From: an uncultured Erysipelotrichaceae bacterium
GTDB taxonomy: Bacteria > Bacillota_I > Bacilli_A > Erysipelotrichales > Erysipelotrichaceae
Direction: 5' to 3'
NCBI GenBank assembly: GCA_944325255.1
Contig: CALUZH010000014.1
Location: 1 to 64,000, forward strand
Length of the DNA stretch: 64,000 bases
The notes beneath the pieces were generated by a model that saw only the letters and a list, made by a program, of their open reading frames with translations, ran no database searches and had not been told where the DNA came from. This document shows, piece by piece, positions 1-64,000 of the stretch; the first letter of the stretch is position 1, and every line of letters begins with the position of its first letter. The translations under genes and the position numbers were made by a program.

Positions 1-1408
1 TCTCTTTCGGCTTGTACGCCTCGGCTCTTTTAGCGATATTATCAAGCGGCACTTTGCCCTCTCCCTCGCCAAACTCCACTTTTACGCTAATTGTGCTGTC
101 AGGTTTTTTGTGGGAAAGCAGTACTACCGTCTCGACGTGCATTGTATGTGGGAACATGTCAAAAGGATAAAGGGTATCAAAAGAATATCCCGCTTCTTTA
201 AATAAATTAAGATCTCTGGCTAAAGTAGCCGGATTGCAAGATACATAAATAACTTTATTTATATCTTTAGCGGCAATATCTTTAATGACTGAGGCATTAA
301 GACCCTTGCGGGGCGGATCGACCACCACGGTATCGATATCATCAAGACGGTCAAAAAGATTATCCTTGGCATCACTTAAATAAAAAGTGATATTTTCAAG
401 ATGATTGCGGCGGGCATTAGCTTTGGCATTTTCAACAGCCGCAGGAACAATCTCCACCCCGCTGACTTTACGGGCATACTTGGCTAAATAAAGACCGATG
501 GTGCCAATGCCCGAATATAAATCAAGGACGGAAGTATTGTCGTCAATACCGGATATTTCCTTAATTTTGGCATAAAGATTAAGCATTTGCTGATAATTAA
601 CCTGATAAAAGGATTTTAAGGAAATTTCCACTTCCAAATCAAAATACTTATCTACGATATAAGAAGATCCATAAAGAACTTTTTCTTTTTCGCCCAATAC
701 CACATTATCATCACGGGTATTGAGATTAAGAATAAAGGAGGAAATATCTCTATGCTTGCTGCAAAGCTCGGCCACTAGGGGCTCAATCTCTCTTAATTCG
801 AAACTTGTAACGACCAAGGCCACCATTACTTCGCCACTGCCAAAAGCCTCACGAATAATAATATGGCGGACAAAAGAAGCCATATGATATTTATGCAACA
901 AATTCTTTAAATCATTTAAAATGGCATTACTGTTTATAGTTTGAATAAAACAGGTATCAAATTTAACGATATCATTGGAATTTTTACGATAAAAGCCACA
1001 TTCACCATTGACTACCGGGATTTGTACTTTATTGCGATAATGATCAATCAAAGGGCTGGCAACAATATCTTGGACATCGATATGAATATCGGCCATTTCC
1101 ATAGTATGCTGCAAAAGCTTTTTCTTGATGACCAAACCGTAATGATAATCACAATGGCGAAGATCGCAACCCCCGCATTTATAAGCCACAGGACAGATGC
1201 TGGTAGTTCGATGTTCACTTTTTTTAAGTAAGGTATCGATAATTCCATAGGCTAAATTCTTTTTATGGGCAATAATCTTAACTATCGCCTTTTCACCGAT
1301 TAACATTTGCTTGACAAAAATGACGAGGCCTTCGTATTTACAAATGCCGTAACCGTCAACTGTCATATCGGTGCATATACATTCAACTTTGGTATTTTTT
1401 AAGTTCAT
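1..1408 (-). CDS. rlmD: 23S rRNA (uracil-C5)-methyltransferase, RlmD/RumA family (3' part outside window)
   Basis: SAM-dependent enzyme expected to make 5-methyluridine in 23S rRNA. Reading from the ATG at 1408 gives an N-terminal TRAM-like domain, a cysteine cluster CPVAYKCGGC that fits the RlmD iron-sulfur site, a Rossmann motif (LDLYSGIGTIGLY), the DPPRKGL motif and the catalytic VSCNPATLARD segment near the left edge. After the catalytic part the frame continues into a C-terminal extension of the kind seen in clostridial homologues and runs off base 1, so the stop is not seen. No clear Shine-Dalgarno precedes the ATG, and a terminator for the upstream gene sits only a few bases before it, so the exact start is uncertain. 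The family call is secure. Confidence 0.92.
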   Translation of the reverse strand, partial: MNLKNTKVECICTDMTVDGYGICKYEGLVIFVKQMLIGEKAIVKIIAHKKNLAYGIIDTLLKKSEHRTTSICPVAYKCGGCDLRHCDYHYGLVIKKKLLQHTMEMADIHIDVQDIVASPLIDHYRNKVQIPVVNGECGFYRKNSNDIVKFDTCFIQTINSNAILNDLKNLLHKYHMASFVRHIIIREAFGSGEVMVALVVTSFELREIEPLVAELCSKHRDISSFILNLNTRDDNVVLGEKEKVLYGSSYIVDKYFDLEVEISLKSFYQVNYQQMLNLYAKIKEISGIDDNTSVLDLYSGIGTIGLYLAKYARKVSGVEIVPAAVENAKANARRNHLENITFYLSDAKDNLFDRLDDIDTVVVDPPRKGLNASVIKDIAAKDINKVIYVSCNPATLARDLNLFKEAGYSFDTLYPFDMFPHTMHVETVVLLSHKKPDSTISVKVEFGEGEGKVPLDNIAKRAEAYKPKE

Positions 1409-1412
1409 AAAG

Positions 1413-1441
1413 ATAAAAAAGCTTCATTGATCATGAAGCTT
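1413..1441 (-). terminator. Rho-independent terminator after the ligA-gatCAB operon
   Basis: On the minus strand a nine-base stem AAGCTTCAT/ATGAAGCTT with a five-base loop (1419-1441) is followed by a T run. It lies between the hypothetical membrane gene and rlmD and leaves almost no room for a promoter or leader before the rlmD ATG. Confidence 0.8.
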
Positions 1442-1448
1442 AAATTTA

Positions 1449-2069
1449 CTATTCGGCAGACGGTGTTTCCGTCGGTTCAGCCGTAGTTGTCGGAGAAGGA
1501 GTCTCGCCACGCAATTCAGCAGCTAACTCACTGTCTAAAGGTTCGGATACCACCTGCTTTTGCGGTGAAGTCATATTGCCGTTTTTGGTCAATAAGACAT
1601 AATTCATATCCTCATTGTCGCTGTCGATGAAGTTATAGCCGCTGATTGCCAAATCATACATCTTTTTACCATCGCTTGAAGTAAAGTAAGTATTGATTGG
1701 CAATTCTTGATTTACTCGGGTGTAGATACCGTCAACTAAAGATTCGATGCGATCGACACTCATATTATCATCGGTATCGACATTGATCCGAAATTGGGCT
1801 GAAGTAAGTTCGATATCAACAGATTCAACCCCACTCATACTGCTGATTTCCGTTTCCAGATTGCGAATATTTTCATCACTGATGGCCGGATCAAGGTCAC
1901 CGTCAAAACGGTCACCGAAAATCGGTGTTCCGGTTTGCAATTGGGCAGACAACAATATTCCGCCATATACCAATAAAGGAATACCGATGATGCAACAATC
2001 AACAATCAAAACAATTGCTGCTTTGGATAATTTACGTTTAGGCGCTTTAGCCGGTTTTTTCTCTGTCAT
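1449..2069 (-). CDS. Hypothetical single-pass membrane protein with extracytoplasmic domain
   Basis: I do not recognise this 206-residue protein. It has a lysine-rich cytoplasmic N-terminus, one membrane helix (about residues 18-40), an extracytoplasmic domain and a low-complexity Thr/Pro/Glu tail (TPSPTTTAEPTETPSAE). The middle part, with a GVESVDIEL strand followed by helices, resembles the alternation of Asp23-type domains; that is inference. The start is set at the ATG at 2069 because an AGGTGA Shine-Dalgarno lies five bases upstream; the in-frame GTG nine bases earlier overlaps that site. It is the last gene behind ligA-gatC-gatA-gatB, separated from gatB by 31 bases, and is followed by a terminator. 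Confidence 0.8.
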   Translation of the reverse strand: MTEKKPAKAPKRKLSKAAIVLIVDCCIIGIPLLVYGGILLSAQLQTGTPIFGDRFDGDLDPAISDENIRNLETEISSMSGVESVDIELTSAQFRINVDTDDNMSVDRIESLVDGIYTRVNQELPINTYFTSSDGKKMYDLAISGYNFIDSDNEDMNYVLLTKNGNMTSPQKQVVSEPLDSELAAELRGETPSPTTTAEPTETPSAE

Positions 2070-2100
2070 ATTAATCACCTAGGCTATTCTAACATATTTT

Positions 2101-3525
2101 TCAGCGTTTAGCCAATTCCTTAGTTACAAGCTCATTGGCCAGCTTAGGATTGGCCTGACCCTTGGATCTTTTCATAACCTGACCGACCAAATAGCCTAAA
2201 GCCCGATCCTTGCCATTTTTAAAATCGCTTATGGATTGCGGATTATCATCCAAGACCGAAGTAACAATGGCTAAAATGGCACTTTCATCCGAAAGCTGTT
2301 TCATGCCCTTTTCTTTGGCAATGCTTTCCGGATCTTCACCCTTCAACATTTCATTAAGGATCTCCTTGCCCTGTTTAGATGATACTTCACCCTTATCAAT
2401 CATCTTTACCAAAGCGGCAAAGTGATGAGCACTAATCGGATTATCGGCAAAACTTAAGTTATTTTTGCTGAGGATGCCGGAAAGTTCACTGCTTAAAAGA
2501 TTGGCCGTCAATTTGGCATTCACCTTTTCTTGCATAATCTCATCAAAGTAGGCGCAAAGATTCTTGTTGGCAATAATGAGATCGGCATCATAATCGCTCA
2601 AACCAAAGTCATTGACATAACGTTTGAATTTGGCATCCGGTAATTCCGGCATATTTTTTTGAATATCTGCAATGAAATCTTCACTTAAACGAATCGGGAA
2701 AATATTCGGTTCCGGGAAGTATTTGTAGTCGACACTGCCCTCTTTTTTCCGCATCGATACTGTCGTTTGACTCTTTTCATCAAAACGGCGGGTCTCTTGA
2801 ATTATCGCTTCACCGTTTTCAAGACACTTTTGCTGGCGATGAGCCTCATAATCAATAGCGTTTTTGACATTGTTGATACTATTGAGGTTCTTGATTTCTA
2901 CTTTCGTACCAAATACTTCACTGCCCTTAGCTTTAATCGAGACATTGACATCGCAACGCATGGAACCCTCTTCCATCTTTACATCAGAAACTTCAAGATA
3001 GTTCAGGGTTTGCCGCAATTTTTCCAAATACAAGGCCGCTTCTTCCCCGCTGGCCATATCCGGTTCGGAAACCAATTCCAAAAGCGGTACTCCGGCCCGA
3101 TTATAGTCAATCAAAGTTTCATCAAAAAGGTGAAATTGCTTAGCGGTATCTTCTTCCATATGAATACGGTTGATCCGAATCTTTTTATATTTGCCGTCAA
3201 CAAAAATCTCGATATAACCGTTACGGCCGATCGGATGAAACTGTTGGGTAATTTGATAACCCTTAGGCAAATCCGAATAATAGTAGTTCTTACGATCAAA
3301 GCGAATAAGCGGATCAATAGTTAAATTTAAGGCTGTGCAGGCTTCAATTGCCTTGCGAACTGCTTCTTTATTGACACATGGCAGGGTACCCGGATGAGCC
3401 AAATCAATCTCTCCGGTATCACTGTTGGCCGGATCTTTAAAAGCATATGGCGAAGAAGAAAACATCTTGGTCGCGGTCTTGAGCTCCAAATGGATTTCTA
3501 AGCCTACTACTACATCATATTCCAT
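2101..3525 (-). CDS. gatB: Asp-tRNA(Asn)/Glu-tRNA(Gln) amidotransferase subunit B
   Basis: GatB of the GatCAB complex, which activates mischarged Glu-tRNA(Gln) or Asp-tRNA(Asn) and amidates it with ammonia passed on from GatA. The 474-residue length is normal. The N-terminal signature GLEIHLELKT and the following kinase-like core are intact, and the C-terminal YqeY-like tRNA-binding tail ends the protein (residues about 325-474). The start codon follows the gatA stop by one base, so the two are translationally coupled. A GatCAB complex implies that the organism lacks a direct glutaminyl-tRNA or asparaginyl-tRNA synthetase route for at least one amino acid. Confidence 0.97.
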   Translation of the reverse strand: MEYDVVVGLEIHLELKTATKMFSSSPYAFKDPANSDTGEIDLAHPGTLPCVNKEAVRKAIEACTALNLTIDPLIRFDRKNYYYSDLPKGYQITQQFHPIGRNGYIEIFVDGKYKKIRINRIHMEEDTAKQFHLFDETLIDYNRAGVPLLELVSEPDMASGEEAALYLEKLRQTLNYLEVSDVKMEEGSMRCDVNVSIKAKGSEVFGTKVEIKNLNSINNVKNAIDYEAHRQQKCLENGEAIIQETRRFDEKSQTTVSMRKKEGSVDYKYFPEPNIFPIRLSEDFIADIQKNMPELPDAKFKRYVNDFGLSDYDADLIIANKNLCAYFDEIMQEKVNAKLTANLLSSELSGILSKNNLSFADNPISAHHFAALVKMIDKGEVSSKQGKEILNEMLKGEDPESIAKEKGMKQLSDESAILAIVTSVLDDNPQSISDFKNGKDRALGYLVGQVMKRSKGQANPKLANELVTKELAKR

Positions 3526-3526
3526 A

Positions 3527-4932
3527 CTACAAAACCTCCTTTACCGCTCCGCCAAGACCGGTATATTCTTCAATAGCCAAAGCCACATCAAACATCACCT
3601 GTTCCTTAAAAGGATTGGCCGTTAGATTAACACCGATCGGCAAATTATCAATATAGCCCATCGGGACCGTCATAGAAGGAAGACCGCCAAAATTAGCAAT
3701 AACCATATGATTATCGGCAATGAGTGATTCATCAGACAATTCATCGGTCGTTTGGCCGGCAATAAGCGGTGCTGCCCCTGGAGCAGCCGGAGCCAATAAG
3801 ATATCGGCATCCTTCAATTTGCTTAAAACCTCTTCAACAATCAAGCGTCTGATTTTTTGGGCCTTGCGGAAAAGACGTTCTTGATTTTCTTCAAATAAGG
3901 CATAAGAGCCGACAACGAAACGTTTTTTAATCCATGGGCCAAAACCCTTAGTCCGCGTATTAATCATAATATCATCAGTACTTTCGCCCTCTTCACGATG
4001 ACCGAACAAGATACCGTCAAGATTTGAATGATTGGCTGTTGCTTCGGCATTGGCAATAATATAATAGGCCGGCAACATCGCTCTTAATAGATCATCATTG
4101 AAACTTACATGTTCAATAATGGCGCCTTTATCAGTCAAGGCGGTTACTAAGGAATTAAATAAATCAACAATCTCAGAATTATTGATAGCCGCTAAGACAT
4201 TATCGAAAATCAAAATCTTCTTATCTTGGATATCGGCATTTAAAAGTTCACTATAGTTTTCAACCGGATTATAAGAACTTGTCATATCACGGTCATCCCG
4301 ACCGGAGAGTACTTCCAACATCAAAGCAGCATCTTTGACATTTGTAGTAAAATAGCCGACATGGTCAAGACTTGAAGCATAAGGGATTATACCATAGCGA
4401 GAAATCCGACCATAGCTTGGTTTAACACCTACAACTCCACAATATGAAGCCGGCTTACGAACCGAGTCACCGGTATCGGAACCAATAGCACAAGGCACGA
4501 CATTAGCGGCCACAAGTACGGCACTGCCGCCGGAAGAACCGCCGGAAATACGGCTTAAGTCATAAGGATTATGACATAAACCAAAATAAGAAGTTAAATT
4601 AGTACCGCCCATGGCCAATTCATCCATATTGCTTTTGCCGATGATGACGGCCCCTTCTTTATTTAAAAGATCAACAATATGCGCATCATATTGGGGAATA
4701 TAATTGTCCAAAATTCTTGAGGCAGCTGTCGTTTTAATGTCTCTTGTTGAAACATTGTCTTTCAAGGCAATCGCCACGCCCTTGAGTCTTCCCTCAAGCT
4801 TATCATTTAAGCGTTTTTGCGGATCAATAAAGGTAATAGTGGCATTGGTTTTATCCTGAATAGCCTTGGCCTTATTATATGCCTCACGACATTTTTGGGC
4901 ATAATCGGTATTTAAATAATCTTGAATCTTCA

Positions 4933-4933
<1 letters not shown>
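3527..4933 (-). CDS. gatA: Asp-tRNA(Asn)/Glu-tRNA(Gln) amidotransferase subunit A (amidase)
   Basis: Glutamine-hydrolysing amidase subunit of GatCAB, 468 residues. The Ser-cisSer-Lys triad of amidase-signature enzymes is present: the lysine in ALKDN, the cis-serine in GGSSGGSA, and the nucleophile serine in SDTGDSVRKPAS. The usual GGS before the nucleophile reads GDS, a variant I associate with Mollicute and Erysipelotrichia-like sequences (from memory). The ATG overlaps the gatC stop (TAATG), as expected for a tightly coupled operon. Confidence 0.97.
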
Positions 4934-7222
<2,289 letters not shown>

Positions 7223-7290
7223 CTAAAAGCCTGAGATTATCAATCCCTTTTAAGATCTTGCCTGAATCATGGAATTTGCTTAAATATATT

Positions 7291-7316
7291 TAAATAAAGG
7301 TCGCCATCAGCGACCT
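7291..7316 (-). terminator. Terminator after the GntR/ABC operon
   Basis: On the minus strand AGGTCGC-TGATG-GCGACCT is followed by TTTATTTAA. It lies 23 bases downstream of the permease stop and closes the gntR-ATPase-permease operon. Confidence 0.8.
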
Positions 7317-7338
7317 ATAAATAAAGATATATAAAAGC

Positions 7339-8835
7339 TTACATTATCCTCGATAAGGGAATATATAATCCGTCAACATCGAAATCATCAGCTGCTTTTA
7401 AAAGTAAGTCAAAAGTCTCGGCATCCAAGGTATAAGTTAAATCATAATCATAATAATCATTATCATCATCCAAGAAATTGATTCTTATAAGTTCATCATA
7501 ATTATAATTATGCAAATCATCATAAAATTGATCGATGGCTTTTTTTCGTAATTCTTCCATCAACAAAGCAGCTTCATTATCTTTCTTTTGTTCATTATCT
7601 AAGCTAAAGCTGATAGTGAAATAGGACCAATGATCATCAAAATAAGCATCTTCACCATATATTTCATCAAGATAATCGCTAATCTTATTTTTAAATTCAC
7701 TATCCTCTAGGCGATTGGCGGTAAAGCCGATGGTATATCGGGTGCTTGATAAGGCCTCGGGATAATTTTCCGATAAACCGAAGCCCCTGGTTAAATAAGC
7801 AGCCTGGGAGAAGACGAAAGACAAGACAATCGTTACCACAAAAAAACTGACCATCTTTAAATTAATATAAATCTTACGCCGATAGACAAAGTGGGCAACC
7901 ATAAAGAAGATAAAGACAAAGAAATAGACAAAAAGCGAAACCGCTATAGATGAAATAGCCATAAAGTCCTGCTGAAAAACCGTACTTGAAGTAAAAATGA
8001 AAAGGAAAATAAAGGAATAGGCATAAATCAAAAACGGATAGGCTAAAAGATTGTCGGAATTCTGTTCGGCTCTTTCGACGGCCCGCGTGGTAAATTCCCG
8101 ATAAAGCACAAAGGCGAAAACCAAAAGATGAATAAAGATAATGATGATATCAAGATAAGGGACATTAAAAGCACTTCCGTAATTACTTGACCAAGTGATA
8201 TTGAGCATTTCAAAATAGGCATTGCAAGCCATAAAAGGCAAAGACAAATAGCCGAAAATTTCAAAATTGAAAGGATTATAGCCAACCACAAAAATATCGG
8301 CAAAGGCATTGGCGGCCAATAATAAAAATAAAGGTAAAAGGAAATAGCCGCCAATCATAATAATGCCGTCAATCGCATTGTTGGCCAAAAGGTCGATGGC
8401 GGCACAAAATACAGCTAAGGCCGTCGTTATCATCAAGGCATAAGTAAGCATCAAAATAAAACCGCCAGGTGAAAAGCCCCCAATGCCGATGCTTAAAAAA
8501 GCGATGATAATATTGGCGATAAGCCAAGGAACATAGACAGCTGAAATCTCAAATAAAAGCGTCGAGATTAAAAGACTCTTACGTGATAAAGGCAAGGAAA
8601 AATAAGTATCGACACTCTTTTTACTATGAACAAAATTAAAGAAAAAAGGTGTTAATACACAAATCGCTATGAGTAATATGCCATAAGAAAAACCGCTAGC
8701 CAAAAGACTGATGGTATACTTGGACATACCGGTGAAGAGAAAAGGTAAAATAGCGGCCAAGATTTGGATTAACAAAAGAAAAATCAAAAGATAACGGCGA
8801 CTTTTGAATTGATATAAAAGATAGTCTTTATTCAT
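7339..8835 (-). CDS. ABC-2 type transporter permease
   Basis: Large integral membrane protein (498 residues from the ATG at 8835) with about ten hydrophobic segments over residues 15-340 and a soluble C-terminal part rich in Asp, Tyr and Asn. The layout resembles permeases of YtrA-controlled antibiotic- or envelope-stress ABC exporters, but the substrate cannot be read from sequence. A longer in-frame start at 8889 exists; I prefer 8835 because AGAAGG lies just upstream and the resulting protein begins MNKDYLLYQF, with an eight-base overlap with the ATPase stop. It works with the ATPase encoded immediately upstream. Confidence 0.87.
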   Translation of the reverse strand: MNKDYLLYQFKSRRYLLIFLLLIQILAAILPFLFTGMSKYTISLLASGFSYGILLIAICVLTPFFFNFVHSKKSVDTYFSLPLSRKSLLISTLLFEISAVYVPWLIANIIIAFLSIGIGGFSPGGFILMLTYALMITTALAVFCAAIDLLANNAIDGIIMIGGYFLLPLFLLLAANAFADIFVVGYNPFNFEIFGYLSLPFMACNAYFEMLNITWSSNYGSAFNVPYLDIIIIFIHLLVFAFVLYREFTTRAVERAEQNSDNLLAYPFLIYAYSFIFLFIFTSSTVFQQDFMAISSIAVSLFVYFFVFIFFMVAHFVYRRKIYINLKMVSFFVVTIVLSFVFSQAAYLTRGFGLSENYPEALSSTRYTIGFTANRLEDSEFKNKISDYLDEIYGEDAYFDDHWSYFTISFSLDNEQKKDNEAALLMEELRKKAIDQFYDDLHNYNYDELIRINFLDDDNDYYDYDLTYTLDAETFDLLLKAADDFDVDGLYIPLSRIM

Positions 8836-9712
8836 AACGTCCTTCTTTCTTTTCAATTTCATAAATAAATAATTCTTCAAAGCTGACATTCAAAACATCA
8901 AGAATCAAAGGATTATAAGCTTTTAAACGGTGATAGACATCTTCGGGATCACCCTTAATAACCAAGGTTATTACCTTGCCGAGTTTATTAAAGTGTAATA
9001 GCTCAAAATCGGCAAAATCTTCCGCCCTTTTATCTTCATTGAAAGCCATTTGATATTTATTGATATGAGCCTTATTTTCCATAAGATTGCCATAGTCTTC
9101 AATCTTGCCGTCTTCCAAAATACCGTAACTGTCACAAATATTTTCTAATTCCTTAAGATTGTGCGAGGAAATGATAACACTGCAAGACTGATCTTCCAAA
9201 AGATCGGTCAAAGTCTTTTTGAAAGTATAACGAACTAGGGGATCAAGACCGTCAAAAGCCTCATCCAAAAGTAAGAGCTTAGGTTTAATGGCTAAGGCAA
9301 AAACCAAGGCTACCTGTCTTTTCATGCCCTTAGAAAAATTAGCTATAGGCTTTAAAGGATCTAAGCGAAAAAGTTTTAAATATTTGGCATAAGCTTCTTC
9401 ATCCAAAGCATAAAATTGACCATAGAAATTCTTCAAACTTTTAATCGTGGCGGCAAAAGGATAATATAAGTCATCAGCCACTAAAAAAATATCTTTGCGA
9501 ATAAGGGGGTTGGCGTAAGTATCCTCGCCGTTAAAACTGATATTCCCCGCATCTAAATGATAAATACCGGCAATTGAGCGCAAAAGTGTCGACTTCCCGG
9601 CACCGTTAACACCCACCAGGCCAAATACCGAAGCATCATCAACTTTCAATGATAAGTTATCTAAAACTTTAACATCCTTAAAAGCCTTGCTTATCCCATT
9701 AATCACCAGCAT
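8828..9712 (-). CDS. ABC transporter ATP-binding protein (exporter type)
   Basis: Nucleotide-binding subunit, 294 residues. The Walker A motif GVNGAGKST (about residues 34-42), the signature FSKGMKRQ and the Walker B LLLLDEAFDGLD are intact, followed by the switch histidine in ISSHNL. The C-terminal extension after residue 215 is typical of ABC-2 exporters of the YtrB/BcrA type. It starts inside the 3' end of the GntR gene (14-base overlap, Shine-Dalgarno AAGGAGG) and overlaps the permease, so all three genes form one transcript. Confidence 0.95.
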   Translation of the reverse strand: MLVINGISKAFKDVKVLDNLSLKVDDASVFGLVGVNGAGKSTLLRSIAGIYHLDAGNISFNGEDTYANPLIRKDIFLVADDLYYPFAATIKSLKNFYGQFYALDEEAYAKYLKLFRLDPLKPIANFSKGMKRQVALVFALAIKPKLLLLDEAFDGLDPLVRYTFKKTLTDLLEDQSCSVIISSHNLKELENICDSYGILEDGKIEDYGNLMENKAHINKYQMAFNEDKRAEDFADFELLHFNKLGKVITLVIKGDPEDVYHRLKAYNPLILDVLNVSFEELFIYEIEKKEGRYE

Positions 9713-10073
9713 TATCGCTATCCTCCTTCATATTGTCTATCCAGGATTTGAGTGTTTCTTTATCGATACCCAAATCATTAAAACGACGAACCGTTTCCAT
9801 AAATTCATAAGCCAGACTGTCCATATCTTTTTTTTGACTGCGGTCGGCCACAAAGGCCCCTTTTTTAGACAAGGTATAGATATATCCGTCCTTTTCCAGT
9901 TCCTGATAAGCCTTCTGCACCGTATTAGGATTAATGCCGAGGTCTTGGGCCAACTGTCTTACCGAAGGCAACTTATCATGGGGATTTAGGACACCGCTTT
10001 TAATAAAGCGCAATATTTGATTACGAATCTGTTCATAGATAGAATCTTTGCCCTGCAAACTGATAAGAAACAT
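9699..10073 (-). CDS. GntR-family transcriptional regulator, YtrA subfamily
   Basis: A short (124-residue) GntR protein: a winged helix-turn-helix (SIYEQIRNQILRFIKSG, then KLPSVRQLAQDLGINPNTVQ) followed by only a small C-terminal dimerisation helix. This is the YtrA type, which typically represses its own ABC transporter operon. A good inverted repeat overlaps its promoter (10093-10119), consistent with autoregulation. By analogy to YtrA, cell-envelope stress may be the inducer; that is inference. Confidence 0.93.
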   Translation of the reverse strand: MFLISLQGKDSIYEQIRNQILRFIKSGVLNPHDKLPSVRQLAQDLGINPNTVQKAYQELEKDGYIYTLSKKGAFVADRSQKKDMDSLAYEFMETVRRFNDLGIDKETLKSWIDNMKEDSDNAGD

Positions 10074-10092
10074 TTATGCTCCTTTCTGTATT

Positions 10093-10119
10093 ATCTGTAT
10101 TAAGTGTACTATTACAGAT
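10093..10119. promoter_or_regulatory. Candidate GntR (YtrA-type) operator
   Basis: A 27-base inverted repeat, ATCTGTA-N13-TACAGAT, with two further symmetric bases on each side of the centre. It is centred at 10106, on the -10 box of the gntR promoter, where bound repressor would block RNA polymerase. Confidence 0.72.
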
Positions 10120-10131
10120 ATCTTTAGTCAA
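10103..10131 (-). promoter_or_regulatory. Promoter of the gntR-ABC operon
   Basis: The minus strand shows TTGACT (10126-10131), a 17-base spacer and TACACT (10103-10108). A Shine-Dalgarno AAAGGAG follows before the GntR ATG at 10073. Confidence 0.75.
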
Positions 10132-10158
10132 TAAAAAAGTCACTTTTTCAAGTGACTT
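10132..10158 (-). terminator. Terminator of the asp23-fakA operon
   Basis: AAGTCACTT-GAAA-AAGTGACTT followed by a T run on the minus strand. The stem begins at the fakA stop codon and separates this operon from the gntR promoter just downstream. Confidence 0.85.
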
Positions 10159-11765
10159 TATTCAACACCGAAGAGATAACTGTATACCGGCTGATTGCCT
10201 TCAATGATTTCCACCTCAAGCTCACTGTTATCGGCAATATATTGGTTTATCTCGGCAATTTCTTCCGCCGTCGAGCCTTCCCCGGCAATCAGCGACAAAA
10301 GTTCGGCATTTTCTTTTTTCATCATGACATCAAGCAAGGCCTTGATGACTTTCATCTTATCTTTATCAGAAGCTACAATCGTCTTATTGGTCATGCCGAT
10401 ATAGTCGCCCTCTTTGACATTAATGCCCGAGAAAGAAGTATCTTTAATGGCATAAGTTATTGAGCCTGATTGAACATTAGCTACCGCCGCTTCCATCTCA
10501 CTCAAGTTATCGGCAATATCGGCTTCCGGTGAAAACATCGATAAGGCACTGATACCTTCCTGGATTGACTTGGTCGGCAAGACATGAATATCCAAATTTT
10601 CGATCATGCCCTTAGCCTGTTCGGCAGCCAAAATAATATTGGAATTATTCGGCAAAATAATAATATGGTCGGCATTGAGCTTTTTAATTTCGGCAACAAA
10701 GCTTTCCGTTGAAGGATTCATCGTTTGGCCGCCGGAAATTACGATATCTGCCCGACAATCTTTGAATAATTTAGTTAAACCTTCTCCGGCAGCAACGGCA
10801 ATGATTCCATATTTCTTATGCGGCATGGCCATCGTTTCTTCTTGAAGATGAGAATGCTGCTCTTGCATATTTTCAATCTTAAGTTTAATGAATTCGCCAT
10901 AGCGTTGACCGATATTCAAGGCTTCGCCCGGATGCAAGGTATGAACATGAACTTTGACTATATCTTCATCCTTGACAAGGACAAGCGATTCCCCGATAGC
11001 GGCTAACTTATTGCGCAAACGGTCTTCCGCAAAATGTTTTTCATCATTTAAACGCAGGATAAATTCCGTACAATAGCCAAATTCTTCATTAGCCATTTCT
11101 TTCCCGGCACTTTCGCTTACTTCGCTAATTTCCGAAATCGTTATCGGCTTACCGTCAAGGCAGGCTTTAAAGCCTTCCAATATCTTCACAAGACCGGTAC
11201 CGCCGCTATCGACTACCCCGACTTCCTTAAGAACCGGCAAAAGTTCCGGAGTATTAGCTAAGGATTCATTGGCATAATCAATAAGCTTGGCAAAATATTC
11301 TTCAATATCGATATCGGCATGTTCCTCAATATAGCGTCCGGCATACCAGCTGCCCTCTCTGATAACCGTAAGGATCGTTCCTTCTACCGGTTTCATAATA
11401 GCCTTATAAGCAACCTTGGCACCATTTTCCATAGCCTTGGCCAATTCACTTACATCAATTTCTTCTTTACCGTCAACATATTGATAAAAGCCCCGGAAAA
11501 TTTGGGAAGTAATAACCCCGCTATTCCCGCGGGCACCCATTAATAAGCCCTTGGAAAGAGCCTTGGCCACATCGCAAATACGCGGTGAATTAATCTTGTC
11601 GGCGTCTTTTACCCCACTGGCAAAGGTCATGGTCATATTGGTTCCGGTATCGCCATCCGGTACCGGGAAGACATTCAGGGCATCGATTTGTTTTTGGTGA
11701 TTACTTAAATTTGCATAGCCGCTTTCCAACATGGCTTTCAAAGTTGTGCCGTTTAATGTTTTCAT
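10158..11765 (-). CDS. fakA: DAK2 domain fatty acid kinase-like protein (FakA/YloV family)
   Basis: 535 residues. The N-terminal DhaL/DAK2 nucleotide-binding domain carries DGDTGTNMTMT and GARGNSGVITSQIFRGF, the Mg-ATP binding motifs; a central and a C-terminal DegV-like part follow (IIILPNNSNIILAAEQA). In staphylococci this protein phosphorylates fatty acids presented by FakB proteins. No fakB is in this window, so the assignment rests on domain order. It follows the Asp23 gene with a TAATG overlap, the same pairing as yloU-yloV in Bacillus subtilis. The symbol reflects family membership, not proven activity. Confidence 0.88.
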   Translation of the reverse strand: MKTLNGTTLKAMLESGYANLSNHQKQIDALNVFPVPDGDTGTNMTMTFASGVKDADKINSPRICDVAKALSKGLLMGARGNSGVITSQIFRGFYQYVDGKEEIDVSELAKAMENGAKVAYKAIMKPVEGTILTVIREGSWYAGRYIEEHADIDIEEYFAKLIDYANESLANTPELLPVLKEVGVVDSGGTGLVKILEGFKACLDGKPITISEISEVSESAGKEMANEEFGYCTEFILRLNDEKHFAEDRLRNKLAAIGESLVLVKDEDIVKVHVHTLHPGEALNIGQRYGEFIKLKIENMQEQHSHLQEETMAMPHKKYGIIAVAAGEGLTKLFKDCRADIVISGGQTMNPSTESFVAEIKKLNADHIIILPNNSNIILAAEQAKGMIENLDIHVLPTKSIQEGISALSMFSPEADIADNLSEMEAAVANVQSGSITYAIKDTSFSGINVKEGDYIGMTNKTIVASDKDKMKVIKALLDVMMKKENAELLSLIAGEGSTAEEIAEINQYIADNSELEVEIIEGNQPVYSYLFGVE

Positions 11766-12124
11766 TATTCGACCACCTTAATTCCCTGAACATGAACATT
11801 GACTGCCAATACATCCATATTCAAAGCTTTTTCTAAAGTATATTTAACCCTTTTTTGTACTTCATTGACAACTTCGGAAACCTTGACGCCATAACTTACG
11901 ACAAGGTAAAGATCAACTTCCAAGCCCTCCGGCTTATTCTTGACGATGACCCCCTTGGTGTAATTCTCTTTCTTGAGCAATTCATAAAAACCATCCTTTA
12001 AGACTTGCTGGCTGGTCATGCCGACTACGCCATAACATTCAATAACAGCACCGCCTGCCAAAACAGCAATAGCAGCATCTGATATCTTAATCTGTCCTAA
12101 AGACGTCTGTTTTTTAATTGACAT
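11765..12124 (-). CDS. Asp23/Gls24 family envelope stress protein (YloU-like)
   Basis: A 119-residue Asp23 domain protein: IKISDAAIAVLAGGAVIECYGVVGMT, then LEVDLYLVVSYGVKVSEVVNEVQKRVKYTLE and a VNVHVQGI end, the standard alkaline-shock pattern. It has a good Shine-Dalgarno (GGGAGGAG) and leads the two-gene operon with fakA. The molecular function is unclear; family members associate with membrane anchors or cluster with lipid genes. Confidence 0.9.
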   Translation of the reverse strand: MSIKKQTSLGQIKISDAAIAVLAGGAVIECYGVVGMTSQQVLKDGFYELLKKENYTKGVIVKNKPEGLEVDLYLVVSYGVKVSEVVNEVQKRVKYTLEKALNMDVLAVNVHVQGIKVVE

Positions 12125-12139
12125 AATTCTCCTCCCGAA

Positions 12140-12168
12140 AATCTTTCCAATTATAGCATTGAAAGATT
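12140..12168. promoter_or_regulatory. Inverted repeat across the asp23-fakA promoter
   Basis: AATCTTTC-N13-GAAAGATT, eight perfect bases each side, centred on the -10 box of the asp23 promoter. The position suits a repressor site. It does not match the FapR consensus I know, so the regulator is unknown. Confidence 0.45.
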
Positions 12169-12179
12169 TAATATTGCAA
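12150..12179 (-). promoter_or_regulatory. Promoter of asp23-fakA
   Basis: TTGCAA (12174-12179), an 18-base spacer ending in TGC, and a perfect TATAAT (12150-12155) on the minus strand. Confidence 0.8.
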
Positions 12180-12236
12180 AATAATCATACCGCAAAAAGG
12201 AAGTCCTTGAAAAGCTTAAAGAATAAAATAAGGCTT

Positions 12237-13622
12237 TTATAGATCTTTTATAACTTCCTTAGCGACAATAATGCCATTGGCCGCAGCCTGAGAAAGGGAG
12301 CGGGTAAAACCGGCCCCGTCACCCAGGGCATAAATTTTATCACAACCGTCAATCATGAAATGATGGCACTTTGGACGGGCACTATAATATTTACATTCAA
12401 CGCCATAGAGCAAGGTATCATAATTGGCTGTGCCCGGAGCTACCTTATCCAAGGCATAAAGCGTTTCAATAATATTATCCAATTGTCTTTTAGGCATGCA
12501 TAGACTCAAATCACCGGCAACAGCATTAAGGGTCGGACGGACACTTGATTCCTTAAGCCGCTTTTCATTGGTTCTTTTGCCGTTAATTAAATCGCCCAGA
12601 CGTTGAACTAAGACACTGCCTCCCGATATTTGATTAGCCAAAGAGGCAATAGATCGGGCATATTCAATCGGCTCATTAAAAGGACTGGTAAAATTGCTGG
12701 TAGAAAGTAAGGCAAAGTTGGAATTTTCCGAACGTTTATCACTGGCCTTGAAAGAATGACCGTTCACCGTTAATACCCCATCGGTATTTTCCGTTACGAC
12801 ATAGCCTCTTTCGTTAAAACAAAACATCCTTACCTGATCATGATAGGCCTTGGTACGATAAACAATCTTAGGTTCATAAATACGCTTAGAAAAATGCTCC
12901 CAGATATTATAAGGAAGTTCCACTCTTACCCCGACATCCACTTGATTATTAGCCAAAGAAATATGGTTTTTATTGCACCAATTTTGAAAATAGCGGGAAC
13001 CGGAACGACCGACAGCGATCAAGATATTCGCCGCTTTTAAATATCTTTCCTGATTAGATAAATGATAAAGAACTTGATGATTGGTAATATCGACATCAAT
13101 GACTTCGCTCAGGGTAGAAATTTCTATCTTATCTTTTAAATAAGTAATAAGATTGGCCATGGTCTTAAGGTTGGCATCTGTCCCCAAGTGTTTGACTATC
13201 GCCTGTTGCATATGCAAATCATGCCTCAAGCACATCAATTTAAGTTCATCATCAGGATAATAAACCTCTTTGGTAGCCCCAAAGCGGACAAGGATATCAT
13301 CGGCTTCCCGAATATATTTCAAAACCTCTTCCCGATCCATAAAATCCGGAAGCCAACCGCCATATTCCGATGAAATAATATATTTCCCATCAGAAAAAGC
13401 CCCGGCTCCGGCCAAGCCTTCCATGATGGCACAAGGCCGACATTTTAAACAGGTCTTGCTTTGACCGCCTACTATCGGACAATGGCGATCGTTAATATCC
13501 CGCCCCTTTTCCAGAAGTATTACTTTTGTCTTAGGTGCTTGTTCAACAATCGTATAAGCGGCCATTAGACCGGCAATACCGCCGCCGATAATACATACAT
13601 CATATTCTTTAATCTTTTCCAT
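12237..13622 (-). CDS. FAD-dependent oxidoreductase of the COG2509 type, uncharacterised
   Basis: 461 residues from the ATG at 13622, chosen because GGTGGTG lies six bases upstream; longer in-frame starts lack this. The N-terminus has the dinucleotide-binding motif CIIGGGIAGLMAA, then a conserved cysteine-bearing segment (CPIVGG followed by CLKCRPC), and the C-terminus has the FAD-contacting ALGDGAGFTRSLSQAAANG. This matches the uncharacterised dehydrogenase group in COG2509. The reaction is unknown. The cysteines could bind a metal or cluster, or act in redox. It is monocistronic between the terminator after ymdB and the asp23 promoter. Confidence 0.85.
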   Translation of the reverse strand: MEKIKEYDVCIIGGGIAGLMAAYTIVEQAPKTKVILLEKGRDINDRHCPIVGGQSKTCLKCRPCAIMEGLAGAGAFSDGKYIISSEYGGWLPDFMDREEVLKYIREADDILVRFGATKEVYYPDDELKLMCLRHDLHMQQAIVKHLGTDANLKTMANLITYLKDKIEISTLSEVIDVDITNHQVLYHLSNQERYLKAANILIAVGRSGSRYFQNWCNKNHISLANNQVDVGVRVELPYNIWEHFSKRIYEPKIVYRTKAYHDQVRMFCFNERGYVVTENTDGVLTVNGHSFKASDKRSENSNFALLSTSNFTSPFNEPIEYARSIASLANQISGGSVLVQRLGDLINGKRTNEKRLKESSVRPTLNAVAGDLSLCMPKRQLDNIIETLYALDKVAPGTANYDTLLYGVECKYYSARPKCHHFMIDGCDKIYALGDGAGFTRSLSQAAANGIIVAKEVIKDL

Positions 13623-13650
13623 AAACTTCACCACCCTCATTTTAACATAT

Positions 13651-13674
13651 AAAAAAGTCATCATTGAGATGACT
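13651..13674 (-). terminator. Terminator after rny-ymdB
   Basis: AGTCATC-TCAAT-GATGACT followed by TTTTTT on the minus strand. The ymdB stop codon lies inside the hairpin. Confidence 0.82.
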
Positions 13675-14440
13675 CGGGACGGATTTGTATTCTTTTAATA
13701 TTTGAAGCTTTTTTTGTACTTTCATCAATTTCGATAACAACGGCATTTAACTCTGCCGGCCCCATAGCTACCTTAAAATGGGTCTTTTCTTCTTGAATAC
13801 GGGCAGCAATAACCTCATCGATATCGCGACCGATAATCGAATCATAGGCCCCGCACATGCCGACATCGCTGATATAAGCACAATTTTTAATTAAACGCTC
13901 ATCTGCTGTTTGCACATGGGTATGAGTGCCGACGCAGACAAGCAATTTTGAAGCATAATAATGAGCAAAAAGTTCTTTTTCACTGGTTGCTTCCCCATGA
14001 AAATCAATAAAGTATGAACAATCAGGATAAGTTTCCATAATTTGATCCATCGCTTTAAAAGGTGAAAAGGCCGGCGGATTCATAAATACTTCACCTAAAA
14101 TATTGGCGATACATAAACGGATTTTACCATTGTCATAAATCCGGGCGCCTATACCTAAACCTTCGGGATTATTGAAAGGCACAATCAAACGGTCCAAATC
14201 CGGCAATAAAGGAATAATTTCTTTTTTGGAAAAAGCATGATTGCCTAAAGTAATAAAGTCAACACCGTTTTCTAAAAATTGACGGTAGATTTTTTGGGTA
14301 ATGCCCTTACCATGGGCACTGTTTTCCCCGTTGACAATGGTCAAATCAATTTTCTCTTTGGCTTTCAGTTGTGCTAAATTAGCAAAGACGATATCGCGGC
14401 CGGGACGACCGACAATATCGCCTATAAAAAGAATACGCAT
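13661..14440 (-). CDS. ymdB: YmdB-type metallophosphoesterase
   Basis: 259 residues of the TIGR00282 family. Dimetal ligands lie in GDIVGRPGRD, NGENSAHGKG, TLGNHAFSKKE, IDFHGEATSEK and GTHTHVQTADE. Family members are 2',3'-cyclic-nucleotide phosphodiesterases; in B. subtilis YmdB is co-encoded with RNase Y and affects biofilm and motility gene choice. Here too it follows rny, its ATG sharing the A of the rny TGA, so the two proteins are coupled. Confidence 0.93.
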   Translation of the reverse strand: MRILFIGDIVGRPGRDIVFANLAQLKAKEKIDLTIVNGENSAHGKGITQKIYRQFLENGVDFITLGNHAFSKKEIIPLLPDLDRLIVPFNNPEGLGIGARIYDNGKIRLCIANILGEVFMNPPAFSPFKAMDQIMETYPDCSYFIDFHGEATSEKELFAHYYASKLLVCVGTHTHVQTADERLIKNCAYISDVGMCGAYDSIIGRDIDEVIAARIQEEKTHFKVAMGPAELNAVVIEIDESTKKASNIKRIQIRPESSQ

Positions 14441-15993
14441 CAGCGGGCCAACTCGTTAGCGCGCAATTCGCGGATAACCGTAACTTTGATTTGACCCGGG
14501 TAAGTAAGTTCTTTCTCAATCCGCTCTTTAATATCATGGGCAATGAGATGACACTTATTATCCGAAACTTTTTCCGGTATAACCATAACCCGTACTTCCC
14601 TGCCGGCCTGGATGGCATAAGCCTTATCCACACCTTCATAATCAGAAGCAATTTTTTCAAGAGCTTCCAGACGGTTAATATAATTTTCCAAGCCTTCAAA
14701 GCGGGCACCGGGACGGGCAGCCGAAAGCGTATCGGCGGCAGCAACCAAATAAGCAATGAGGGACTTAGGTTCTTTGTCGCCATGATGTGATTCAATAGCG
14801 TTAATAACTACTTCATTTTCACCATATTTCTTAGCCAAACGGGCACCTAATTCCACATGGCTTCCTTCCACTTCAAAATCGACAGCCTTGCCGATATCAT
14901 GCAGAAGACCTGCCCTTTTTGCCAAGGATTGGTTAAGTCCCAATTCAGCAGCCATCATGCCGGCAAGCGAAGCTACTTCAATGGAATGTTCAAGACCGTT
15001 TTGACCATAAGAATAACGATAACGCATCCGACCGACCAAATTGATGAGTTCCCGGTTCATCTTGCCGATTTGCAATTTGAAACAAGCTTCTTCACCGGCC
15101 TTTTGGATTGTCTCATTAATTTCTTTGGTAACTTTATTAACTACATCTTCAATCCTGCCCGGTTGAATCCGACCGTCACGAATAAGCGTTTCCAAAGATA
15201 TTTTGGCAATTTCCCTTCTTATCGGATTGAAACAAGATACCGTGATGGCCTCTGGAGTATCATCAATAATTAAATCAACTCCGGTAGCCTGTTCGATAGC
15301 CCGGATATTGCGGCCTTCCCGACCGATAATCCGACCCTTCATCTCTTCTGAAGGCAAAGTGACAACCGAAACAGTTCTTTCGATGGTTTCTTCTTGTGAA
15401 TAACGTTGAATGGCCGTAGCGATAATTTCTTTGGCCACTTCTTGAGCGTGAGCCTTGGCCTCCTCTTCTTGGTCGTGGATATAAGTGGCCACTTCATTGG
15501 CCATCTTCTTTTCCACTACCGCCATCAGTTCACGACGGGCATCTTCTTGAGACATTGATGACACTCTTTCCAAAATGGCAATCTGGCCATCAATTCGTGC
15601 TTGCAGTTCTTCTTCCATTTTATCCAGTTGTAAGGCTTTATTCTCGGCTTTTTTTAATTTTTCATCGAGCTTCTTTTCTTTTTGGTTCATCGATTCATCA
15701 CGAAAATTTAATGAATCTTCCCTACGCATTAATTTTGTTTCAAATTCCTGAAGTTCGTCACGGCGCTCCTTGATTTCTTTTTCTGCTTGGAGCTTGAGAT
15801 CGTAGACTTGCGTCTTTCCGTCGAGCACCGCTTGTTTAACCGTATTTTTGGCCTTATTTTCAGCTTCTTCCAGAATTAGTTGACCCTTTTGTTTGTCACG
15901 ACTTAATCCGGCACGGTTGACAACGAGCATAATTACAACGCCGATTGCCAAACCGACTAAACCAAATACAATGGAAGTAAGATAATTTTCCAT
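14440..15993 (-). CDS. rny: Ribonuclease Y
   Basis: Membrane-anchored endoribonuclease that starts bulk mRNA decay. From the ATG at 15993 (Shine-Dalgarno GGGAGGT) the protein has 517 residues: an N-terminal membrane helix (about 5-25), a long coiled coil (about 30-190), a KH domain ([15 protein letters not shown]) and an HD domain with [11 protein letters not shown]. An upstream in-frame ATG at 16044 would add residues before the membrane helix and is less likely. A separate RNase J gene is also present in the window. Confidence 0.96.
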
Positions 15994-16046
15994 GATTCTT
16001 ACCTCCCTTTTTACAATATTTAACTGAAGAAAATAACTTCTCAATA

Positions 16047-16075
16047 ATTATAAAAGATTTTTATCTCTTTCACAA
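16047..16075 (-). promoter_or_regulatory. Promoter of rny-ymdB
   Basis: TTGTGA (16070-16075), 17-base spacer and TATAAT (16047-16052) on the minus strand, leaving a leader of roughly 45 bases before the rny ATG. Confidence 0.8.
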
Positions 16076-16131
16076 GTTGCAACGAATGAACTTTAATCAT
16101 GCCTAAAGCTTAAATAAGAGGCTTAGCCAAT

Positions 16132-16154
16132 AAAAAATGCCGGATTATCCGGCA
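16132..16154 (-). terminator. Terminator after recA
   Basis: TGCCGGA-TAA-TCCGGCA followed by TTTTTTA on the minus strand, six bases after the recA stop. Confidence 0.88.
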
Positions 16155-16159
16155 ATAGA

Positions 16160-17179
16160 CTAGGCTTCTTTTTGATCTTCATTTTTTGAAGGAAAAAGCT
16201 TGGCTCTGATTTTCGCGGTGATTTCTTCATCAACTTGCGGATTAGCCAAAAGATAAGCACGAACCGCTTCTCTTCCTTGGCCGATTTTTTCACCTTCATA
16301 AGAAAACCAGGCTCCGGCTTTATCAATGATTCCTAAATCAGTACCCAAAGAAATGACTTCGGAGACATGCGATATACCTTCGCCGTAATAAATATCGACT
16401 TGGGCCGTTTTAAAAGGTGGAGCTACCTTATTCTTGGCAACTTTGATATTGACTTTGTTGCCGACAATTTCGCTGCCGTTTTTAATAGCTTCGGACTTGC
16501 GAACTTCAATCCTTATAGTGGCATAGAATTTCAAGGCCCGGCCGCCGGTAGTCGTTTCGGGATTGCCGAACATCACTCCGACTTTTTCCCGCAATTGATT
16601 AATAAAGATGGCTGTACAATTGTTGGCATTCATTACCCCGGCCAACTTGCGCATCGCCTTGGACATTAAACGGGCATGCAGACCGACATTGGCATCACCC
16701 ATTTCACCATCCAGTTCAGCCTGCGGTACCAAAGCGGCAACCGAGTCAATGACCACAAGGTCAATGGCCCCGCTGCGTATCAATACTTCAGCGATCTCCA
16801 AAGCCTGTTCGCCCGAATCCGGTTGCGACAAAACCAATTCGTCAACATCCACACCCAAGGCCTTGGCATAGCGGGGATCGATGGCATGTTCGGCATCAAT
16901 AAAAGCTGCTTTACCGCCGGCTTTTTGACATTCGGCAATGGCATGCAAAGCCAAGGTAGTCTTACCGCTTGATTCCGGACCATATATTTCCACAATCCGA
17001 CCCCGAGGAAAACCACCAACGCCCAAACAATAGTCCAGAGAAAGCGAACCCGATGAAATGACATCAACATCCACATCGGCATGTTCGCCAAGCTTCATAA
17101 CCGAACCCTTGCCATACTGTTTTTCTATTTGCTTAAGTGCTTCTTCAAGCAATGCATCACGATTTGTTTCTTTAGCCAT
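16160..17179 (-). CDS. recA: Recombinase RecA
   Basis: Strand-exchange ATPase, 339 residues. The Walker A motif GPESSGKTT, the Walker B region [10 protein letters not shown], the L2 loop ([27 protein letters not shown] region) and the C-terminal lobe are all normal. It is monocistronic: its own promoter lies in the short gap after pgsA and a terminator follows. No LexA-type operator (CGAAC-N4-GTTCG) is visible in the 45-base upstream region. Confidence 0.98.
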
Positions 17180-17192
17180 AAAAGCCCCTTTC

Positions 17193-17220
17193 GTTATAAT
17201 TATTTATTTTAAATCGTCAA
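17193..17220 (-). promoter_or_regulatory. Promoter of recA
   Basis: TTGACG (17215-17220), 16-base AT-rich spacer and TATAAC (17193-17198) on the minus strand, then the Shine-Dalgarno AAAGGGG. The whole control region is squeezed into 45 bases after the pgsA stop. Confidence 0.7.
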
Positions 17221-17224
17221 TATC

Positions 17225-17818
17225 CTAAATCGATTCAAAAATATATTCTTTTAATTGAGTAAAATAAGCATAGCCGGAAGCTACCGAAATCAAAGCGGCA
17301 AACCAAATCATAATATCCGCCATCGGCAAATAAATAAGCTCAAACGGCAAATTATTGAGTAAAACCAAGATAATGGCAATCATCTGTAAAACCGTCTTGA
17401 GCTTACCTAAAAAACCGGCAGCCACGACGACCCCGTTTTGCGCGGCAATCATCCGGCAACCGTCCACTATCGTATCTCTGGCCAACATCAAAATTACCGG
17501 TACTACCGGAATCATCGACTTGGCAGCCATAATAATTAAAACCACATTGACCAAAAGCTTGTCGGCAATAGGATCGGCAAACTTCCCGAAAGTCGTAATA
17601 AGATTATGTTTACGAGCAATATGGCCATCCAAAAAATCAGTAAATGAAGCGAGCGCAAAAATCACCAAAACAATGATATTAAGCAAGGAAAGTGAAGTAT
17701 TTCCTACTTCCAAATTAAGAAAGTAAATATCAAATTCCGCATAAGGAAAAAGCCATACCAAGGCTAAAATCGGAACTAAGACAATGCGAAATAAAGTCAG
17801 CTTATTGGGTAGATTCAT
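17225..17818 (-). CDS. pgsA: CDP-diacylglycerol-glycerol-3-phosphate 3-phosphatidyltransferase
   Basis: Membrane enzyme making phosphatidylglycerophosphate. 197 residues from the ATG at 17818, which follows AAAGGAG; a longer in-frame start at 17851 lacks support. Several membrane segments flank the CDP-alcohol phosphatidyltransferase motif, seen as DFLDGHIARKHNLITTFGKFADPIADK (DGxxAR...GxxxDxxxD). It is alone between the rnpB terminator and recA. Confidence 0.95.
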   Translation of the reverse strand: MNLPNKLTLFRIVLVPILALVWLFPYAEFDIYFLNLEVGNTSLSLLNIIVLVIFALASFTDFLDGHIARKHNLITTFGKFADPIADKLLVNVVLIIMAAKSMIPVVPVILMLARDTIVDGCRMIAAQNGVVVAAGFLGKLKTVLQMIAIILVLLNNLPFELIYLPMADIMIWFAALISVASGYAYFTQLKEYIFESI

Positions 17819-17851
17819 AGGCGTGCTCCTTTTTCCCCTAAATAATAACAT

Positions 17852-17873
17852 AAATAGGACTTGCGTCCTATTT
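17852..17873 (-). terminator. Terminator after rnpB
   Basis: A nine-base perfect stem AAATAGGAC/GTCCTATTT with a four-base loop lies directly after the RNase P RNA. The T run is weak on the minus strand and better on the plus strand, so the hairpin may act in both directions. Confidence 0.65.
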
Positions 17874-17875
17874 TT

Positions 17876-18226
17876 TAAAAATATACTTCATAAGCCATGT
17901 TCTGTACCATCAAGATGGTGGCAATCATTTATCTGTACTTTCGTACCCTCAAAATCGCTTCGTTTCGCTATTTGAAGTTCCCCTACCAAATTTGGGTTTC
18001 TCGCTTATGGGGTTTATCACGTTCCACTTTTGTCCTTTCGGACAAACTCGTCTCTTTGACACTTTTACAGGTGCTTCCATAGTTGCCCTTAGGAAGTTGA
18101 CCAGCCGTTAGCTTTAATGCTACCTAAGCTTATTTTTTAGCTCAGCATAAACACTACATCCGTCACAGGATGTGCGAGCATGGACTTTCCTCTGGTTGCC
18201 CAGCGATTGCCTGAAGGATATTTTTT
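17876..18226 (-). ncRNA. rnpB: RNase P RNA, bacterial type B
   Basis: Catalytic RNA of RNase P, about 350 nt. The minus strand carries the 5' consensus GAGGAAAGTCC (18182-18192), the GAGAAACCCAAATTTGGTAGGGGAA block in the middle, and ACAGAACATGGCTTA (17891-17905) near the 3' end. The ends were set by helix P1, in which AAATAT and CTTCA at the 5' end pair with TGAAG and ATATTT at the 3' end. The 5' end lies only about five bases after the gpsB stop, as in the gpsB-rnpB neighbourhood of B. subtilis. End positions are accurate to a few bases. Confidence 0.93.
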
Positions 18227-18230
18227 TAAA

Positions 18231-18548
18231 CTAATGCTTGTTGAAAACTTCTTCTTCCAAACGCGATACGCGCTTTAAAAGATCAACCGAACTGTAAGAT
18301 GTGGTGTTGGAAAGATCAAGTACTTTTTGTTTGCCGGCCAAATCCGTCAATTCGGCTTTGGCATCTGCCAATTGTTTGGTCAAATCGGCGATTTGTTTTT
18401 GCAACTCTTCAATATTATCCTCAACGGTATAATAATCATCTAATACTAAATCTAAAAAAGCATCCACTTCCGTAGCCGAATAACCTTTAAAATCGACTTT
18501 AAATTCTTTGTCCAGAATATCCTGGGTTGTTAAATGCAATTTGTTCAT
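18231..18548 (-). CDS. gpsB: Cell-division regulator GpsB (DivIVA family)
   Basis: 105-residue GpsB: the DivIVA-type lipid-binding N-terminus (DILDKEFKVDFKGYSATEVDAFLD), a coiled coil (about 45-75), and the C-terminal trimerisation helix SVDLLKRVSRLEEEVFNKH. In Bacilli it shuttles the class A PBP between septum and side wall; the divergent recU-ponA pair here encodes exactly such a PBP. The Shine-Dalgarno AAGGGAG precedes the start. Confidence 0.95.
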   Translation of the reverse strand: MNKLHLTTQDILDKEFKVDFKGYSATEVDAFLDLVLDDYYTVEDNIEELQKQIADLTKQLADAKAELTDLAGKQKVLDLSNTTSYSSVDLLKRVSRLEEEVFNKH

Positions 18549-18570
18549 GATTATTTCTCCCTTAATAAAT

Positions 18571-18598
18571 AATATACCAAAAAAGGGCGTAAAGGCAA
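18571..18598 (-). promoter_or_regulatory. Promoter of gpsB
   Basis: TTGCCT (18593-18598), a 16-base spacer ending in TGG, and TATATT (18571-18576) on the minus strand. It may also feed rnpB. Confidence 0.65.
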
Positions 18599-18648
18599 GT
18601 TTCCTGGAATTTTATAGATGATAATAATATAATAAGGAAGGTGATGCG

Positions 18649-19215
18649 ATGAAATATCCAAATTCCAATAAGCACTTTCAAAAAGAAGCCCTCCACGATA
18701 CATCACGTCGCGGCATGTCTTTGGAAAGTGAAATTAACAGGTCCAATCAATATTATCTGGATAACGACTTGGCCAATATCCATAAAAAACCCACGCCGAT
18801 TACCATCGTTAATGTTGATTATCCAAGCCGTAACGCCGCCAAAATAACGGAAGCTTACTTCAAGATTCCATCGACGACGGATTATAACGGCATTTATAAA
18901 GGAAAGTATATTGATTTCGAGGCCAAAGAGTGCCAATCGAAAACGGCCTTTCCTTTCACTTCCATTCATCCCCATCAAATCAAGCACTTACAAAGTGTTA
19001 TTAAACACGGAGCCGTAGCTTTTTTGATTATGCGGATGACCCACTATGGCCGGGATTATCTTATCCGGGCCGATGAATTCCTTGCCTTCTACTTTTCCGG
19101 CAAGCGCAAGTCTTTACCTTATTCCTGGATTCAGGAACATGGCTATCCGATTACCTTTAAACTTTTGATTCCTTGTGATTATTTAAAGGCGGTCGATGAA
19201 GCATTTAATTTATAG
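18649..19215 (+). CDS. recU: Holliday junction resolvase RecU
   Basis: 188-residue RecU, a structure-selective endonuclease resolving Holliday junctions in Firmicutes. The conserved GMSLESEINRSNQYY, the acidic nuclease centre (DYNGIYKGKYIDFEAKE) and FPFTSIHPHQIKHL are present. The Shine-Dalgarno GGAAGGTG precedes the ATG. It forms an operon with ponA 14 bases downstream and is divergent from gpsB, the same arrangement as in B. subtilis. Confidence 0.96.
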   Translation: MKYPNSNKHFQKEALHDTSRRGMSLESEINRSNQYYLDNDLANIHKKPTPITIVNVDYPSRNAAKITEAYFKIPSTTDYNGIYKGKYIDFEAKECQSKTAFPFTSIHPHQIKHLQSVIKHGAVAFLIMRMTHYGRDYLIRADEFLAFYFSGKRKSLPYSWIQEHGYPITFKLLIPCDYLKAVDEAFNL

Positions 19216-19229
19216 GAGGGGCATATTTA

Positions 19230-22200
19230 ATGACCAAACAAAAGACTGACAACATTAAAAAACCGAAAAGAAAAATTGATAAAGTCCGTTTATGGGCTAT
19301 GATACTCTCCGGCGTCATCCTAGTCGGTGTCGTCGTCTTAATTATCGGTCTCATTGTCATGTTTACCATGCTGGCCGACAAACCGGAAGTTAGTCTTGAT
19401 GACTTTCAAAATCAAGAATCAACGGAAATCTATGATGTCAATGGCGATATCGTTGCCGAACTGGGCATGACTATTCGGGAAAATATTACTTATGATGATT
19501 TGCCGAATGTTTTGGTTGATGCCTTTGTCGCAGTAGAAGACTCCCGTTTCTTTACCCATAACGGTTTTGATATTTCCCGTTTTTCCAAAGCGATTATTGA
19601 AAATATCAAGTCGATGTCATTTTCCCAAGGTGGTTCAACCTTCACCATGCAGCTTGTCAAAAATACTTACTTCGTCGATGATGAAGCCGGTATCAACGCA
19701 GCCAAAGAAGTTTCCCGTAAAGTTCAGGAAATTGTTATGGCAATGGAGCTGGAAAATCAAACTTCCAAGAAAAATATCTTCGAACTTTACTTAAATAAGC
19801 TTAATTTCGGCGGTAACCGCAATATCCGCGGTATTGAAAAAGCTGCCAATTATTACTTTGACAAATCGGTAACGGAATTAAACCTTGCCGAAAGTGCCCT
19901 TTTGGCCGGGGTTATCAACGCCCCATATGCCTTCAATCCTTTTAATAATTTGGAGGCAGCTACCGCTCGCCGTAATGAAGTTCTTTATTTGATGAATTAT
20001 CATGGCTATATCAGCGATGAAGAATATGAACTGGCAAGCTGTATCAAAGTTGAAGATCTCTTGGTTGATCCTAATTCTCATACCGGTGATGGCGAAGGCA
20101 TTAATTATCAAGCCTATGTCGATGCCGTCGTTTCCGAAGTCATGGATTTGACTAACCAGGATCCATACGTTGTACCAATGAAGATTTATACCTATATGGA
20201 TCCGGAAGTCCAGTCTTTAATGGATTCTATCCAAGCCGGAACCATTAATGAGGTTATTGAAGAGTCAGAGGATTTACCGGCCGGCGATACCTTTGAATTC
20301 CCGGACAATGACTTTGAGATCGCCTCAATATCCGTCAATAACGCCACCGGTGAAATAAACGGTATCCTTGGCGGCCGTAATTATGCCGACGGTGGTGAAC
20401 TCTTGCTTAACCACGCTACCGAGCAATATAAACAACCGGGTTCATCTATTAAGCCGATTTTAGATTATGCCTTGGCTTTTGAAAATCTCGGTTGGGCCAC
20501 AAGCCATGTCCTAGTTGATAGGCCGATTGTCTATCCCGGCACCAGCAATGTTATCTATAATGCCACAGGTACCTTCGTTGGCGAAGTGACTCTATCTGAA
20601 GCCGTGGGTAATTCCTTAAATACCCCGGCTGTCCAAACCCTTGAACAGGTAATCGAAAACACTTCCAACGCCTATGTGGTCGAATATATGCAATCAATGG
20701 GCTTCTCTAATGTCAATATTGACAATTTCAATATCCAATTCGCTATCGGCGGTGCCGATTTAACCGTTTCCTGTTTGGAAATGGCCGGTGCTCAGGCTGC
20801 TCTTTTAAACGGCGGACAATATATTAAACCGCATACTATTTCCAAGATTGAATTTAAAAACGGCAAAAATCCGATAACGCCGACTTATGCACCAACCCAA
20901 ACCCTAAGTCCGGAAGCGGCCTATTTAACCACACAATTACTTTACAGTAATGTCAACGGCGGCTATGCCAATATGATGCAGATCTTAAGAGAAGACTATC
21001 CGGTATATGCCAAGACCGGTACAACCGACTGGGGTACCAGCGGTCGCCAATATGGCATTCCTGACGGCTCTATTAAGGATGCTTGGAATATTTGTTCGAC
21101 CAGTGAATATACGGTTGCTACCTGGATCGGTTATGAACGGGCCAGCTCCGAAAAACAATCTTATATTTTAGAAAGTGTCTACTATCAAAATATCCAAGGT
21201 AAGATTTCCGATTTAATCAAGACCCGCAATGTCACAATCCATGGAGAACCGGAAGCTGTTGAAAGACCGGAAGGCATCCGCAGCATAACCCACATTATCG
21301 CTACCTTCCCATATGCCGCACCGATTGAAGGCATGAATGAAGAATATATCACCACCGGCTTAATTGCTGCCGATAATTATCAATTAGTCAATCCGGAAGA
21401 AGTAACAATTGCCGATATGGCTGATTCCGTAAGTGTTTCTCTTGATGCTTCCAACAACAATCTCACGGTCAATTGGCCGGAATATCCGGAACCTGACAAG
21501 ACCAAAGAAGTAGCCGACAACCAAGAAATGGATATCTCGCTCTATGATGGAAACGGTAGTGTCATTGTCGAAGCCAAGGGCCGCAAGCTCTTTGACTATG
21601 CTTGGGTATTTGGACCGATCCGCTATAAGGCCGATGTCAAAGTTAACGGTCAAAATATTAAGACCATCACCGCCAATTCACCATCCCATACCGAAAATAT
21701 CGATGTAAATCCGGGTGACAGTATTGAAGTTTGCGCTTATTACGGCTACGACAGCCAAGACATGCGTTCCAACCAGGTATGCAAGAGCTTGCAAATTGCC
21801 GATAATGATATTAGCTTTACCCTGCCGACCAGTGGCGATGTCTCTTCGATTCAGTCTTGGGCCGACAGATACGGCATCAATTTAAATATTCAAACGGTTG
21901 AAGCTCAAGGTGATCAAGTACCGGGCACCTTCACATTTTCCGATAGTGAAAGAACTTATCAAAACGGTACCATCATCACCAAGAAACAAAGTGAACTCCG
22001 TGATTGGCAATTGACCGTCACCTTCATTACGGCTAAGCAAATTATTATCAGTACAAATGTAACGGAAGTAAGACCGGGTGATACCTTTAAAATAAATGTC
22101 AATGAAAGTGACGTTAAATGGAATATCACTCCTTCAGGTTCCATAAATATCGATGAAAACGGTAATGCCACCGTAATTGCCGGTGAAGCACAAAGTGTTA

Positions 22201-22283
22201 CAGTCTTTGCTTCTAAGGGCGATAATAATTCCAATACCATTACGATTAATATTGTTGTCGATAGTCCTGAAGAAAATTCCTAA
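19230..22283 (+). CDS. ponA: Class A penicillin-binding protein (PBP1)
   Basis: Bifunctional peptidoglycan synthase, 1017 residues. Order: cytoplasmic tail, one membrane helix (about 22-48), a GT51 glycosyltransferase domain (catalytic Glu in AVEDSRFFTHNG; QGGSTFTMQLVKN; FELYLNKLNFGG), then a transpeptidase domain with SxxK in GSSIKPILD, SxN in GNSLNTPA and KTG in YAKTGTTDWG. After about residue 700 come extracytoplasmic modules: a fibronectin-like part, a PASTA-like segment (LPTSGDVSSIQSWADRYGIN) and a terminal Ig-like (Big_2-type) segment. The tail is longer than in many Bacilli and may bind wall glycans. A terminator follows. Confidence 0.95.
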   Translation: MTKQKTDNIKKPKRKIDKVRLWAMILSGVILVGVVVLIIGLIVMFTMLADKPEVSLDDFQNQESTEIYDVNGDIVAELGMTIRENITYDDLPNVLVDAFVAVEDSRFFTHNGFDISRFSKAIIENIKSMSFSQGGSTFTMQLVKNTYFVDDEAGINAAKEVSRKVQEIVMAMELENQTSKKNIFELYLNKLNFGGNRNIRGIEKAANYYFDKSVTELNLAESALLAGVINAPYAFNPFNNLEAATARRNEVLYLMNYHGYISDEEYELASCIKVEDLLVDPNSHTGDGEGINYQAYVDAVVSEVMDLTNQDPYVVPMKIYTYMDPEVQSLMDSIQAGTINEVIEESEDLPAGDTFEFPDNDFEIASISVNNATGEINGILGGRNYADGGELLLNHATEQYKQPGSSIKPILDYALAFENLGWATSHVLVDRPIVYPGTSNVIYNATGTFVGEVTLSEAVGNSLNTPAVQTLEQVIENTSNAYVVEYMQSMGFSNVNIDNFNIQFAIGGADLTVSCLEMAGAQAALLNGGQYIKPHTISKIEFKNGKNPITPTYAPTQTLSPEAAYLTTQLLYSNVNGGYANMMQILREDYPVYAKTGTTDWGTSGRQYGIPDGSIKDAWNICSTSEYTVATWIGYERASSEKQSYILESVYYQNIQGKISDLIKTRNVTIHGEPEAVERPEGIRSITHIIATFPYAAPIEGMNEEYITTGLIAADNYQLVNPEEVTIADMADSVSVSLDASNNNLTVNWPEYPEPDKTKEVADNQEMDISLYDGNGSVIVEAKGRKLFDYAWVFGPIRYKADVKVNGQNIKTITANSPSHTENIDVNPGDSIEVCAYYGYDSQDMRSNQVCKSLQIADNDISFTLPTSGDVSSIQSWADRYGINLNIQTVEAQGDQVPGTFTFSDSERTYQNGTIITKKQSELRDWQLTVTFITAKQIIISTNVTEVRPGDTFKINVNESDVKWNITPSGSINIDENGNATVIAGEAQSVTVFASKGDNNSNTITINIVVDSPEENS

Positions 22284-22288
22284 AAATT

Positions 22289-22313
22289 AAAAAAGAGGCC
22301 GGGCCTCTTTTTT
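22289..22313 (+). terminator. Terminator after recU-ponA
   Basis: AAAAAAGAGG-CCGGG-CCTCTTTTTT, a strong symmetric hairpin with T run six bases after the ponA stop. Its A/T symmetry makes it likely bidirectional. Confidence 0.9.
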
Positions 22314-22332
22314 AATATCAATATATCCCATA

Positions 22333-22360
22333 ATAAAAGACAGTAATGACTGCCTTTTAT
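22333..22360 (-). terminator. Terminator after the truB-ribF-methyltransferase-asp23 operon
   Basis: On the minus strand AAAAGGCAGT-CATT-ACTG followed by TCTTTTATTAT; the stem overlaps the Asp23 gene stop. Confidence 0.65.
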
Positions 22361-22680
22361 TTTTCACTCACAAAGCCTTGAATATCAAGATTGATATCCT
22401 TGGAATCAATACCGGTCATATCCAAAATATCTTCATGAACCTTTCTTTGCAAATCCGAACAGGTCTTGGCAACATCAATGCCCTGTCTAAGACGGATATA
22501 CAAAGTTAATTTAATATTTTCGGCATCCTTAATCTTACATACCACAAAGTCGCTTTCTTTTTTTGCCGGATAGACGCCTTCGATTTTGCCGGAAACAATC
22601 TGGGCAATATTTTTAAAGACATCGGCACTTAAGATAGCACTACCCATTGTTGATTCCAAATTAATATTTACACTTTCCAT
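22357..22680 (-). CDS. Asp23/Gls24 family protein, second copy
   Basis: 107 residues with the Asp23 pattern: AILSADVFKNIAQIVSGKIEGVY, IKLTLYIRLRQGIDVAKTCSDLQRKVHEDILDMTGID and the closing INLDIQGFV. It differs from the copy at 11765-12124. The Shine-Dalgarno GGAGG precedes the ATG. It is the last gene of the truB-ribF-methyltransferase operon. No specific function can be assigned. Confidence 0.88.
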   Translation of the reverse strand: MESVNINLESTMGSAILSADVFKNIAQIVSGKIEGVYPAKKESDFVVCKIKDAENIKLTLYIRLRQGIDVAKTCSDLQRKVHEDILDMTGIDSKDINLDIQGFVSEK

Positions 22681-22702
22681 GGAATTCCTCCCTACGTCAT
22701 CA

Positions 22703-23989
22703 TTATATCATTCTTCTTAAACCTTTAGGATACTTATTTTTTAAGCGCTTATTGGCTACCTTGCCAAAGCCCAAGGCAAGTTTTTGATAGCTAAGCAAGT
22801 AATAGCCATCACTTAAATCGACCCCAAGCTCGGCACCTTTAATGAAATCATCATATTGCCTATCATTTAAATCATAAGTTTTAATAAAATATTTTCTTAA
22901 ATTGTTGGCTCGATATAAATGATGGGCAGGTTCAAATCGTTTGGCAACGATCTCCCCAAGATAAACACCCATCCGCATAATTTTGCTTCCTAAATCCGGC
23001 AAAGGGACAAGACTTAAAAAGAAGCGGTCTTTTTGCCGATAAAGATAATAATTATCCAGTGATAGATTATCTTTAATAAAGGCTTCAACTAATGGCTCTT
23101 TTGCCGTTTTGGCCATGGGCAAGATTGATGATGATGAACCGGATTTTTGCATATAAGCCATAAATTGGCCTTCCATATCATCCAAAAAGCCCATTTTAGC
23201 CATGCCTTCATAAGTTTTGAAATCCAGTTTAAAGGGCTTTAAATAAAGATCTTCATGATCATTTATAAAAGTCTTGATTTGTTGTTCATCTTCTTCCGGG
23301 GCATAAGTACAGGTTGAATATATCAATTGACCTCCCGGTTTTAATAATTCATATGCCACTTTTAAAAGTTCTTTCTGGGTCCTGGCGCAATTTAAAATAT
23401 GATTGATGTTATAGTCTTCAATAATTTCAGGATATTTTTTGACCATCCCTTCACCCGAACAGGGAGCATCCAAGATAAGCAAGTCAATCTTGCCCCTTAA
23501 TATCAAAAGCTCCTCGGGCCTTTTATTGGTGATTATGACATTTCCAAAACCCAAACGTTCCAAATTGGAAGTTAATACCTGAGCCCTTATATAATCAATT
23601 TCATTAGCGATCAATATGGCATCATCATTCAAACGATTTAAGATATTAATACTCTTGCCACCCGGGGCCGCACACATATCAAGAACGATTTTAACGTCCT
23701 TGGTATCGGGTATTAGGGACGGCAAGGAGGCACTGAGCTCTTGGGGATAGATAAGACCTAAGTCATAAGCTTTGGTTTTACCGATACCGGCATAGCGGTA
23801 ATAATAACTAAGAGGATTAATCTTGCTTGGCCAATGTTCAAAAAGGAGAAATTTCGCAATTTCTCCTTTTGGGGCCTTGGCTATATTTAAAAAGATCGAA
23901 GTTTTAGCTTCTTCTTTAAGCTTAGCCAAAACTTTTTCATAATCATTACCGAAGTAAGTTTTTAAACGCTCATAAAATAAAGTTTCCAT
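22703..23989 (-). CDS. RsmF-like rRNA (cytosine-C5)-methyltransferase
   Basis: 428-residue m5C RNA methyltransferase of the RsmB/RsmF/NOL1 class. The SAM site DMCAAPGGKS, the DAPCSGEGM motif with the first catalytic cysteine and the second cysteine in IYSTCTYAPEEDE are present. A C-terminal RsmF/PUA-like domain follows (about 300-428). The substrate is most likely 16S rRNA, but the exact site is inferred. It overlaps the 3' end of ribF by 20 bases. Confidence 0.92.
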   Translation of the reverse strand: METLFYERLKTYFGNDYEKVLAKLKEEAKTSIFLNIAKAPKGEIAKFLLFEHWPSKINPLSYYYRYAGIGKTKAYDLGLIYPQELSASLPSLIPDTKDVKIVLDMCAAPGGKSINILNRLNDDAILIANEIDYIRAQVLTSNLERLGFGNVIITNKRPEELLILRGKIDLLILDAPCSGEGMVKKYPEIIEDYNINHILNCARTQKELLKVAYELLKPGGQLIYSTCTYAPEEDEQQIKTFINDHEDLYLKPFKLDFKTYEGMAKMGFLDDMEGQFMAYMQKSGSSSSILPMAKTAKEPLVEAFIKDNLSLDNYYLYRQKDRFFLSLVPLPDLGSKIMRMGVYLGEIVAKRFEPAHHLYRANNLRKYFIKTYDLNDRQYDDFIKGAELGVDLSDGYYLLSYQKLALGFGKVANKRLKNKYPKGLRRMI

Positions 23990-24908
23990 GCTTCATATTT
24001 TCCTTAACCTGCTTTTCGTCTTTAAAAAGTTGGGCCGTTAATTCTTCCATTGACGCAAAAACCATCTCCGGACGCAAAGCTTCTTTAAAATAAAGATAGA
24101 CCTCTTCATCATATAAATCACCGTCATAATCAATAAGATGGGTCTCTAAAGTTAAAGGGCCGGCCTTTTTAATACTCGGATTGGCCCCATAATTAATCAT
24201 GGCCTGATAATAATGATTCTTTACCTTACAATAGCCTTCATAAACTTGCGGTTTAGGAAGCAATAATTCTTTATCAAAAAGGATATTGGCGGTCGGGAAG
24301 CCTAGTTTATGGCCATTGCCCAAGCCATGAATTACCTGGCCCTTAATGAAATAATCATAACCCAGAAGTTCATTGACTAAAGGGATATCACCATCACTCA
24401 AGGCTTGGCGAATCCGGCTGGAGGCTATTTTTTCTTGCCGATAAGAAATTTCGTCAATGACATCAAGGCTGAAAAGGCCTTCCCCATCTTCCCGCAAGGT
24501 TTCGACATTGCCTTGTTTTTGATAGGCATAAGTAAAATCAAAACCGCAAACCATGGCCCGAATATCCACTCTGGCCAGCAGCATATCTAAAAACTCATCA
24601 GCGGTCTTTTTCATTAAAAGCTCATCAAAATTAAAAACCAAACAATATTCAATACCCCAAGTCTCCAAAATCTTGAGCCGGCTATCCAAATCAAGGATAT
24701 GTTTTTGGGCAACATGATTAATTACTTCATAGGGATCGGGGTAAAAAGTAATAACGGCCGACTTCAATTCTCTTTTTCGGGCAAGCTCGACAGTTTTATC
24801 GATCAAGGCTTTATGACCGCGATGCAAACCGTCAAAGTAACCGATACAGGCAGCAAATTGACCGGATAAATGTTTTTCATCAAATAAATTAAAATAAACT
24901 GTTTCCAT
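23970..24908 (-). CDS. ribF: Bifunctional riboflavin kinase / FAD synthetase
   Basis: 312 residues. The N-terminal nucleotidyltransferase domain has IGYFDGLHRGHKALI and SSRIRQAL; the C-terminal riboflavin kinase domain has GLGNGHKLGFPTANI and the ETHLIDYDGDLYDEEV segment. It makes FMN and FAD from riboflavin, and the window encodes several flavoproteins (PyrD, PyrK, the COG2509 enzyme). Its ATG overlaps the truB stop (TAATG), the usual truB-ribF pairing. Confidence 0.96.
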   Translation of the reverse strand: METVYFNLFDEKHLSGQFAACIGYFDGLHRGHKALIDKTVELARKRELKSAVITFYPDPYEVINHVAQKHILDLDSRLKILETWGIEYCLVFNFDELLMKKTADEFLDMLLARVDIRAMVCGFDFTYAYQKQGNVETLREDGEGLFSLDVIDEISYRQEKIASSRIRQALSDGDIPLVNELLGYDYFIKGQVIHGLGNGHKLGFPTANILFDKELLLPKPQVYEGYCKVKNHYYQAMINYGANPSIKKAGPLTLETHLIDYDGDLYDEEVYLYFKEALRPEMVFASMEELTAQLFKDEKQVKENMKHGNFIL

Positions 24909-25762
24909 TAAAATAAACCTCTTACCGTATAATACATTCCATCTTCACGACGTTCATATATCGCCATCACCTGGTCTTGATAGGTCAAAAGAAGCTCTTT
25001 TTCCAGCCTTGGCAATTTTAAACTTTGACCGTTTAAGACCCGTCTTTTTTCTTCATCATTAAGTTCAACAGTGAAATAACGCTTTTTCAATAAATCTTTT
25101 AAAGGATAAAAATGAATATGGCCCTTTAAAGCCTCGGAAAAATCATCACACATCGAAATGTCGACAGCGCCGAGTTTCGTGCGTTTAAGTTCTTCAAGTG
25201 TCCCCAGTATTCCTAAATCGGCTAAAATATCTTGGGCCAAAGAACGGATATAAGTACCGGAAGATACCTCCGCTTTAAAAGTAAAAGACTTATCATCAAA
25301 AGCTAAAAGTTCAATCTTTGATACTTCGATGGTCCTTAAAGGGACTTCCACATCTATATTTTGTCTTTGATATTCATAAAGCTTTTTACCCTTAATTTTA
25401 ATAGCGGAAGTTAAGGGCGGCCGTTGCTTGGAAATTCCTAAAAACTTTTTTAAGGCGGCATCCAGCTCTTCTTTTGTTGGTGTGTTATAATGAGACGCGG
25501 CAATGATATTGCCGTCAATATCGCCGGTATCGGTCTTAAAACCATAAGCCACTTTGGCGATATATTCCTTATTTTCGCCAACCAGAAAATTATTAGCCTT
25601 GCAGGTCTTATCAAAAAGAATAATCATTACGCCGGTAGCGTTAGGATCAAGTGTTCCCGTATGACCGACCGCCTTGGTTTTTAAGACCGGGCGCAATTTA
25701 AAACATATATCAAAGGAAGTTAAACCCTTGGGTTTGTTGATAAAACAAACATTTTGTGTCAT
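24908..25762 (-). CDS. truB: tRNA pseudouridine-55 synthase TruB
   Basis: 284 residues from the ATG at 25762. The catalytic aspartate lies in GHTGTLDPNATGVM, and the protein begins with the typical INKPKGLTSFD. The C-terminal PUA-like part ends the protein. An in-frame TTG at 25780 lies upstream of the -10 box and is unlikely. There is no Shine-Dalgarno before the ATG; the TATAAT box ends exactly six bases upstream, so the mRNA probably begins at the start codon. It leads the operon truB-ribF-methyltransferase-asp23. Confidence 0.95.
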   Translation of the reverse strand: MTQNVCFINKPKGLTSFDICFKLRPVLKTKAVGHTGTLDPNATGVMIILFDKTCKANNFLVGENKEYIAKVAYGFKTDTGDIDGNIIAASHYNTPTKEELDAALKKFLGISKQRPPLTSAIKIKGKKLYEYQRQNIDVEVPLRTIEVSKIELLAFDDKSFTFKAEVSSGTYIRSLAQDILADLGILGTLEELKRTKLGAVDISMCDDFSEALKGHIHFYPLKDLLKKRYFTVELNDEEKRRVLNGQSLKLPRLEKELLLTYQDQVMAIYERREDGMYYTVRGLF

Positions 25763-25768
25763 ATAAAA

Positions 25769-25777
25769 ATTATAGCA
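25769..25777 (-). promoter_or_regulatory. Extended -10 promoter of truB
   Basis: TGCTATAAT on the minus strand, the same nine bases as at ligA, ending six bases before the truB ATG. No convincing -35 is seen. Confidence 0.65.
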
Positions 25778-25811
25778 CAAGTTGATTTTAGAAAGGAATT
25801 ATCGTAGTTTA

Positions 25812-26597
25812 ATGTCTATAAAACGTGTTTTAGCCAAAGTCCGTAAAGCTGATGAAGCATATCATTTGATTAATGACGGTGATTATATCGCTGTCGGTTT
25901 AAGCGGTGGCAAAGATTCGGCTTTATTGCTTTATACCTTATATCTTTACCGTTTTTTAGCCCGCAGTACCTTTAATAAAGATTTTAAAATCATCGGCATT
26001 CATATTGATCTGCATTTCGGTGAAGAAGATTTTAGGCCTCAAGAAGCCTTCTTTAAAAAATATGATATTCCCCTATATCAAGAAAAAAGTCTGATTGCCG
26101 ATATCTTAAAAAGGCATAGCAGTGACGGAAGAATAGAATGCAGTCTTTGTTCGACACTTAAAAAGGGAGCGGTCATTAAAGCGGCTAAAAAGTGTTCCTG
26201 CAACAAAGTAGCCTTTGGGCATCATGCCGATGATGCCATTGAGACCCTTTTTATGAATATGATTTATGGCGGACGCCTGGCCACCTTTGATCCCATTATG
26301 CATTTAAAAAGAGAGGATATGCTTTTTATCCGGCCCTTTATATGGACTTTTGAAAAAGAAATAAAAAAAGCCGTTCATGATTTGAACATCCCGGCTATTG
26401 CCAGCGGTTGTCCCAATGACGGCCATACTTCAAGACAAGAGATTAAAGAGCTTTTACATCAACTCTATCATCAATATCCCCAAGCCAAAGAAAACTTCTT
26501 ATTGGCCTTGAAAAATAATGATAAGGTCAATCTGTTTAAGACTTTAACCCTTGATGACAGCTTGCGTGACATAGAAGACATAGATAAGCACAAATAA
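25812..26597 (+). CDS. ttcA: TtcA-family tRNA 2-thiolation protein
   Basis: 261 residues from the ATG at 25812; an in-frame TTG start at 25782 lies upstream of the AAAGGAA site. The PP-loop SGGKDSALL adenylates the tRNA base; the CSLCSTLKKG cysteine pair and the later SGCPNDG cysteine match the three iron-sulfur ligands of TtcA, which makes 2-thiocytidine in tRNA. The spacing from AAAGGAA to the ATG is long (about 13 bases). The 3' end overlaps the convergent exchanger gene by 54 bases. Confidence 0.85.
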   Translation: MSIKRVLAKVRKADEAYHLINDGDYIAVGLSGGKDSALLLYTLYLYRFLARSTFNKDFKIIGIHIDLHFGEEDFRPQEAFFKKYDIPLYQEKSLIADILKRHSSDGRIECSLCSTLKKGAVIKAAKKCSCNKVAFGHHADDAIETLFMNMIYGGRLATFDPIMHLKREDMLFIRPFIWTFEKEIKKAVHDLNIPAIASGCPNDGHTSRQEIKELLHQLYHQYPQAKENFLLALKNNDKVNLFKTLTLDDSLRDIEDIDKHK

Positions 26598-27494
26598 GAT
26601 GCCCTGCCATCTTTTGAGCTTATATGCTTTTTTAATAAAAGGAAAGATACAAAATAGCGTTGATACAATCATCAATAGGATTAAATCAAAGTTATAAGAC
26701 AAGGCATAATTAATCGGTGAAATCAGGGAAGAGACTCCTAGGATCAAGATAATATTGAAAATATTGGAGCCGATGATATTACCGATGGCAATATCGACAA
26801 CACCCTTTAAAGTAGCCGTTAAAGAAGTAACCAGTTCCGGCAAAGAAGTCGCTACCGAAACAATGGTAACTGAAATAAGTTTTTCGGAAATACCGATGCT
26901 GCGAGCTAAGGAAGTGGCATTATTGACGACAAAGTCGCCACCGAATTTTAAGGCTACAATACCGATGATAATAAATATCAAGGACTTGGATGTCGGCAAA
27001 GTGACTGTCGTTTCTTCTTCGCTTACCGTCGTTTTTTTAGCCATATAGATATTGTAAAGAAGATAGGCTAAACATACCAATAAAAGGACAATACCTTCAA
27101 AACGGCTGATAAGATGTTCGCCGCTGTTATTGGCTAAAAAGAAAAGTAAGACCGTCACCGCCAGCATCATCGGATTTTCTACCTTAGCCGTACTTTTTTT
27201 AAAAGGCAGCTCGTGAATAATGGCACATATACCCAAAATTAAAAGTAAATTGGCAATATTGGAACCAACGACATTGCCGATAGAAAGATCGCTGAAACCT
27301 TCAAGGGCCGCTTGGGCAGAGACTACGAGTTCCGGCATTGAAGTGCCGATGGCTACTACCGTTAAACCAATAATAATCGAAGGAATACCGAATTTGGCAG
27401 CGAGCGAAGAAGCCCCGTCAACTAAGCAATCAGCGCCTTTGATAAGTAAGGCAAAACCAATGATAATGCCGATGATATTATAGACAATAGCCAT
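26544..27494 (-). CDS. Calcium/sodium antiporter, CaCA superfamily (YrbG-like)
   Basis: 316 residues from the ATG at 27494, one base after the pyrE stop; a longer in-frame start at 27533 lies inside pyrE. Two inverted repeats of five membrane helices carry the alpha-repeat motifs GTSMPELVVS...GNVVGSNIANLL and ATSLPELVTS...GNIIGSNIFNII with the ion-binding acidic residues. It exchanges Na+ or H+ for Ca2+ by family. Its position suggests cotranscription with the pyr operon, but a functional link to pyrimidines is not evident. Confidence 0.92.
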   Translation of the reverse strand: MAIVYNIIGIIIGFALLIKGADCLVDGASSLAAKFGIPSIIIGLTVVAIGTSMPELVVSAQAALEGFSDLSIGNVVGSNIANLLLILGICAIIHELPFKKSTAKVENPMMLAVTVLLFFLANNSGEHLISRFEGIVLLLVCLAYLLYNIYMAKKTTVSEEETTVTLPTSKSLIFIIIGIVALKFGGDFVVNNATSLARSIGISEKLISVTIVSVATSLPELVTSLTATLKGVVDIAIGNIIGSNIFNIILILGVSSLISPINYALSYNFDLILLMIVSTLFCIFPFIKKAYKLKRWQGILFVLIYVFYVTQAVIKG

Positions 27495-27495
27495 T

Positions 27496-28161
27496 TTAAT
27501 CCCAAGCTCCGTAAATCTTATAATAAGCATCAAGTTTGGCGCTCATGTCCGCATCAAGATAATTATTCTCTTTAAGATAAGCAATTACTTCTTGCATTGA
27601 GACAATAGCGGCTGTTTTAAAACCATAGAGCTCACTTACTTCTTTCAGGGCTGACTTTTCACCCTTGCCCTTTTCATTGCGGTTTAATGAAACAATAAGA
27701 CCGACAATTTCCACATTGGCCGCTTCTTTGACCTTAGGTACGGTCTCTTCCATCGATTTTCCGGAAGTAGTGACATCCTCGATCATAATAACTTTTTCCC
27801 CATCTTTAAGCACATGGCCCAATAAATTTCCCTTATCGGCACCATGGTCTTTAACTTCCTTGCGGTCGGCACAATAGCTGACTTTCTTACCATAAAGGCG
27901 ATATAGGGCAATCGCTGTGGCAACCGAAATAGGAATACCCTTATATGCCGGACCAAACAGGACATCAAAATCAAGGCCATAGTTGTCTTTGATCGCATGA
28001 GCATAGAATTCACCGAGTTTTAAAAGCTCATAACCGTCTTCATAAGCACCGGCATTCATAAAAAAAGGACTTTGGCGACCCGATTTAAGTGTAAAGTCAC
28101 CAAATTTCAGGCTCCCGCTCTCTAACATAAAATCGATGAATTCACTTTTATATTTTTCCAT
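27496..28161 (-). CDS. pyrE: Orotate phosphoribosyltransferase
   Basis: 221 residues. Converts orotate and PRPP to OMP. The PRPP loop VIMIEDVTTSGKSMEE and the dimer loop with DRKEVKDHGADKG are present. Its ATG overlaps the pyrF stop (TAATG). It is the last biosynthetic gene of the operon, in the same order as in B. subtilis. Confidence 0.96.
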   Translation of the reverse strand: MEKYKSEFIDFMLESGSLKFGDFTLKSGRQSPFFMNAGAYEDGYELLKLGEFYAHAIKDNYGLDFDVLFGPAYKGIPISVATAIALYRLYGKKVSYCADRKEVKDHGADKGNLLGHVLKDGEKVIMIEDVTTSGKSMEETVPKVKEAANVEIVGLIVSLNRNEKGKGEKSALKEVSELYGFKTAAIVSMQEVIAYLKENNYLDADMSAKLDAYYKIYGAWD

Positions 28162-28855
28162 TATTTAAGCATCTCCTCGATCTTGGCATAAGTAGCCTTC
28201 GGATCTTGACTCTTGGTGATGGAGCGGCCAACCACAATATAATCTGAACCTTTTTGGCGGGCATAAAGCGGCGTCGCTACCCGTTTTTGATCATCATTGC
28301 TGTCATCGGCCAAGCGAATGCCCGGCGTTACCGTCAAGAAATCTTTACCGCAAACTTCATGAATCTTTTCAACTTCATGAACGGAGCATACCACGCCGTC
28401 AAGACCGGCCTTTTTGGCATTTTGGGCATAGTGTAAGACCACATCAAGCACTTCCCCCGGAATAAGCAGTTCCTCATTCATTACTTCTTTTGTGGTGGAA
28501 GTAAGTTGGGTAACCCCGATGCATAAAGGCCGTTTGCCGTCTTTGGCACCTTCGTTCAAACCCTCGATGGCCGCCTTCATCATGGCAATACCGCCGGCAC
28601 AATGAACATTGACAATATCGACGCCCAAATTAGCCAGATTGCGCATTCCGCCTTTAACCGTATTGGGAATATCATGAAGCTTAAGATCCAAAAAGATATG
28701 ATGGCCCATCTTTATGATCTCTTTAACAAGCTCTAGACCGGCAGCATAAGTAAGTTCCATGCCAATCTTGACATAAATCGGTTGATGAAATTGTTTAAGG
28801 AAATTTAAAGCCTCATCACGGCTTGAAAAATCCAAAGCCACTATTGTACGTGTCA

Positions 28856-28856
<1 letters not shown>
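28161..28856 (-). CDS. pyrF: Orotidine 5'-phosphate decarboxylase
   Basis: 231-residue TIM barrel that decarboxylates OMP to UMP. The catalytic DLKLHDIPNTV motif and the phosphate-binding YIVVGRSITKSQDP are intact. Start and stop codons overlap the neighbouring pyrD and pyrE by one base each. Confidence 0.96.
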
Positions 28857-30485
<1,629 letters not shown>

Positions 30486-30492
<7 letters not shown>

Positions 30493-33400
30493 GATTTGTT
30501 TCCTAATTCGTTCATCGAAATCATTGAGAAACTCATCGCTTCAAGAACACTGACTAAAGCGGCAGCCGTATCAAGGGAAGTCATACAGGAGATATTATTT
30601 TCGGCCGCTACCCGACGGATCAAGAAACCATCAAGGTGGGTCTTTTCCTTACTTGACATCGTATTGACGACAAAGTTAACCCGGCCCTGGCGGATAATGT
30701 CAATCACATTATCTTTTTCGCCTTGATCGATCTTATTGGCAATATGGACATGCAAGCCATTTTGTTCAAAGACCGAAGCTGTACCATCGGTAGCGTAGAT
30801 ACCATAACCGATATTGGCAAAGCGTTTGGCAATAGCCAAAGCTTCCTGTTTATCATTGCCGGCAATAGTCATAAGTACATTGCCATGGGTAGAAATCGAT
30901 ACACCGCTGGCGATAAGTGCCTTATATAAGGCTTTTTCCAGATTGACATCGGAACCCATCGCTTCACCGGTCGACTTCATTTCCGGACCTAAGACCGTAT
31001 CGACCGAACGCAATTTGGCAAAAGAGAAGACCGGAGCCTTGACATAGACACGGTTTTTGTTCTCTTCATGATATCCGGTAGTATAACCCTGTTCCTTTAA
31101 GCTGATGCCCAATGCCGCCTTAGTGGCAACATTGGCCATTTCCACCCCGGTAATCTTAGATAAGAACGGTACGGTGCGGCTTGAACGCGGATTAACTTCC
31201 AGAACATAGACAAAGTCATGACGGTCAACAATAAATTGAATATTGTAAAGGCCGATAAAATTAAAGCCTTTGCCGATTTTCAAAGTATAATCGATAATTG
31301 TATTTTTAACTTCTTGCGAGATCGTTTGGGTCGGATATACGGATATCGAGTCACCGGAGTGAACACCGGCTCTTTCAATATGTTCCATAACCCCCGGAAT
31401 ATAAACATCCTGGCCGTCACTGATGGCATCAACTTCCAATTCCTTACCGACAATATATTTATCAATCAAAATCGGGGCATCATGCGATATTTCCTTAACG
31501 GCATTTTGCATATAATGGGAAAGCTCATGATCATTTTGCACAATTTCCATAGCCCGACCACCCAAGACATAAGAAGGACGAACCAAAACCGGATAACCGA
31601 TACGGCCGGCAATAAGCAAGGCTTCATCAACCGTAATGGCTGTTTCCCCTTCCGGTTGCGGAATATTCAACTTTTTAAGCATGTCTTCAAATTCATGACG
31701 ATCTTCAGCCTTATCGATAGAATCAAGGTTGGTACCTAATATTCTGACACCGTTTTCGACCAAAGAATCGGCAAGATTAATAGCTGTCTGACCGCCGAAT
31801 TGGACAATGACACCAAGCGGTTTTTCTAATTCGACGACATGCATGACATCTTCGGTAGTCAAAGGTTCAAAGTAAAGCTTGTCACTGATGGCAAAGTCTG
31901 TCGATACCGTTTCCGGATTATTATTGATGATAATGGCTTCATATCCAAGCTCACGAATAGTATTGACGCAATGTACGGTGGCATAGTCAAATTCGACACC
32001 CTGGCCGATACGAATCGGACCGGAACCTAATACGATAATCTTTTGATTGTCGGAGACTTTAGATTCATTTTCTTGTTCATAAGTTGAATAGAAATAAGGA
32101 GTGGCACTTTGGTATTCTCCGGCACAGGTATCAACCATCTTATAAACCGGCATAATATTATTGGCCTTGCGCAATTTATAAATATCGTTGGCGCTCATAT
32201 GCCAATTACGGGCAATGTAGCTATCGGCAAAACCACGTTTTTTAAGCTGTTTCAAAGCTTCGACATCACCGATATTATCCTTCATCATTTTTTCTAATTC
32301 GATAATATAGGCGATATGTTCAAGGAAAAACATATCCATCTTGGTCATCTTATATACTTCACGGATATCAAGGCCCTTGCGTAACCATTCGGCAATGGCA
32401 AACATCCGCCGGTCATCATGTTCCAAAATAAGTTCTCTCAAAGCCTCGGCATCATAATTTTCCAGTTCAGGACTGGCTAAATGGTCAACCTTCATCTCCA
32501 AAGAACGGACAGCCTTTAAAAGCGATTCTTCAAAGTTGCGGCCAATCGACATAACTTCACCCGTCGCCTTCATTTGCGTACCTAAGCGACGATCGCCATT
32601 AGGGAATTTATCAAATGGGAAGCGTGGGAACTTTGTAACGACATAGTCAACATTCGGTTCAAAGCAGGCAAAAGTAGTCTTGGTGACCGGATTTTTAATC
32701 TCATCCAAAGTAAGACCCAAGGCTAATTTAGCCGAAATCTTGGCAATCGGATAACCGGTAGCCTTGGAAGCTAAGGCACTGGAACGGGATACCCGTGGAT
32801 TTACTTCAATGACATAATATTTATCACTTTGCGGATCAAGAGCCAGCTGGACATTGCATCCGCCGCAAATCTTTAAGGCCCGAATAATCTTAAGGGAGGC
32901 TTCCCTTAACATATTGGCTTCTTTGGCAGTCAATGTTTGGACCGGTGCTACGACAATACTGTCACCGGTATGGATACCGACCGGATCAACATTTTCCATA
33001 TTACATACGACAATGGCATTATCATTATTATCGCGAATAACTTCATATTCAATTTCTTTATAGCCGGCAATCGATTGTTCGATCAAACATTGATGAACCG
33101 GAGAAATCTTCAAGCCGGCTTCACAAATCGTTCTTAACTGTTCTTCATTATCGGCAAAACCGCCACCGGTGCCGCCTAAAGTATAAGCCGGACGCACAAC
33201 GACCGGATAACCCAAGGTCTTGCAATAGTCAACGGCATCTTCCACGGAATAGATGATCTTGCTTTGGGGAATCGGCTCACCGATTTCTTGCATCAAAGAA
33301 CGGAAGAGTTCACGATCTTCAGCCTTGGATATGGCATGCAAATCAGTGCCCAAAACTTCAACTCCGTACTCGTCCAAAATACCATCTTTGCTCAAGGCTA

Positions 33401-33698
33401 CAACCAGGTTAAGGCCGGTCTGTCCACCCAATGAACCCAAAATGGCATCCGGGCGTTCTTTATAAATGATCCGTTTGGCAAAATCAAGATTAATCGGTTC
33501 GATATAGACCTTATCAGCTACGGTCGTATCGGTCATTATCGTTGCCGGATTAGAATTAATTAATATTACCTCATAACCTTCTTCTTTTAAAGATTGACAG
33601 GCTTGCGTACCGGCATAGTCAAATTCGGCTGCCTGACCGATAATAATCGGTCCGGAACCGATAACCAGAATTTTCTTAATATCTTCTCTTTTAGGCAT
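30486..33698 (-). CDS. carB: Carbamoyl-phosphate synthase large subunit
   Basis: 1070 residues from the ATG at 33698 (Shine-Dalgarno AGGAG), eight bases inside the carA end. Two homologous ATP-grasp halves ([19 protein letters not shown] and [18 protein letters not shown]), then the oligomerisation and MGS-like allosteric domain at the C-terminus. It makes carbamoyl phosphate from bicarbonate, two ATP and ammonia. The large subunit looks fully functional; its partner CarA does not look able to supply ammonia from glutamine (see findings). Confidence 0.97.
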
Positions 33699-34755
33699 CT
33701 TGATTCTCCTTTTCAATCATCATTTTAAAATCGTCATATAATGTATGACTCAAGGTATTGGTATCCGGATAAAATTCCACACCGAAGGCCTTATAACGCT
33801 TATGGGCGATGCCTTCGATACTGCCGTCATTTAAGGCGGTATGAGTAATCTGCAACTCCGTGGCATTTAAAGAGTCCGGATCGATTTCATAGGCATGATT
33901 TTGATTGGTAATGATAACCCGGCCATCCTTTTTATTTAATACCGGATGATTGCCATGATGGCCAACGTGCATCTTAGAAACCTTTGCACCACCGGCCAAA
34001 GCTAAAATATCGCAACCCAATCCGACACCGAAAATAACGGTTTTATTTAAAAGTTCACGAACGGTTTCGATACTGCTTGAAAGATCGCGGGGATCGCCCG
34101 GACCATTAGATAAAAATACGGCATCCGGGACAAAACTCATGACTGTCTTGGCATCAATATCATATGGCAAAACAATCAGGTCAAAGCCTTTGCGGGACAT
34201 TTCCCGCAATATGGAAAGTTTGACACCGAAATCGATAATCACTACCCGTTTACCTTCACCCGGTATCGAGAATGATTTATCGGAAGCTACCTTGCTTACC
34301 AATTTTTCGGCTTTAGCTGTTTGAAGTTTTTTAATAACTTCCTCTATATCCTCATCAATATTGGCAAATGTCGCCTTCATTGTGCCGCTTGTTGTAAGCT
34401 TGGCAACCAAGGCTCGGGTATCAACGTCGCAAATGCCGGGAATATCTTCACGCTGCAAAAAATCTTCCAGGCTTTCTTGACACCGCCAATTGCTGGGCTT
34501 TTGGCACTCATCCTTAATGACAATGCCAAATACCGAAGGAGAAATGCTTTCATAATCATCACGGTTAATACCGCAATTGCCGATGAGCGGATAAGTCATA
34601 ACGACAATCTCCCCGGCCGAAGCCAAATCCGTAAATACTTCCTGATAACCGGCTATTGATGTGTTGAAAATAAGTTCACCGACTTTAAAATTGTCGCTGC
34701 CGATAGCTCTGCCTTCATAGATACTGCCATCTTCCAATACAAGTAATCTTTTCAT
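33691..34755 (-). CDS. carA: Carbamoyl-phosphate synthase small subunit with degenerate glutaminase site
   Basis: 354 residues from the ATG at 34755 (AAGGA five to six bases upstream). The fold is complete: the N-terminal CPSase domain (1-165) and the class I amidotransferase domain with LSNGPGDP. The catalytic triad is absent. The nucleophile elbow, normally GICLGHQ, reads GVGLGCD (243-249), with Gly245 where cysteine belongs, and the HPE motif reads YPD (329-331). I confirmed both segments on the nucleotide sequence. Operon position between pyrC and carB is normal. It probably remains a structural partner of CarB, with free ammonia as the nitrogen source; that is inference. Confidence 0.93.
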
Positions 34756-34757
34756 GT

Positions 34758-36020
34758 TCATCCTTTGAAAACCGTCCTTCCTGCAACTATTGTTTCTTGT
34801 ACTTTACCATATACCTCTAACCCGTCAAACGGGGAATTATGTCCCTTAGATACAAAACTATTCACATCTATCTTATAAGGATGGTCAAAATCCACCAAAA
34901 TAATATCGGCATCATAGCCTTCCTTAATTAAGCCCTTATTTTTAAAACCGAAACGTAAGGCCGGTTTCAAACTCATCCAATCAATTAATTGGCCTAATTT
35001 CCATCGACCCTTATAAACAAATTCGCTATATAAGACAGCCAAACTGGTCTCTAAGGATACAATGCCAAAGGGAGCTTTTTCCATGCTTTCCCTTTTTTCT
35101 TCGGCACTGTGAGGAGCGTGGTCGGAGGCAATAAAATCCAAGGCACCGCTTTCCAAGCCCTCAATCAAAGCCATTCGATCTTCATGACTTCTTAACGGCG
35201 GATTCATCTTAAAGTTTGGACCTTCAACATCCTTATCTTCCAATAAAAGATGATGGGCGGTCACCTCGCCGCTTACATCATAACCCCGCTTTTTATATTC
35301 CCTTAAAGCGGCCACACTCTCCTTGGCCGAGATATGGCAAGCATGGTAGCGATTTTGCGGATGCATAATAGCCAAATCCCGTTTCAAGGCTGCACTTTCA
35401 CATTCGCTGGGAATCCCGATTAAATGCTTTTCGGAACTATATTTTCCCAAATGCATCGAGGCCCCTTTAGGACGATAGCGCATATCTTCAGTATGAGCGA
35501 CAATCATGACATCTTCTTTTAAGGCTCTATTGAATATCTCTTTCATTATTTCATCATCTTGGACCCCGACGCCATCATCAGAAAAGATATTAATGCCCAA
35601 TTTTTTAATTGCCGCAAAATCCACAATCGCTTTTCCCTTTTCTTCTTTGGTCATCGTCGCATAAGGAAAGATATTTATAATGGCATCATCTTGCAGCTTC
35701 TTAAGATATGATTTAATCGTTTCGGGATTATCAGGATATGGTATGACATTAGGCATTGGACAAATCGTCGTAAATCCACCCTTAGCCGCGGCCATAGAAC
35801 CGCTTTTAATCGTCTCCTTATAGGTATATCCCGGTTCCCTTAAATGCACATGGACATCAATAAGACCCGGTAAAACATATAAGCCCGAAGCATCAATAAT
35901 TTCACAATCTTCATCAATATTTTCCCCGATCTTTTCGATCTTGTCATTATTTAATAAAAGATCAAGTTTTTGAAGCTTACCGTCATAATATAATGTCCCG
36001 TTTTTAATTAAGCGCATCAT
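34758..36020 (-). CDS. pyrC: Dihydroorotase
   Basis: 420-residue type I dihydroorotase. The metal ligands lie in DVHVHLREPG, the carboxylated-lysine region, VAHTED, HACHIS and ASDHAPHS. It closes N-carbamoyl-aspartate to dihydroorotate. Two adjacent ATG codons (36020 and 36017) compete; AAGGAG lies five bases before the first. It overlaps pyrB by four bases. Confidence 0.96.
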   Translation of the reverse strand: MMRLIKNGTLYYDGKLQKLDLLLNNDKIEKIGENIDEDCEIIDASGLYVLPGLIDVHVHLREPGYTYKETIKSGSMAAAKGGFTTICPMPNVIPYPDNPETIKSYLKKLQDDAIINIFPYATMTKEEKGKAIVDFAAIKKLGINIFSDDGVGVQDDEIMKEIFNRALKEDVMIVAHTEDMRYRPKGASMHLGKYSSEKHLIGIPSECESAALKRDLAIMHPQNRYHACHISAKESVAALREYKKRGYDVSGEVTAHHLLLEDKDVEGPNFKMNPPLRSHEDRMALIEGLESGALDFIASDHAPHSAEEKRESMEKAPFGIVSLETSLAVLYSEFVYKGRWKLGQLIDWMSLKPALRFGFKNKGLIKEGYDADIILVDFDHPYKIDVNSFVSKGHNSPFDGLEVYGKVQETIVAGRTVFKG

Positions 36021-36916
36021 AAAGTCTCCTTAAAAGGGCGATAACCAAAGGCTCTTTTAATAATAGCCTTGCGAACTGAAACCCCATTAGCCATTTGTTT
36101 AAAGATCCGTGATTTTGGTGCTTCCACCAGTTCATCGGCAATTTCCACGCCCCGATTAACCGGTGCCGGATGCATGATGATGGCCTTTTCCTTAAGCATA
36201 TCGTAGCGTCTTTGATCCAGCCCGTAAATATGCAAATATTCTTCATCGCTGAGGGTATTTATCGCTCCTCTTTCCTTTTGGATTCGTAACATCATTACCA
36301 CATCAGCCTTTTTAAGACCTTCATCCAAATCAATAAAATCATAACCCGCTCTTTGCCAAATCTTAGGTCCGGCAAAATAAACTTCTGCCCCTAATTTCCC
36401 TAAGGCTATTTTATTGGAAGTGGCAACCCGCGAATGCGCCACATCACCGACAATCAAAACCTTAAGACCGGCAAAATATCCGAATTCCTGATATATTGTC
36501 AATAGATCCAATAAGCATTGCGAAGGATGATTGCCCGCGCCATCGCCGGCATTGATAATCGGAATATCAATATTTTCTAATTCTTTATAATATTCATCCT
36601 GCATATGACGAATCACTAAGACATCATAACCGATGGAAGCAAAGGTCTTGCAGGTATCATAGAGGGTCTCCCCCTTGGTGACGCTTGAGGCCGAAGCGAC
36701 AAAATCGACTATCTTGCAGCCTAACTGCAGCTCGGCACTGGCAAAAGAGAAGTGCGTGCGGGTCGATGGTTCAAAAAAAAGATTGGCGACCAAAGCTTTA
36801 TGCTGAGGCAATTGCCAATCTTTATAAGAATTATAAAAACCTTGCGCATCTTCCAGTATCGAAAAGATGTCAGCAGTTGATAGATCGTTCATGGATAATA
36901 GTGAATATTGATTCAT
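36017..36916 (-). CDS. pyrB: Aspartate carbamoyltransferase catalytic subunit
   Basis: 299 residues. The carbamoyl-phosphate site FEPSTRTHFSF, the KGET loop (VTKGETLYDT), the GDGAGNHPSQCLLD segment and the C-terminal HPAPVNRGVEI are present. First gene of the UMP operon pyrB-C-carA-carB-K-D-F-E. No pyrI regulatory subunit, pyrR or pyrP is here. The leader is only about 20 bases long with AAAGGGGA as Shine-Dalgarno, which rules out a PyrR-type attenuator. Confidence 0.96.
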   Translation of the reverse strand: MNQYSLLSMNDLSTADIFSILEDAQGFYNSYKDWQLPQHKALVANLFFEPSTRTHFSFASAELQLGCKIVDFVASASSVTKGETLYDTCKTFASIGYDVLVIRHMQDEYYKELENIDIPIINAGDGAGNHPSQCLLDLLTIYQEFGYFAGLKVLIVGDVAHSRVATSNKIALGKLGAEVYFAGPKIWQRAGYDFIDLDEGLKKADVVMMLRIQKERGAINTLSDEEYLHIYGLDQRRYDMLKEKAIIMHPAPVNRGVEIADELVEAPKSRIFKQMANGVSVRKAIIKRAFGYRPFKETL

Positions 36917-36943
36917 AAAATCCCCTTTCGCAATATCTCAATT

Positions 36944-36971
36944 ATCATACCATAAAATGTTGATAATTCAA
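36944..36971 (-). promoter_or_regulatory. Promoter of the pyr operon
   Basis: TTGAAT (36966-36971), a 16-base spacer ending in TGG and TATGAT (36944-36949) on the minus strand, giving a leader too short for an RNA switch. Confidence 0.7.
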
Positions 36972-36976
36972 GTATT

Positions 36977-36996
36977 TGTTAAGCAAATGTTAAGCA
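36977..36996. repeat. Tandem direct repeat between divergent promoters
   Basis: TGTTAAGCA occurs twice with a period of 11 bases (36977-36985 and 36988-36996), about one helical turn, between the -35 boxes of the pyr operon and of the divergent gene at 37050. It may be a binding site for an unidentified regulator. Confidence 0.5.
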
Positions 36997-37001
36997 GATA
37001 A

Positions 37002-37031
37002 TTGGCTTAATTTCCTTAATTAGGATATAGT
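37002..37031 (+). promoter_or_regulatory. Promoter of the CmpB-type membrane gene
   Basis: TTGGCT (37002-37007), an 18-base spacer and TATAGT (37026-37031), followed by AGAGGT as Shine-Dalgarno before the ATG at 37050. Confidence 0.6.
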
Positions 37032-37049
37032 AAGTAAAAGAGGTAAATT

Positions 37050-37889
37050 ATGTTTTTATTTAATGAAATGGTCCTTTTATTTTTCATCTTCGCCGTCCTT
37101 GGCTGGATTATGGAAGTAAGCTTAAAATATATCCAATATCATCGTTTTATCAACCGTGGTTTTTTAATCGGCCCCTATTGTCCGATATATGGCTGGGGTG
37201 TTGTCGGCGTAACAATCCTGGTTGGCGGACTTATCGGCCGCCAAGGCACCATCGGTGAAACTTTTTTAGCCGGCTTTGTCATTTGCGGAGCTTTGGAATA
37301 TTTTACATCCTACTATATGGAAAAATTCTTCCATGCCCGCTGGTGGGACTATTCCGATAAACCGATGAATTTAAACGGCCGAATCTGGATCGGCAATTTG
37401 ATTCTTTTCGGTTTGGCTTCGGTTGTCATTGTCCGTTTTATTGCCCCGCACTACTTTAATTGGGCCGACACCTTGCCGGCAAGCCTTTTAAGCATCATCT
37501 CGGTCGGCATTATCATTTTAGTCGGTACCGACTATGTCGTATCGCATTTCTTAATGAATATTGTCAAAAAGACCATCGACAATAAGGCCAAAGATGATAC
37601 TGAGGAAATCAGCCTACAAATTCGGGCTCTTTTAAAGGATAAGGGCATGCTCGAAAGAAGAATTATAGAGGCTTATCCGGATTTTAAGGTTATTCCGCAA
37701 AAACTCAAAAATGATTATGAAAAAGCCAAAAATGATTACCGGCAAGCCAAAAAAGAAGTTCGTAAATATCTCAACCATCGCTTTGATAAAAATTTCAATC
37801 GTGAACTCTATCTTAAAGCCAAAGCTGATGCAGCTGCCAAATATGCAAAGCTTGAAGCTATCATCAATCAAATCAAAAATCGTTTTTAG
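37050..37889 (+). CDS. Putative ABC-transporter type IV (CmpB/PF06541-like) membrane protein
   Basis: 279 residues. The first 175 residues hold about five membrane helices with the family signature FAVLGWIMEVSLKYIQYHRFINRGFLIGPYCPIYGWG and a later MEKFFHARWWDYSDKPMNLNGR. The last 90 residues are charged and helical (coiled-coil-like, many Lys, Asp, Glu). Despite the family name, no ATPase partner is adjacent and the function is unknown. Transcribed alone, with a terminator after it. Confidence 0.85.
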   Translation: MFLFNEMVLLFFIFAVLGWIMEVSLKYIQYHRFINRGFLIGPYCPIYGWGVVGVTILVGGLIGRQGTIGETFLAGFVICGALEYFTSYYMEKFFHARWWDYSDKPMNLNGRIWIGNLILFGLASVVIVRFIAPHYFNWADTLPASLLSIISVGIIILVGTDYVVSHFLMNIVKKTIDNKAKDDTEEISLQIRALLKDKGMLERRIIEAYPDFKVIPQKLKNDYEKAKNDYRQAKKEVRKYLNHRFDKNFNRELYLKAKADAAAKYAKLEAIINQIKNRF

Positions 37890-37900
37890 CTTATTTATTC

Positions 37901-37925
37901 AGGGCGCAAAAGCCCTTTTTCTTTT
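37901..37925 (+). terminator. Terminator after the CmpB-type gene
   Basis: AGGGC-GCAAAA-GCCCT followed by TTTTCTTTTT, 11 bases after the stop codon. Confidence 0.8.
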
Positions 37926-37963
37926 TATCGCAAAGCGAAGATTAATAATAGATATCTCTAAAT

Positions 37964-38116
37964 TTAATTATCGGTGATTCCTTTAACCATTTTAAATGCC
38001 AAAATACCGATGATAAATAAGTAGATACCGGCAATTAAATAGATAAATTGAATTTTTGTACTAATAATAATTTTTTTCATTGACAAATAAATAAAAAATG
38101 ATGATAATTTTCTCAT
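37964..38116 (-). CDS. Small hydrophobic protein, single membrane helix
   Basis: A short reading frame of 50 codons (ATG at 38116) or 38 codons (ATG at 38080). The common part begins MKKIIISTKIQF and contains one strong membrane helix (YLIAGIYLFIIGILAF) with a basic residue before it and KMVKG after it, a typical positive-inside small protein. Neither start has a Shine-Dalgarno; a TATAAT on the minus strand (38125-38130) ends eight bases before the longer start. The 5' part overlaps the divergent riboswitch promoter. The 37926-38125 gap holds nothing else I recognise. Existence is likely but unproven. Confidence 0.5.
   Translation of the reverse strand: MRKLSSFFIYLSMKKIIISTKIQFIYLIAGIYLFIIGILAFKMVKGITDN
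38080..38108 (+). promoter_or_regulatory. Promoter of the lysine-riboswitch operon
   Basis: A near-consensus promoter: TTGACA (38080-38085), 17-base spacer, GATAAT (38103-38108). Transcription would start around 38115, just before helix P1 of the riboswitch. Confidence 0.85.
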
Positions 38117-38125
38117 AAATAAAAA

Positions 38126-38283
38126 TTATAGAGGTAGCGATGTAGATTAGTACGTTTCGGAGCGGGCACGCTGAGAAGAGACGGAAAGGCAATCATCGCC
38201 GAATGAATATTGCAGGCATGTAATATTCATGGGGTTATAAGAAACACTTATAACACTCCTACGTTAGGTAGAGGAGCTATAAC
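38126..38283 (+). promoter_or_regulatory. Lysine riboswitch (L box)
   Basis: The aptamer shows the L-box landmarks in order: AGAGGTAGCGA after the 5' side of P1, the GAAAGGC and ATCGCCGAA blocks (about 38184-38202), two long hairpin arms including GTTATAAGAAACACTTATAAC, and the GAGGAGCTAT end. P1 pairs TTATAG (38126-38131) with CTATAA (38277-38282). The 3' side of P1 can instead pair with the terminator (GCTATAACG 38276-38284 with CGTTATGGC 38303-38311, nine pairs with one wobble), so lysine binding should free the terminator and switch expression off. Confidence 0.93.
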
Positions 38284-38293
38284 GTTCGAACTT

Positions 38294-38328
38294 AAAATCA
38301 TACGTTATGGCGTATGATTTTTATTTTT
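38294..38328 (+). terminator. Riboswitch-controlled transcription attenuator
   Basis: AAAATCATACG-TTATGG-CGTATGATTTT followed by a T-rich run. It competes with the antiterminator that uses the 3' strand of riboswitch helix P1. Confidence 0.92.
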
Positions 38329-38349
38329 ATGTAAAGGAGAAAAAAACAA

Positions 38350-39180
38350 ATGAAAAAAATGCTTATGGCCCTGGCTGTCCTTTTAACTTTAACCGCCTGC
38401 GGCAACACCAATCAAACCGAAGAAACGGAAGAAACTCAAAACCCAAGCACCTTCACTGTCGGTATGGAATGTGCATATGCCCCTTTTAATTACCAAGTAG
38501 CCCAAGCCAGTGATACCAGTGTCGAAATTGACGGCGGCTATTGTGATGGCTATGATGTCATGATTGCTTCCCGCATCGCCGACAGCTTAGGACGTGAACT
38601 TGTAATCAAAAAAATTAGTTGGAATGGTCTTATTCCGGCACTACAAAATGATGAAATCGATGCCATTATTGCCGGTATGACCGCTGATGAAGAAAGAGAA
38701 GAAGGTGTTGATTTCACCGATCCTTACTATGATTCACACGGTATGATTATGATTGTAAGAGCTGATTCTGAAGAAGCATCATATACCGATATCCAACAAT
38801 TCTCCGGCAAAAATGTTGTCGGTCAAATGGGCACCAACTATGATACGGTTATCGATCAAATCGAAGGTGTCAACCACGTAACTCCAAAACAAACTTATCC
38901 GGAAATGATCTTGGCTTTGCAAAGCGGCGACGTTGACGGTATCACTGCCGAAATCGCTGTCGCCCAAGGGGTAGTTGCTGCCAATCCTGATCTCGCTATC
39001 GTGGAATTTGACGAAGGTCATGGTTTTGAATGCGATACAACAGTATCTATCGGACTCAAAGAAGGAAGCCGCGGCAGTGAATTCTTCAATGCCGTAAGTG
39101 ATGCCTTAAGTGCCATCAGCGAAGATGAAAGAGCTGAGCTCATGGCCTTGGCCGTCAATAATCAACCGGCCGGAGAATAA
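38350..39180 (+). CDS. Amino-acid ABC transporter substrate-binding lipoprotein, probably lysine
   Basis: 276 residues, a family 3 solute-binding protein. The signal peptide ends in a lipobox LTAC with Cys18 as the lipid anchor. The mature part has the usual periplasmic-binding pattern (FTVGMECAYAPFNY, LIPALQNDEIDAIIAGMTADEEREEGVDFTDPYY, GKNVVGQMGTNYD). The gene sits directly under a lysine riboswitch, which is the reason to call lysine (or a related basic amino acid) as the ligand. The Shine-Dalgarno AAAGGAG lies ten bases upstream. Confidence 0.92.
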   Translation: MKKMLMALAVLLTLTACGNTNQTEETEETQNPSTFTVGMECAYAPFNYQVAQASDTSVEIDGGYCDGYDVMIASRIADSLGRELVIKKISWNGLIPALQNDEIDAIIAGMTADEEREEGVDFTDPYYDSHGMIMIVRADSEEASYTDIQQFSGKNVVGQMGTNYDTVIDQIEGVNHVTPKQTYPEMILALQSGDVDGITAEIAVAQGVVAANPDLAIVEFDEGHGFECDTTVSIGLKEGSRGSEFFNAVSDALSAISEDERAELMALAVNNQPAGE

Positions 39181-39182
39181 TC

Positions 39183-39911
39183 ATGGCTATTGATTTCGGA
39201 AAATTGGCCGATATCTTTGTCACCAATTGGCCGATGTTTTTACACGGTATCTACATTACCGTATTATTTGCCATCGTCGGTACCGTTTGCGGTTTTATTA
39301 TCGGTCTTATCATCGGCAGCCTTAAAACCATTAAAGTTAATGATTATGATAAACCTATCATCAAAATCTTAAAAACTATGATGCAGGCAGTATTACGTTT
39401 TTATGTCTGGGTATTCCGGGGAACCCCGATGATGATTCAAGCGGTATTTCTCTATTATTTATTTAAACCGCTGATTAATTGGACCAGCTTTGAGGCAGCC
39501 TTGGTAATCATCTCGGTTAATACCGGTGCTTATATGGCAGAAATTATCCGTTCGGGTATTCAATCGATTGACAAAGGACAAAGCGAAGCTGCCCAAAGTA
39601 TCGGTATGAGTCATTTTCAAAATCTTATTTATATTATTCTGCCGCAAGCCATTCAAAACAGTTTTCCCTCAATCGGCAACCAATTGATCGTCAATATCAA
39701 AGACAGCTCAATGCTCAATGTCTTGCAGGTAACCGAATTATATTTCCAAACGATGTCCATTGCCGGCAGCAATATGCGTTTTATCGAAACTTATTTAATT
39801 TCAGCCATTATCTATCTCATATTAACCAGTGTGGCATCGTTTATTCTCAACTGTTTGGAGCGCAAAACCAATCACGAAGGCAAAAAGCGCCATATCGATT
39901 TCTGCAGCTAG
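39183..39911 (+). CDS. Amino-acid ABC transporter permease, probably lysine
   Basis: 242-residue permease of the His/Glu/Gln/Arg family. It has about five membrane helices and the cytoplasmic EAA loop SEAAQSIGMSHFQNLIYIILPQAIQNSFPS that contacts the ATPase. FRGTPMMIQ is the standard motif of this family. It follows the binding-protein gene by two bases and would form a homodimer. Confidence 0.95.
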   Translation: MAIDFGKLADIFVTNWPMFLHGIYITVLFAIVGTVCGFIIGLIIGSLKTIKVNDYDKPIIKILKTMMQAVLRFYVWVFRGTPMMIQAVFLYYLFKPLINWTSFEAALVIISVNTGAYMAEIIRSGIQSIDKGQSEAAQSIGMSHFQNLIYIILPQAIQNSFPSIGNQLIVNIKDSSMLNVLQVTELYFQTMSIAGSNMRFIETYLISAIIYLILTSVASFILNCLERKTNHEGKKRHIDFCS

Positions 39912-39922
39912 GAGTATAAATT

Positions 39923-40666
39923 ATGGAAGAACTTTTATCCGTTATCAATCTGCAAAAAAACTTTGATGAACTGGAAGTATTGAAAGATGTCAGCTTTAGC
40001 GTCAAATCCCGGGAAGCAGTAACCATCATCGGGGCTTCCGGCAGTGGCAAAAGTACCCTTTTACGCTCCATCAATCTCTTGGAAAGACCAAGCGGTGGCC
40101 AAATTTTGTTTCATGGTCAAAATATCATGGAAAACAGCTTTGATGTCAACAGCTATCGCCAAAAAGTGGCCATGGTCTTTCAAAACTTTAATCTTTTCAA
40201 CCATTTAAATGTCCTTCAAAATTGTCTTATCGGTCAAACTAAGGTCAAAAAGATAGGCAAAGACGAAGCTTTGGATAAGGCTCTTTACTATCTAGAAAAA
40301 GTCGGTATGCGGCAATTTAAAGATGCCTATCCGCAAACCCTCTCCGGTGGTCAGAAACAAAGAGTAGCCATTGCCCGCGCCTTAGCCATGGAGCCGGAGA
40401 TTGTTCTTTTTGATGAACCGACTTCGGCCCTTGACCCGGAAATGGTTCAAGAAGTACTTGATATTATGCAAAAACTGGCCAAAGAAGGATTGACGATGAT
40501 TGTGGTAACTCATGAAATGCAATTTGCCCGTGATGTATCCGACAAAGTTATTTTTATGGATAAGGGCATTATCGCGGAAGAAGGCAGTGCCGAAGATATC
40601 TTCGCTCATCCTAAAAATCCGCGAACGATTCAATTTTTATCCCGTTATCGTCAAAGCTTTGTATAA
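39923..40666 (+). CDS. Amino-acid ABC transporter ATP-binding protein, probably lysine
   Basis: 247 residues. Walker [11 protein letters not shown]-loop [11 protein letters not shown], signature [15 protein letters not shown] and Walker [15 protein letters not shown] mark a polar amino-acid importer ATPase. Third gene of the riboswitch operon. A radical SAM gene follows nine bases later on the same strand, possibly with its own -10 element over this gene's stop codon. Confidence 0.95.
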
Positions 40667-40667
40667 T
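40662..40667 (+). promoter_or_regulatory. Possible -10 box of the radical SAM gene
   Basis: TATAAT overlaps the ATPase stop codon and ends eight bases before the radical SAM ATG, which lacks a Shine-Dalgarno. There is no good -35, so support is weak on its own. Confidence 0.35.
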
Positions 40668-40675
40668 ATTAATGC

Positions 40676-41485
40676 ATGATTAAACGTTTTTATCTCGAAA
40701 TAACCAATGCTTGTAACTTAGACTGCCCTTTTTGCGACAATGCCAAGGGGCAGTCTTTTATGTCTTGGGAAGCCTTTGATAAATATAGCGACCAAATAAA
40801 AGAAATAAGCCCCTATGTTTACTTTCATGTTTTGGGCGAACCATTAATGCATCCGCTTTTTGCCGAATTCATGCAAGCGGCAAGCGCTAAGAATTTAAAG
40901 GTTACAATCGTCACTAATGGCAGTCTTTTAAAAAAGCATCCCTCTATTTTGACTTATCCAGCCCTTTATAAATTAGCTATTTCCATTCATAGCATTAAAA
41001 ATCCCGACCGTGAATATCGAAACATTATCAATAACTTAATCGAAGATCCGCGAAAGGCCCATTTGGATTTACGCTTTTATGATCAATTAAATGATAATCA
41101 AAAAGATTATCTTATCGAGCTCAAAGAAAGATATGGCCTTAAAGAAACGAAAATAAAAGGCCAGTATTTATTGACGCCTAATACCAGCCTGAGCAGGCAG
41201 CCGTTTTTCAAATGGCCTTTAATCGATGATCCCTTTAATTCTTCATATGGAACCTGCAAAGGTATAAAGGAAATGCTGGCAATCTTGGTTGACGGTCGTG
41301 TCACAAGTTGTTGTCTTGACCCCTATGGTCATAATCTTTTGGGTGACTTAAATAAAGAAAGTCTCTATGATATTATTAACAGTGATCAATATAAAAAGGT
41401 CATAAACGATCTCAATAATAATTATCTTTCTTTGCCCTTATGCCAAAAATGCACTTATCATCAGCGCTTTACAAAAAGTTCATGA
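40676..41485 (+). CDS. Radical SAM protein with SPASM-like C-terminal domain
   Basis: 269 residues. The N-terminal cluster motif CNLDCPFC (CxxxCxxC) binds the SAM-reducing 4Fe-4S cluster. A C-terminal cysteine-rich region (TCKGIKEM, TSCCLDP, LCQKC) resembles SPASM or twitch auxiliary-cluster domains. The substrate is unknown; no precursor peptide is visible next to it. It follows the lysine transporter closely and overlaps the convergent methyltransferase gene by 25 bases. It may be cotranscribed with the transporter or use the -10 at 40662. Confidence 0.88.
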   Translation: MIKRFYLEITNACNLDCPFCDNAKGQSFMSWEAFDKYSDQIKEISPYVYFHVLGEPLMHPLFAEFMQAASAKNLKVTIVTNGSLLKKHPSILTYPALYKLAISIHSIKNPDREYRNIINNLIEDPRKAHLDLRFYDQLNDNQKDYLIELKERYGLKETKIKGQYLLTPNTSLSRQPFFKWPLIDDPFNSSYGTCKGIKEMLAILVDGRVTSCCLDPYGHNLLGDLNKESLYDIINSDQYKKVINDLNNNYLSLPLCQKCTYHQRFTKSS

Positions 41486-42159
41486 AAGACGATTGCCGAA
41501 GATGCTTCAATACCTAAGCTTACATTTGCCGCTTTCTTTAAATAGAATGTTTCATCCTTCATTTCTTTATATTCACCATTAGCCAATAAGACGCTGAAAG
41601 GTTTATCAAATTGCGTCTTTTTTAATTCTGTGCCCTCATTGGCCAAAAGATAAAGCTTTTGCTTAGGATAATCTTTAAGATAAGAAGCGATATCGTTATA
41701 AGCGACAATATTGGTATGAAAGATAGCTCCCATGCTGGCTCTGACGGTGCGGGGTGAAAAAAGATCGAGTCGGGAATCAATTAAAACGATATTCTTAAAA
41801 TCAAAAGAAACCGCCGAACGTAATGTCGTACCCAGATTTCCTTCATCATCATAGCGATATAAAACAACATGCTCCGCTTTTTTTAAGGTCTTTTTAAACT
41901 TTTTGAAAACGGCAATGCAATAACAATTTTCCTTAAGCGACAAGGCTTGAATTAAACGATTATCATAAGCGATGGGAATAGCATATTCTTTAGCCATCGC
42001 TAATAATTTATGCAAATAAATATTATCTTTGACATCCTGGCTTAAGTATATGCCGACAATTTCCTGCGGTATGCCTTTTAAAGCTTCCATTGTCAAAGAC
42101 ATGCCAAGAGTATAACTGAAGGGACTTTGAAGGGAATAATTTTTAAGTTCATTAATCAT
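41461..42159 (-). CDS. TrmH/SpoU-family RNA methyltransferase, divergent
   Basis: 232 residues. SPOUT motif 1 is recognisable (DDEGNLGTTLRSAVSF with Asn and Arg) and motif 2 has an NGEYKEM glycine-glutamate. Motif 3, normally SLNVSVA, reads VSLGIEASSA, so the usual Asn is Gly. The N-terminal part is a small, weakly conserved substrate domain. The target RNA is unknown; 2'-O-methylation of rRNA or tRNA is the default expectation. There is no Shine-Dalgarno; the -10 box ends six bases before the ATG. Confidence 0.8.
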   Translation of the reverse strand: MINELKNYSLQSPFSYTLGMSLTMEALKGIPQEIVGIYLSQDVKDNIYLHKLLAMAKEYAIPIAYDNRLIQALSLKENCYCIAVFKKFKKTLKKAEHVVLYRYDDEGNLGTTLRSAVSFDFKNIVLIDSRLDLFSPRTVRASMGAIFHTNIVAYNDIASYLKDYPKQKLYLLANEGTELKKTQFDKPFSVLLANGEYKEMKDETFYLKKAANVSLGIEASSAIVFHELFVKR

Positions 42160-42165
42160 GTCTTA

Positions 42166-42194
42166 ATTATAGGCATATAAAAAAAGGAAGGCAA
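42166..42194 (-). promoter_or_regulatory. Promoter of the SpoU-type methyltransferase gene
   Basis: TTGCCT (42189-42194), 17-base spacer and TATAAT (42166-42171) on the minus strand. The -35 lies within the clpB terminator stem, and the -10 ends six bases before the ATG, predicting a leaderless transcript. Confidence 0.65.
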
Positions 42195-42206
42195 TGTGCC
42201 TTCCTT
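42178..42206 (-). terminator. Terminator after clpB
   Basis: A ten-base perfect stem AAGGAAGGCA-CAT-TGCCTTCCTT followed by TTTTTTTA on the minus strand, beginning at the clpB stop. Confidence 0.9.
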
Positions 42207-44755
42207 TAATTATCTTCACGAATTATAAAGTTTTCGCCATCAACATCGACAAGAATATTCTTAGCTGCCGGATTGGCCAAGATATAACGGGCTAAGATCG
42301 ATTCCACAGCTTTTTGAATATAACGTTTCATCGGTCTGGCACCATAATCAGGATCAAAGCCTCTTTCGACAATTCTTTCTACCGCCGCGTCGCTAAAGCG
42401 TAAACTTACTTCATTTTCCGCCAAACGCTCTTTCAATTGACGGATAAACTTCAAAGCAATATCTTTAATGACATGTTCATCAAGCGGATTGAAGATGACA
42501 ATCTCATCAATACGGTTAATAAATTCCGGTTTGAATGTCGCTTTGACAATAGCCTCATAGGCCGCTTTCTTTTTCTCGGCATCTTTTTCAAAGGCATATT
42601 CACTGCCCAGATTAGAAGTCATGATAATAATAGTATTCTTGAAGTCTACGGTTACTCCCTTGGAATCGGTTATCCGACCGTCGTCCAGAATCTGCAATAA
42701 GATATTGAAGACATCCGGATGGGCCTTTTCGATTTCATCCAAAAGGACGATAGAATATGGTTTACGTCTGACCGCTTCAGTCAATTGGCCGCCCTCTTCA
42801 TAACCGACATATCCCGGAGGTGCACCGATTAAACGGGAAACCGAATGTTTCTCCATATATTCGGACATATCGATACGGACAATCTTGCTTTCATCATCGA
42901 AAAGCTGTTCGGCCAAGGCCTTGGCTACTTCCGTTTTACCGACACCGGTAGGACCTAAGAATAAGAAGGAGCCGATAGGTCTGGTGAGATCGGATATTTG
43001 GGCCTTATTGCGCAATATCGCATCGGTTACCAGGTCTAAGGCTTCAGCCTGACCCATAACCCGATTAGCCAAAATCTTATCAAGATTTAAGAGCTTTTCT
43101 CTTTCGGTCGACATCAACTTGCTTACTTCGATATGCGTCCACTTGCTGACAACTTTGGCAATAGCTTCTTCATCAACAATTTCCTGGATCATCTTTTCAT
43201 TTTCCGCAATTTCCAAAGAAGCCAATTTCTTATTTAAATTCGGAATAGTCTCATATTGTAACTTGGCCGCTTCCTCATAGCGGGCCTCGTTTTGCGCAGT
43301 GGTAAAATCAAGTTTAGCTTTTTCAATCTCCGCCTTAATATTCTTTGATTCTTCAAGCTGACTTTTTTCTTTAGACCACTTGTCATACATCTTATCCTTT
43401 TTGACTTTGAGTTCTCGAAGTTCTTTGCGCAATTCTTCAAGACGCAATTTAGAGCGTTCATCGGTTTCCTTCTTTAAAGAAACTTCTTCAATCTCCAGCT
43501 GTCTTATTTTGCGGATAAGCTCGTCAAGTTCACTTGGCATTGAGTCCATTTCAACCCTGATGGCAGCACAGGCTTCATCAATCAAATCAATTGCCTTATC
43601 CGGAAGGAAACGGTCGGTAATATAACGATCAGACAAAGTGGCGGCAGCAATGATGGCCTCATCTTTAATCCTGACACCATGATGGGATTCAAAGCGGTCT
43701 TTTAAGCCCCGCAATATCGATACCGTATCTTCGACACTTGGTTCTTCGACAATAATCTTTTGGAAACGTCTTTCTAATGCCGCGTCTTTTTCAATATATT
43801 GACGATATTCATCAAAAGTAGTCGAACCAATACACTTTAATTCGCCACGTGCCAGCATCGGTTTTAAAAGATTGGCCGCATCCATGGCACCTTCGGTTTT
43901 ACCGGCACCAACCAGATTATGTATTTCATCAATAAAAAGGATGACACCGCCTTCTTTATCCTTTACGGCTTTTAAGACGGCCTTAAGACGCTCTTCAAAT
44001 TCGCCACGATACTTGGCACCGGCAATGAGTGAACCCATATCAAGTTCAATGAGTTCCTTATCTTTTAAGCCGAAAGGCACATCCCCGTTCATAATCCGCC
44101 AGGCCAAGCCTTCGACAATGGCTGTTTTACCGACACCCGGTTCACCGATTAATACCGGATTATTTTTGGTCTTACGGGATAAAATCTCAATCACCCGACG
44201 AATTTCTTCATCGCGGCCGATAACCGGATCGATCTTACCGGATTTGACATCATCAACCAAATTATGACCATATTTTTCCAGTGGATTTAAGTTATTTTCC
44301 TGTCCTTGATCTTTAATCATAGTATCACCTCGCATTTCTTTTTCTTTAGAAAAAAGACTTTCCTTATCTAAACTGATATATTGACGAAGTTTTTGAGCCA
44401 AACTGTCTTCGGCAAATAATAGGCAGATGAAAAAGACAAAGGCTCCCAAATATTCATCGCCCCGATCTTTAGCTATCTTAAAAGCTTCGTTGAAAGTTTT
44501 ATAGACCTCTTGGGAAAGATGCGGCTCTGTGCCATTATCAACAAGCGGTAAACGATTTAAGGCATCGTCAGTAGCAGTCCGCATTTTTTCACTTTGTCCC
44601 CCGGCTTTCTCAATGAAAGAAAGAATATCTTCATCATCTAAAAAAGCTTTAAATAAGTGGGCAGAAGTCAATTCGGGATTGTTCATCTCTTTGCATAAAG
44701 TAATAGCCTTGAGCAAAATAGCCTGTAATTTTTCTGTTAAATGTTCATAATCCAT
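42206..44755 (-). CDS. clpB: ATP-dependent disaggregase ClpB
   Basis: 849 residues: N-domain (1-145), AAA1 with [14 protein letters not shown], a middle coiled-coil domain (about 395-520) and AAA2 with [15 protein letters not shown]. The middle domain and the absence of a ClpP-binding loop mark ClpB rather than ClpC. It rescues aggregates together with DnaK, whose genes lie directly upstream. A CIRCE element lies between dnaJ and clpB, so HrcA control is likely. The Shine-Dalgarno AAAGGAGG precedes the ATG. Confidence 0.97.
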
Positions 44756-44768
44756 ATATAACCTCCTT

Positions 44769-44795
44769 TTAGCACTTCATTATTAAGAGTGCTAA
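44769..44795. promoter_or_regulatory. CIRCE element upstream of clpB
   Basis: TTAGCACTT-N9-GAGTGCTAA, one mismatch from the HrcA operator consensus TTAGCACTC-N9-GAGTGCTAA. It sits just before the clpB Shine-Dalgarno. I see no clean promoter in the 70 bases before clpB. Confidence 0.9.
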
Positions 44796-44810
44796 TGAAA
44801 CGGCTTTTGA

Positions 44811-44832
44811 AAGTAAGGATTACTCCTTACTT
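44811..44832 (-). terminator. Hairpin between dnaJ and clpB
   Basis: A nine-base perfect stem AAGTAAGGA-GTAA-TCCTTACTT overlapping the dnaJ stop, with only a short TTTC after it. It may be a leaky terminator or an RNA-stabilising 3' end. Confidence 0.5.
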
Positions 44833-45960
44833 AAATTGACGCTTGAACTTTTCAAAAACGGATTCTTTCTTATTGCTGCGATTAGCTAATTGGCTATAAA
44901 GATCACGTTCTTCTTTAGTCAGTTTTTTCGGAATTGTTACTTCTACTTCGACATATTCGTCACCCCGATTGTCGGAGCGCAAATCCTTGACCCCGTAACC
45001 CTTGATCCGCAATTGCTGATTCGGTTGGGTACCGGCTGGAATAGTCAATTCGACATCGCCATGGACTGTCGGTACATCGATAGTGCAACCCAGAGTGGCA
45101 TCAATGGCCGAAATAGGTACTTTGATATGAATATTATTGCCTTCACGGATGAAATATTGATGAGGACGGACATTAATTTCAATATATAAGTCACCGTTTG
45201 GTCCGCCGTTTGTACCTCTTTCACCCATACCGGCAACCCGGATTTGCTGACCGGAATTAATGCCGGCCGGAATAGATACTTCAACTTCTTCCCGACGATG
45301 AATATAACCTTCGCCGCCACACTTATCACAATGTCTTTTAATATGCTTACCACTGCCATGACAATCCGGACATTCGGTAACTTGTTGCATAATACCGAAG
45401 GCCGTACGGGTTTGTCTGGTCACATGGCCTGTACCATGACAAGTCGGACAAGTTTCGATATCCGCACTGGAATATGCTCCTGAACCATGACAGGCATCAC
45501 ACATCTTATCAACATCAACATGGATGAGCTTATCAACCCCATGAATGGCATCAAGAAAGTCGATAGTCATGGTCGTATAGCGATTTTCTCCCTTAGTCGG
45601 ACCGTTATTTCGTCTTTGCCGATTACCGCCAAAGCCAAAACCGCTAAAGCCGCCCGTAAAGGATGAAAAGATATCATTCAAATCATCCATATTGAAGCCG
45701 CCAAAGCCGCTGCCAAAGCCGCCTTGCGAGAAGTTTCCGTCAACTCCGGCATGTCCGAAACGGTCATAATTAGCCTTCTTTTCAGGGTTGGATAAAACTT
45801 CATATGCTTCATTTACTTCTTTAAATTTTTCTTCGGCATCCGGGGACTTATTAATATCGGGATGGTATTTTTTGGCCATCTGACGATAGGCTTTTTTTAT
45901 TTCATCTTCACTGGCGCCTTTTGAAAGACCTAGCACTTCATAATAATCTCTTTTTGCCAT
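44827..45960 (-). CDS. dnaJ: Co-chaperone DnaJ (type I)
   Basis: 377 residues: J domain (2-66) with the HPD motif in KKYHPDINK, a Gly/Phe-rich linker, a zinc domain with four CxxCxGxG repeats ([32 protein letters not shown]) and the substrate-binding C-terminal domain. It stimulates the DnaK ATPase and delivers clients. It lies 59 bases after dnaK across a hairpin. Confidence 0.98.
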
Positions 45961-45986
45961 ATTAACCCTCCGTCACTAGTAAAGAT

Positions 45987-46015
45987 TTCATCCCCAAGCA
46001 GGGCTCAGGGATGAA
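45987..46015 (-). other. Intercistronic hairpin between dnaK and dnaJ
   Basis: On the minus strand TTCATCCC and GGGATGAA form an eight-base stem around a 13-base loop, with no T run. It could act as a processing or stability element that sets the dnaK:dnaJ ratio. Confidence 0.4.
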
Positions 46016-46019
46016 GATA

Positions 46020-47846
<1,827 letters not shown>

Positions 47847-48434
47847 TTATTCTGAAACTTTTACCATACTGGCTCGCAATATGCGATCTTTCAACATATA
47901 TCCTTTCTGCAAGACCTCAACTACCACTCCGGCCTTTTTGCCTTCTACTTTGGCCGTCATAATGGCCTGATGGTAATTGGGATCAAAATCTTTATCCAAA
48001 GCATCAATCTCCGTAACACCTTCTTTATTAAGAGCTTCTTTAAGCTGACGATAAATCATTTCAACGCCCTTATAAAAAGCATCGTCTTCATCTTTCGCTC
48101 CCTGGCTTAAGGCTCTTTCGAAGTTGTCGATAACCGGCAGGATATCAAGGGCAAAGCTTTGAATCCGATACTTGCGACTGTTTTCCGCTTCCGCCTTCAG
48201 TCGTTTTTGCATATTCTCGGTATCGGCATAAGCTCGGGCATAATCATTTTTCAATTTATCGATTTCTTTTTCCAAATCTTCAATTGTCGCCCTTAGCTTG
48301 GTCGTTTCGTCTTCTTCGGGTATCGGCGCTTCTTCAGGAGAAAGTTCCACAACCTTCTCTTCTTCATCGCTCAAAACATCGAGATCTTTATTTTGATCTT
48401 CTTTTTTTTCTTCCTTAATCTCTTGCTTATCCAT
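47847..48434 (-). CDS. grpE: Nucleotide exchange factor GrpE
   Basis: 195 residues from the ATG at 48434; the ATG six bases earlier sits directly against the AAAGGA site. An acidic N-terminal tail and long dimer helix (about 20-100) precede the beta-wing domain, which has VTEIDALDKDFDPNYHQAIM and the LQKGYMLKDRILRASMVKV end. It exchanges ADP on DnaK. Confidence 0.96.
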   Translation of the reverse strand: MDKQEIKEEKKEDQNKDLDVLSDEEEKVVELSPEEAPIPEEDETTKLRATIEDLEKEIDKLKNDYARAYADTENMQKRLKAEAENSRKYRIQSFALDILPVIDNFERALSQGAKDEDDAFYKGVEMIYRQLKEALNKEGVTEIDALDKDFDPNYHQAIMTAKVEGKKAGVVVEVLQKGYMLKDRILRASMVKVSE

Positions 48435-48446
48435 GAGCATTCCTTT

Positions 48447-49457
48447 CTACTTATATATCTTTTCCAATTCTTTGGTAATAAAATCAAGTAAACCGATAAT
48501 ACGATCATACTGCATACGGTTTGGACCGACAACCATCAACTTGACCGTGTCTTGTTTACTGACCTTAATGTCACTTGAAACTACAGCCAAATCATCCATC
48601 CAAACCAGCTCGGTTCCTTCGCTGGTTACAACCATCAGCGAATTTTCATCATCGTTATGACCTAAATTCCGCCATAAGCCCGGATCATCGAGCATCTTGA
48701 CAAAATTCTTAAGTTTTTCGATATCATGAAATTCCGGCTGATAAAGCATATTGCCGGTGCCCTGAAAATAAAGGGTTTCCGAAGCAAACTTTACAAAGGC
48801 TCCGGCAAAGGCATTAAATAACATCTCATGCCTTTTGACATTCTCTGATAAAATCGGTCTTAGAGCTTCGAGCCTTTCCGGCAAATCAATAATCGCCGTT
48901 CCTTTTAAACGATCATTTAAGATTTCCGTACAGGTCTGAATATCCTCTAATGATACCGCATCAGGGAAATTAAATATCTTATTTTCGGTATGACCGAGAT
49001 TGGTAATAAAGATACAAACCGCCGTCTTATCATCTATCGGGAAAAGTTTAAGATGTTCAAGGGTTTGCTTAGAGGCATCAGGTCCTAAAACCCCGCTGGT
49101 GAGATTGGTCATATCCGAAATAATCTTGCAGCTTTCCTTGATGGCATCTTCAACATCCATCGATTCTTTTTGGAAGATATTGCTTAAAGCATACTTAACT
49201 TCCTCTTCGACCGGCCGTTGTAAAAGATGTTCGCAATAAAATTGATAACCCTTGTTCGAAGGGACTCTGCCGGCTGAAGTATGCGGTTTTTCAAGGTATC
49301 CCATCAATTCCAAGGTCGCCATATCATTACGGATCGTCGCACTGGAATAAGGAAGTTTATACTTGTCGACCAGCGTCTTGGAACCGACCGGCTCCGCTGT
49401 GGCAATGAATTCTTCCACGATGGCCTTCAAAATCTCAATTCTGCGGGCTGTCAACAT
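48447..49457 (-). CDS. hrcA: Heat-inducible transcription repressor HrcA
   Basis: 336 residues from the ATG at 49457. An in-frame GTG at 49469 overlaps the AGGAGG Shine-Dalgarno and was rejected. The N-terminal winged helix (MLTARRIEILKAIVEEFIATAEPVGSKTL, SSATIRNDMATLE) binds CIRCE; the GAF-like C-terminal domain follows. It is the first gene of the operon, autoregulated through two CIRCE-like sites. GroE would normally set its activity. Confidence 0.97.
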   Translation of the reverse strand: MLTARRIEILKAIVEEFIATAEPVGSKTLVDKYKLPYSSATIRNDMATLELMGYLEKPHTSAGRVPSNKGYQFYCEHLLQRPVEEEVKYALSNIFQKESMDVEDAIKESCKIISDMTNLTSGVLGPDASKQTLEHLKLFPIDDKTAVCIFITNLGHTENKIFNFPDAVSLEDIQTCTEILNDRLKGTAIIDLPERLEALRPILSENVKRHEMLFNAFAGAFVKFASETLYFQGTGNMLYQPEFHDIEKLKNFVKMLDDPGLWRNLGHNDDENSLMVVTSEGTELVWMDDLAVVSSDIKVSKQDTVKLMVVGPNRMQYDRIIGLLDFITKELEKIYK

Positions 49458-49473
49458 GTTTTCTTCCACCTCC

Positions 49474-49500
49474 TTAGCACTCCATATCTCTTATTGCTAA
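49474..49500. promoter_or_regulatory. CIRCE-like element 1 upstream of hrcA
   Basis: TTAGCACTC-N9-TATTGCTAA: one perfect and one degenerate half site, located just downstream of the hrcA promoter near the leader start. Confidence 0.8.
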
Positions 49501-49503
49501 CTT

Positions 49504-49532
49504 AATATAATACATATTATTAGCACTGTCAA
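49504..49532 (-). promoter_or_regulatory. Promoter of hrcA-grpE-dnaK-dnaJ
   Basis: A strong sigma-A promoter on the minus strand: TTGACA (49527-49532), 17-base spacer and TATATT (49504-49509). Its -35 lies inside CIRCE-like element 2. Confidence 0.88.
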
Positions 49533-49546
49533 TACTTGTGTGCTAA
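49520..49546. promoter_or_regulatory. CIRCE-like element 2 upstream of hrcA
   Basis: TTAGCACTG-N9-GTGTGCTAA, one mismatch in each half relative to the CIRCE consensus, overlapping the -35 of the hrcA promoter. Confidence 0.85.
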
Positions 49547-49570
49547 ATTTATTCATTTTTTCAAAATAAT

Positions 49571-49595
49571 TTAAAAACCGCTTATTTCAGCGGCT
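49571..49595 (-). terminator. Terminator after ftsW-rsmD-coaD
   Basis: On the minus strand AGCCGCT-GAAATA-AGCGGT followed by TTTTTAAATT, 12 bases after the coaD stop. Confidence 0.8.
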
Positions 49596-49606
49596 AAATA
49601 AACAAA

Positions 49607-50098
49607 TTAAAGATTATTTTTCCCGGTCAGTTTTAGTAAAACCTCATCTTTTATCGGCTCCGGAATAAAGTGTGATAAGTCACCTCCAAATAAAGCGACC
49701 TCCTTGGCAATCGATGAAGATAAAAAAGAAAATTCCGGTTTAGAAACCAAAAAAACAGTTTCGATATCCTTATCAAGATACATATTAGAAGTAGCTTGGG
49801 CCAATTCATATTCATAATCGGCTATTGCCCGGATACCACGAACCAGGGCATGACAACCATATTCCTTAGCGAGCTTTACCGTTAAACCGTCGCTGCTGGT
49901 AACATGGACATTTTTTAAATGACCGATACATTTTTTAATCATCATTTCCCGTTCAGCCGTTTTAAAAAAACATTTTTTGCGGGGATTAAGCATAATGGCG
50001 ACAATAAGTTCATCAAACATACCGGCCGCCCTTTCAATAATATCTAAATGTCCGCAAGTCAAAGGATCAAAGGTTCCCGGATACAAAGCCTTGGTCAA
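49607..50098 (-). CDS. coaD: Pantetheine-phosphate adenylyltransferase
   Basis: 163 residues. Converts 4'-phosphopantetheine to dephospho-CoA. The nucleotidyltransferase motif PGTFDPLTCGHLDII, the VRGIRAIADYEYE segment and the SSSIAKEVA motif are intact. The next step, dephospho-CoA kinase, is encoded as a fusion with MutM at 57309. Its gene follows rsmD by three bases, the common rsmD-coaD pairing. Confidence 0.97.
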   Translation of the reverse strand: MTKALYPGTFDPLTCGHLDIIERAAGMFDELIVAIMLNPRKKCFFKTAEREMMIKKCIGHLKNVHVTSSDGLTVKLAKEYGCHALVRGIRAIADYEYELAQATSNMYLDKDIETVFLVSKPEFSFLSSSIAKEVALFGGDLSHFIPEPIKDEVLLKLTGKNNL

Positions 50099-50101
50099 AA
50101 A

Positions 50102-50641
50102 TCATTCCTCCTTCATAAAATAGTTTAATTGGCTTATGCCATAAGTTTTAATTTTTAATAAATTAAAATGATCATATGGACAATCAATAGTTGTGCCCTT
50201 ACGGTTTTCAATAATAAGCAAGCCCTTATTTTTTAATAGCCCATAATCTTCAAGTAAGGAAAATAAGATATCATAATCTTCAAAAGCATAGGGCGGATCA
50301 GCAAAGATGATATCAAAACTTTCCCCTTTTAAATGTTTTAAAAGACTCTGCCAATCCTCGTTATATACCTTGGCCTCAATAGCTAATTTTTGAAGATTGG
50401 CTTTTATAATCTTGCAAGCCTTGGGATTGATGTCATTAAAAGTGGCTTTGAAGGCTCCGCGTGATAGAGCTTCAATGCCGACAGCTCCCGAACCGGCAAA
50501 AAGATCAAGGAAAAACAGGCCCTCAATATCACCAAGACTTGAAAAAAGTGCCTCTTTGACCATATCTTTGGTCGGTCTGGTGTCCGCTCCTTCCAAGGTC
50601 ATAAGATTAAGATGACGATATTTACCGGCTATTATTCGCAT
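50102..50641 (-). CDS. rsmD: 16S rRNA (guanine-966-N2)-methyltransferase RsmD
   Basis: 179 residues. N-terminal MRIIAGKYRHLNL and the Rossmann motif FLDLFAGSGAVGIEALSRGA, with the base-binding DPPY motif (IIFADPPYAFEDYD), identify RsmD. It overlaps the upstream ftsW/rodA gene by 20 bases. Confidence 0.95.
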   Translation of the reverse strand: MRIIAGKYRHLNLMTLEGADTRPTKDMVKEALFSSLGDIEGLFFLDLFAGSGAVGIEALSRGAFKATFNDINPKACKIIKANLQKLAIEAKVYNEDWQSLLKHLKGESFDIIFADPPYAFEDYDILFSLLEDYGLLKNKGLLIIENRKGTTIDCPYDHFNLLKIKTYGISQLNYFMKEE

Positions 50642-51809
50642 ATACCCTCTTGCGATAACGGATAATCTCCGCTTCGGCTATGCCGATGGCAATCATACTG
50701 GCGACGGTACTGGAACCGCCGGAAGAAAGTAAAAGCAAGGGAACCCCGGTCAGGGGAATAAGACCGCTGACCCCGCCAACGTTTAAAACAAAGTGCAAAA
50801 CAAAATACATAAATACCCCGACAAAAGTCATCCGCTCCCGGGTATTTACGCTTTTAAAAGCATAGCGTACAAGGGGTATTAATATCATGCCATATAAGAC
50901 AACAACCGGAATAAAACCAAAGACCAAGCCCAATTCCTCAACGATTACCGGCAATATAAAGTCATTGGAAGGGTTAGGGAAATTCATATATTTATGAATA
51001 GAACGGCCATAGCCCAAACCAAATAAGCCCCCGGTAGCGAAAGAAACCAAAGACATGATTAAATGATAGCCGCTGTCATATTGATAAGCAAAAGGATCGG
51101 CACTGGATAAAAAACGACCAATTTGATAACCGCCAAAATTTGCCAAAAGAGCTGTTCCCAAAGGTGATAAAAGAAAGACAAAAAGGACAATAACCACAAA
51201 AAAGATAATCAACATCCGGTGTTGATAAAGCACAAATTCTTTTTTTCGCGGCACCAGCAACATCATATAGGCAATACCGAAAAGAACTAGGCCCGAACCG
51301 AAATCCCGCTGTACCACGACAATAATGCCGGTGAGGATAATAGCCATTATAAGTGCTGTTTTAAAATTGCGCCGATTTAGCTCTTCACCATTATCTTTAG
51401 CCAAAAGCTTGGCAAAAGCTACAATAATATATACTTTGGCAAATTCCGAAGGCTGAATAGAAAAACTGCCCAAGCGAATCCAGGCATAGGCGCCGCCGAC
51501 AGCCCCGAAAAGCCGGGTTGCCAATAAAGCTGCCACCACAATAACAAAGCCGAATTTCACAATTATTCGCTCATTAAACACATAGACTGATTTCCGGGTA
51601 AAAAAAGCCATGGCCGCAACTCCGACCACCACAAACAGGAGTTGTCTAAAAACCGCCATGACAATAACCGCCATATCCCCGGCAACTGCTCCCATTTCGG
51701 CCGAAGCGATCATAAAAGAACCGAAAATCGCCAAAAATAAGACCGCTATAAAGATAAGCCGGTCACTGTAAAGCGGAAAAAGATGAAATTTAAAACGCTT
51801 TTTTTGCAT
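50622..51809 (-). CDS. ftsW: FtsW/RodA/SpoVE-family peptidoglycan polymerase
   Basis: 395 residues, about ten membrane helices. SEDS-family motifs are present: IQPSEFAKVYII, a loop with DPFAYQYDSGYHLIMSL, LPVIVEELGLVFGF, and the closing TGVPLLLLSSGGSS. SEDS proteins polymerise lipid II with a class B PBP. The neighbourhood does not separate FtsW from RodA; I favour FtsW from the overall pattern. There is no Shine-Dalgarno; an extended -10 ends six bases before the ATG. Confidence 0.87.
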   Translation of the reverse strand: MQKKRFKFHLFPLYSDRLIFIAVLFLAIFGSFMIASAEMGAVAGDMAVIVMAVFRQLLFVVVGVAAMAFFTRKSVYVFNERIIVKFGFVIVVAALLATRLFGAVGGAYAWIRLGSFSIQPSEFAKVYIIVAFAKLLAKDNGEELNRRNFKTALIMAIILTGIIVVVQRDFGSGLVLFGIAYMMLLVPRKKEFVLYQHRMLIIFFVVIVLFVFLLSPLGTALLANFGGYQIGRFLSSADPFAYQYDSGYHLIMSLVSFATGGLFGLGYGRSIHKYMNFPNPSNDFILPVIVEELGLVFGFIPVVVLYGMILIPLVRYAFKSVNTRERMTFVGVFMYFVLHFVLNVGGVSGLIPLTGVPLLLLSSGGSSTVASMIAIGIAEAEIIRYRKRVYANNSR

Positions 51810-51815
51810 ATCAAC

Positions 51816-51824
51816 ATTCTAGCA
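51816..51824 (-). promoter_or_regulatory. Extended -10 promoter of ftsW-rsmD-coaD
   Basis: TGCTAGAAT on the minus strand ends six bases before the ATG. A GATAAT a few bases upstream is an alternative -10. Confidence 0.5.
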
Positions 51825-51855
51825 CATTATCCCCCACATTTTAGGAAATATAGTA

Positions 51856-51861
51856 TATAAT
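51856..51861 (+). promoter_or_regulatory. -10 box of def
   Basis: TATAAT followed by seven bases (AGGACTT) and the def ATG. The AGGA could serve as Shine-Dalgarno only if transcription began upstream of the expected point. Confidence 0.5.
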
Positions 51862-51868
51862 AGGACTT

Positions 51869-52429
51869 ATGAAAATATCTAAAGAAAATATCATTATTGA
51901 TGAAAATCCCTTGATTCGTGAGAAATCCAAGGCTGTTGATATGCCGTTAAGTGCCGAAGATAAGGCAATCTTAAATGATTTATATACCTATGTCTTCAAT
52001 TCAACCATTGAAGAAATTGCCAAATCGGAAAATCTGCAACCGGCGGTGGGTATTTCGGCCATTCAAATCGGTATACCCAAAAAACTGATGGCTGTCGTTT
52101 TAAAGGATGAGGAAGGAAAGGAAGTTGTCCGCTATGCCTTGGCTAATCCCAAGATTATCTCCCATTCCATTGAAGATGCCTATCTTGCTTCCGGCGAAGG
52201 CTGCCTTTCGGTGCCCGATGAACACCAAGGCTATGTCTATCGTCATGCCCGCATCAAAATAAAGGCCTATGACCTTTTCAGCGATAAAGAAATTATCATT
52301 AAAGCCAAAGATTATTTGGCCATCGTCTTGCAACATGAAATGGATCATTTTAACGGCATTCTTTATTATGACCGCATCAACAAAGATAATCCCTTCTATG
52401 CCGATCCTCAGGCAATCTGCATTGAATAA
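51869..52429 (+). CDS. def: Peptide deformylase
   Basis: 186-residue metalloenzyme that removes the formyl group from nascent proteins. Motif 1 reads VGISAIQIGIPKKL, motif 2 EGCLSVPDE with the metal cysteine, and motif 3 LQHEMDHFNG with both metal histidines. The length and inserts fit the type 2 enzymes of Gram-positive bacteria. It is divergent from ftsW across 59 bases. The 87-base gap to rnj is AT-rich and shows no clear terminator. Confidence 0.95.
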   Translation: MKISKENIIIDENPLIREKSKAVDMPLSAEDKAILNDLYTYVFNSTIEEIAKSENLQPAVGISAIQIGIPKKLMAVVLKDEEGKEVVRYALANPKIISHSIEDAYLASGEGCLSVPDEHQGYVYRHARIKIKAYDLFSDKEIIIKAKDYLAIVLQHEMDHFNGILYYDRINKDNPFYADPQAICIE

Positions 52430-52516
52430 TCTATATAAATATATTAAAGTATAGATAAAGAAATAAATATATCATTCATCAAACACATTCTTTCATTATT
52501 TTAGAAGGAGGACTTA

Positions 52517-54286
52517 ATGCAAAAAAAAGAAGAAGCAACTAAGACTCGACGGAAGTCGTCGAGCAGTATTTTTTATGACAAAGATTTTAACAGTAAGACC
52601 GATACCCTCGTCTATGCCCTTGGGGGTTTGGGCGAAATCGGTAAAAATATGTACTGTTTCGAACATGATGACGAAATTATCATTGTCGATGCCGGCGTTA
52701 AATTTCCGGATGATGATTTACTCGGCGTCGATTATGTAATCCCGGATTATACTCATCTCATTAAAAATAAAGAAAAGGTCAAAGCCTTGATTATCACCCA
52801 TGGCCACGAAGATCATATCGGCGGTATTCCCTTTTTATTATTGGTATGCAATGTTGAAAAAATCTATGCTCCGCGATTTGCCAAGGCCTTGATTGAAAAG
52901 AAACTGCAAGAAAGAAAGCGTTTGGCCGGAACAAAGATAATTGAAATAAACGGTGAAAGTTCCATCAAAACCAAACATTTTACTGTCGGTTTTTTCAATA
53001 CCGTGCACTCCATACCTGACTCTTTAGGGGTACTCATTAATACTCCTAACGGTCGTGTAGTTGAAACCGGCGACTTTAAATTCGACCTCACACCGATCGG
53101 TCAAAATTCCGACTATCAAAAAATGGCCTATATGGGAGCAGCCGGTGTTACCTTGTTGATGTCCGACTCCACCAATTCGGAAGTTGAAGGTTTTTCCATC
53201 TCCGAGAAAAAAGTAGCTGACTCCATTATGGAAATTACTAAAAATACTACCGGACGGTTGATTGTTTCAACTTTCGCATCCAATGTCCATCGTTTGGCCC
53301 AAATCATTAAAGCGGCCAAAGAATGCGGACGCAAGGTTGTCGTCTTTGGCAGAAGTATGGAAAATGTTGTGGAAATCGGCATCAAGATGAAGACCATCGA
53401 TGTCCCGGCCAATACCTTCATCGCTCCGGAAGCCATCAATTCCATTCCGGCTGACAAGTTATGTATTGTCTGTACCGGATCACAGGGTGAAGACCTGGCA
53501 GCTTTGAGCCGTATTGCCAACGGTACACATAAATATGTCAAAATTATCCCCGGCGATACCGTAGTCTTTTCATCCAATCCGATTCCGGGCAATGCCATAT
53601 CCGTATCCGGCATTATCAATCAATTGGTAAGAGTAGGAGCCAAAGTTTTGGTCAATACGCCGCTTTCTTCCCTGCATACTACCGGACATGCCTCTAAAGA
53701 AGAACAGAAATTGATGATTCAATTAGTTAAACCTAAATACTTCATGCCGGTGCATGGTGAATACCGCATGTTAAAGTTCCATGCCGATACGGCTATTGAA
53801 ACCGGTATTCCCAAAGAAAACTGCTTCATCTGCTCAAACGGTGATGCCTTGATTTTAAGAAACGGTGAAGTGTCAAGGGCCCAAACCCGTATCCAGACCG
53901 ATGCCATATATGTCGATGGAAATGATATATCCGGACTTTCTACATCGGTCATCAAGGACCGTAAAATTTTAGCCGATAACGGTATGGTCGCCGTTGTTGT
54001 ATGCATTGATTCAAGAACCAATACCATTCTTTGTAAACCGAATATCGTTTCCCGTGGCTTTGTCTTTATTAAAGAAAATCAAACTTTAATGAAAGAATCG
54101 GAACTATTGGTATATGATGCCCTTAAACAATCAATGAAACAAAAAGTTACCTTCGGTGATTTAAAAAATTGTATTCGTAATACTCTTGAGCCCTTCTTGT
54201 ACCGTAAAACCAATCGCAATCCGATTGTCATACCGGTCATTCTCAATCATAAAGATGCCATTAAAAAGAAAAGCCAAAGCGCCTAA
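52517..54286 (+). CDS. rnj: Ribonuclease J
   Basis: 589 residues. Metallo-beta-lactamase fold with the HxHxDH motif in ITHGHEDHIGG, the beta-CASP domain (SNVHRLAQIIKAA, SNPIPGN) and the TGHASKEEQ and MPVHGEYRML motifs, then a C-terminal domain. It has 5'-exo- and endonuclease activity in mRNA decay and rRNA maturation. A basic N-terminal extension of about 25 residues precedes the catalytic fold. It has an ideal Shine-Dalgarno, AGAAGGAGG. Together with RNase Y it shows a Bacilli-type RNA decay system. Confidence 0.96.
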   Translation: MQKKEEATKTRRKSSSSIFYDKDFNSKTDTLVYALGGLGEIGKNMYCFEHDDEIIIVDAGVKFPDDDLLGVDYVIPDYTHLIKNKEKVKALIITHGHEDHIGGIPFLLLVCNVEKIYAPRFAKALIEKKLQERKRLAGTKIIEINGESSIKTKHFTVGFFNTVHSIPDSLGVLINTPNGRVVETGDFKFDLTPIGQNSDYQKMAYMGAAGVTLLMSDSTNSEVEGFSISEKKVADSIMEITKNTTGRLIVSTFASNVHRLAQIIKAAKECGRKVVVFGRSMENVVEIGIKMKTIDVPANTFIAPEAINSIPADKLCIVCTGSQGEDLAALSRIANGTHKYVKIIPGDTVVFSSNPIPGNAISVSGIINQLVRVGAKVLVNTPLSSLHTTGHASKEEQKLMIQLVKPKYFMPVHGEYRMLKFHADTAIETGIPKENCFICSNGDALILRNGEVSRAQTRIQTDAIYVDGNDISGLSTSVIKDRKILADNGMVAVVVCIDSRTNTILCKPNIVSRGFVFIKENQTLMKESELLVYDALKQSMKQKVTFGDLKNCIRNTLEPFLYRKTNRNPIVIPVILNHKDAIKKKSQSA

Positions 54287-54302
54287 GGCCTTGGCTTTTT
54301 TT
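54271..54302. terminator. Bidirectional terminator between rnj and pfkA
   Basis: AAGCCAA and TTGGCTT pair around a 13-base loop that contains the rnj stop. T runs follow on the plus strand (TTTTTTT) and on the minus strand (TTCTTTTT), so it can end both convergent transcripts. Confidence 0.8.
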
Positions 54303-54306
54303 ATGA

Positions 54307-55266
54307 TTATACCAAACGGTCAAATAAACGATAGAGAAAACGTTTTTGCATCTTCGGCATCATTAATGCTTCATTAATGCCGATAGCGACAATCTCATTA
54401 TGAACGGTCGCTACACATTGGCCACCGATGCCTTTAACTAAAAGATCAACGGCTTTTTCGCCCATTCTGGATGCCAATACCCGATCAGAAGGCGTTGGTG
54501 AACCACCTCTTTGAATATGGCCCAAAACCGTTGCCCGACCGGAAAAACCGGTATGATCGGAAATCTTGCGGGCCAAAAGCGAAACATCGGTTATTTTTTC
54601 CGAAATAATAATAATGGCATGATTTTTACCCTGCGAGTCGAGATAACGAAGCTTTTCCATAATAGCTTCTTCGTCATAACCCGTTTCGGAAGTGACAACG
54701 ATTTCTGCGCCGCAGGAAATACCGGAATAGACAGCCAAATCGCCGCAACGGTTACCCATGACTTCAACGACCGAACAGCGATGATGTGAACTTGAAGTAT
54801 CTCTTAAACGGTCGACACATTCAACTACCGTATTTAAGGCTGTATCAAAACCGATGGTATAGTCGGTACCGGAAATATCATTATCAATGGTTCCCGGAAG
54901 ACCGATACAATTTATGCCATGGTCAGTCAAAGACTTGGCTCCCCGGTATGAACCGTCACCGCCAATAACCACCAAGGCATCAATATGCGCTTCTTTTAAA
55001 CGTTCACAAGCCAATAGCTGAACTTCTTCTTCCTTAAATTCCGGAAGGCGGGCTGTACCTAAGATGGTTCCGCCACGCGCTAAAATATCCGAGACACTGC
55101 TGCGGGTAAAATTAACGATGTCACCGTTTACCAAGCCCTTATATCCGTCTTTAATACCGGCAACTTCAATACCGCTGGCCATGGCTACCCGGGTAACAGA
55201 ACGGATGGCCGCATTCATGCCCGGGGCATCCCCGCCGCTTGTGAGAATTCCAATCTTTCGTATCAT
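54307..55266 (-). CDS. pfkA: ATP-dependent 6-phosphofructokinase
   Basis: 319 residues, the standard bacterial length. GILTSGGDAPGMNAAIR, the ATP-site GGDGSYRGA, GLPGTIDNDISGTDYTIGFDTA with the catalytic Asp, and VEVMGNRCGDLA are present. Commits fructose-6-phosphate to glycolysis. It follows dnaI by three bases with only a weak Shine-Dalgarno, so it is probably in the polA-dnaI transcript. Confidence 0.97.
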   Translation of the reverse strand: MIRKIGILTSGGDAPGMNAAIRSVTRVAMASGIEVAGIKDGYKGLVNGDIVNFTRSSVSDILARGGTILGTARLPEFKEEEVQLLACERLKEAHIDALVVIGGDGSYRGAKSLTDHGINCIGLPGTIDNDISGTDYTIGFDTALNTVVECVDRLRDTSSSHHRCSVVEVMGNRCGDLAVYSGISCGAEIVVTSETGYDEEAIMEKLRYLDSQGKNHAIIIISEKITDVSLLARKISDHTGFSGRATVLGHIQRGGSPTPSDRVLASRMGEKAVDLLVKGIGGQCVATVHNEIVAIGINEALMMPKMQKRFLYRLFDRLV

Positions 55267-55269
55267 ACT

Positions 55270-56181
55270 TTACCAACTTTCTATATTTTCCCTTCGTCGA
55301 TTATTCCCTTTTAAACAATAAGGATCGGCTAGGTTAACTACCCTTTCAATCAAACGTTTAGCCTTGATGGCATCTTCCTTGGCATATTTATCAAATTGAT
55401 AGATATTAGTCAATTTTTCTATATCGGCATTAGAAGTAAAGACGGTAGTCAAATGATTCTCCATCCGATAATCTAAGACCGTAAACAGCACATCATCACG
55501 TGAAAAGGCCGTAACCCCTTCACTGCCGATATCATCAAGTGCCAAATATGGAACATGCATCAATGAAGCGATAAGTTCATCATAAGCTGCCTTATCATTA
55601 ATGGTTAAATTACGAGCCGTATCAATTAACTTATTCACTTTGACAAAAGCAAGCTTTTTACCCATCATGGCCAAAGAATTAAATAAGGCCATGATAAGAT
55701 AAGTCTTGCCGACCCCAAAGTCGCCATATAAGTAAATACCGCGTTTACTTTTACCGCTTAAAATGTGTCCTAAGGCAATACAAATATTCTTATCCGGACA
55801 TGTCTTTATCGCCTTGTCAAAAGTCAATTGATGATATTCCTTCGGAATATCGTTTAAAACGAATTCTTCCAAGTGACGATTCTCGGCAATTAAAGCTTTT
55901 TTATATGGGCAATTGCTTAAGGACGTTGTCAAAACCAGATCATATTCCAAGCGCATCCTCTGTCCCTTATTATCTTGAAGACAATGATCCAAACCCTTAC
56001 AATTCTGACATATTTTGCTATTTTGCCAATAAGCCATAAAGGCAACATAGTTTTGAGCAATAAATTCAATCCCCAAATGATGTTCTTTTAAAAATGCTTG
56101 AATGGATGCATCTTCATACATCAAAGCGACATTTCTTTTTTTAATTTCTGCGACTTTATCAGGTATCGGAAGTTCAATCAT
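55270..56181 (-). CDS. dnaI: Primosomal protein DnaI (helicase loader)
   Basis: 303 residues. N-terminal zinc region (CQNCKGLDHCLQDNKGQ) and C-terminal AAA+ domain with GDFGVGKTYLIMAL and LALDDIGSEG, the pattern of DnaI, which loads the replicative helicase DnaC in Firmicutes. Overlaps the dnaB end by eight bases. Confidence 0.94.
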   Translation of the reverse strand: MIELPIPDKVAEIKKRNVALMYEDASIQAFLKEHHLGIEFIAQNYVAFMAYWQNSKICQNCKGLDHCLQDNKGQRMRLEYDLVLTTSLSNCPYKKALIAENRHLEEFVLNDIPKEYHQLTFDKAIKTCPDKNICIALGHILSGKSKRGIYLYGDFGVGKTYLIMALFNSLAMMGKKLAFVKVNKLIDTARNLTINDKAAYDELIASLMHVPYLALDDIGSEGVTAFSRDDVLFTVLDYRMENHLTTVFTSNADIEKLTNIYQFDKYAKEDAIKAKRLIERVVNLADPYCLKGNNRRRENIESW

Positions 56182-57325
56182 TTTCAGACTCCTTCAGGAA
56201 ACGTAAAAGTTCTTCATATTCACTTTGACCATAACTTGGATTTAAGCTGTCATCATATTGCGGCAAAATATCCTTAGTCTTCGATACTCTAGACTTATCT
56301 TGATTTAAAAAGGCTTTGGCAGCTTCAGCACTTTGAATATTATTGCGGTGCAAATCTCCGGCAACTCCGGTAATATAACGTCTGATTAAACGATTATCAC
56401 ATTTCTTTAAGGCATGTTCAATCAAGACATTGACTACTTCAATCGGCAAATGATAGCGTTCAATAAGTTCGGCAAAAAGTTCCATATCGGCCGGACTGGC
56501 TTCTTTGCCGCCCTGCAAATTCATTAAAAAAAGACTGCAAGGCACATTGTATTCACCTGGTTTTATACTTCGATAATTAGGTCTTACTTCAGCGCAAAGA
56601 CGTTTAAAACGATTAATATTGAATTCGTTAAGATCGGAAGAGACAACCTTACCGACAATAATGCGCATTTGATCTTGGGAAATATTATAAATATCGGCAT
56701 AGCGACCAATCATCGCCAAAATATCGGCTGTTCGAAACTTCAAAGGCAAGAGCGTAGTGCTGGCTTCTTTGACAAAACGCTTAATATCAAAGTATGAATC
56801 AATATGATTATCCGGAACACTTTGTTTCTTAATATAATGAAAATCTGCTTCTTTTTCCGGTGACCAATCAATCAAAGAATTATATTTTAAATGCTTGGTC
56901 ATATTTTGATAATCCTTAAGATCTATCTTGCCCTTCATCAAAGCTGTATAAAGTTCATTATAACGATCCTTGCCAATCGTATTTAAAAGAATGCGAGAAA
57001 AAATCTCATCCTTTAAAAACATTTCCGTACTTTTCGGCTCCCGCAATACAAAGACATAACGATCTTCATATTTATATTTATATGTATCTAAAAGGCGATA
57101 TTCATTAAGTCTTTCAGTGCCTAATATAAAGGCATCCAAAGACATATTTAGGTCCAGCAAAAGCTCGGTTATCGTTCCCTGCTTCTTATAACGGTTGACA
57201 AAATAGCCATAGATAGTCAAAGCATCATTAAAAATCAGCGGTTGATACAAGAGGTAAAGAGCCTGCCACTCGCTGCGTTTTAATTCTTTAGTACCGGTTA
57301 ATAAATAATTATTTCTTCCTAACAT
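56174..57325 (-). CDS. dnaB: Replication initiation and membrane attachment protein DnaB (Firmicutes type)
   Basis: 383 residues. The N-terminal winged-helix part begins ELKRSEWQALYLLYQPLI, and the C-terminal DnaD-like segment contains LPIEVVNVLIEHALKKCDNRL. It is the helicase-loading partner of DnaI, not a helicase. It overlaps the mutM-coaE fusion gene by 17 bases. nrdR, which often precedes dnaB in Bacilli, is absent here. Confidence 0.92.
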   Translation of the reverse strand: MLGRNNYLLTGTKELKRSEWQALYLLYQPLIFNDALTIYGYFVNRYKKQGTITELLLDLNMSLDAFILGTERLNEYRLLDTYKYKYEDRYVFVLREPKSTEMFLKDEIFSRILLNTIGKDRYNELYTALMKGKIDLKDYQNMTKHLKYNSLIDWSPEKEADFHYIKKQSVPDNHIDSYFDIKRFVKEASTTLLPLKFRTADILAMIGRYADIYNISQDQMRIIVGKVVSSDLNEFNINRFKRLCAEVRPNYRSIKPGEYNVPCSLFLMNLQGGKEASPADMELFAELIERYHLPIEVVNVLIEHALKKCDNRLIRRYITGVAGDLHRNNIQSAEAAKAFLNQDKSRVSKTKDILPQYDDSLNPSYGQSEYEELLRFLKESEND

Positions 57326-58700
57326 CTTTATCTATCCACATATCAATTTTAGCATAAAGCTCTGCAAGCGTACCATCATTAGTAATATGCCAATCAGCCC
57401 TTTTAATTTTTTCTTTAATCGGCATTTGCGAATTAGTTCTTTCTTTTACATCTTTAGTTTTTAAGCCCCGCTTTTTTAAACGTTCTAGAGCTACTTTTTG
57501 TTTAGAACTCAAGACCAATACGTGATCAAAATACTTATCCATCTGGGCTTCATATAATAGAGGTATTTCCGCTATGGTTATGGCTTCATGGATACTGAAG
57601 GCCTTATAGCTTTCTAAAACCCGGGGGAAAATTAAGGACTCAATAGCTTTTTTGGCCTTGGCATCGTGAAAAATCAAAGCGGCCAATTTGGTCAAATCAA
57701 TCATTTCATCTTTCGCCAATTCCGGATAAGCAGTCAAAATGTGTTTTTGAACTTCCTTATCTTCCTTATATAATCTTCTTACTTCCCTATCAGCCGAAAA
57801 AGTCTTGAAAGCATACTTTTCCTCAAGATATGCCAAGACTGTTGATTTGCCGCTGCCCATCATTCCCGTTAGGGCAATACGATGGGGAAGAATTTGGCAA
57901 TGCGGGCAATAGTATGTGCCCCGACCGCCGACCTTCGTTTTAACGATCAGGGTTTCACAATCAGGACAGGGATCCCCTTCTTTTTGATGAGCCCTTAAAG
58001 ACAATTGAAAACGCCCGGTAACCCCCAAAGAAGAAGTATAAGAGCGAATGGTGGTACCTCCGGCTTTAATGGCCGCATTTAAGATTCTTCTGGTTTCTTC
58101 AATCAACTTTTCAATGGTCTTGATGTCCAAAAACATCGCCGGCATAAGCGGATTTACCTTAATGGCGAAGAGAATCTCATCGGCATAGATATTGCCGATA
58201 CCGGCCACAAAGTGCTGGTCAAGTAGGACCGTCTTGATTGCCTTTTTTTCATCAGCCAAATAATGGTAGATATAATCGACATTAAAATGATCGCTGAAGG
58301 GCTCCGGTCCTAAATTCTTAAAGTCATCATAATTTTCCCTTTTAGCGATTAATTCCATTCTGCCGAATTTGCGGGTATCATTATAAGCTAGCTTAGTCCC
58401 ATCCGTAAAATAAAATACCACGTGCGTATGGCGGGCATTGGGAGCATCGCCCTTTTCAAAAAAATACTTGCCTTCCATGCGCAAATGCGATACCAAAGTC
58501 ACATCATCCATTTCAAATAGCAAATATTTGCCCCTTCTTAAAAAACGCCGGAAATGCTGACCGATCAATCTTTTCTTGAAACTTTCTATATCACCTTCGA
58601 TAATGCGGGGATAATAAATATCAATATCCCTTATACACTTATCCTTAATAAGGCCTTTTAAGGTATCGACTACCGTTTGTACTTCAGCTAATTCCGGCAT
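57309..58700 (-). CDS. mutM-coaE: Fusion of formamidopyrimidine-DNA glycosylase (MutM) and dephospho-CoA kinase (CoaE)
   Basis: One uninterrupted frame of 463 residues from the ATG at 58700. Residues 1-269 are MutM/Fpg: N-terminal Pro2 and Glu3 (MPELAEVQTV), Lys58, the helix-two-turn-helix (GIGNIYADEILF) and a complete zinc finger (Cys245, 248, 265, 268). Four residues later CoaE begins: HRIALTGMMGSGKST (P-loop 279-287), an EIPLLYEAQM lid segment and a KRADWHITNDG end. No ATG, GTG or TTG lies at the junction, so CoaE cannot easily start separately. MutM removes 8-oxoguanine; CoaE completes CoA synthesis. The gene follows polA by one base. Confidence 0.93.
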   Translation of the reverse strand: MPELAEVQTVVDTLKGLIKDKCIRDIDIYYPRIIEGDIESFKKRLIGQHFRRFLRRGKYLLFEMDDVTLVSHLRMEGKYFFEKGDAPNARHTHVVFYFTDGTKLAYNDTRKFGRMELIAKRENYDDFKNLGPEPFSDHFNVDYIYHYLADEKKAIKTVLLDQHFVAGIGNIYADEILFAIKVNPLMPAMFLDIKTIEKLIEETRRILNAAIKAGGTTIRSYTSSLGVTGRFQLSLRAHQKEGDPCPDCETLIVKTKVGGRGTYYCPHCQILPHRIALTGMMGSGKSTVLAYLEEKYAFKTFSADREVRRLYKEDKEVQKHILTAYPELAKDEMIDLTKLAALIFHDAKAKKAIESLIFPRVLESYKAFSIHEAITIAEIPLLYEAQMDKYFDHVLVLSSKQKVALERLKKRGLKTKDVKERTNSQMPIKEKIKRADWHITNDGTLAELYAKIDMWIDKDVRKK

Positions 58701-58701
58701 C

Positions 58702-61287
58702 TTATTTGGCCTCATACCAGGTCTTGCCCATGGCAAAAGAAGCATCCAAGCGGACCTTCAATTGATAGGCATTGGTCATACCGTCATGAATGAGTTTCTG
58801 CATCGCTTTGATCTCGCTTTCTTCGACATCAAAAATCAATTCGTCATGAACCTGCAAAATCATCTTGGATCTCAATCCCTGTTCTTTAATCATCTTATCA
58901 ATATGAACCATCGCAATTTTAATTAAGTCGGCCGCCGAACCCTGGATCGGTGAATTCATTGCTGCCCTTTTCCCGAATTCCTTAATCATGAAATTATTGT
59001 CATTTATTTCTTTAATATAACGGCGCCGCTTAAGCATCGTTTTGACATAACCATGTTCCTGACAAAAAGCTATCTGCCCGTCCATAAATATTTTAATCTT
59101 AGGATATGTTTTAAAATATTCTTCTATAAAATGCTTAGCTTCTTTTATGGAAAGCGAAGCCTGCTTGGAAAGACCGAAATCCGAGATGCCGTAGACGACG
59201 CCGAAATTGATGGCCTTGGCTTTGCGCCTTAAATGTTCATCGACTTCATTAAGCGGAATATGGAAGATATCCGTTGCTGTTTTGGCATGAATATCAATAC
59301 CTTCATTAAAGGCCGCAATCATCTTTTCTTCATCGGCCAAAGAAGCTAAGACCCTTAATTCGATTTGGGAATAGTCACTGCTCATCAAAATATGGCCCTC
59401 ACTAGGTTTAAAGGCCTTACGAATCATCTTGCTGTCTTCATCCCGAACAGAGATATTTTGTAAGTTCGGATCATATGATGACAAACGTCCGGTTTGAGTA
59501 ATGGTTTGGGAAAAAATGGTATGTATTTTCCCATCTTCTTCGATATATTTCTTTAAACCTTCGGCATAGGTTGAATAAAGCTTGGAATATTTGCGATATT
59601 CCATCAATTGGGCAACCACCGGATGGTAATTGATTAACTTTTCCAAAACTTCAACGGCTGTCGAACGTTTTTTGCGATCAGGCAAGCCCAATTCATCAAA
59701 AAGAACTTCCGCCAATTGCTTAGGTGAATTAAGATTGAATTCATGACCGACATCATGGAAAATATTATCGGCAAGCTCAGCCATTTTTTGATTGGTTTCT
59801 TGCGCAATCGCATCAAGAACCCGATCATCACAACAAATACCGGCTTTTTCCATGGCGTATAAGACCATAATCAAAGGTTTTTCCACATCTTCATAAAGAG
59901 CTAAAACATCTTTCTTTTGCATATCTTTATAAAGCTCAGCAGCTATTTTAGCCATATTGGCGGCAAAGGCACAAGAAAAAGCAGCAATCTTGTCAATATC
60001 CGGATTAAGCGGCTTTTTAACCGTGCCATAAAAAGCTCCCATCTCTGCAAGCGGAGAATAACCGTAATATTCAAAGATGGCATTATAATTATCTAAGTAG
60101 TTATAAACCAAAAAGGCTTCAATCATCAAGTCATCGACATTTTGCGCATTGAAGGCAATCTTATGGTAGTCAAGAAGATGTTTAACAGCCTTTAAATCAT
60201 AGACCAGTTTCGGCTTGTCACTATTCAAAAAGGCAAGGCATGCATCATCATTAAGCAAATCATCCAAGGTGATAAATTCCGTCTTTTGCCCATCACTTAT
60301 TGCCATACCGTCAATTTGCCGGCGATAATATGAAAAAGGTTCACCGGCAAAATATAAAAAAGGACCTTTTTCAAAAAAAGCAGGATCAAGCTTATCTACC
60401 TTTTTGTATACCACTTCCGTATTAATATTATCTTTTTGATTAAGCAAGGAAGTCATCTCATATTCATGATAAAAATGATTCAGGGTCTCAGTGTTGCTTT
60501 TTAAAGTCAAGTCTTTTAAAGAAACATCAAGTTTAATATCGGTTACAATCGTTGCCAATTGCTTAGACAGGAAACATTGATCTTTATCAAGTTCTAAATA
60601 ATCATGGGTCTTACCTTTTATTTCATCCAAATGATCATAGAGATTTTCAATATTATTATATTGTTTTAAAAGCTTAATGGCGGTCTTGGGTCCGATATTC
60701 CTTACACCCTTGATATTGTCGCTATGATCACCCATTAAACTTTTCAAATCAATAATTTGTTTAGGGGTCAATTCATATTCTTCAAAAAGGGCTTTTTCAT
60801 CCATTTTGGCCATTTCCGTCAAACCTTTTTTCATTAAATAGACCGTAACCCGATCATTAATAAGCTGCAACAAGTCACGGTCACTGGAAAGAATACAAAT
60901 ATCAATATCTGAAAAACGGCTTGCCAAAGAACCGATAAGATCGTCAGCTTCCAGATCATCATATTCAAAATAAGGGATAGGATAAGCCTTAAGATAATCG
61001 CGGATAATCGAAAATTGCATTATTAATTCTTCCGGAGTTTCTTTCCGTCCGCCCTTATAGTCCTTAGCTAGTTCATGACGAAAAGTATGTTTGCCCTTAT
61101 CAAAACAAACAGCCACATATTGGGGATTTAAAGTGGCAATGGCTTTTTTAAGCATAACTGCAAAAGCATAGACGGCATTGGTATAAATACCGCTTGAAGT
61201 CTTCATCATATTGGTATAAGCCGTTGCATAATAGGCCCTAAACAACATGGAATTGCCATCAACCAAAAGTAAACACTCATTGCTCAT
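58702..61287 (-). CDS. polA: DNA polymerase I
   Basis: 861 residues from the ATG at 61287, chosen because AGAGG lies nine bases upstream and the protein then begins MSNECLLLVDGNSMLFRAYY; longer in-frame starts lie inside the upstream gene. N-terminal 5'-3' exonuclease (DDLEADDLIGSLA), a middle domain without the DxE of the proofreading exonuclease, and a polymerase domain with DYSQIELRVLA, RRKAKAINFGVVYG and QVHDELIFDV. Loss of proofreading residues is also known in B. subtilis PolA. Confidence 0.96.
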   Translation of the reverse strand: MSNECLLLVDGNSMLFRAYYATAYTNMMKTSSGIYTNAVYAFAVMLKKAIATLNPQYVAVCFDKGKHTFRHELAKDYKGGRKETPEELIMQFSIIRDYLKAYPIPYFEYDDLEADDLIGSLASRFSDIDICILSSDRDLLQLINDRVTVYLMKKGLTEMAKMDEKALFEEYELTPKQIIDLKSLMGDHSDNIKGVRNIGPKTAIKLLKQYNNIENLYDHLDEIKGKTHDYLELDKDQCFLSKQLATIVTDIKLDVSLKDLTLKSNTETLNHFYHEYEMTSLLNQKDNINTEVVYKKVDKLDPAFFEKGPFLYFAGEPFSYYRRQIDGMAISDGQKTEFITLDDLLNDDACLAFLNSDKPKLVYDLKAVKHLLDYHKIAFNAQNVDDLMIEAFLVYNYLDNYNAIFEYYGYSPLAEMGAFYGTVKKPLNPDIDKIAAFSCAFAANMAKIAAELYKDMQKKDVLALYEDVEKPLIMVLYAMEKAGICCDDRVLDAIAQETNQKMAELADNIFHDVGHEFNLNSPKQLAEVLFDELGLPDRKKRSTAVEVLEKLINYHPVVAQLMEYRKYSKLYSTYAEGLKKYIEEDGKIHTIFSQTITQTGRLSSYDPNLQNISVRDEDSKMIRKAFKPSEGHILMSSDYSQIELRVLASLADEEKMIAAFNEGIDIHAKTATDIFHIPLNEVDEHLRRKAKAINFGVVYGISDFGLSKQASLSIKEAKHFIEEYFKTYPKIKIFMDGQIAFCQEHGYVKTMLKRRRYIKEINDNNFMIKEFGKRAAMNSPIQGSAADLIKIAMVHIDKMIKEQGLRSKMILQVHDELIFDVEESEIKAMQKLIHDGMTNAYQLKVRLDASFAMGKTWYEAK

Positions 61288-62341
61288 TGTCATTTGCCTC
61301 TTCCTCTTCGGTAAGATTTTCTTCATCTGTTTCTTCTGTAGTATTTTCCTCTTGATTTGTTTCTTCTTCGGCATCAGCAGCAATGGTTTCCAAAACATTC
61401 AAATTCTCATACATAATGGAAAGATAGTCTTTATTTTGAGCAATTTGGGAAGGCGTCAAAGAAGATATATTATAAAGATTGATACGCTCAAGCCCCAGTT
61501 CACTTTCCAATTCATCAAAAAGCTCCAACATCTCATCGGACATATTCGGCTCATAAGCAATATACTTAACGCCGTCATCGACAATCCGTTTTTTAATTAT
61601 GGCCAATTCCTCTTCGCCCGGCAAGGCTCCGTATTTAGAAAGACAGACAGGATAGATGCCAAAGCCATAAGCCTTTTGCCAATTACCGAAATTAGGAGTC
61701 ATCGTTACAAAACTGATGGTCTTATTTTCGTTTTTTAAGCTGGTAGCCAGATTTTGATAACTGGCATCAAGGGCAATCAAATCTGCCTCTAACTGCTCAT
61801 AGTTGGCAGTAAAGGTCGATGATTGTTCAACATAGTTTGCAGCCAAAGTCGAATAGATATCCTTAGCCATGGAAAGCATACCGATCGGGTCTAGCCAAAT
61901 CGACAAATCCAGCTCATTGGTATCAACATAATCAAAAACATCACCGTTATAATATGGACTTTCCACAAAGGTCTCAACACCGTTGGCATAAACTTTGGTA
62001 TAACGTTTAAAGTCATAGATGGCATTAAGGGTCGAAAGATCAATTTTAATTGCTTCCGTAGCATTGATTTTATCTTCGTATATTTCCCAATAAGGCTCAA
62101 TGCCGCCTAAATAAAAAAGATATGAAGAATCATTTAAAACTTCTTCGTAGTTGGGGATAATATTGGCAACCTGTACCAAATCGGCATTTTGAATGGAAAT
62201 GCTTTGGATTTTATTGCCGCCGATACGATTTAAGAGATAACCGATCGGATAGATAGTATAGGCTACATAACGCTTGGCCCCGGTACAGGCACTAAGCAAA
62301 AAAAGGAAGCAAAAAGCTATAACTTTAATAAATTTTCTCAT
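61277..62341 (-). CDS. ZnuA/PsaA-like lipoprotein without histidines
   Basis: 354 residues from the ATG at 62341. A signal peptide ends in LSAC (Cys19). The mature protein follows the cluster A-I metal-binding fold: YTIYPIGYLLNRIGG, GGIEPYWEIYE, LDLSIWLDPIGMLSMAKDI, VKYIAYEPNMSDEM and QNKDYLSIMYENLNVL. The metal-ligand histidines are gone (the family HxWLDP reads SIWLDP, and the loop with EPH is missing), and I find no histidine in the whole sequence. A strongly acidic tail ends the protein. No permease or ATPase is adjacent; it lies at the head of the polA transcript. Confidence 0.8.
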   Translation of the reverse strand: MRKFIKVIAFCFLFLLSACTGAKRYVAYTIYPIGYLLNRIGGNKIQSISIQNADLVQVANIIPNYEEVLNDSSYLFYLGGIEPYWEIYEDKINATEAIKIDLSTLNAIYDFKRYTKVYANGVETFVESPYYNGDVFDYVDTNELDLSIWLDPIGMLSMAKDIYSTLAANYVEQSSTFTANYEQLEADLIALDASYQNLATSLKNENKTISFVTMTPNFGNWQKAYGFGIYPVCLSKYGALPGEEELAIIKKRIVDDGVKYIAYEPNMSDEMLELFDELESELGLERINLYNISSLTPSQIAQNKDYLSIMYENLNVLETIAADAEEETNQEENTTEETDEENLTEEEEANDNEQ

Positions 62342-62347
62342 AGAAAT

Positions 62348-62353
62348 ATTGTA
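62348..62353 (-). promoter_or_regulatory. -10 box of the ZnuA-like gene and polA operon
   Basis: TACAAT on the minus strand ends six bases before the ATG at 62341, which has no Shine-Dalgarno. Confidence 0.45.
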
Positions 62354-62383
62354 CCCCATTTTCACTTTTTCTGCCATGGCAAT

Positions 62384-62411
62384 AAAAAAAGGACGGCCTT
62401 TTAAACCGTCC
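62384..62411 (-). terminator. Terminator after rbsK
   Basis: GGACGG-TTTAAAAGG-CCGTCC followed by TTTTTTT on the minus strand, eight bases after the ribokinase stop. Confidence 0.87.
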
Positions 62412-62418
62412 CTAAGAC

Positions 62419-63357
62419 TTAATCCAAGTCAGCCAACCGCGGCAAAGAAGAAGAAGCTCCCAAATGGGAAACGGTATAAGCGGCTGCCTTGGTGGCAAAA
62501 GTCATCGCCTTTAAAATATCATCACCTTGAGCAATACGGTAACTGAAGCTGGAAACAAAGGAATCACCGGCTGCCGTAGTATCAACGGCGATTGTTTTAA
62601 TGGCCGCAACTTCTAAGAACTTGTCTTCATCGATATAAACTGAACCGCTTTCGCCCAAAGTTATAAGCAAGGCCTTAAGTCCGCGCGCATGCAAAAGCAT
62701 AAAGGCTTCCTTGATTTTATCTTTAGAATAAGAACCGTCATCCCTTCTTACATCAATGCCGGTCAAAGCTTGAAGCTCATGTTCATTAGGACTCAAAAAA
62801 TCAATATCTCTTAAAAGCTCATCGCTTAAAGGCGCATAAGGTGCCGGATTAAGCATTACTTTAATACCGTTTTTCTTAGCCAAAGCAGCGATTTTTTCAT
62901 TGACGCTCATCGGAATTTCCAATTGCAGAATGATTATCGCAAATTCCTTAATCATCTTTTCTAAAAAAGCAATATCTTCATAATTAAATAAAAGATTGGC
63001 TCCCGGAATTACAATAATCCGATTGGCCCCATTGCCCTTTTCATCCACTTCAAGTAAGACGATGGCTGTACCGGTAGTAACCCCATCTTTAATCAAGATA
63101 TCCTCAGTATCAACTCCCGATGCCTTTAAGGTCGCAACCAAGGCTTTGCCGCTATCATCATTGCCCAAGGCCCCGACCATTTTTACATTACCGCCCAAAC
63201 GGCCGATTTGGCAAGCTTGATTCAAGCCTTTGCCACCCGGAGCTTCACTTAGACGATCACCTAAAACCGTTTCGCCTTCAGCAGGGAAAATATGCGTAGT
63301 TGCCGTAATATCCATATTCAAGCTGCCGACAACCAATATTTTTGCATCTTTCATCAT
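62419..63357 (-). CDS. rbsK: PfkB-family sugar kinase, ribokinase-like
   Basis: 312 residues. GSLNMDITATTHIFPAEGETV, GGKGLNQACQIGRLGG with the substrate contacts, GALGNDDSG, and the catalytic DTTAAGDSF closely follow ribokinase. It phosphorylates ribose or a related sugar; deoxyribokinase is possible. Two adjacent ATGs (63357, 63354) compete; AGGTG spacing favours the second. It lies behind a cupin-type gene and an incomplete gene, possibly one catabolic operon. Confidence 0.9.
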   Translation of the reverse strand: MMKDAKILVVGSLNMDITATTHIFPAEGETVLGDRLSEAPGGKGLNQACQIGRLGGNVKMVGALGNDDSGKALVATLKASGVDTEDILIKDGVTTGTAIVLLEVDEKGNGANRIIVIPGANLLFNYEDIAFLEKMIKEFAIIILQLEIPMSVNEKIAALAKKNGIKVMLNPAPYAPLSDELLRDIDFLSPNEHELQALTGIDVRRDDGSYSKDKIKEAFMLLHARGLKALLITLGESGSVYIDEDKFLEVAAIKTIAVDTTAAGDSFVSSFSYRIAQGDDILKAMTFATKAAAYTVSHLGASSSLPRLADLD

Positions 63358-63362
63358 TACAC

Positions 63363-63854
63363 CTACAATTTAATAAGAATTTGTTCGCTTTTACGCAATT
63401 TAACTACCAGGCAATCACGGGCATAAGTCCGCTCCGGCAAAATGCATACCACACTTGCCTGTTCATTATTAATTGGAAATTGGGCTTTATGCCATACTCC
63501 CGGACGGAAAGATACGGCATAGCCCTTAGGAACGATAAAGGCTTCCACCCCTTCACCATTAAAATTATCATCACCGGCCGCTGCCGCAAAAACTACCACA
63601 TCATCATCAAGGGGAATAAGGATCTCCGTGGCATCCATATGCCGCTCGGCTTCGGTAATAATCATCGCTCTTTTTTGGCATAAAACGGTTGAAAAACCGG
63701 TCATGACTCCGCCGATATGGCAAGTCAAAGCATCCCGATAAAAGACAACCTCGCCACTGCCGATTGATGGTCCCTGGGGGTTTAAAAGATTAGTAAACTC
63801 CCCATATTTATGGAAGGTATCTCTATTTAAAACTTGAGCTTGAATTTCTTTCAT
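63363..63854 (-). CDS. Cupin-type protein, ureidoglycolate lyase/DUF4867-like
   Basis: 163 residues. The C-terminal segment FIVPKGYAVSFRPGVWHKAQFPI matches the RPGVWH block of ureidoglycolate-lyase-like cupins, and an earlier TEAERHMDATEILIPL gives further cupin-type contacts. The real substrate is unknown: the ribokinase next door suggests sugar or nucleoside catabolism rather than purine ureides. It starts three bases after the upstream gene stops. Confidence 0.65.
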   Translation of the reverse strand: MKEIQAQVLNRDTFHKYGEFTNLLNPQGPSIGSGEVVFYRDALTCHIGGVMTGFSTVLCQKRAMIITEAERHMDATEILIPLDDDVVVFAAAAGDDNFNGEGVEAFIVPKGYAVSFRPGVWHKAQFPINNEQASVVCILPERTYARDCLVVKLRKSEQILIKL

Positions 63855-63857
63855 CGT

Positions 63858-64000
63858 TTAACCTCTTTTAGGATATTGAATAGCCAATTTAACAAACAAG
63901 TCTTCAAGAACTACCCGTAAATCCATATTTTTATAGCACTTGACCATCTTGCCGTTTTCTTTCGGGAAATAGTGCATATCATTAGAAATAAACGGCGCAT
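63858..64000 (-). CDS. C-terminal end of an unidentified protein (5' part outside window)
   Basis: The last 46 codons of a gene read from beyond the right edge, ending NMDLRVVLEDLFVKLAIQYPKRG and a TAA. The frame stays open to base 64000 and the stop lies three bases before the next ATG, as in an operon. I do not recognise the protein. A nucleoside hydrolase would fit the ribokinase context, but the fragment is too short to show it. Confidence 0.6.
   Translation of the reverse strand, partial: APFISNDMHYFPKENGKMVKCYKNMDLRVVLEDLFVKLAIQYPKRG

Follow-up and report, generated by a model that had tools for sequence, protein, structure and literature searches.

The mutM-coaE locus

In the window, by which the whole stretch of 64,000 nucleotides analyzed is meant and which comes from a gut bacterium, a MutM (Fpg) DNA glycosylase and the dephospho-CoA kinase CoaE are encoded by one gene that lies directly downstream of polA. 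The features of the locus are as follows.

58702..61398, minus strand: polA, directly upstream of the fusion
57309..58700, minus strand: mutM-coaE fusion gene, a single ORF of 463 aa, assigned from Pfam and NCBIfam domains and from homologous fusions
57894..58700, minus strand: MutM/Fpg half, residues 1-269, with N-terminal domain, H2TH and zinc finger C245-C248-C265-C268
57879..57893, minus strand: linker ILPHR, residues 270-274
57312..57878, minus strand: CoaE half, residues 275-463, with P-loop GMMGSGKS (279-286), D304, IPLLYE (379-384), Q425 and N441
56174..57325, minus strand: dnaB-like replication initiation gene (DnaB_2), separate from the fusion
55270..56181, minus strand: dnaI-like helicase loader

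The first-pass annotation described this gene as a single-gene fusion of MutM and CoaE, and that description stands, as MutM (Fpg) and CoaE, both complete and full length, follow one another in one stop-free frame with five linker residues between them, and the same fusion is present in a congener. The Pfam families Fapy_DNA_glyco, H2TH, zf-FPG_IleRS and CoaE and the NCBIfam models fpg (TIGR00577) and CoaE (TIGR00152) all match above their curated cut-offs. The gene runs on the minus strand from the ATG at 58700 to the stop codon at 57309-57311, and the predicted product is 53.5 kDa as computed from the sequence, in agreement with the earlier expectation of about 53 kDa. The maximal minus-strand ORF is longer (57309-58745). 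The nucleophile in MutM/Fpg chemistry is the proline next to the initiator Met, and because of this the start at 58700 (MPELAEV) was taken as the functional one; initiation further upstream, at 58745, is unlikely as it would bury the catalytic Pro2. Upstream, a single base lies between the polA stop codon (58702-58704) and the mutM ATG (58698-58700), while at the 3′ end the fusion and the dnaB-like gene overlap by 17 bases yet are two genes.

At the junction, C268 is the final Cys of the zinc finger, residue 269 closes the CQ motif, the first CoaE strand begins at I275 and the P-loop extends from G279 to S286. The zinc finger had been read as complete at Cys268 with the P-loop about ten residues on, and the distance from C268 to G279 is 11 residues; the absence of a stop and of any ATG, GTG or TTG, also noted previously, holds for residues 270-274. 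Since the nearest in-frame starts are TTG233, upstream of the zinc finger, and ATG280/ATG281, within the P-loop, a CoaE translated on its own would lack its first strand, the exception being initiation at a rare ATT codon. The two candidates for the latter, I270 and I275, were set aside, and neither is preceded by a Shine-Dalgarno-like sequence. Across 52 distinct fused sequences with which the linker was compared, the spacing from the CQ end of the zinc finger to the GK of the P-loop is 13-22 residues, mostly 14-17, and the linker contains an ATG, GTG or TTG in 14 of the 52 and an ATG in three.

Both halves as predicted enzymes

The MutM half has the features expected of MutM/Fpg, namely Pro2-Glu3, Lys58, the H2TH and a Cys4 zinc finger with Arg260, and it scores 305 bits against TIGR00577 (cut-off 203) in a match that reaches the model end. 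Across 42 fused proteins, the MutM catalytic and zinc residues tested show little or no variation, and P2, E3, K58, R260 and all but one of the four zinc Cys are invariant. In a Foldseek search with the structure model, this half aligned in most of the top matches to MutM-DNA crystal structures with target TM scores of 0.91-0.93, and it matches solved MutM/Fpg structures (2f5q, 1r2y and 1pm5) over nearly its full length.

The CoaE half likewise has the P-loop, the catalytic Asp and the PLLxE motif of its family, and its full-length matches exceed the curated cut-offs of both Pfam CoaE (105 bits versus 27) and TIGR00152 (129 bits versus 65.6). A sequence search of solved structures retrieved CoaE structures 8dv0 and 2if2, and the match to solved CoaE (8dv0, 2if2 and 1uf9) covers nearly the full length. 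Residues G279, G284, K285 and D304 are invariant in the 42 fused proteins. The His of the HP motif is common in the CoaE family and is found at the corresponding position in 38 of the 42, but in the window protein this residue is Phe358. The earlier statement that both halves keep their catalytic residues is therefore right for the MutM set and for the CoaE P-loop and D304 but has to be qualified for the Phe that replaces the usual His. We know of no requirement for this His in CoaE, and F358 was not taken as disqualifying, with CoaE membership resting on the curated models.

A second coaE or mutM, for which the first-pass annotation suggested a check, is absent from the genome, where family searches gave one CoaE and one Fpg-type H2TH match, both in the fusion gene. 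Exactly one CoaE, in the fused frame, is present in each of 29 fused genomes from many families, this one included, and each has exactly one H2TH match above the cut-off, with a second, sub-threshold match in one of them. The lower conservation of the CoaE half compared with the MutM half in the fused proteins, and the degraded motif of the Q425 region in families f8 and f19, could be read to mean that, at least in some lineages, this half is kinase-dead and is now an accessory domain of MutM. That is very unlikely given the invariant P-loop and D304, the lack of any other CoaE in all 29 fused genomes and a window CoaE that lies above the TIGR00152 cut-off. In the f8 and f19 loci concerned (L148, L150, L152 and L154), the degraded motif is the C-terminal CoaE motif, the P-loop is kept and no other CoaE occurs in the genomes. 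Both domains of the fusion are inferred to be active and the chain uncut.

An AlphaFold2 model of the fusion, computed with a 42-sequence alignment, has a mean pLDDT of 93 and a pTM of 0.88 and contains no disordered or low-confidence linker, which suggests that the MutM and CoaE domains are placed in a defined relative position. The sequence search of solved structures found no chain covering both halves.

Elsewhere in the CoA pathway, the genome encodes CoaD and a type III pantothenate kinase, and coaD, the preceding step, is located in the window at 49640-50089 on the same strand as the fusion and ∼7 kb from it. No match to CoaBC (TIGR00521) or DFP (PF04127) was found in the genome, which is 98.8% complete, and from its gene content de novo CoA synthesis looks incomplete here, with the middle of the pathway missing or replaced.

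Distribution and repeated joining

The first-pass annotation proposed a search for this domain order and its mapping on a tree, and the architecture turns out to be widespread in the class and scattered among separate states. The same fusion is found in congener G001 (57% identical) and in the Erysipelotrichaceae-like MAGs L003-L007, L027 and L029, and at least 26 genomes of the same family have a stop-free match that spans both halves. Among the matches listed, at least ∼70 of 395 sampled genomes of the class are fused, one- and two-contig genomes included, and these fall in ten families (f1, f6, f8, f11, f14, f19, f20, f21, f22, and f25). Outside the class, no fusion was detected among 245 genomes of the phylum at a strict threshold (E up to 1e-70). 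Candidates rejected as fusions were MutM frames of ∼500 aa in f14, which are two same-frame genes with a stop between, and matches in genus g32 and others that span both genes with one stop. Many close relatives retain mutM and coaE as two genes.

That two genes were joined by an assembly or sequencing error has a vanishingly small chance of being correct. The genome is indeed a multi-contig one (32 contigs), but the fusion is also present in the congener and in tens of other assemblies, among them the one- and two-contig ones, and the conservation of the open frame refutes such an error. Conservation of the frame in the congener, at 57% identity, and in many other genomes excludes chance or base-calling error, and the fusion is genuine.

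The sister lineages with separate mutM and coaE have the same polA-mutM-coaE order and the same proteins as the fusion locus but differ in having two genes with stop and start codons that overlap or are adjacent. In these two-gene relatives, the start of coaE is mostly placed inside or right next to the mutM stop codon and out of frame with mutM (ATGA-type overlap), or coaE shares the mutM frame and is set off from it by one stop. The latter arrangement, with a stop between same-frame mutM and coaE, was seen in loci of g32, f9, f13, and f14 (for example, L082, L084, L163, and L175), and such pairs are apparently one step from fusion. In the fused L162, a Met is retained at the expected former CoaE start, as if the fusion had come from a simple stop loss.

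The history of the two states was followed in trees built from the concatenated PolA C-terminus, MutM and CoaE, and these are operon trees, not an independent species tree. Changes between fused and separate numbered nine in a FastTree of 110 rows (seven forced), seven in a careful family tree of 51 rows (six forced by supported branches) and 15 in a class tree of 97 rows (14 forced), and these counts carry no direction, such that gain and loss are not separable and some separate states could be fissions. An AU test on the family tree rejected a single fused clade (p-AU 3.5e-59). The interleaving of fused and separate states suggests that overlapping neighbors in the operon fused repeatedly, and repeated gain is more likely than repeated fission because the separate genes share the ATGA-type overlap. 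A single ancient fusion event in the class, with many later splits back into two genes, would fit the families that are uniformly or mostly fused among the matches listed (f6, f8, f19, and f20), but it is improbable, since within the family of the window the fused rows lie among separate ones, each fission must recreate the ATGA-type overlap shared by the separate relatives and the Met of L162 fits a recent stop loss among same-frame neighbors.

The gene very probably encodes a bifunctional MutM-CoaE that arose by the joining of operon neighbors with overlapping stop and start codons. Phe358 in place of the usual His and the lack of a CoaB/CoaC match in the genome speak against this reading. 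Given the ATGA-type overlap, translation of mutM and coaE was probably coupled before fusion, and a small indel or the loss of a stop codon would then have generated one chain in which the former coaE start was lost. Such a single polypeptide would supply both activities in a fixed 1:1 ratio. MutM could be joined at its C-terminus only, as Pro2 must be the free N-terminus to attack the lesion, and the fusion would be tolerated because MutM requires a free N-terminal proline and not a free C-terminus.

Two other junctions of the operon serve as controls. The junction between coaE and the next gene is joined in no locus, while that between polA and mutM is joined once only, in L106 (G278), where the polA-mutM frame, a seeming triple fusion, contains a run of N (assembly gap) and is an assembly artefact. 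As MutM does not tolerate an extended N-terminus, the polA-mutM junction is a weak control.

These controls bear on whether the fusion was selected, with the tethering of CoaE to MutM or the fixing of their ratio being beneficial and hence evolving repeatedly; the benefit might be, for example, a stabilized CoaE or a CoA supply coupled to the repair of oxidative damage. This is unlikely, although not without evidence, in that the fusion occurs repeatedly, the neighboring tight junctions of the same operon are unjoined, the linker length is narrow and the relative domain placement is predicted with confidence (pTM 0.88). Against it, the chemistry of MutM forbids a join to polA, so that this junction is a weak control, the mutM-coaE overlap eases accidental joining, many close relatives have two genes and, to our knowledge, there is no functional tie between the MutM and CoaE reactions. 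A more specific form, in which the fusion was repeatedly selected and the zinc finger of MutM is in fixed contact with the CoA kinase in a way that alters one or both enzymes, is distinctly unlikely; if true, that contact would be a link between CoA metabolism and the repair of oxidized DNA. The first-pass annotation left the choice between a neutral fusion of coupled neighbors and a way to fix their ratio, and the comparative data favor neutral fusion as the origin, with ratio fixing retained as a possible alternative. We infer that the joining of these overlapping neighbors arose without a specific regulatory purpose.

Earlier descriptions and significance

It had been left in doubt whether this fusion was described elsewhere. 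It is widespread in the class, as seen above, and is implied for phytoplasmas by a passage of a 2011 review (PMC3322544), according to which CoaE is present in four phytoplasma genomes but annotated as formamidopyrimidine-DNA glycosylase, an annotation that implies the same MutM-CoaE architecture. The phytoplasma genes are from another lineage, that passage does not call them a fusion and the likeness is one of description. Literature searches gave no paper that describes a MutM-CoaE fusion by name, the passage in PMC3322544 being the sole relevant one. There is a practical side to this, in that a pipeline will report coaE as missing where the gene is named MutM alone (compare the phytoplasmas in PMC3322544).

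The arrangement is thus implicitly known and, by these searches, common in the class, and its repeated origin seems undescribed. The fusion is not unique and the interesting part is its recurrence, as a single class shows many joinings of two enzymes for which no functional tie is known, one essential to metabolism and the other acting in DNA repair. This provides a natural series for how overlapping genes merge into one protein, for whether enzyme chemistry, here the free N-terminus of MutM, dictates the direction in which genes fuse, and for whether recurrent fusion reflects selection or mere opportunity.

CoaE is also part of a larger chain in COASY (PPAT-DPCK) of animals and in CoaE-GrpB of actinobacteria. 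There CoaE is joined to another CoA enzyme or to a C-terminal domain, whereas in MutM-CoaE it is joined to a DNA glycosylase. In family f2, the CoaE ORF of L114 (G055; 1749-3102, reverse complement) has ∼240 in-frame residues before CoaE, in which no Pfam match was found, and this CoaE thus has an N-terminal extension or fusion partner of another kind.
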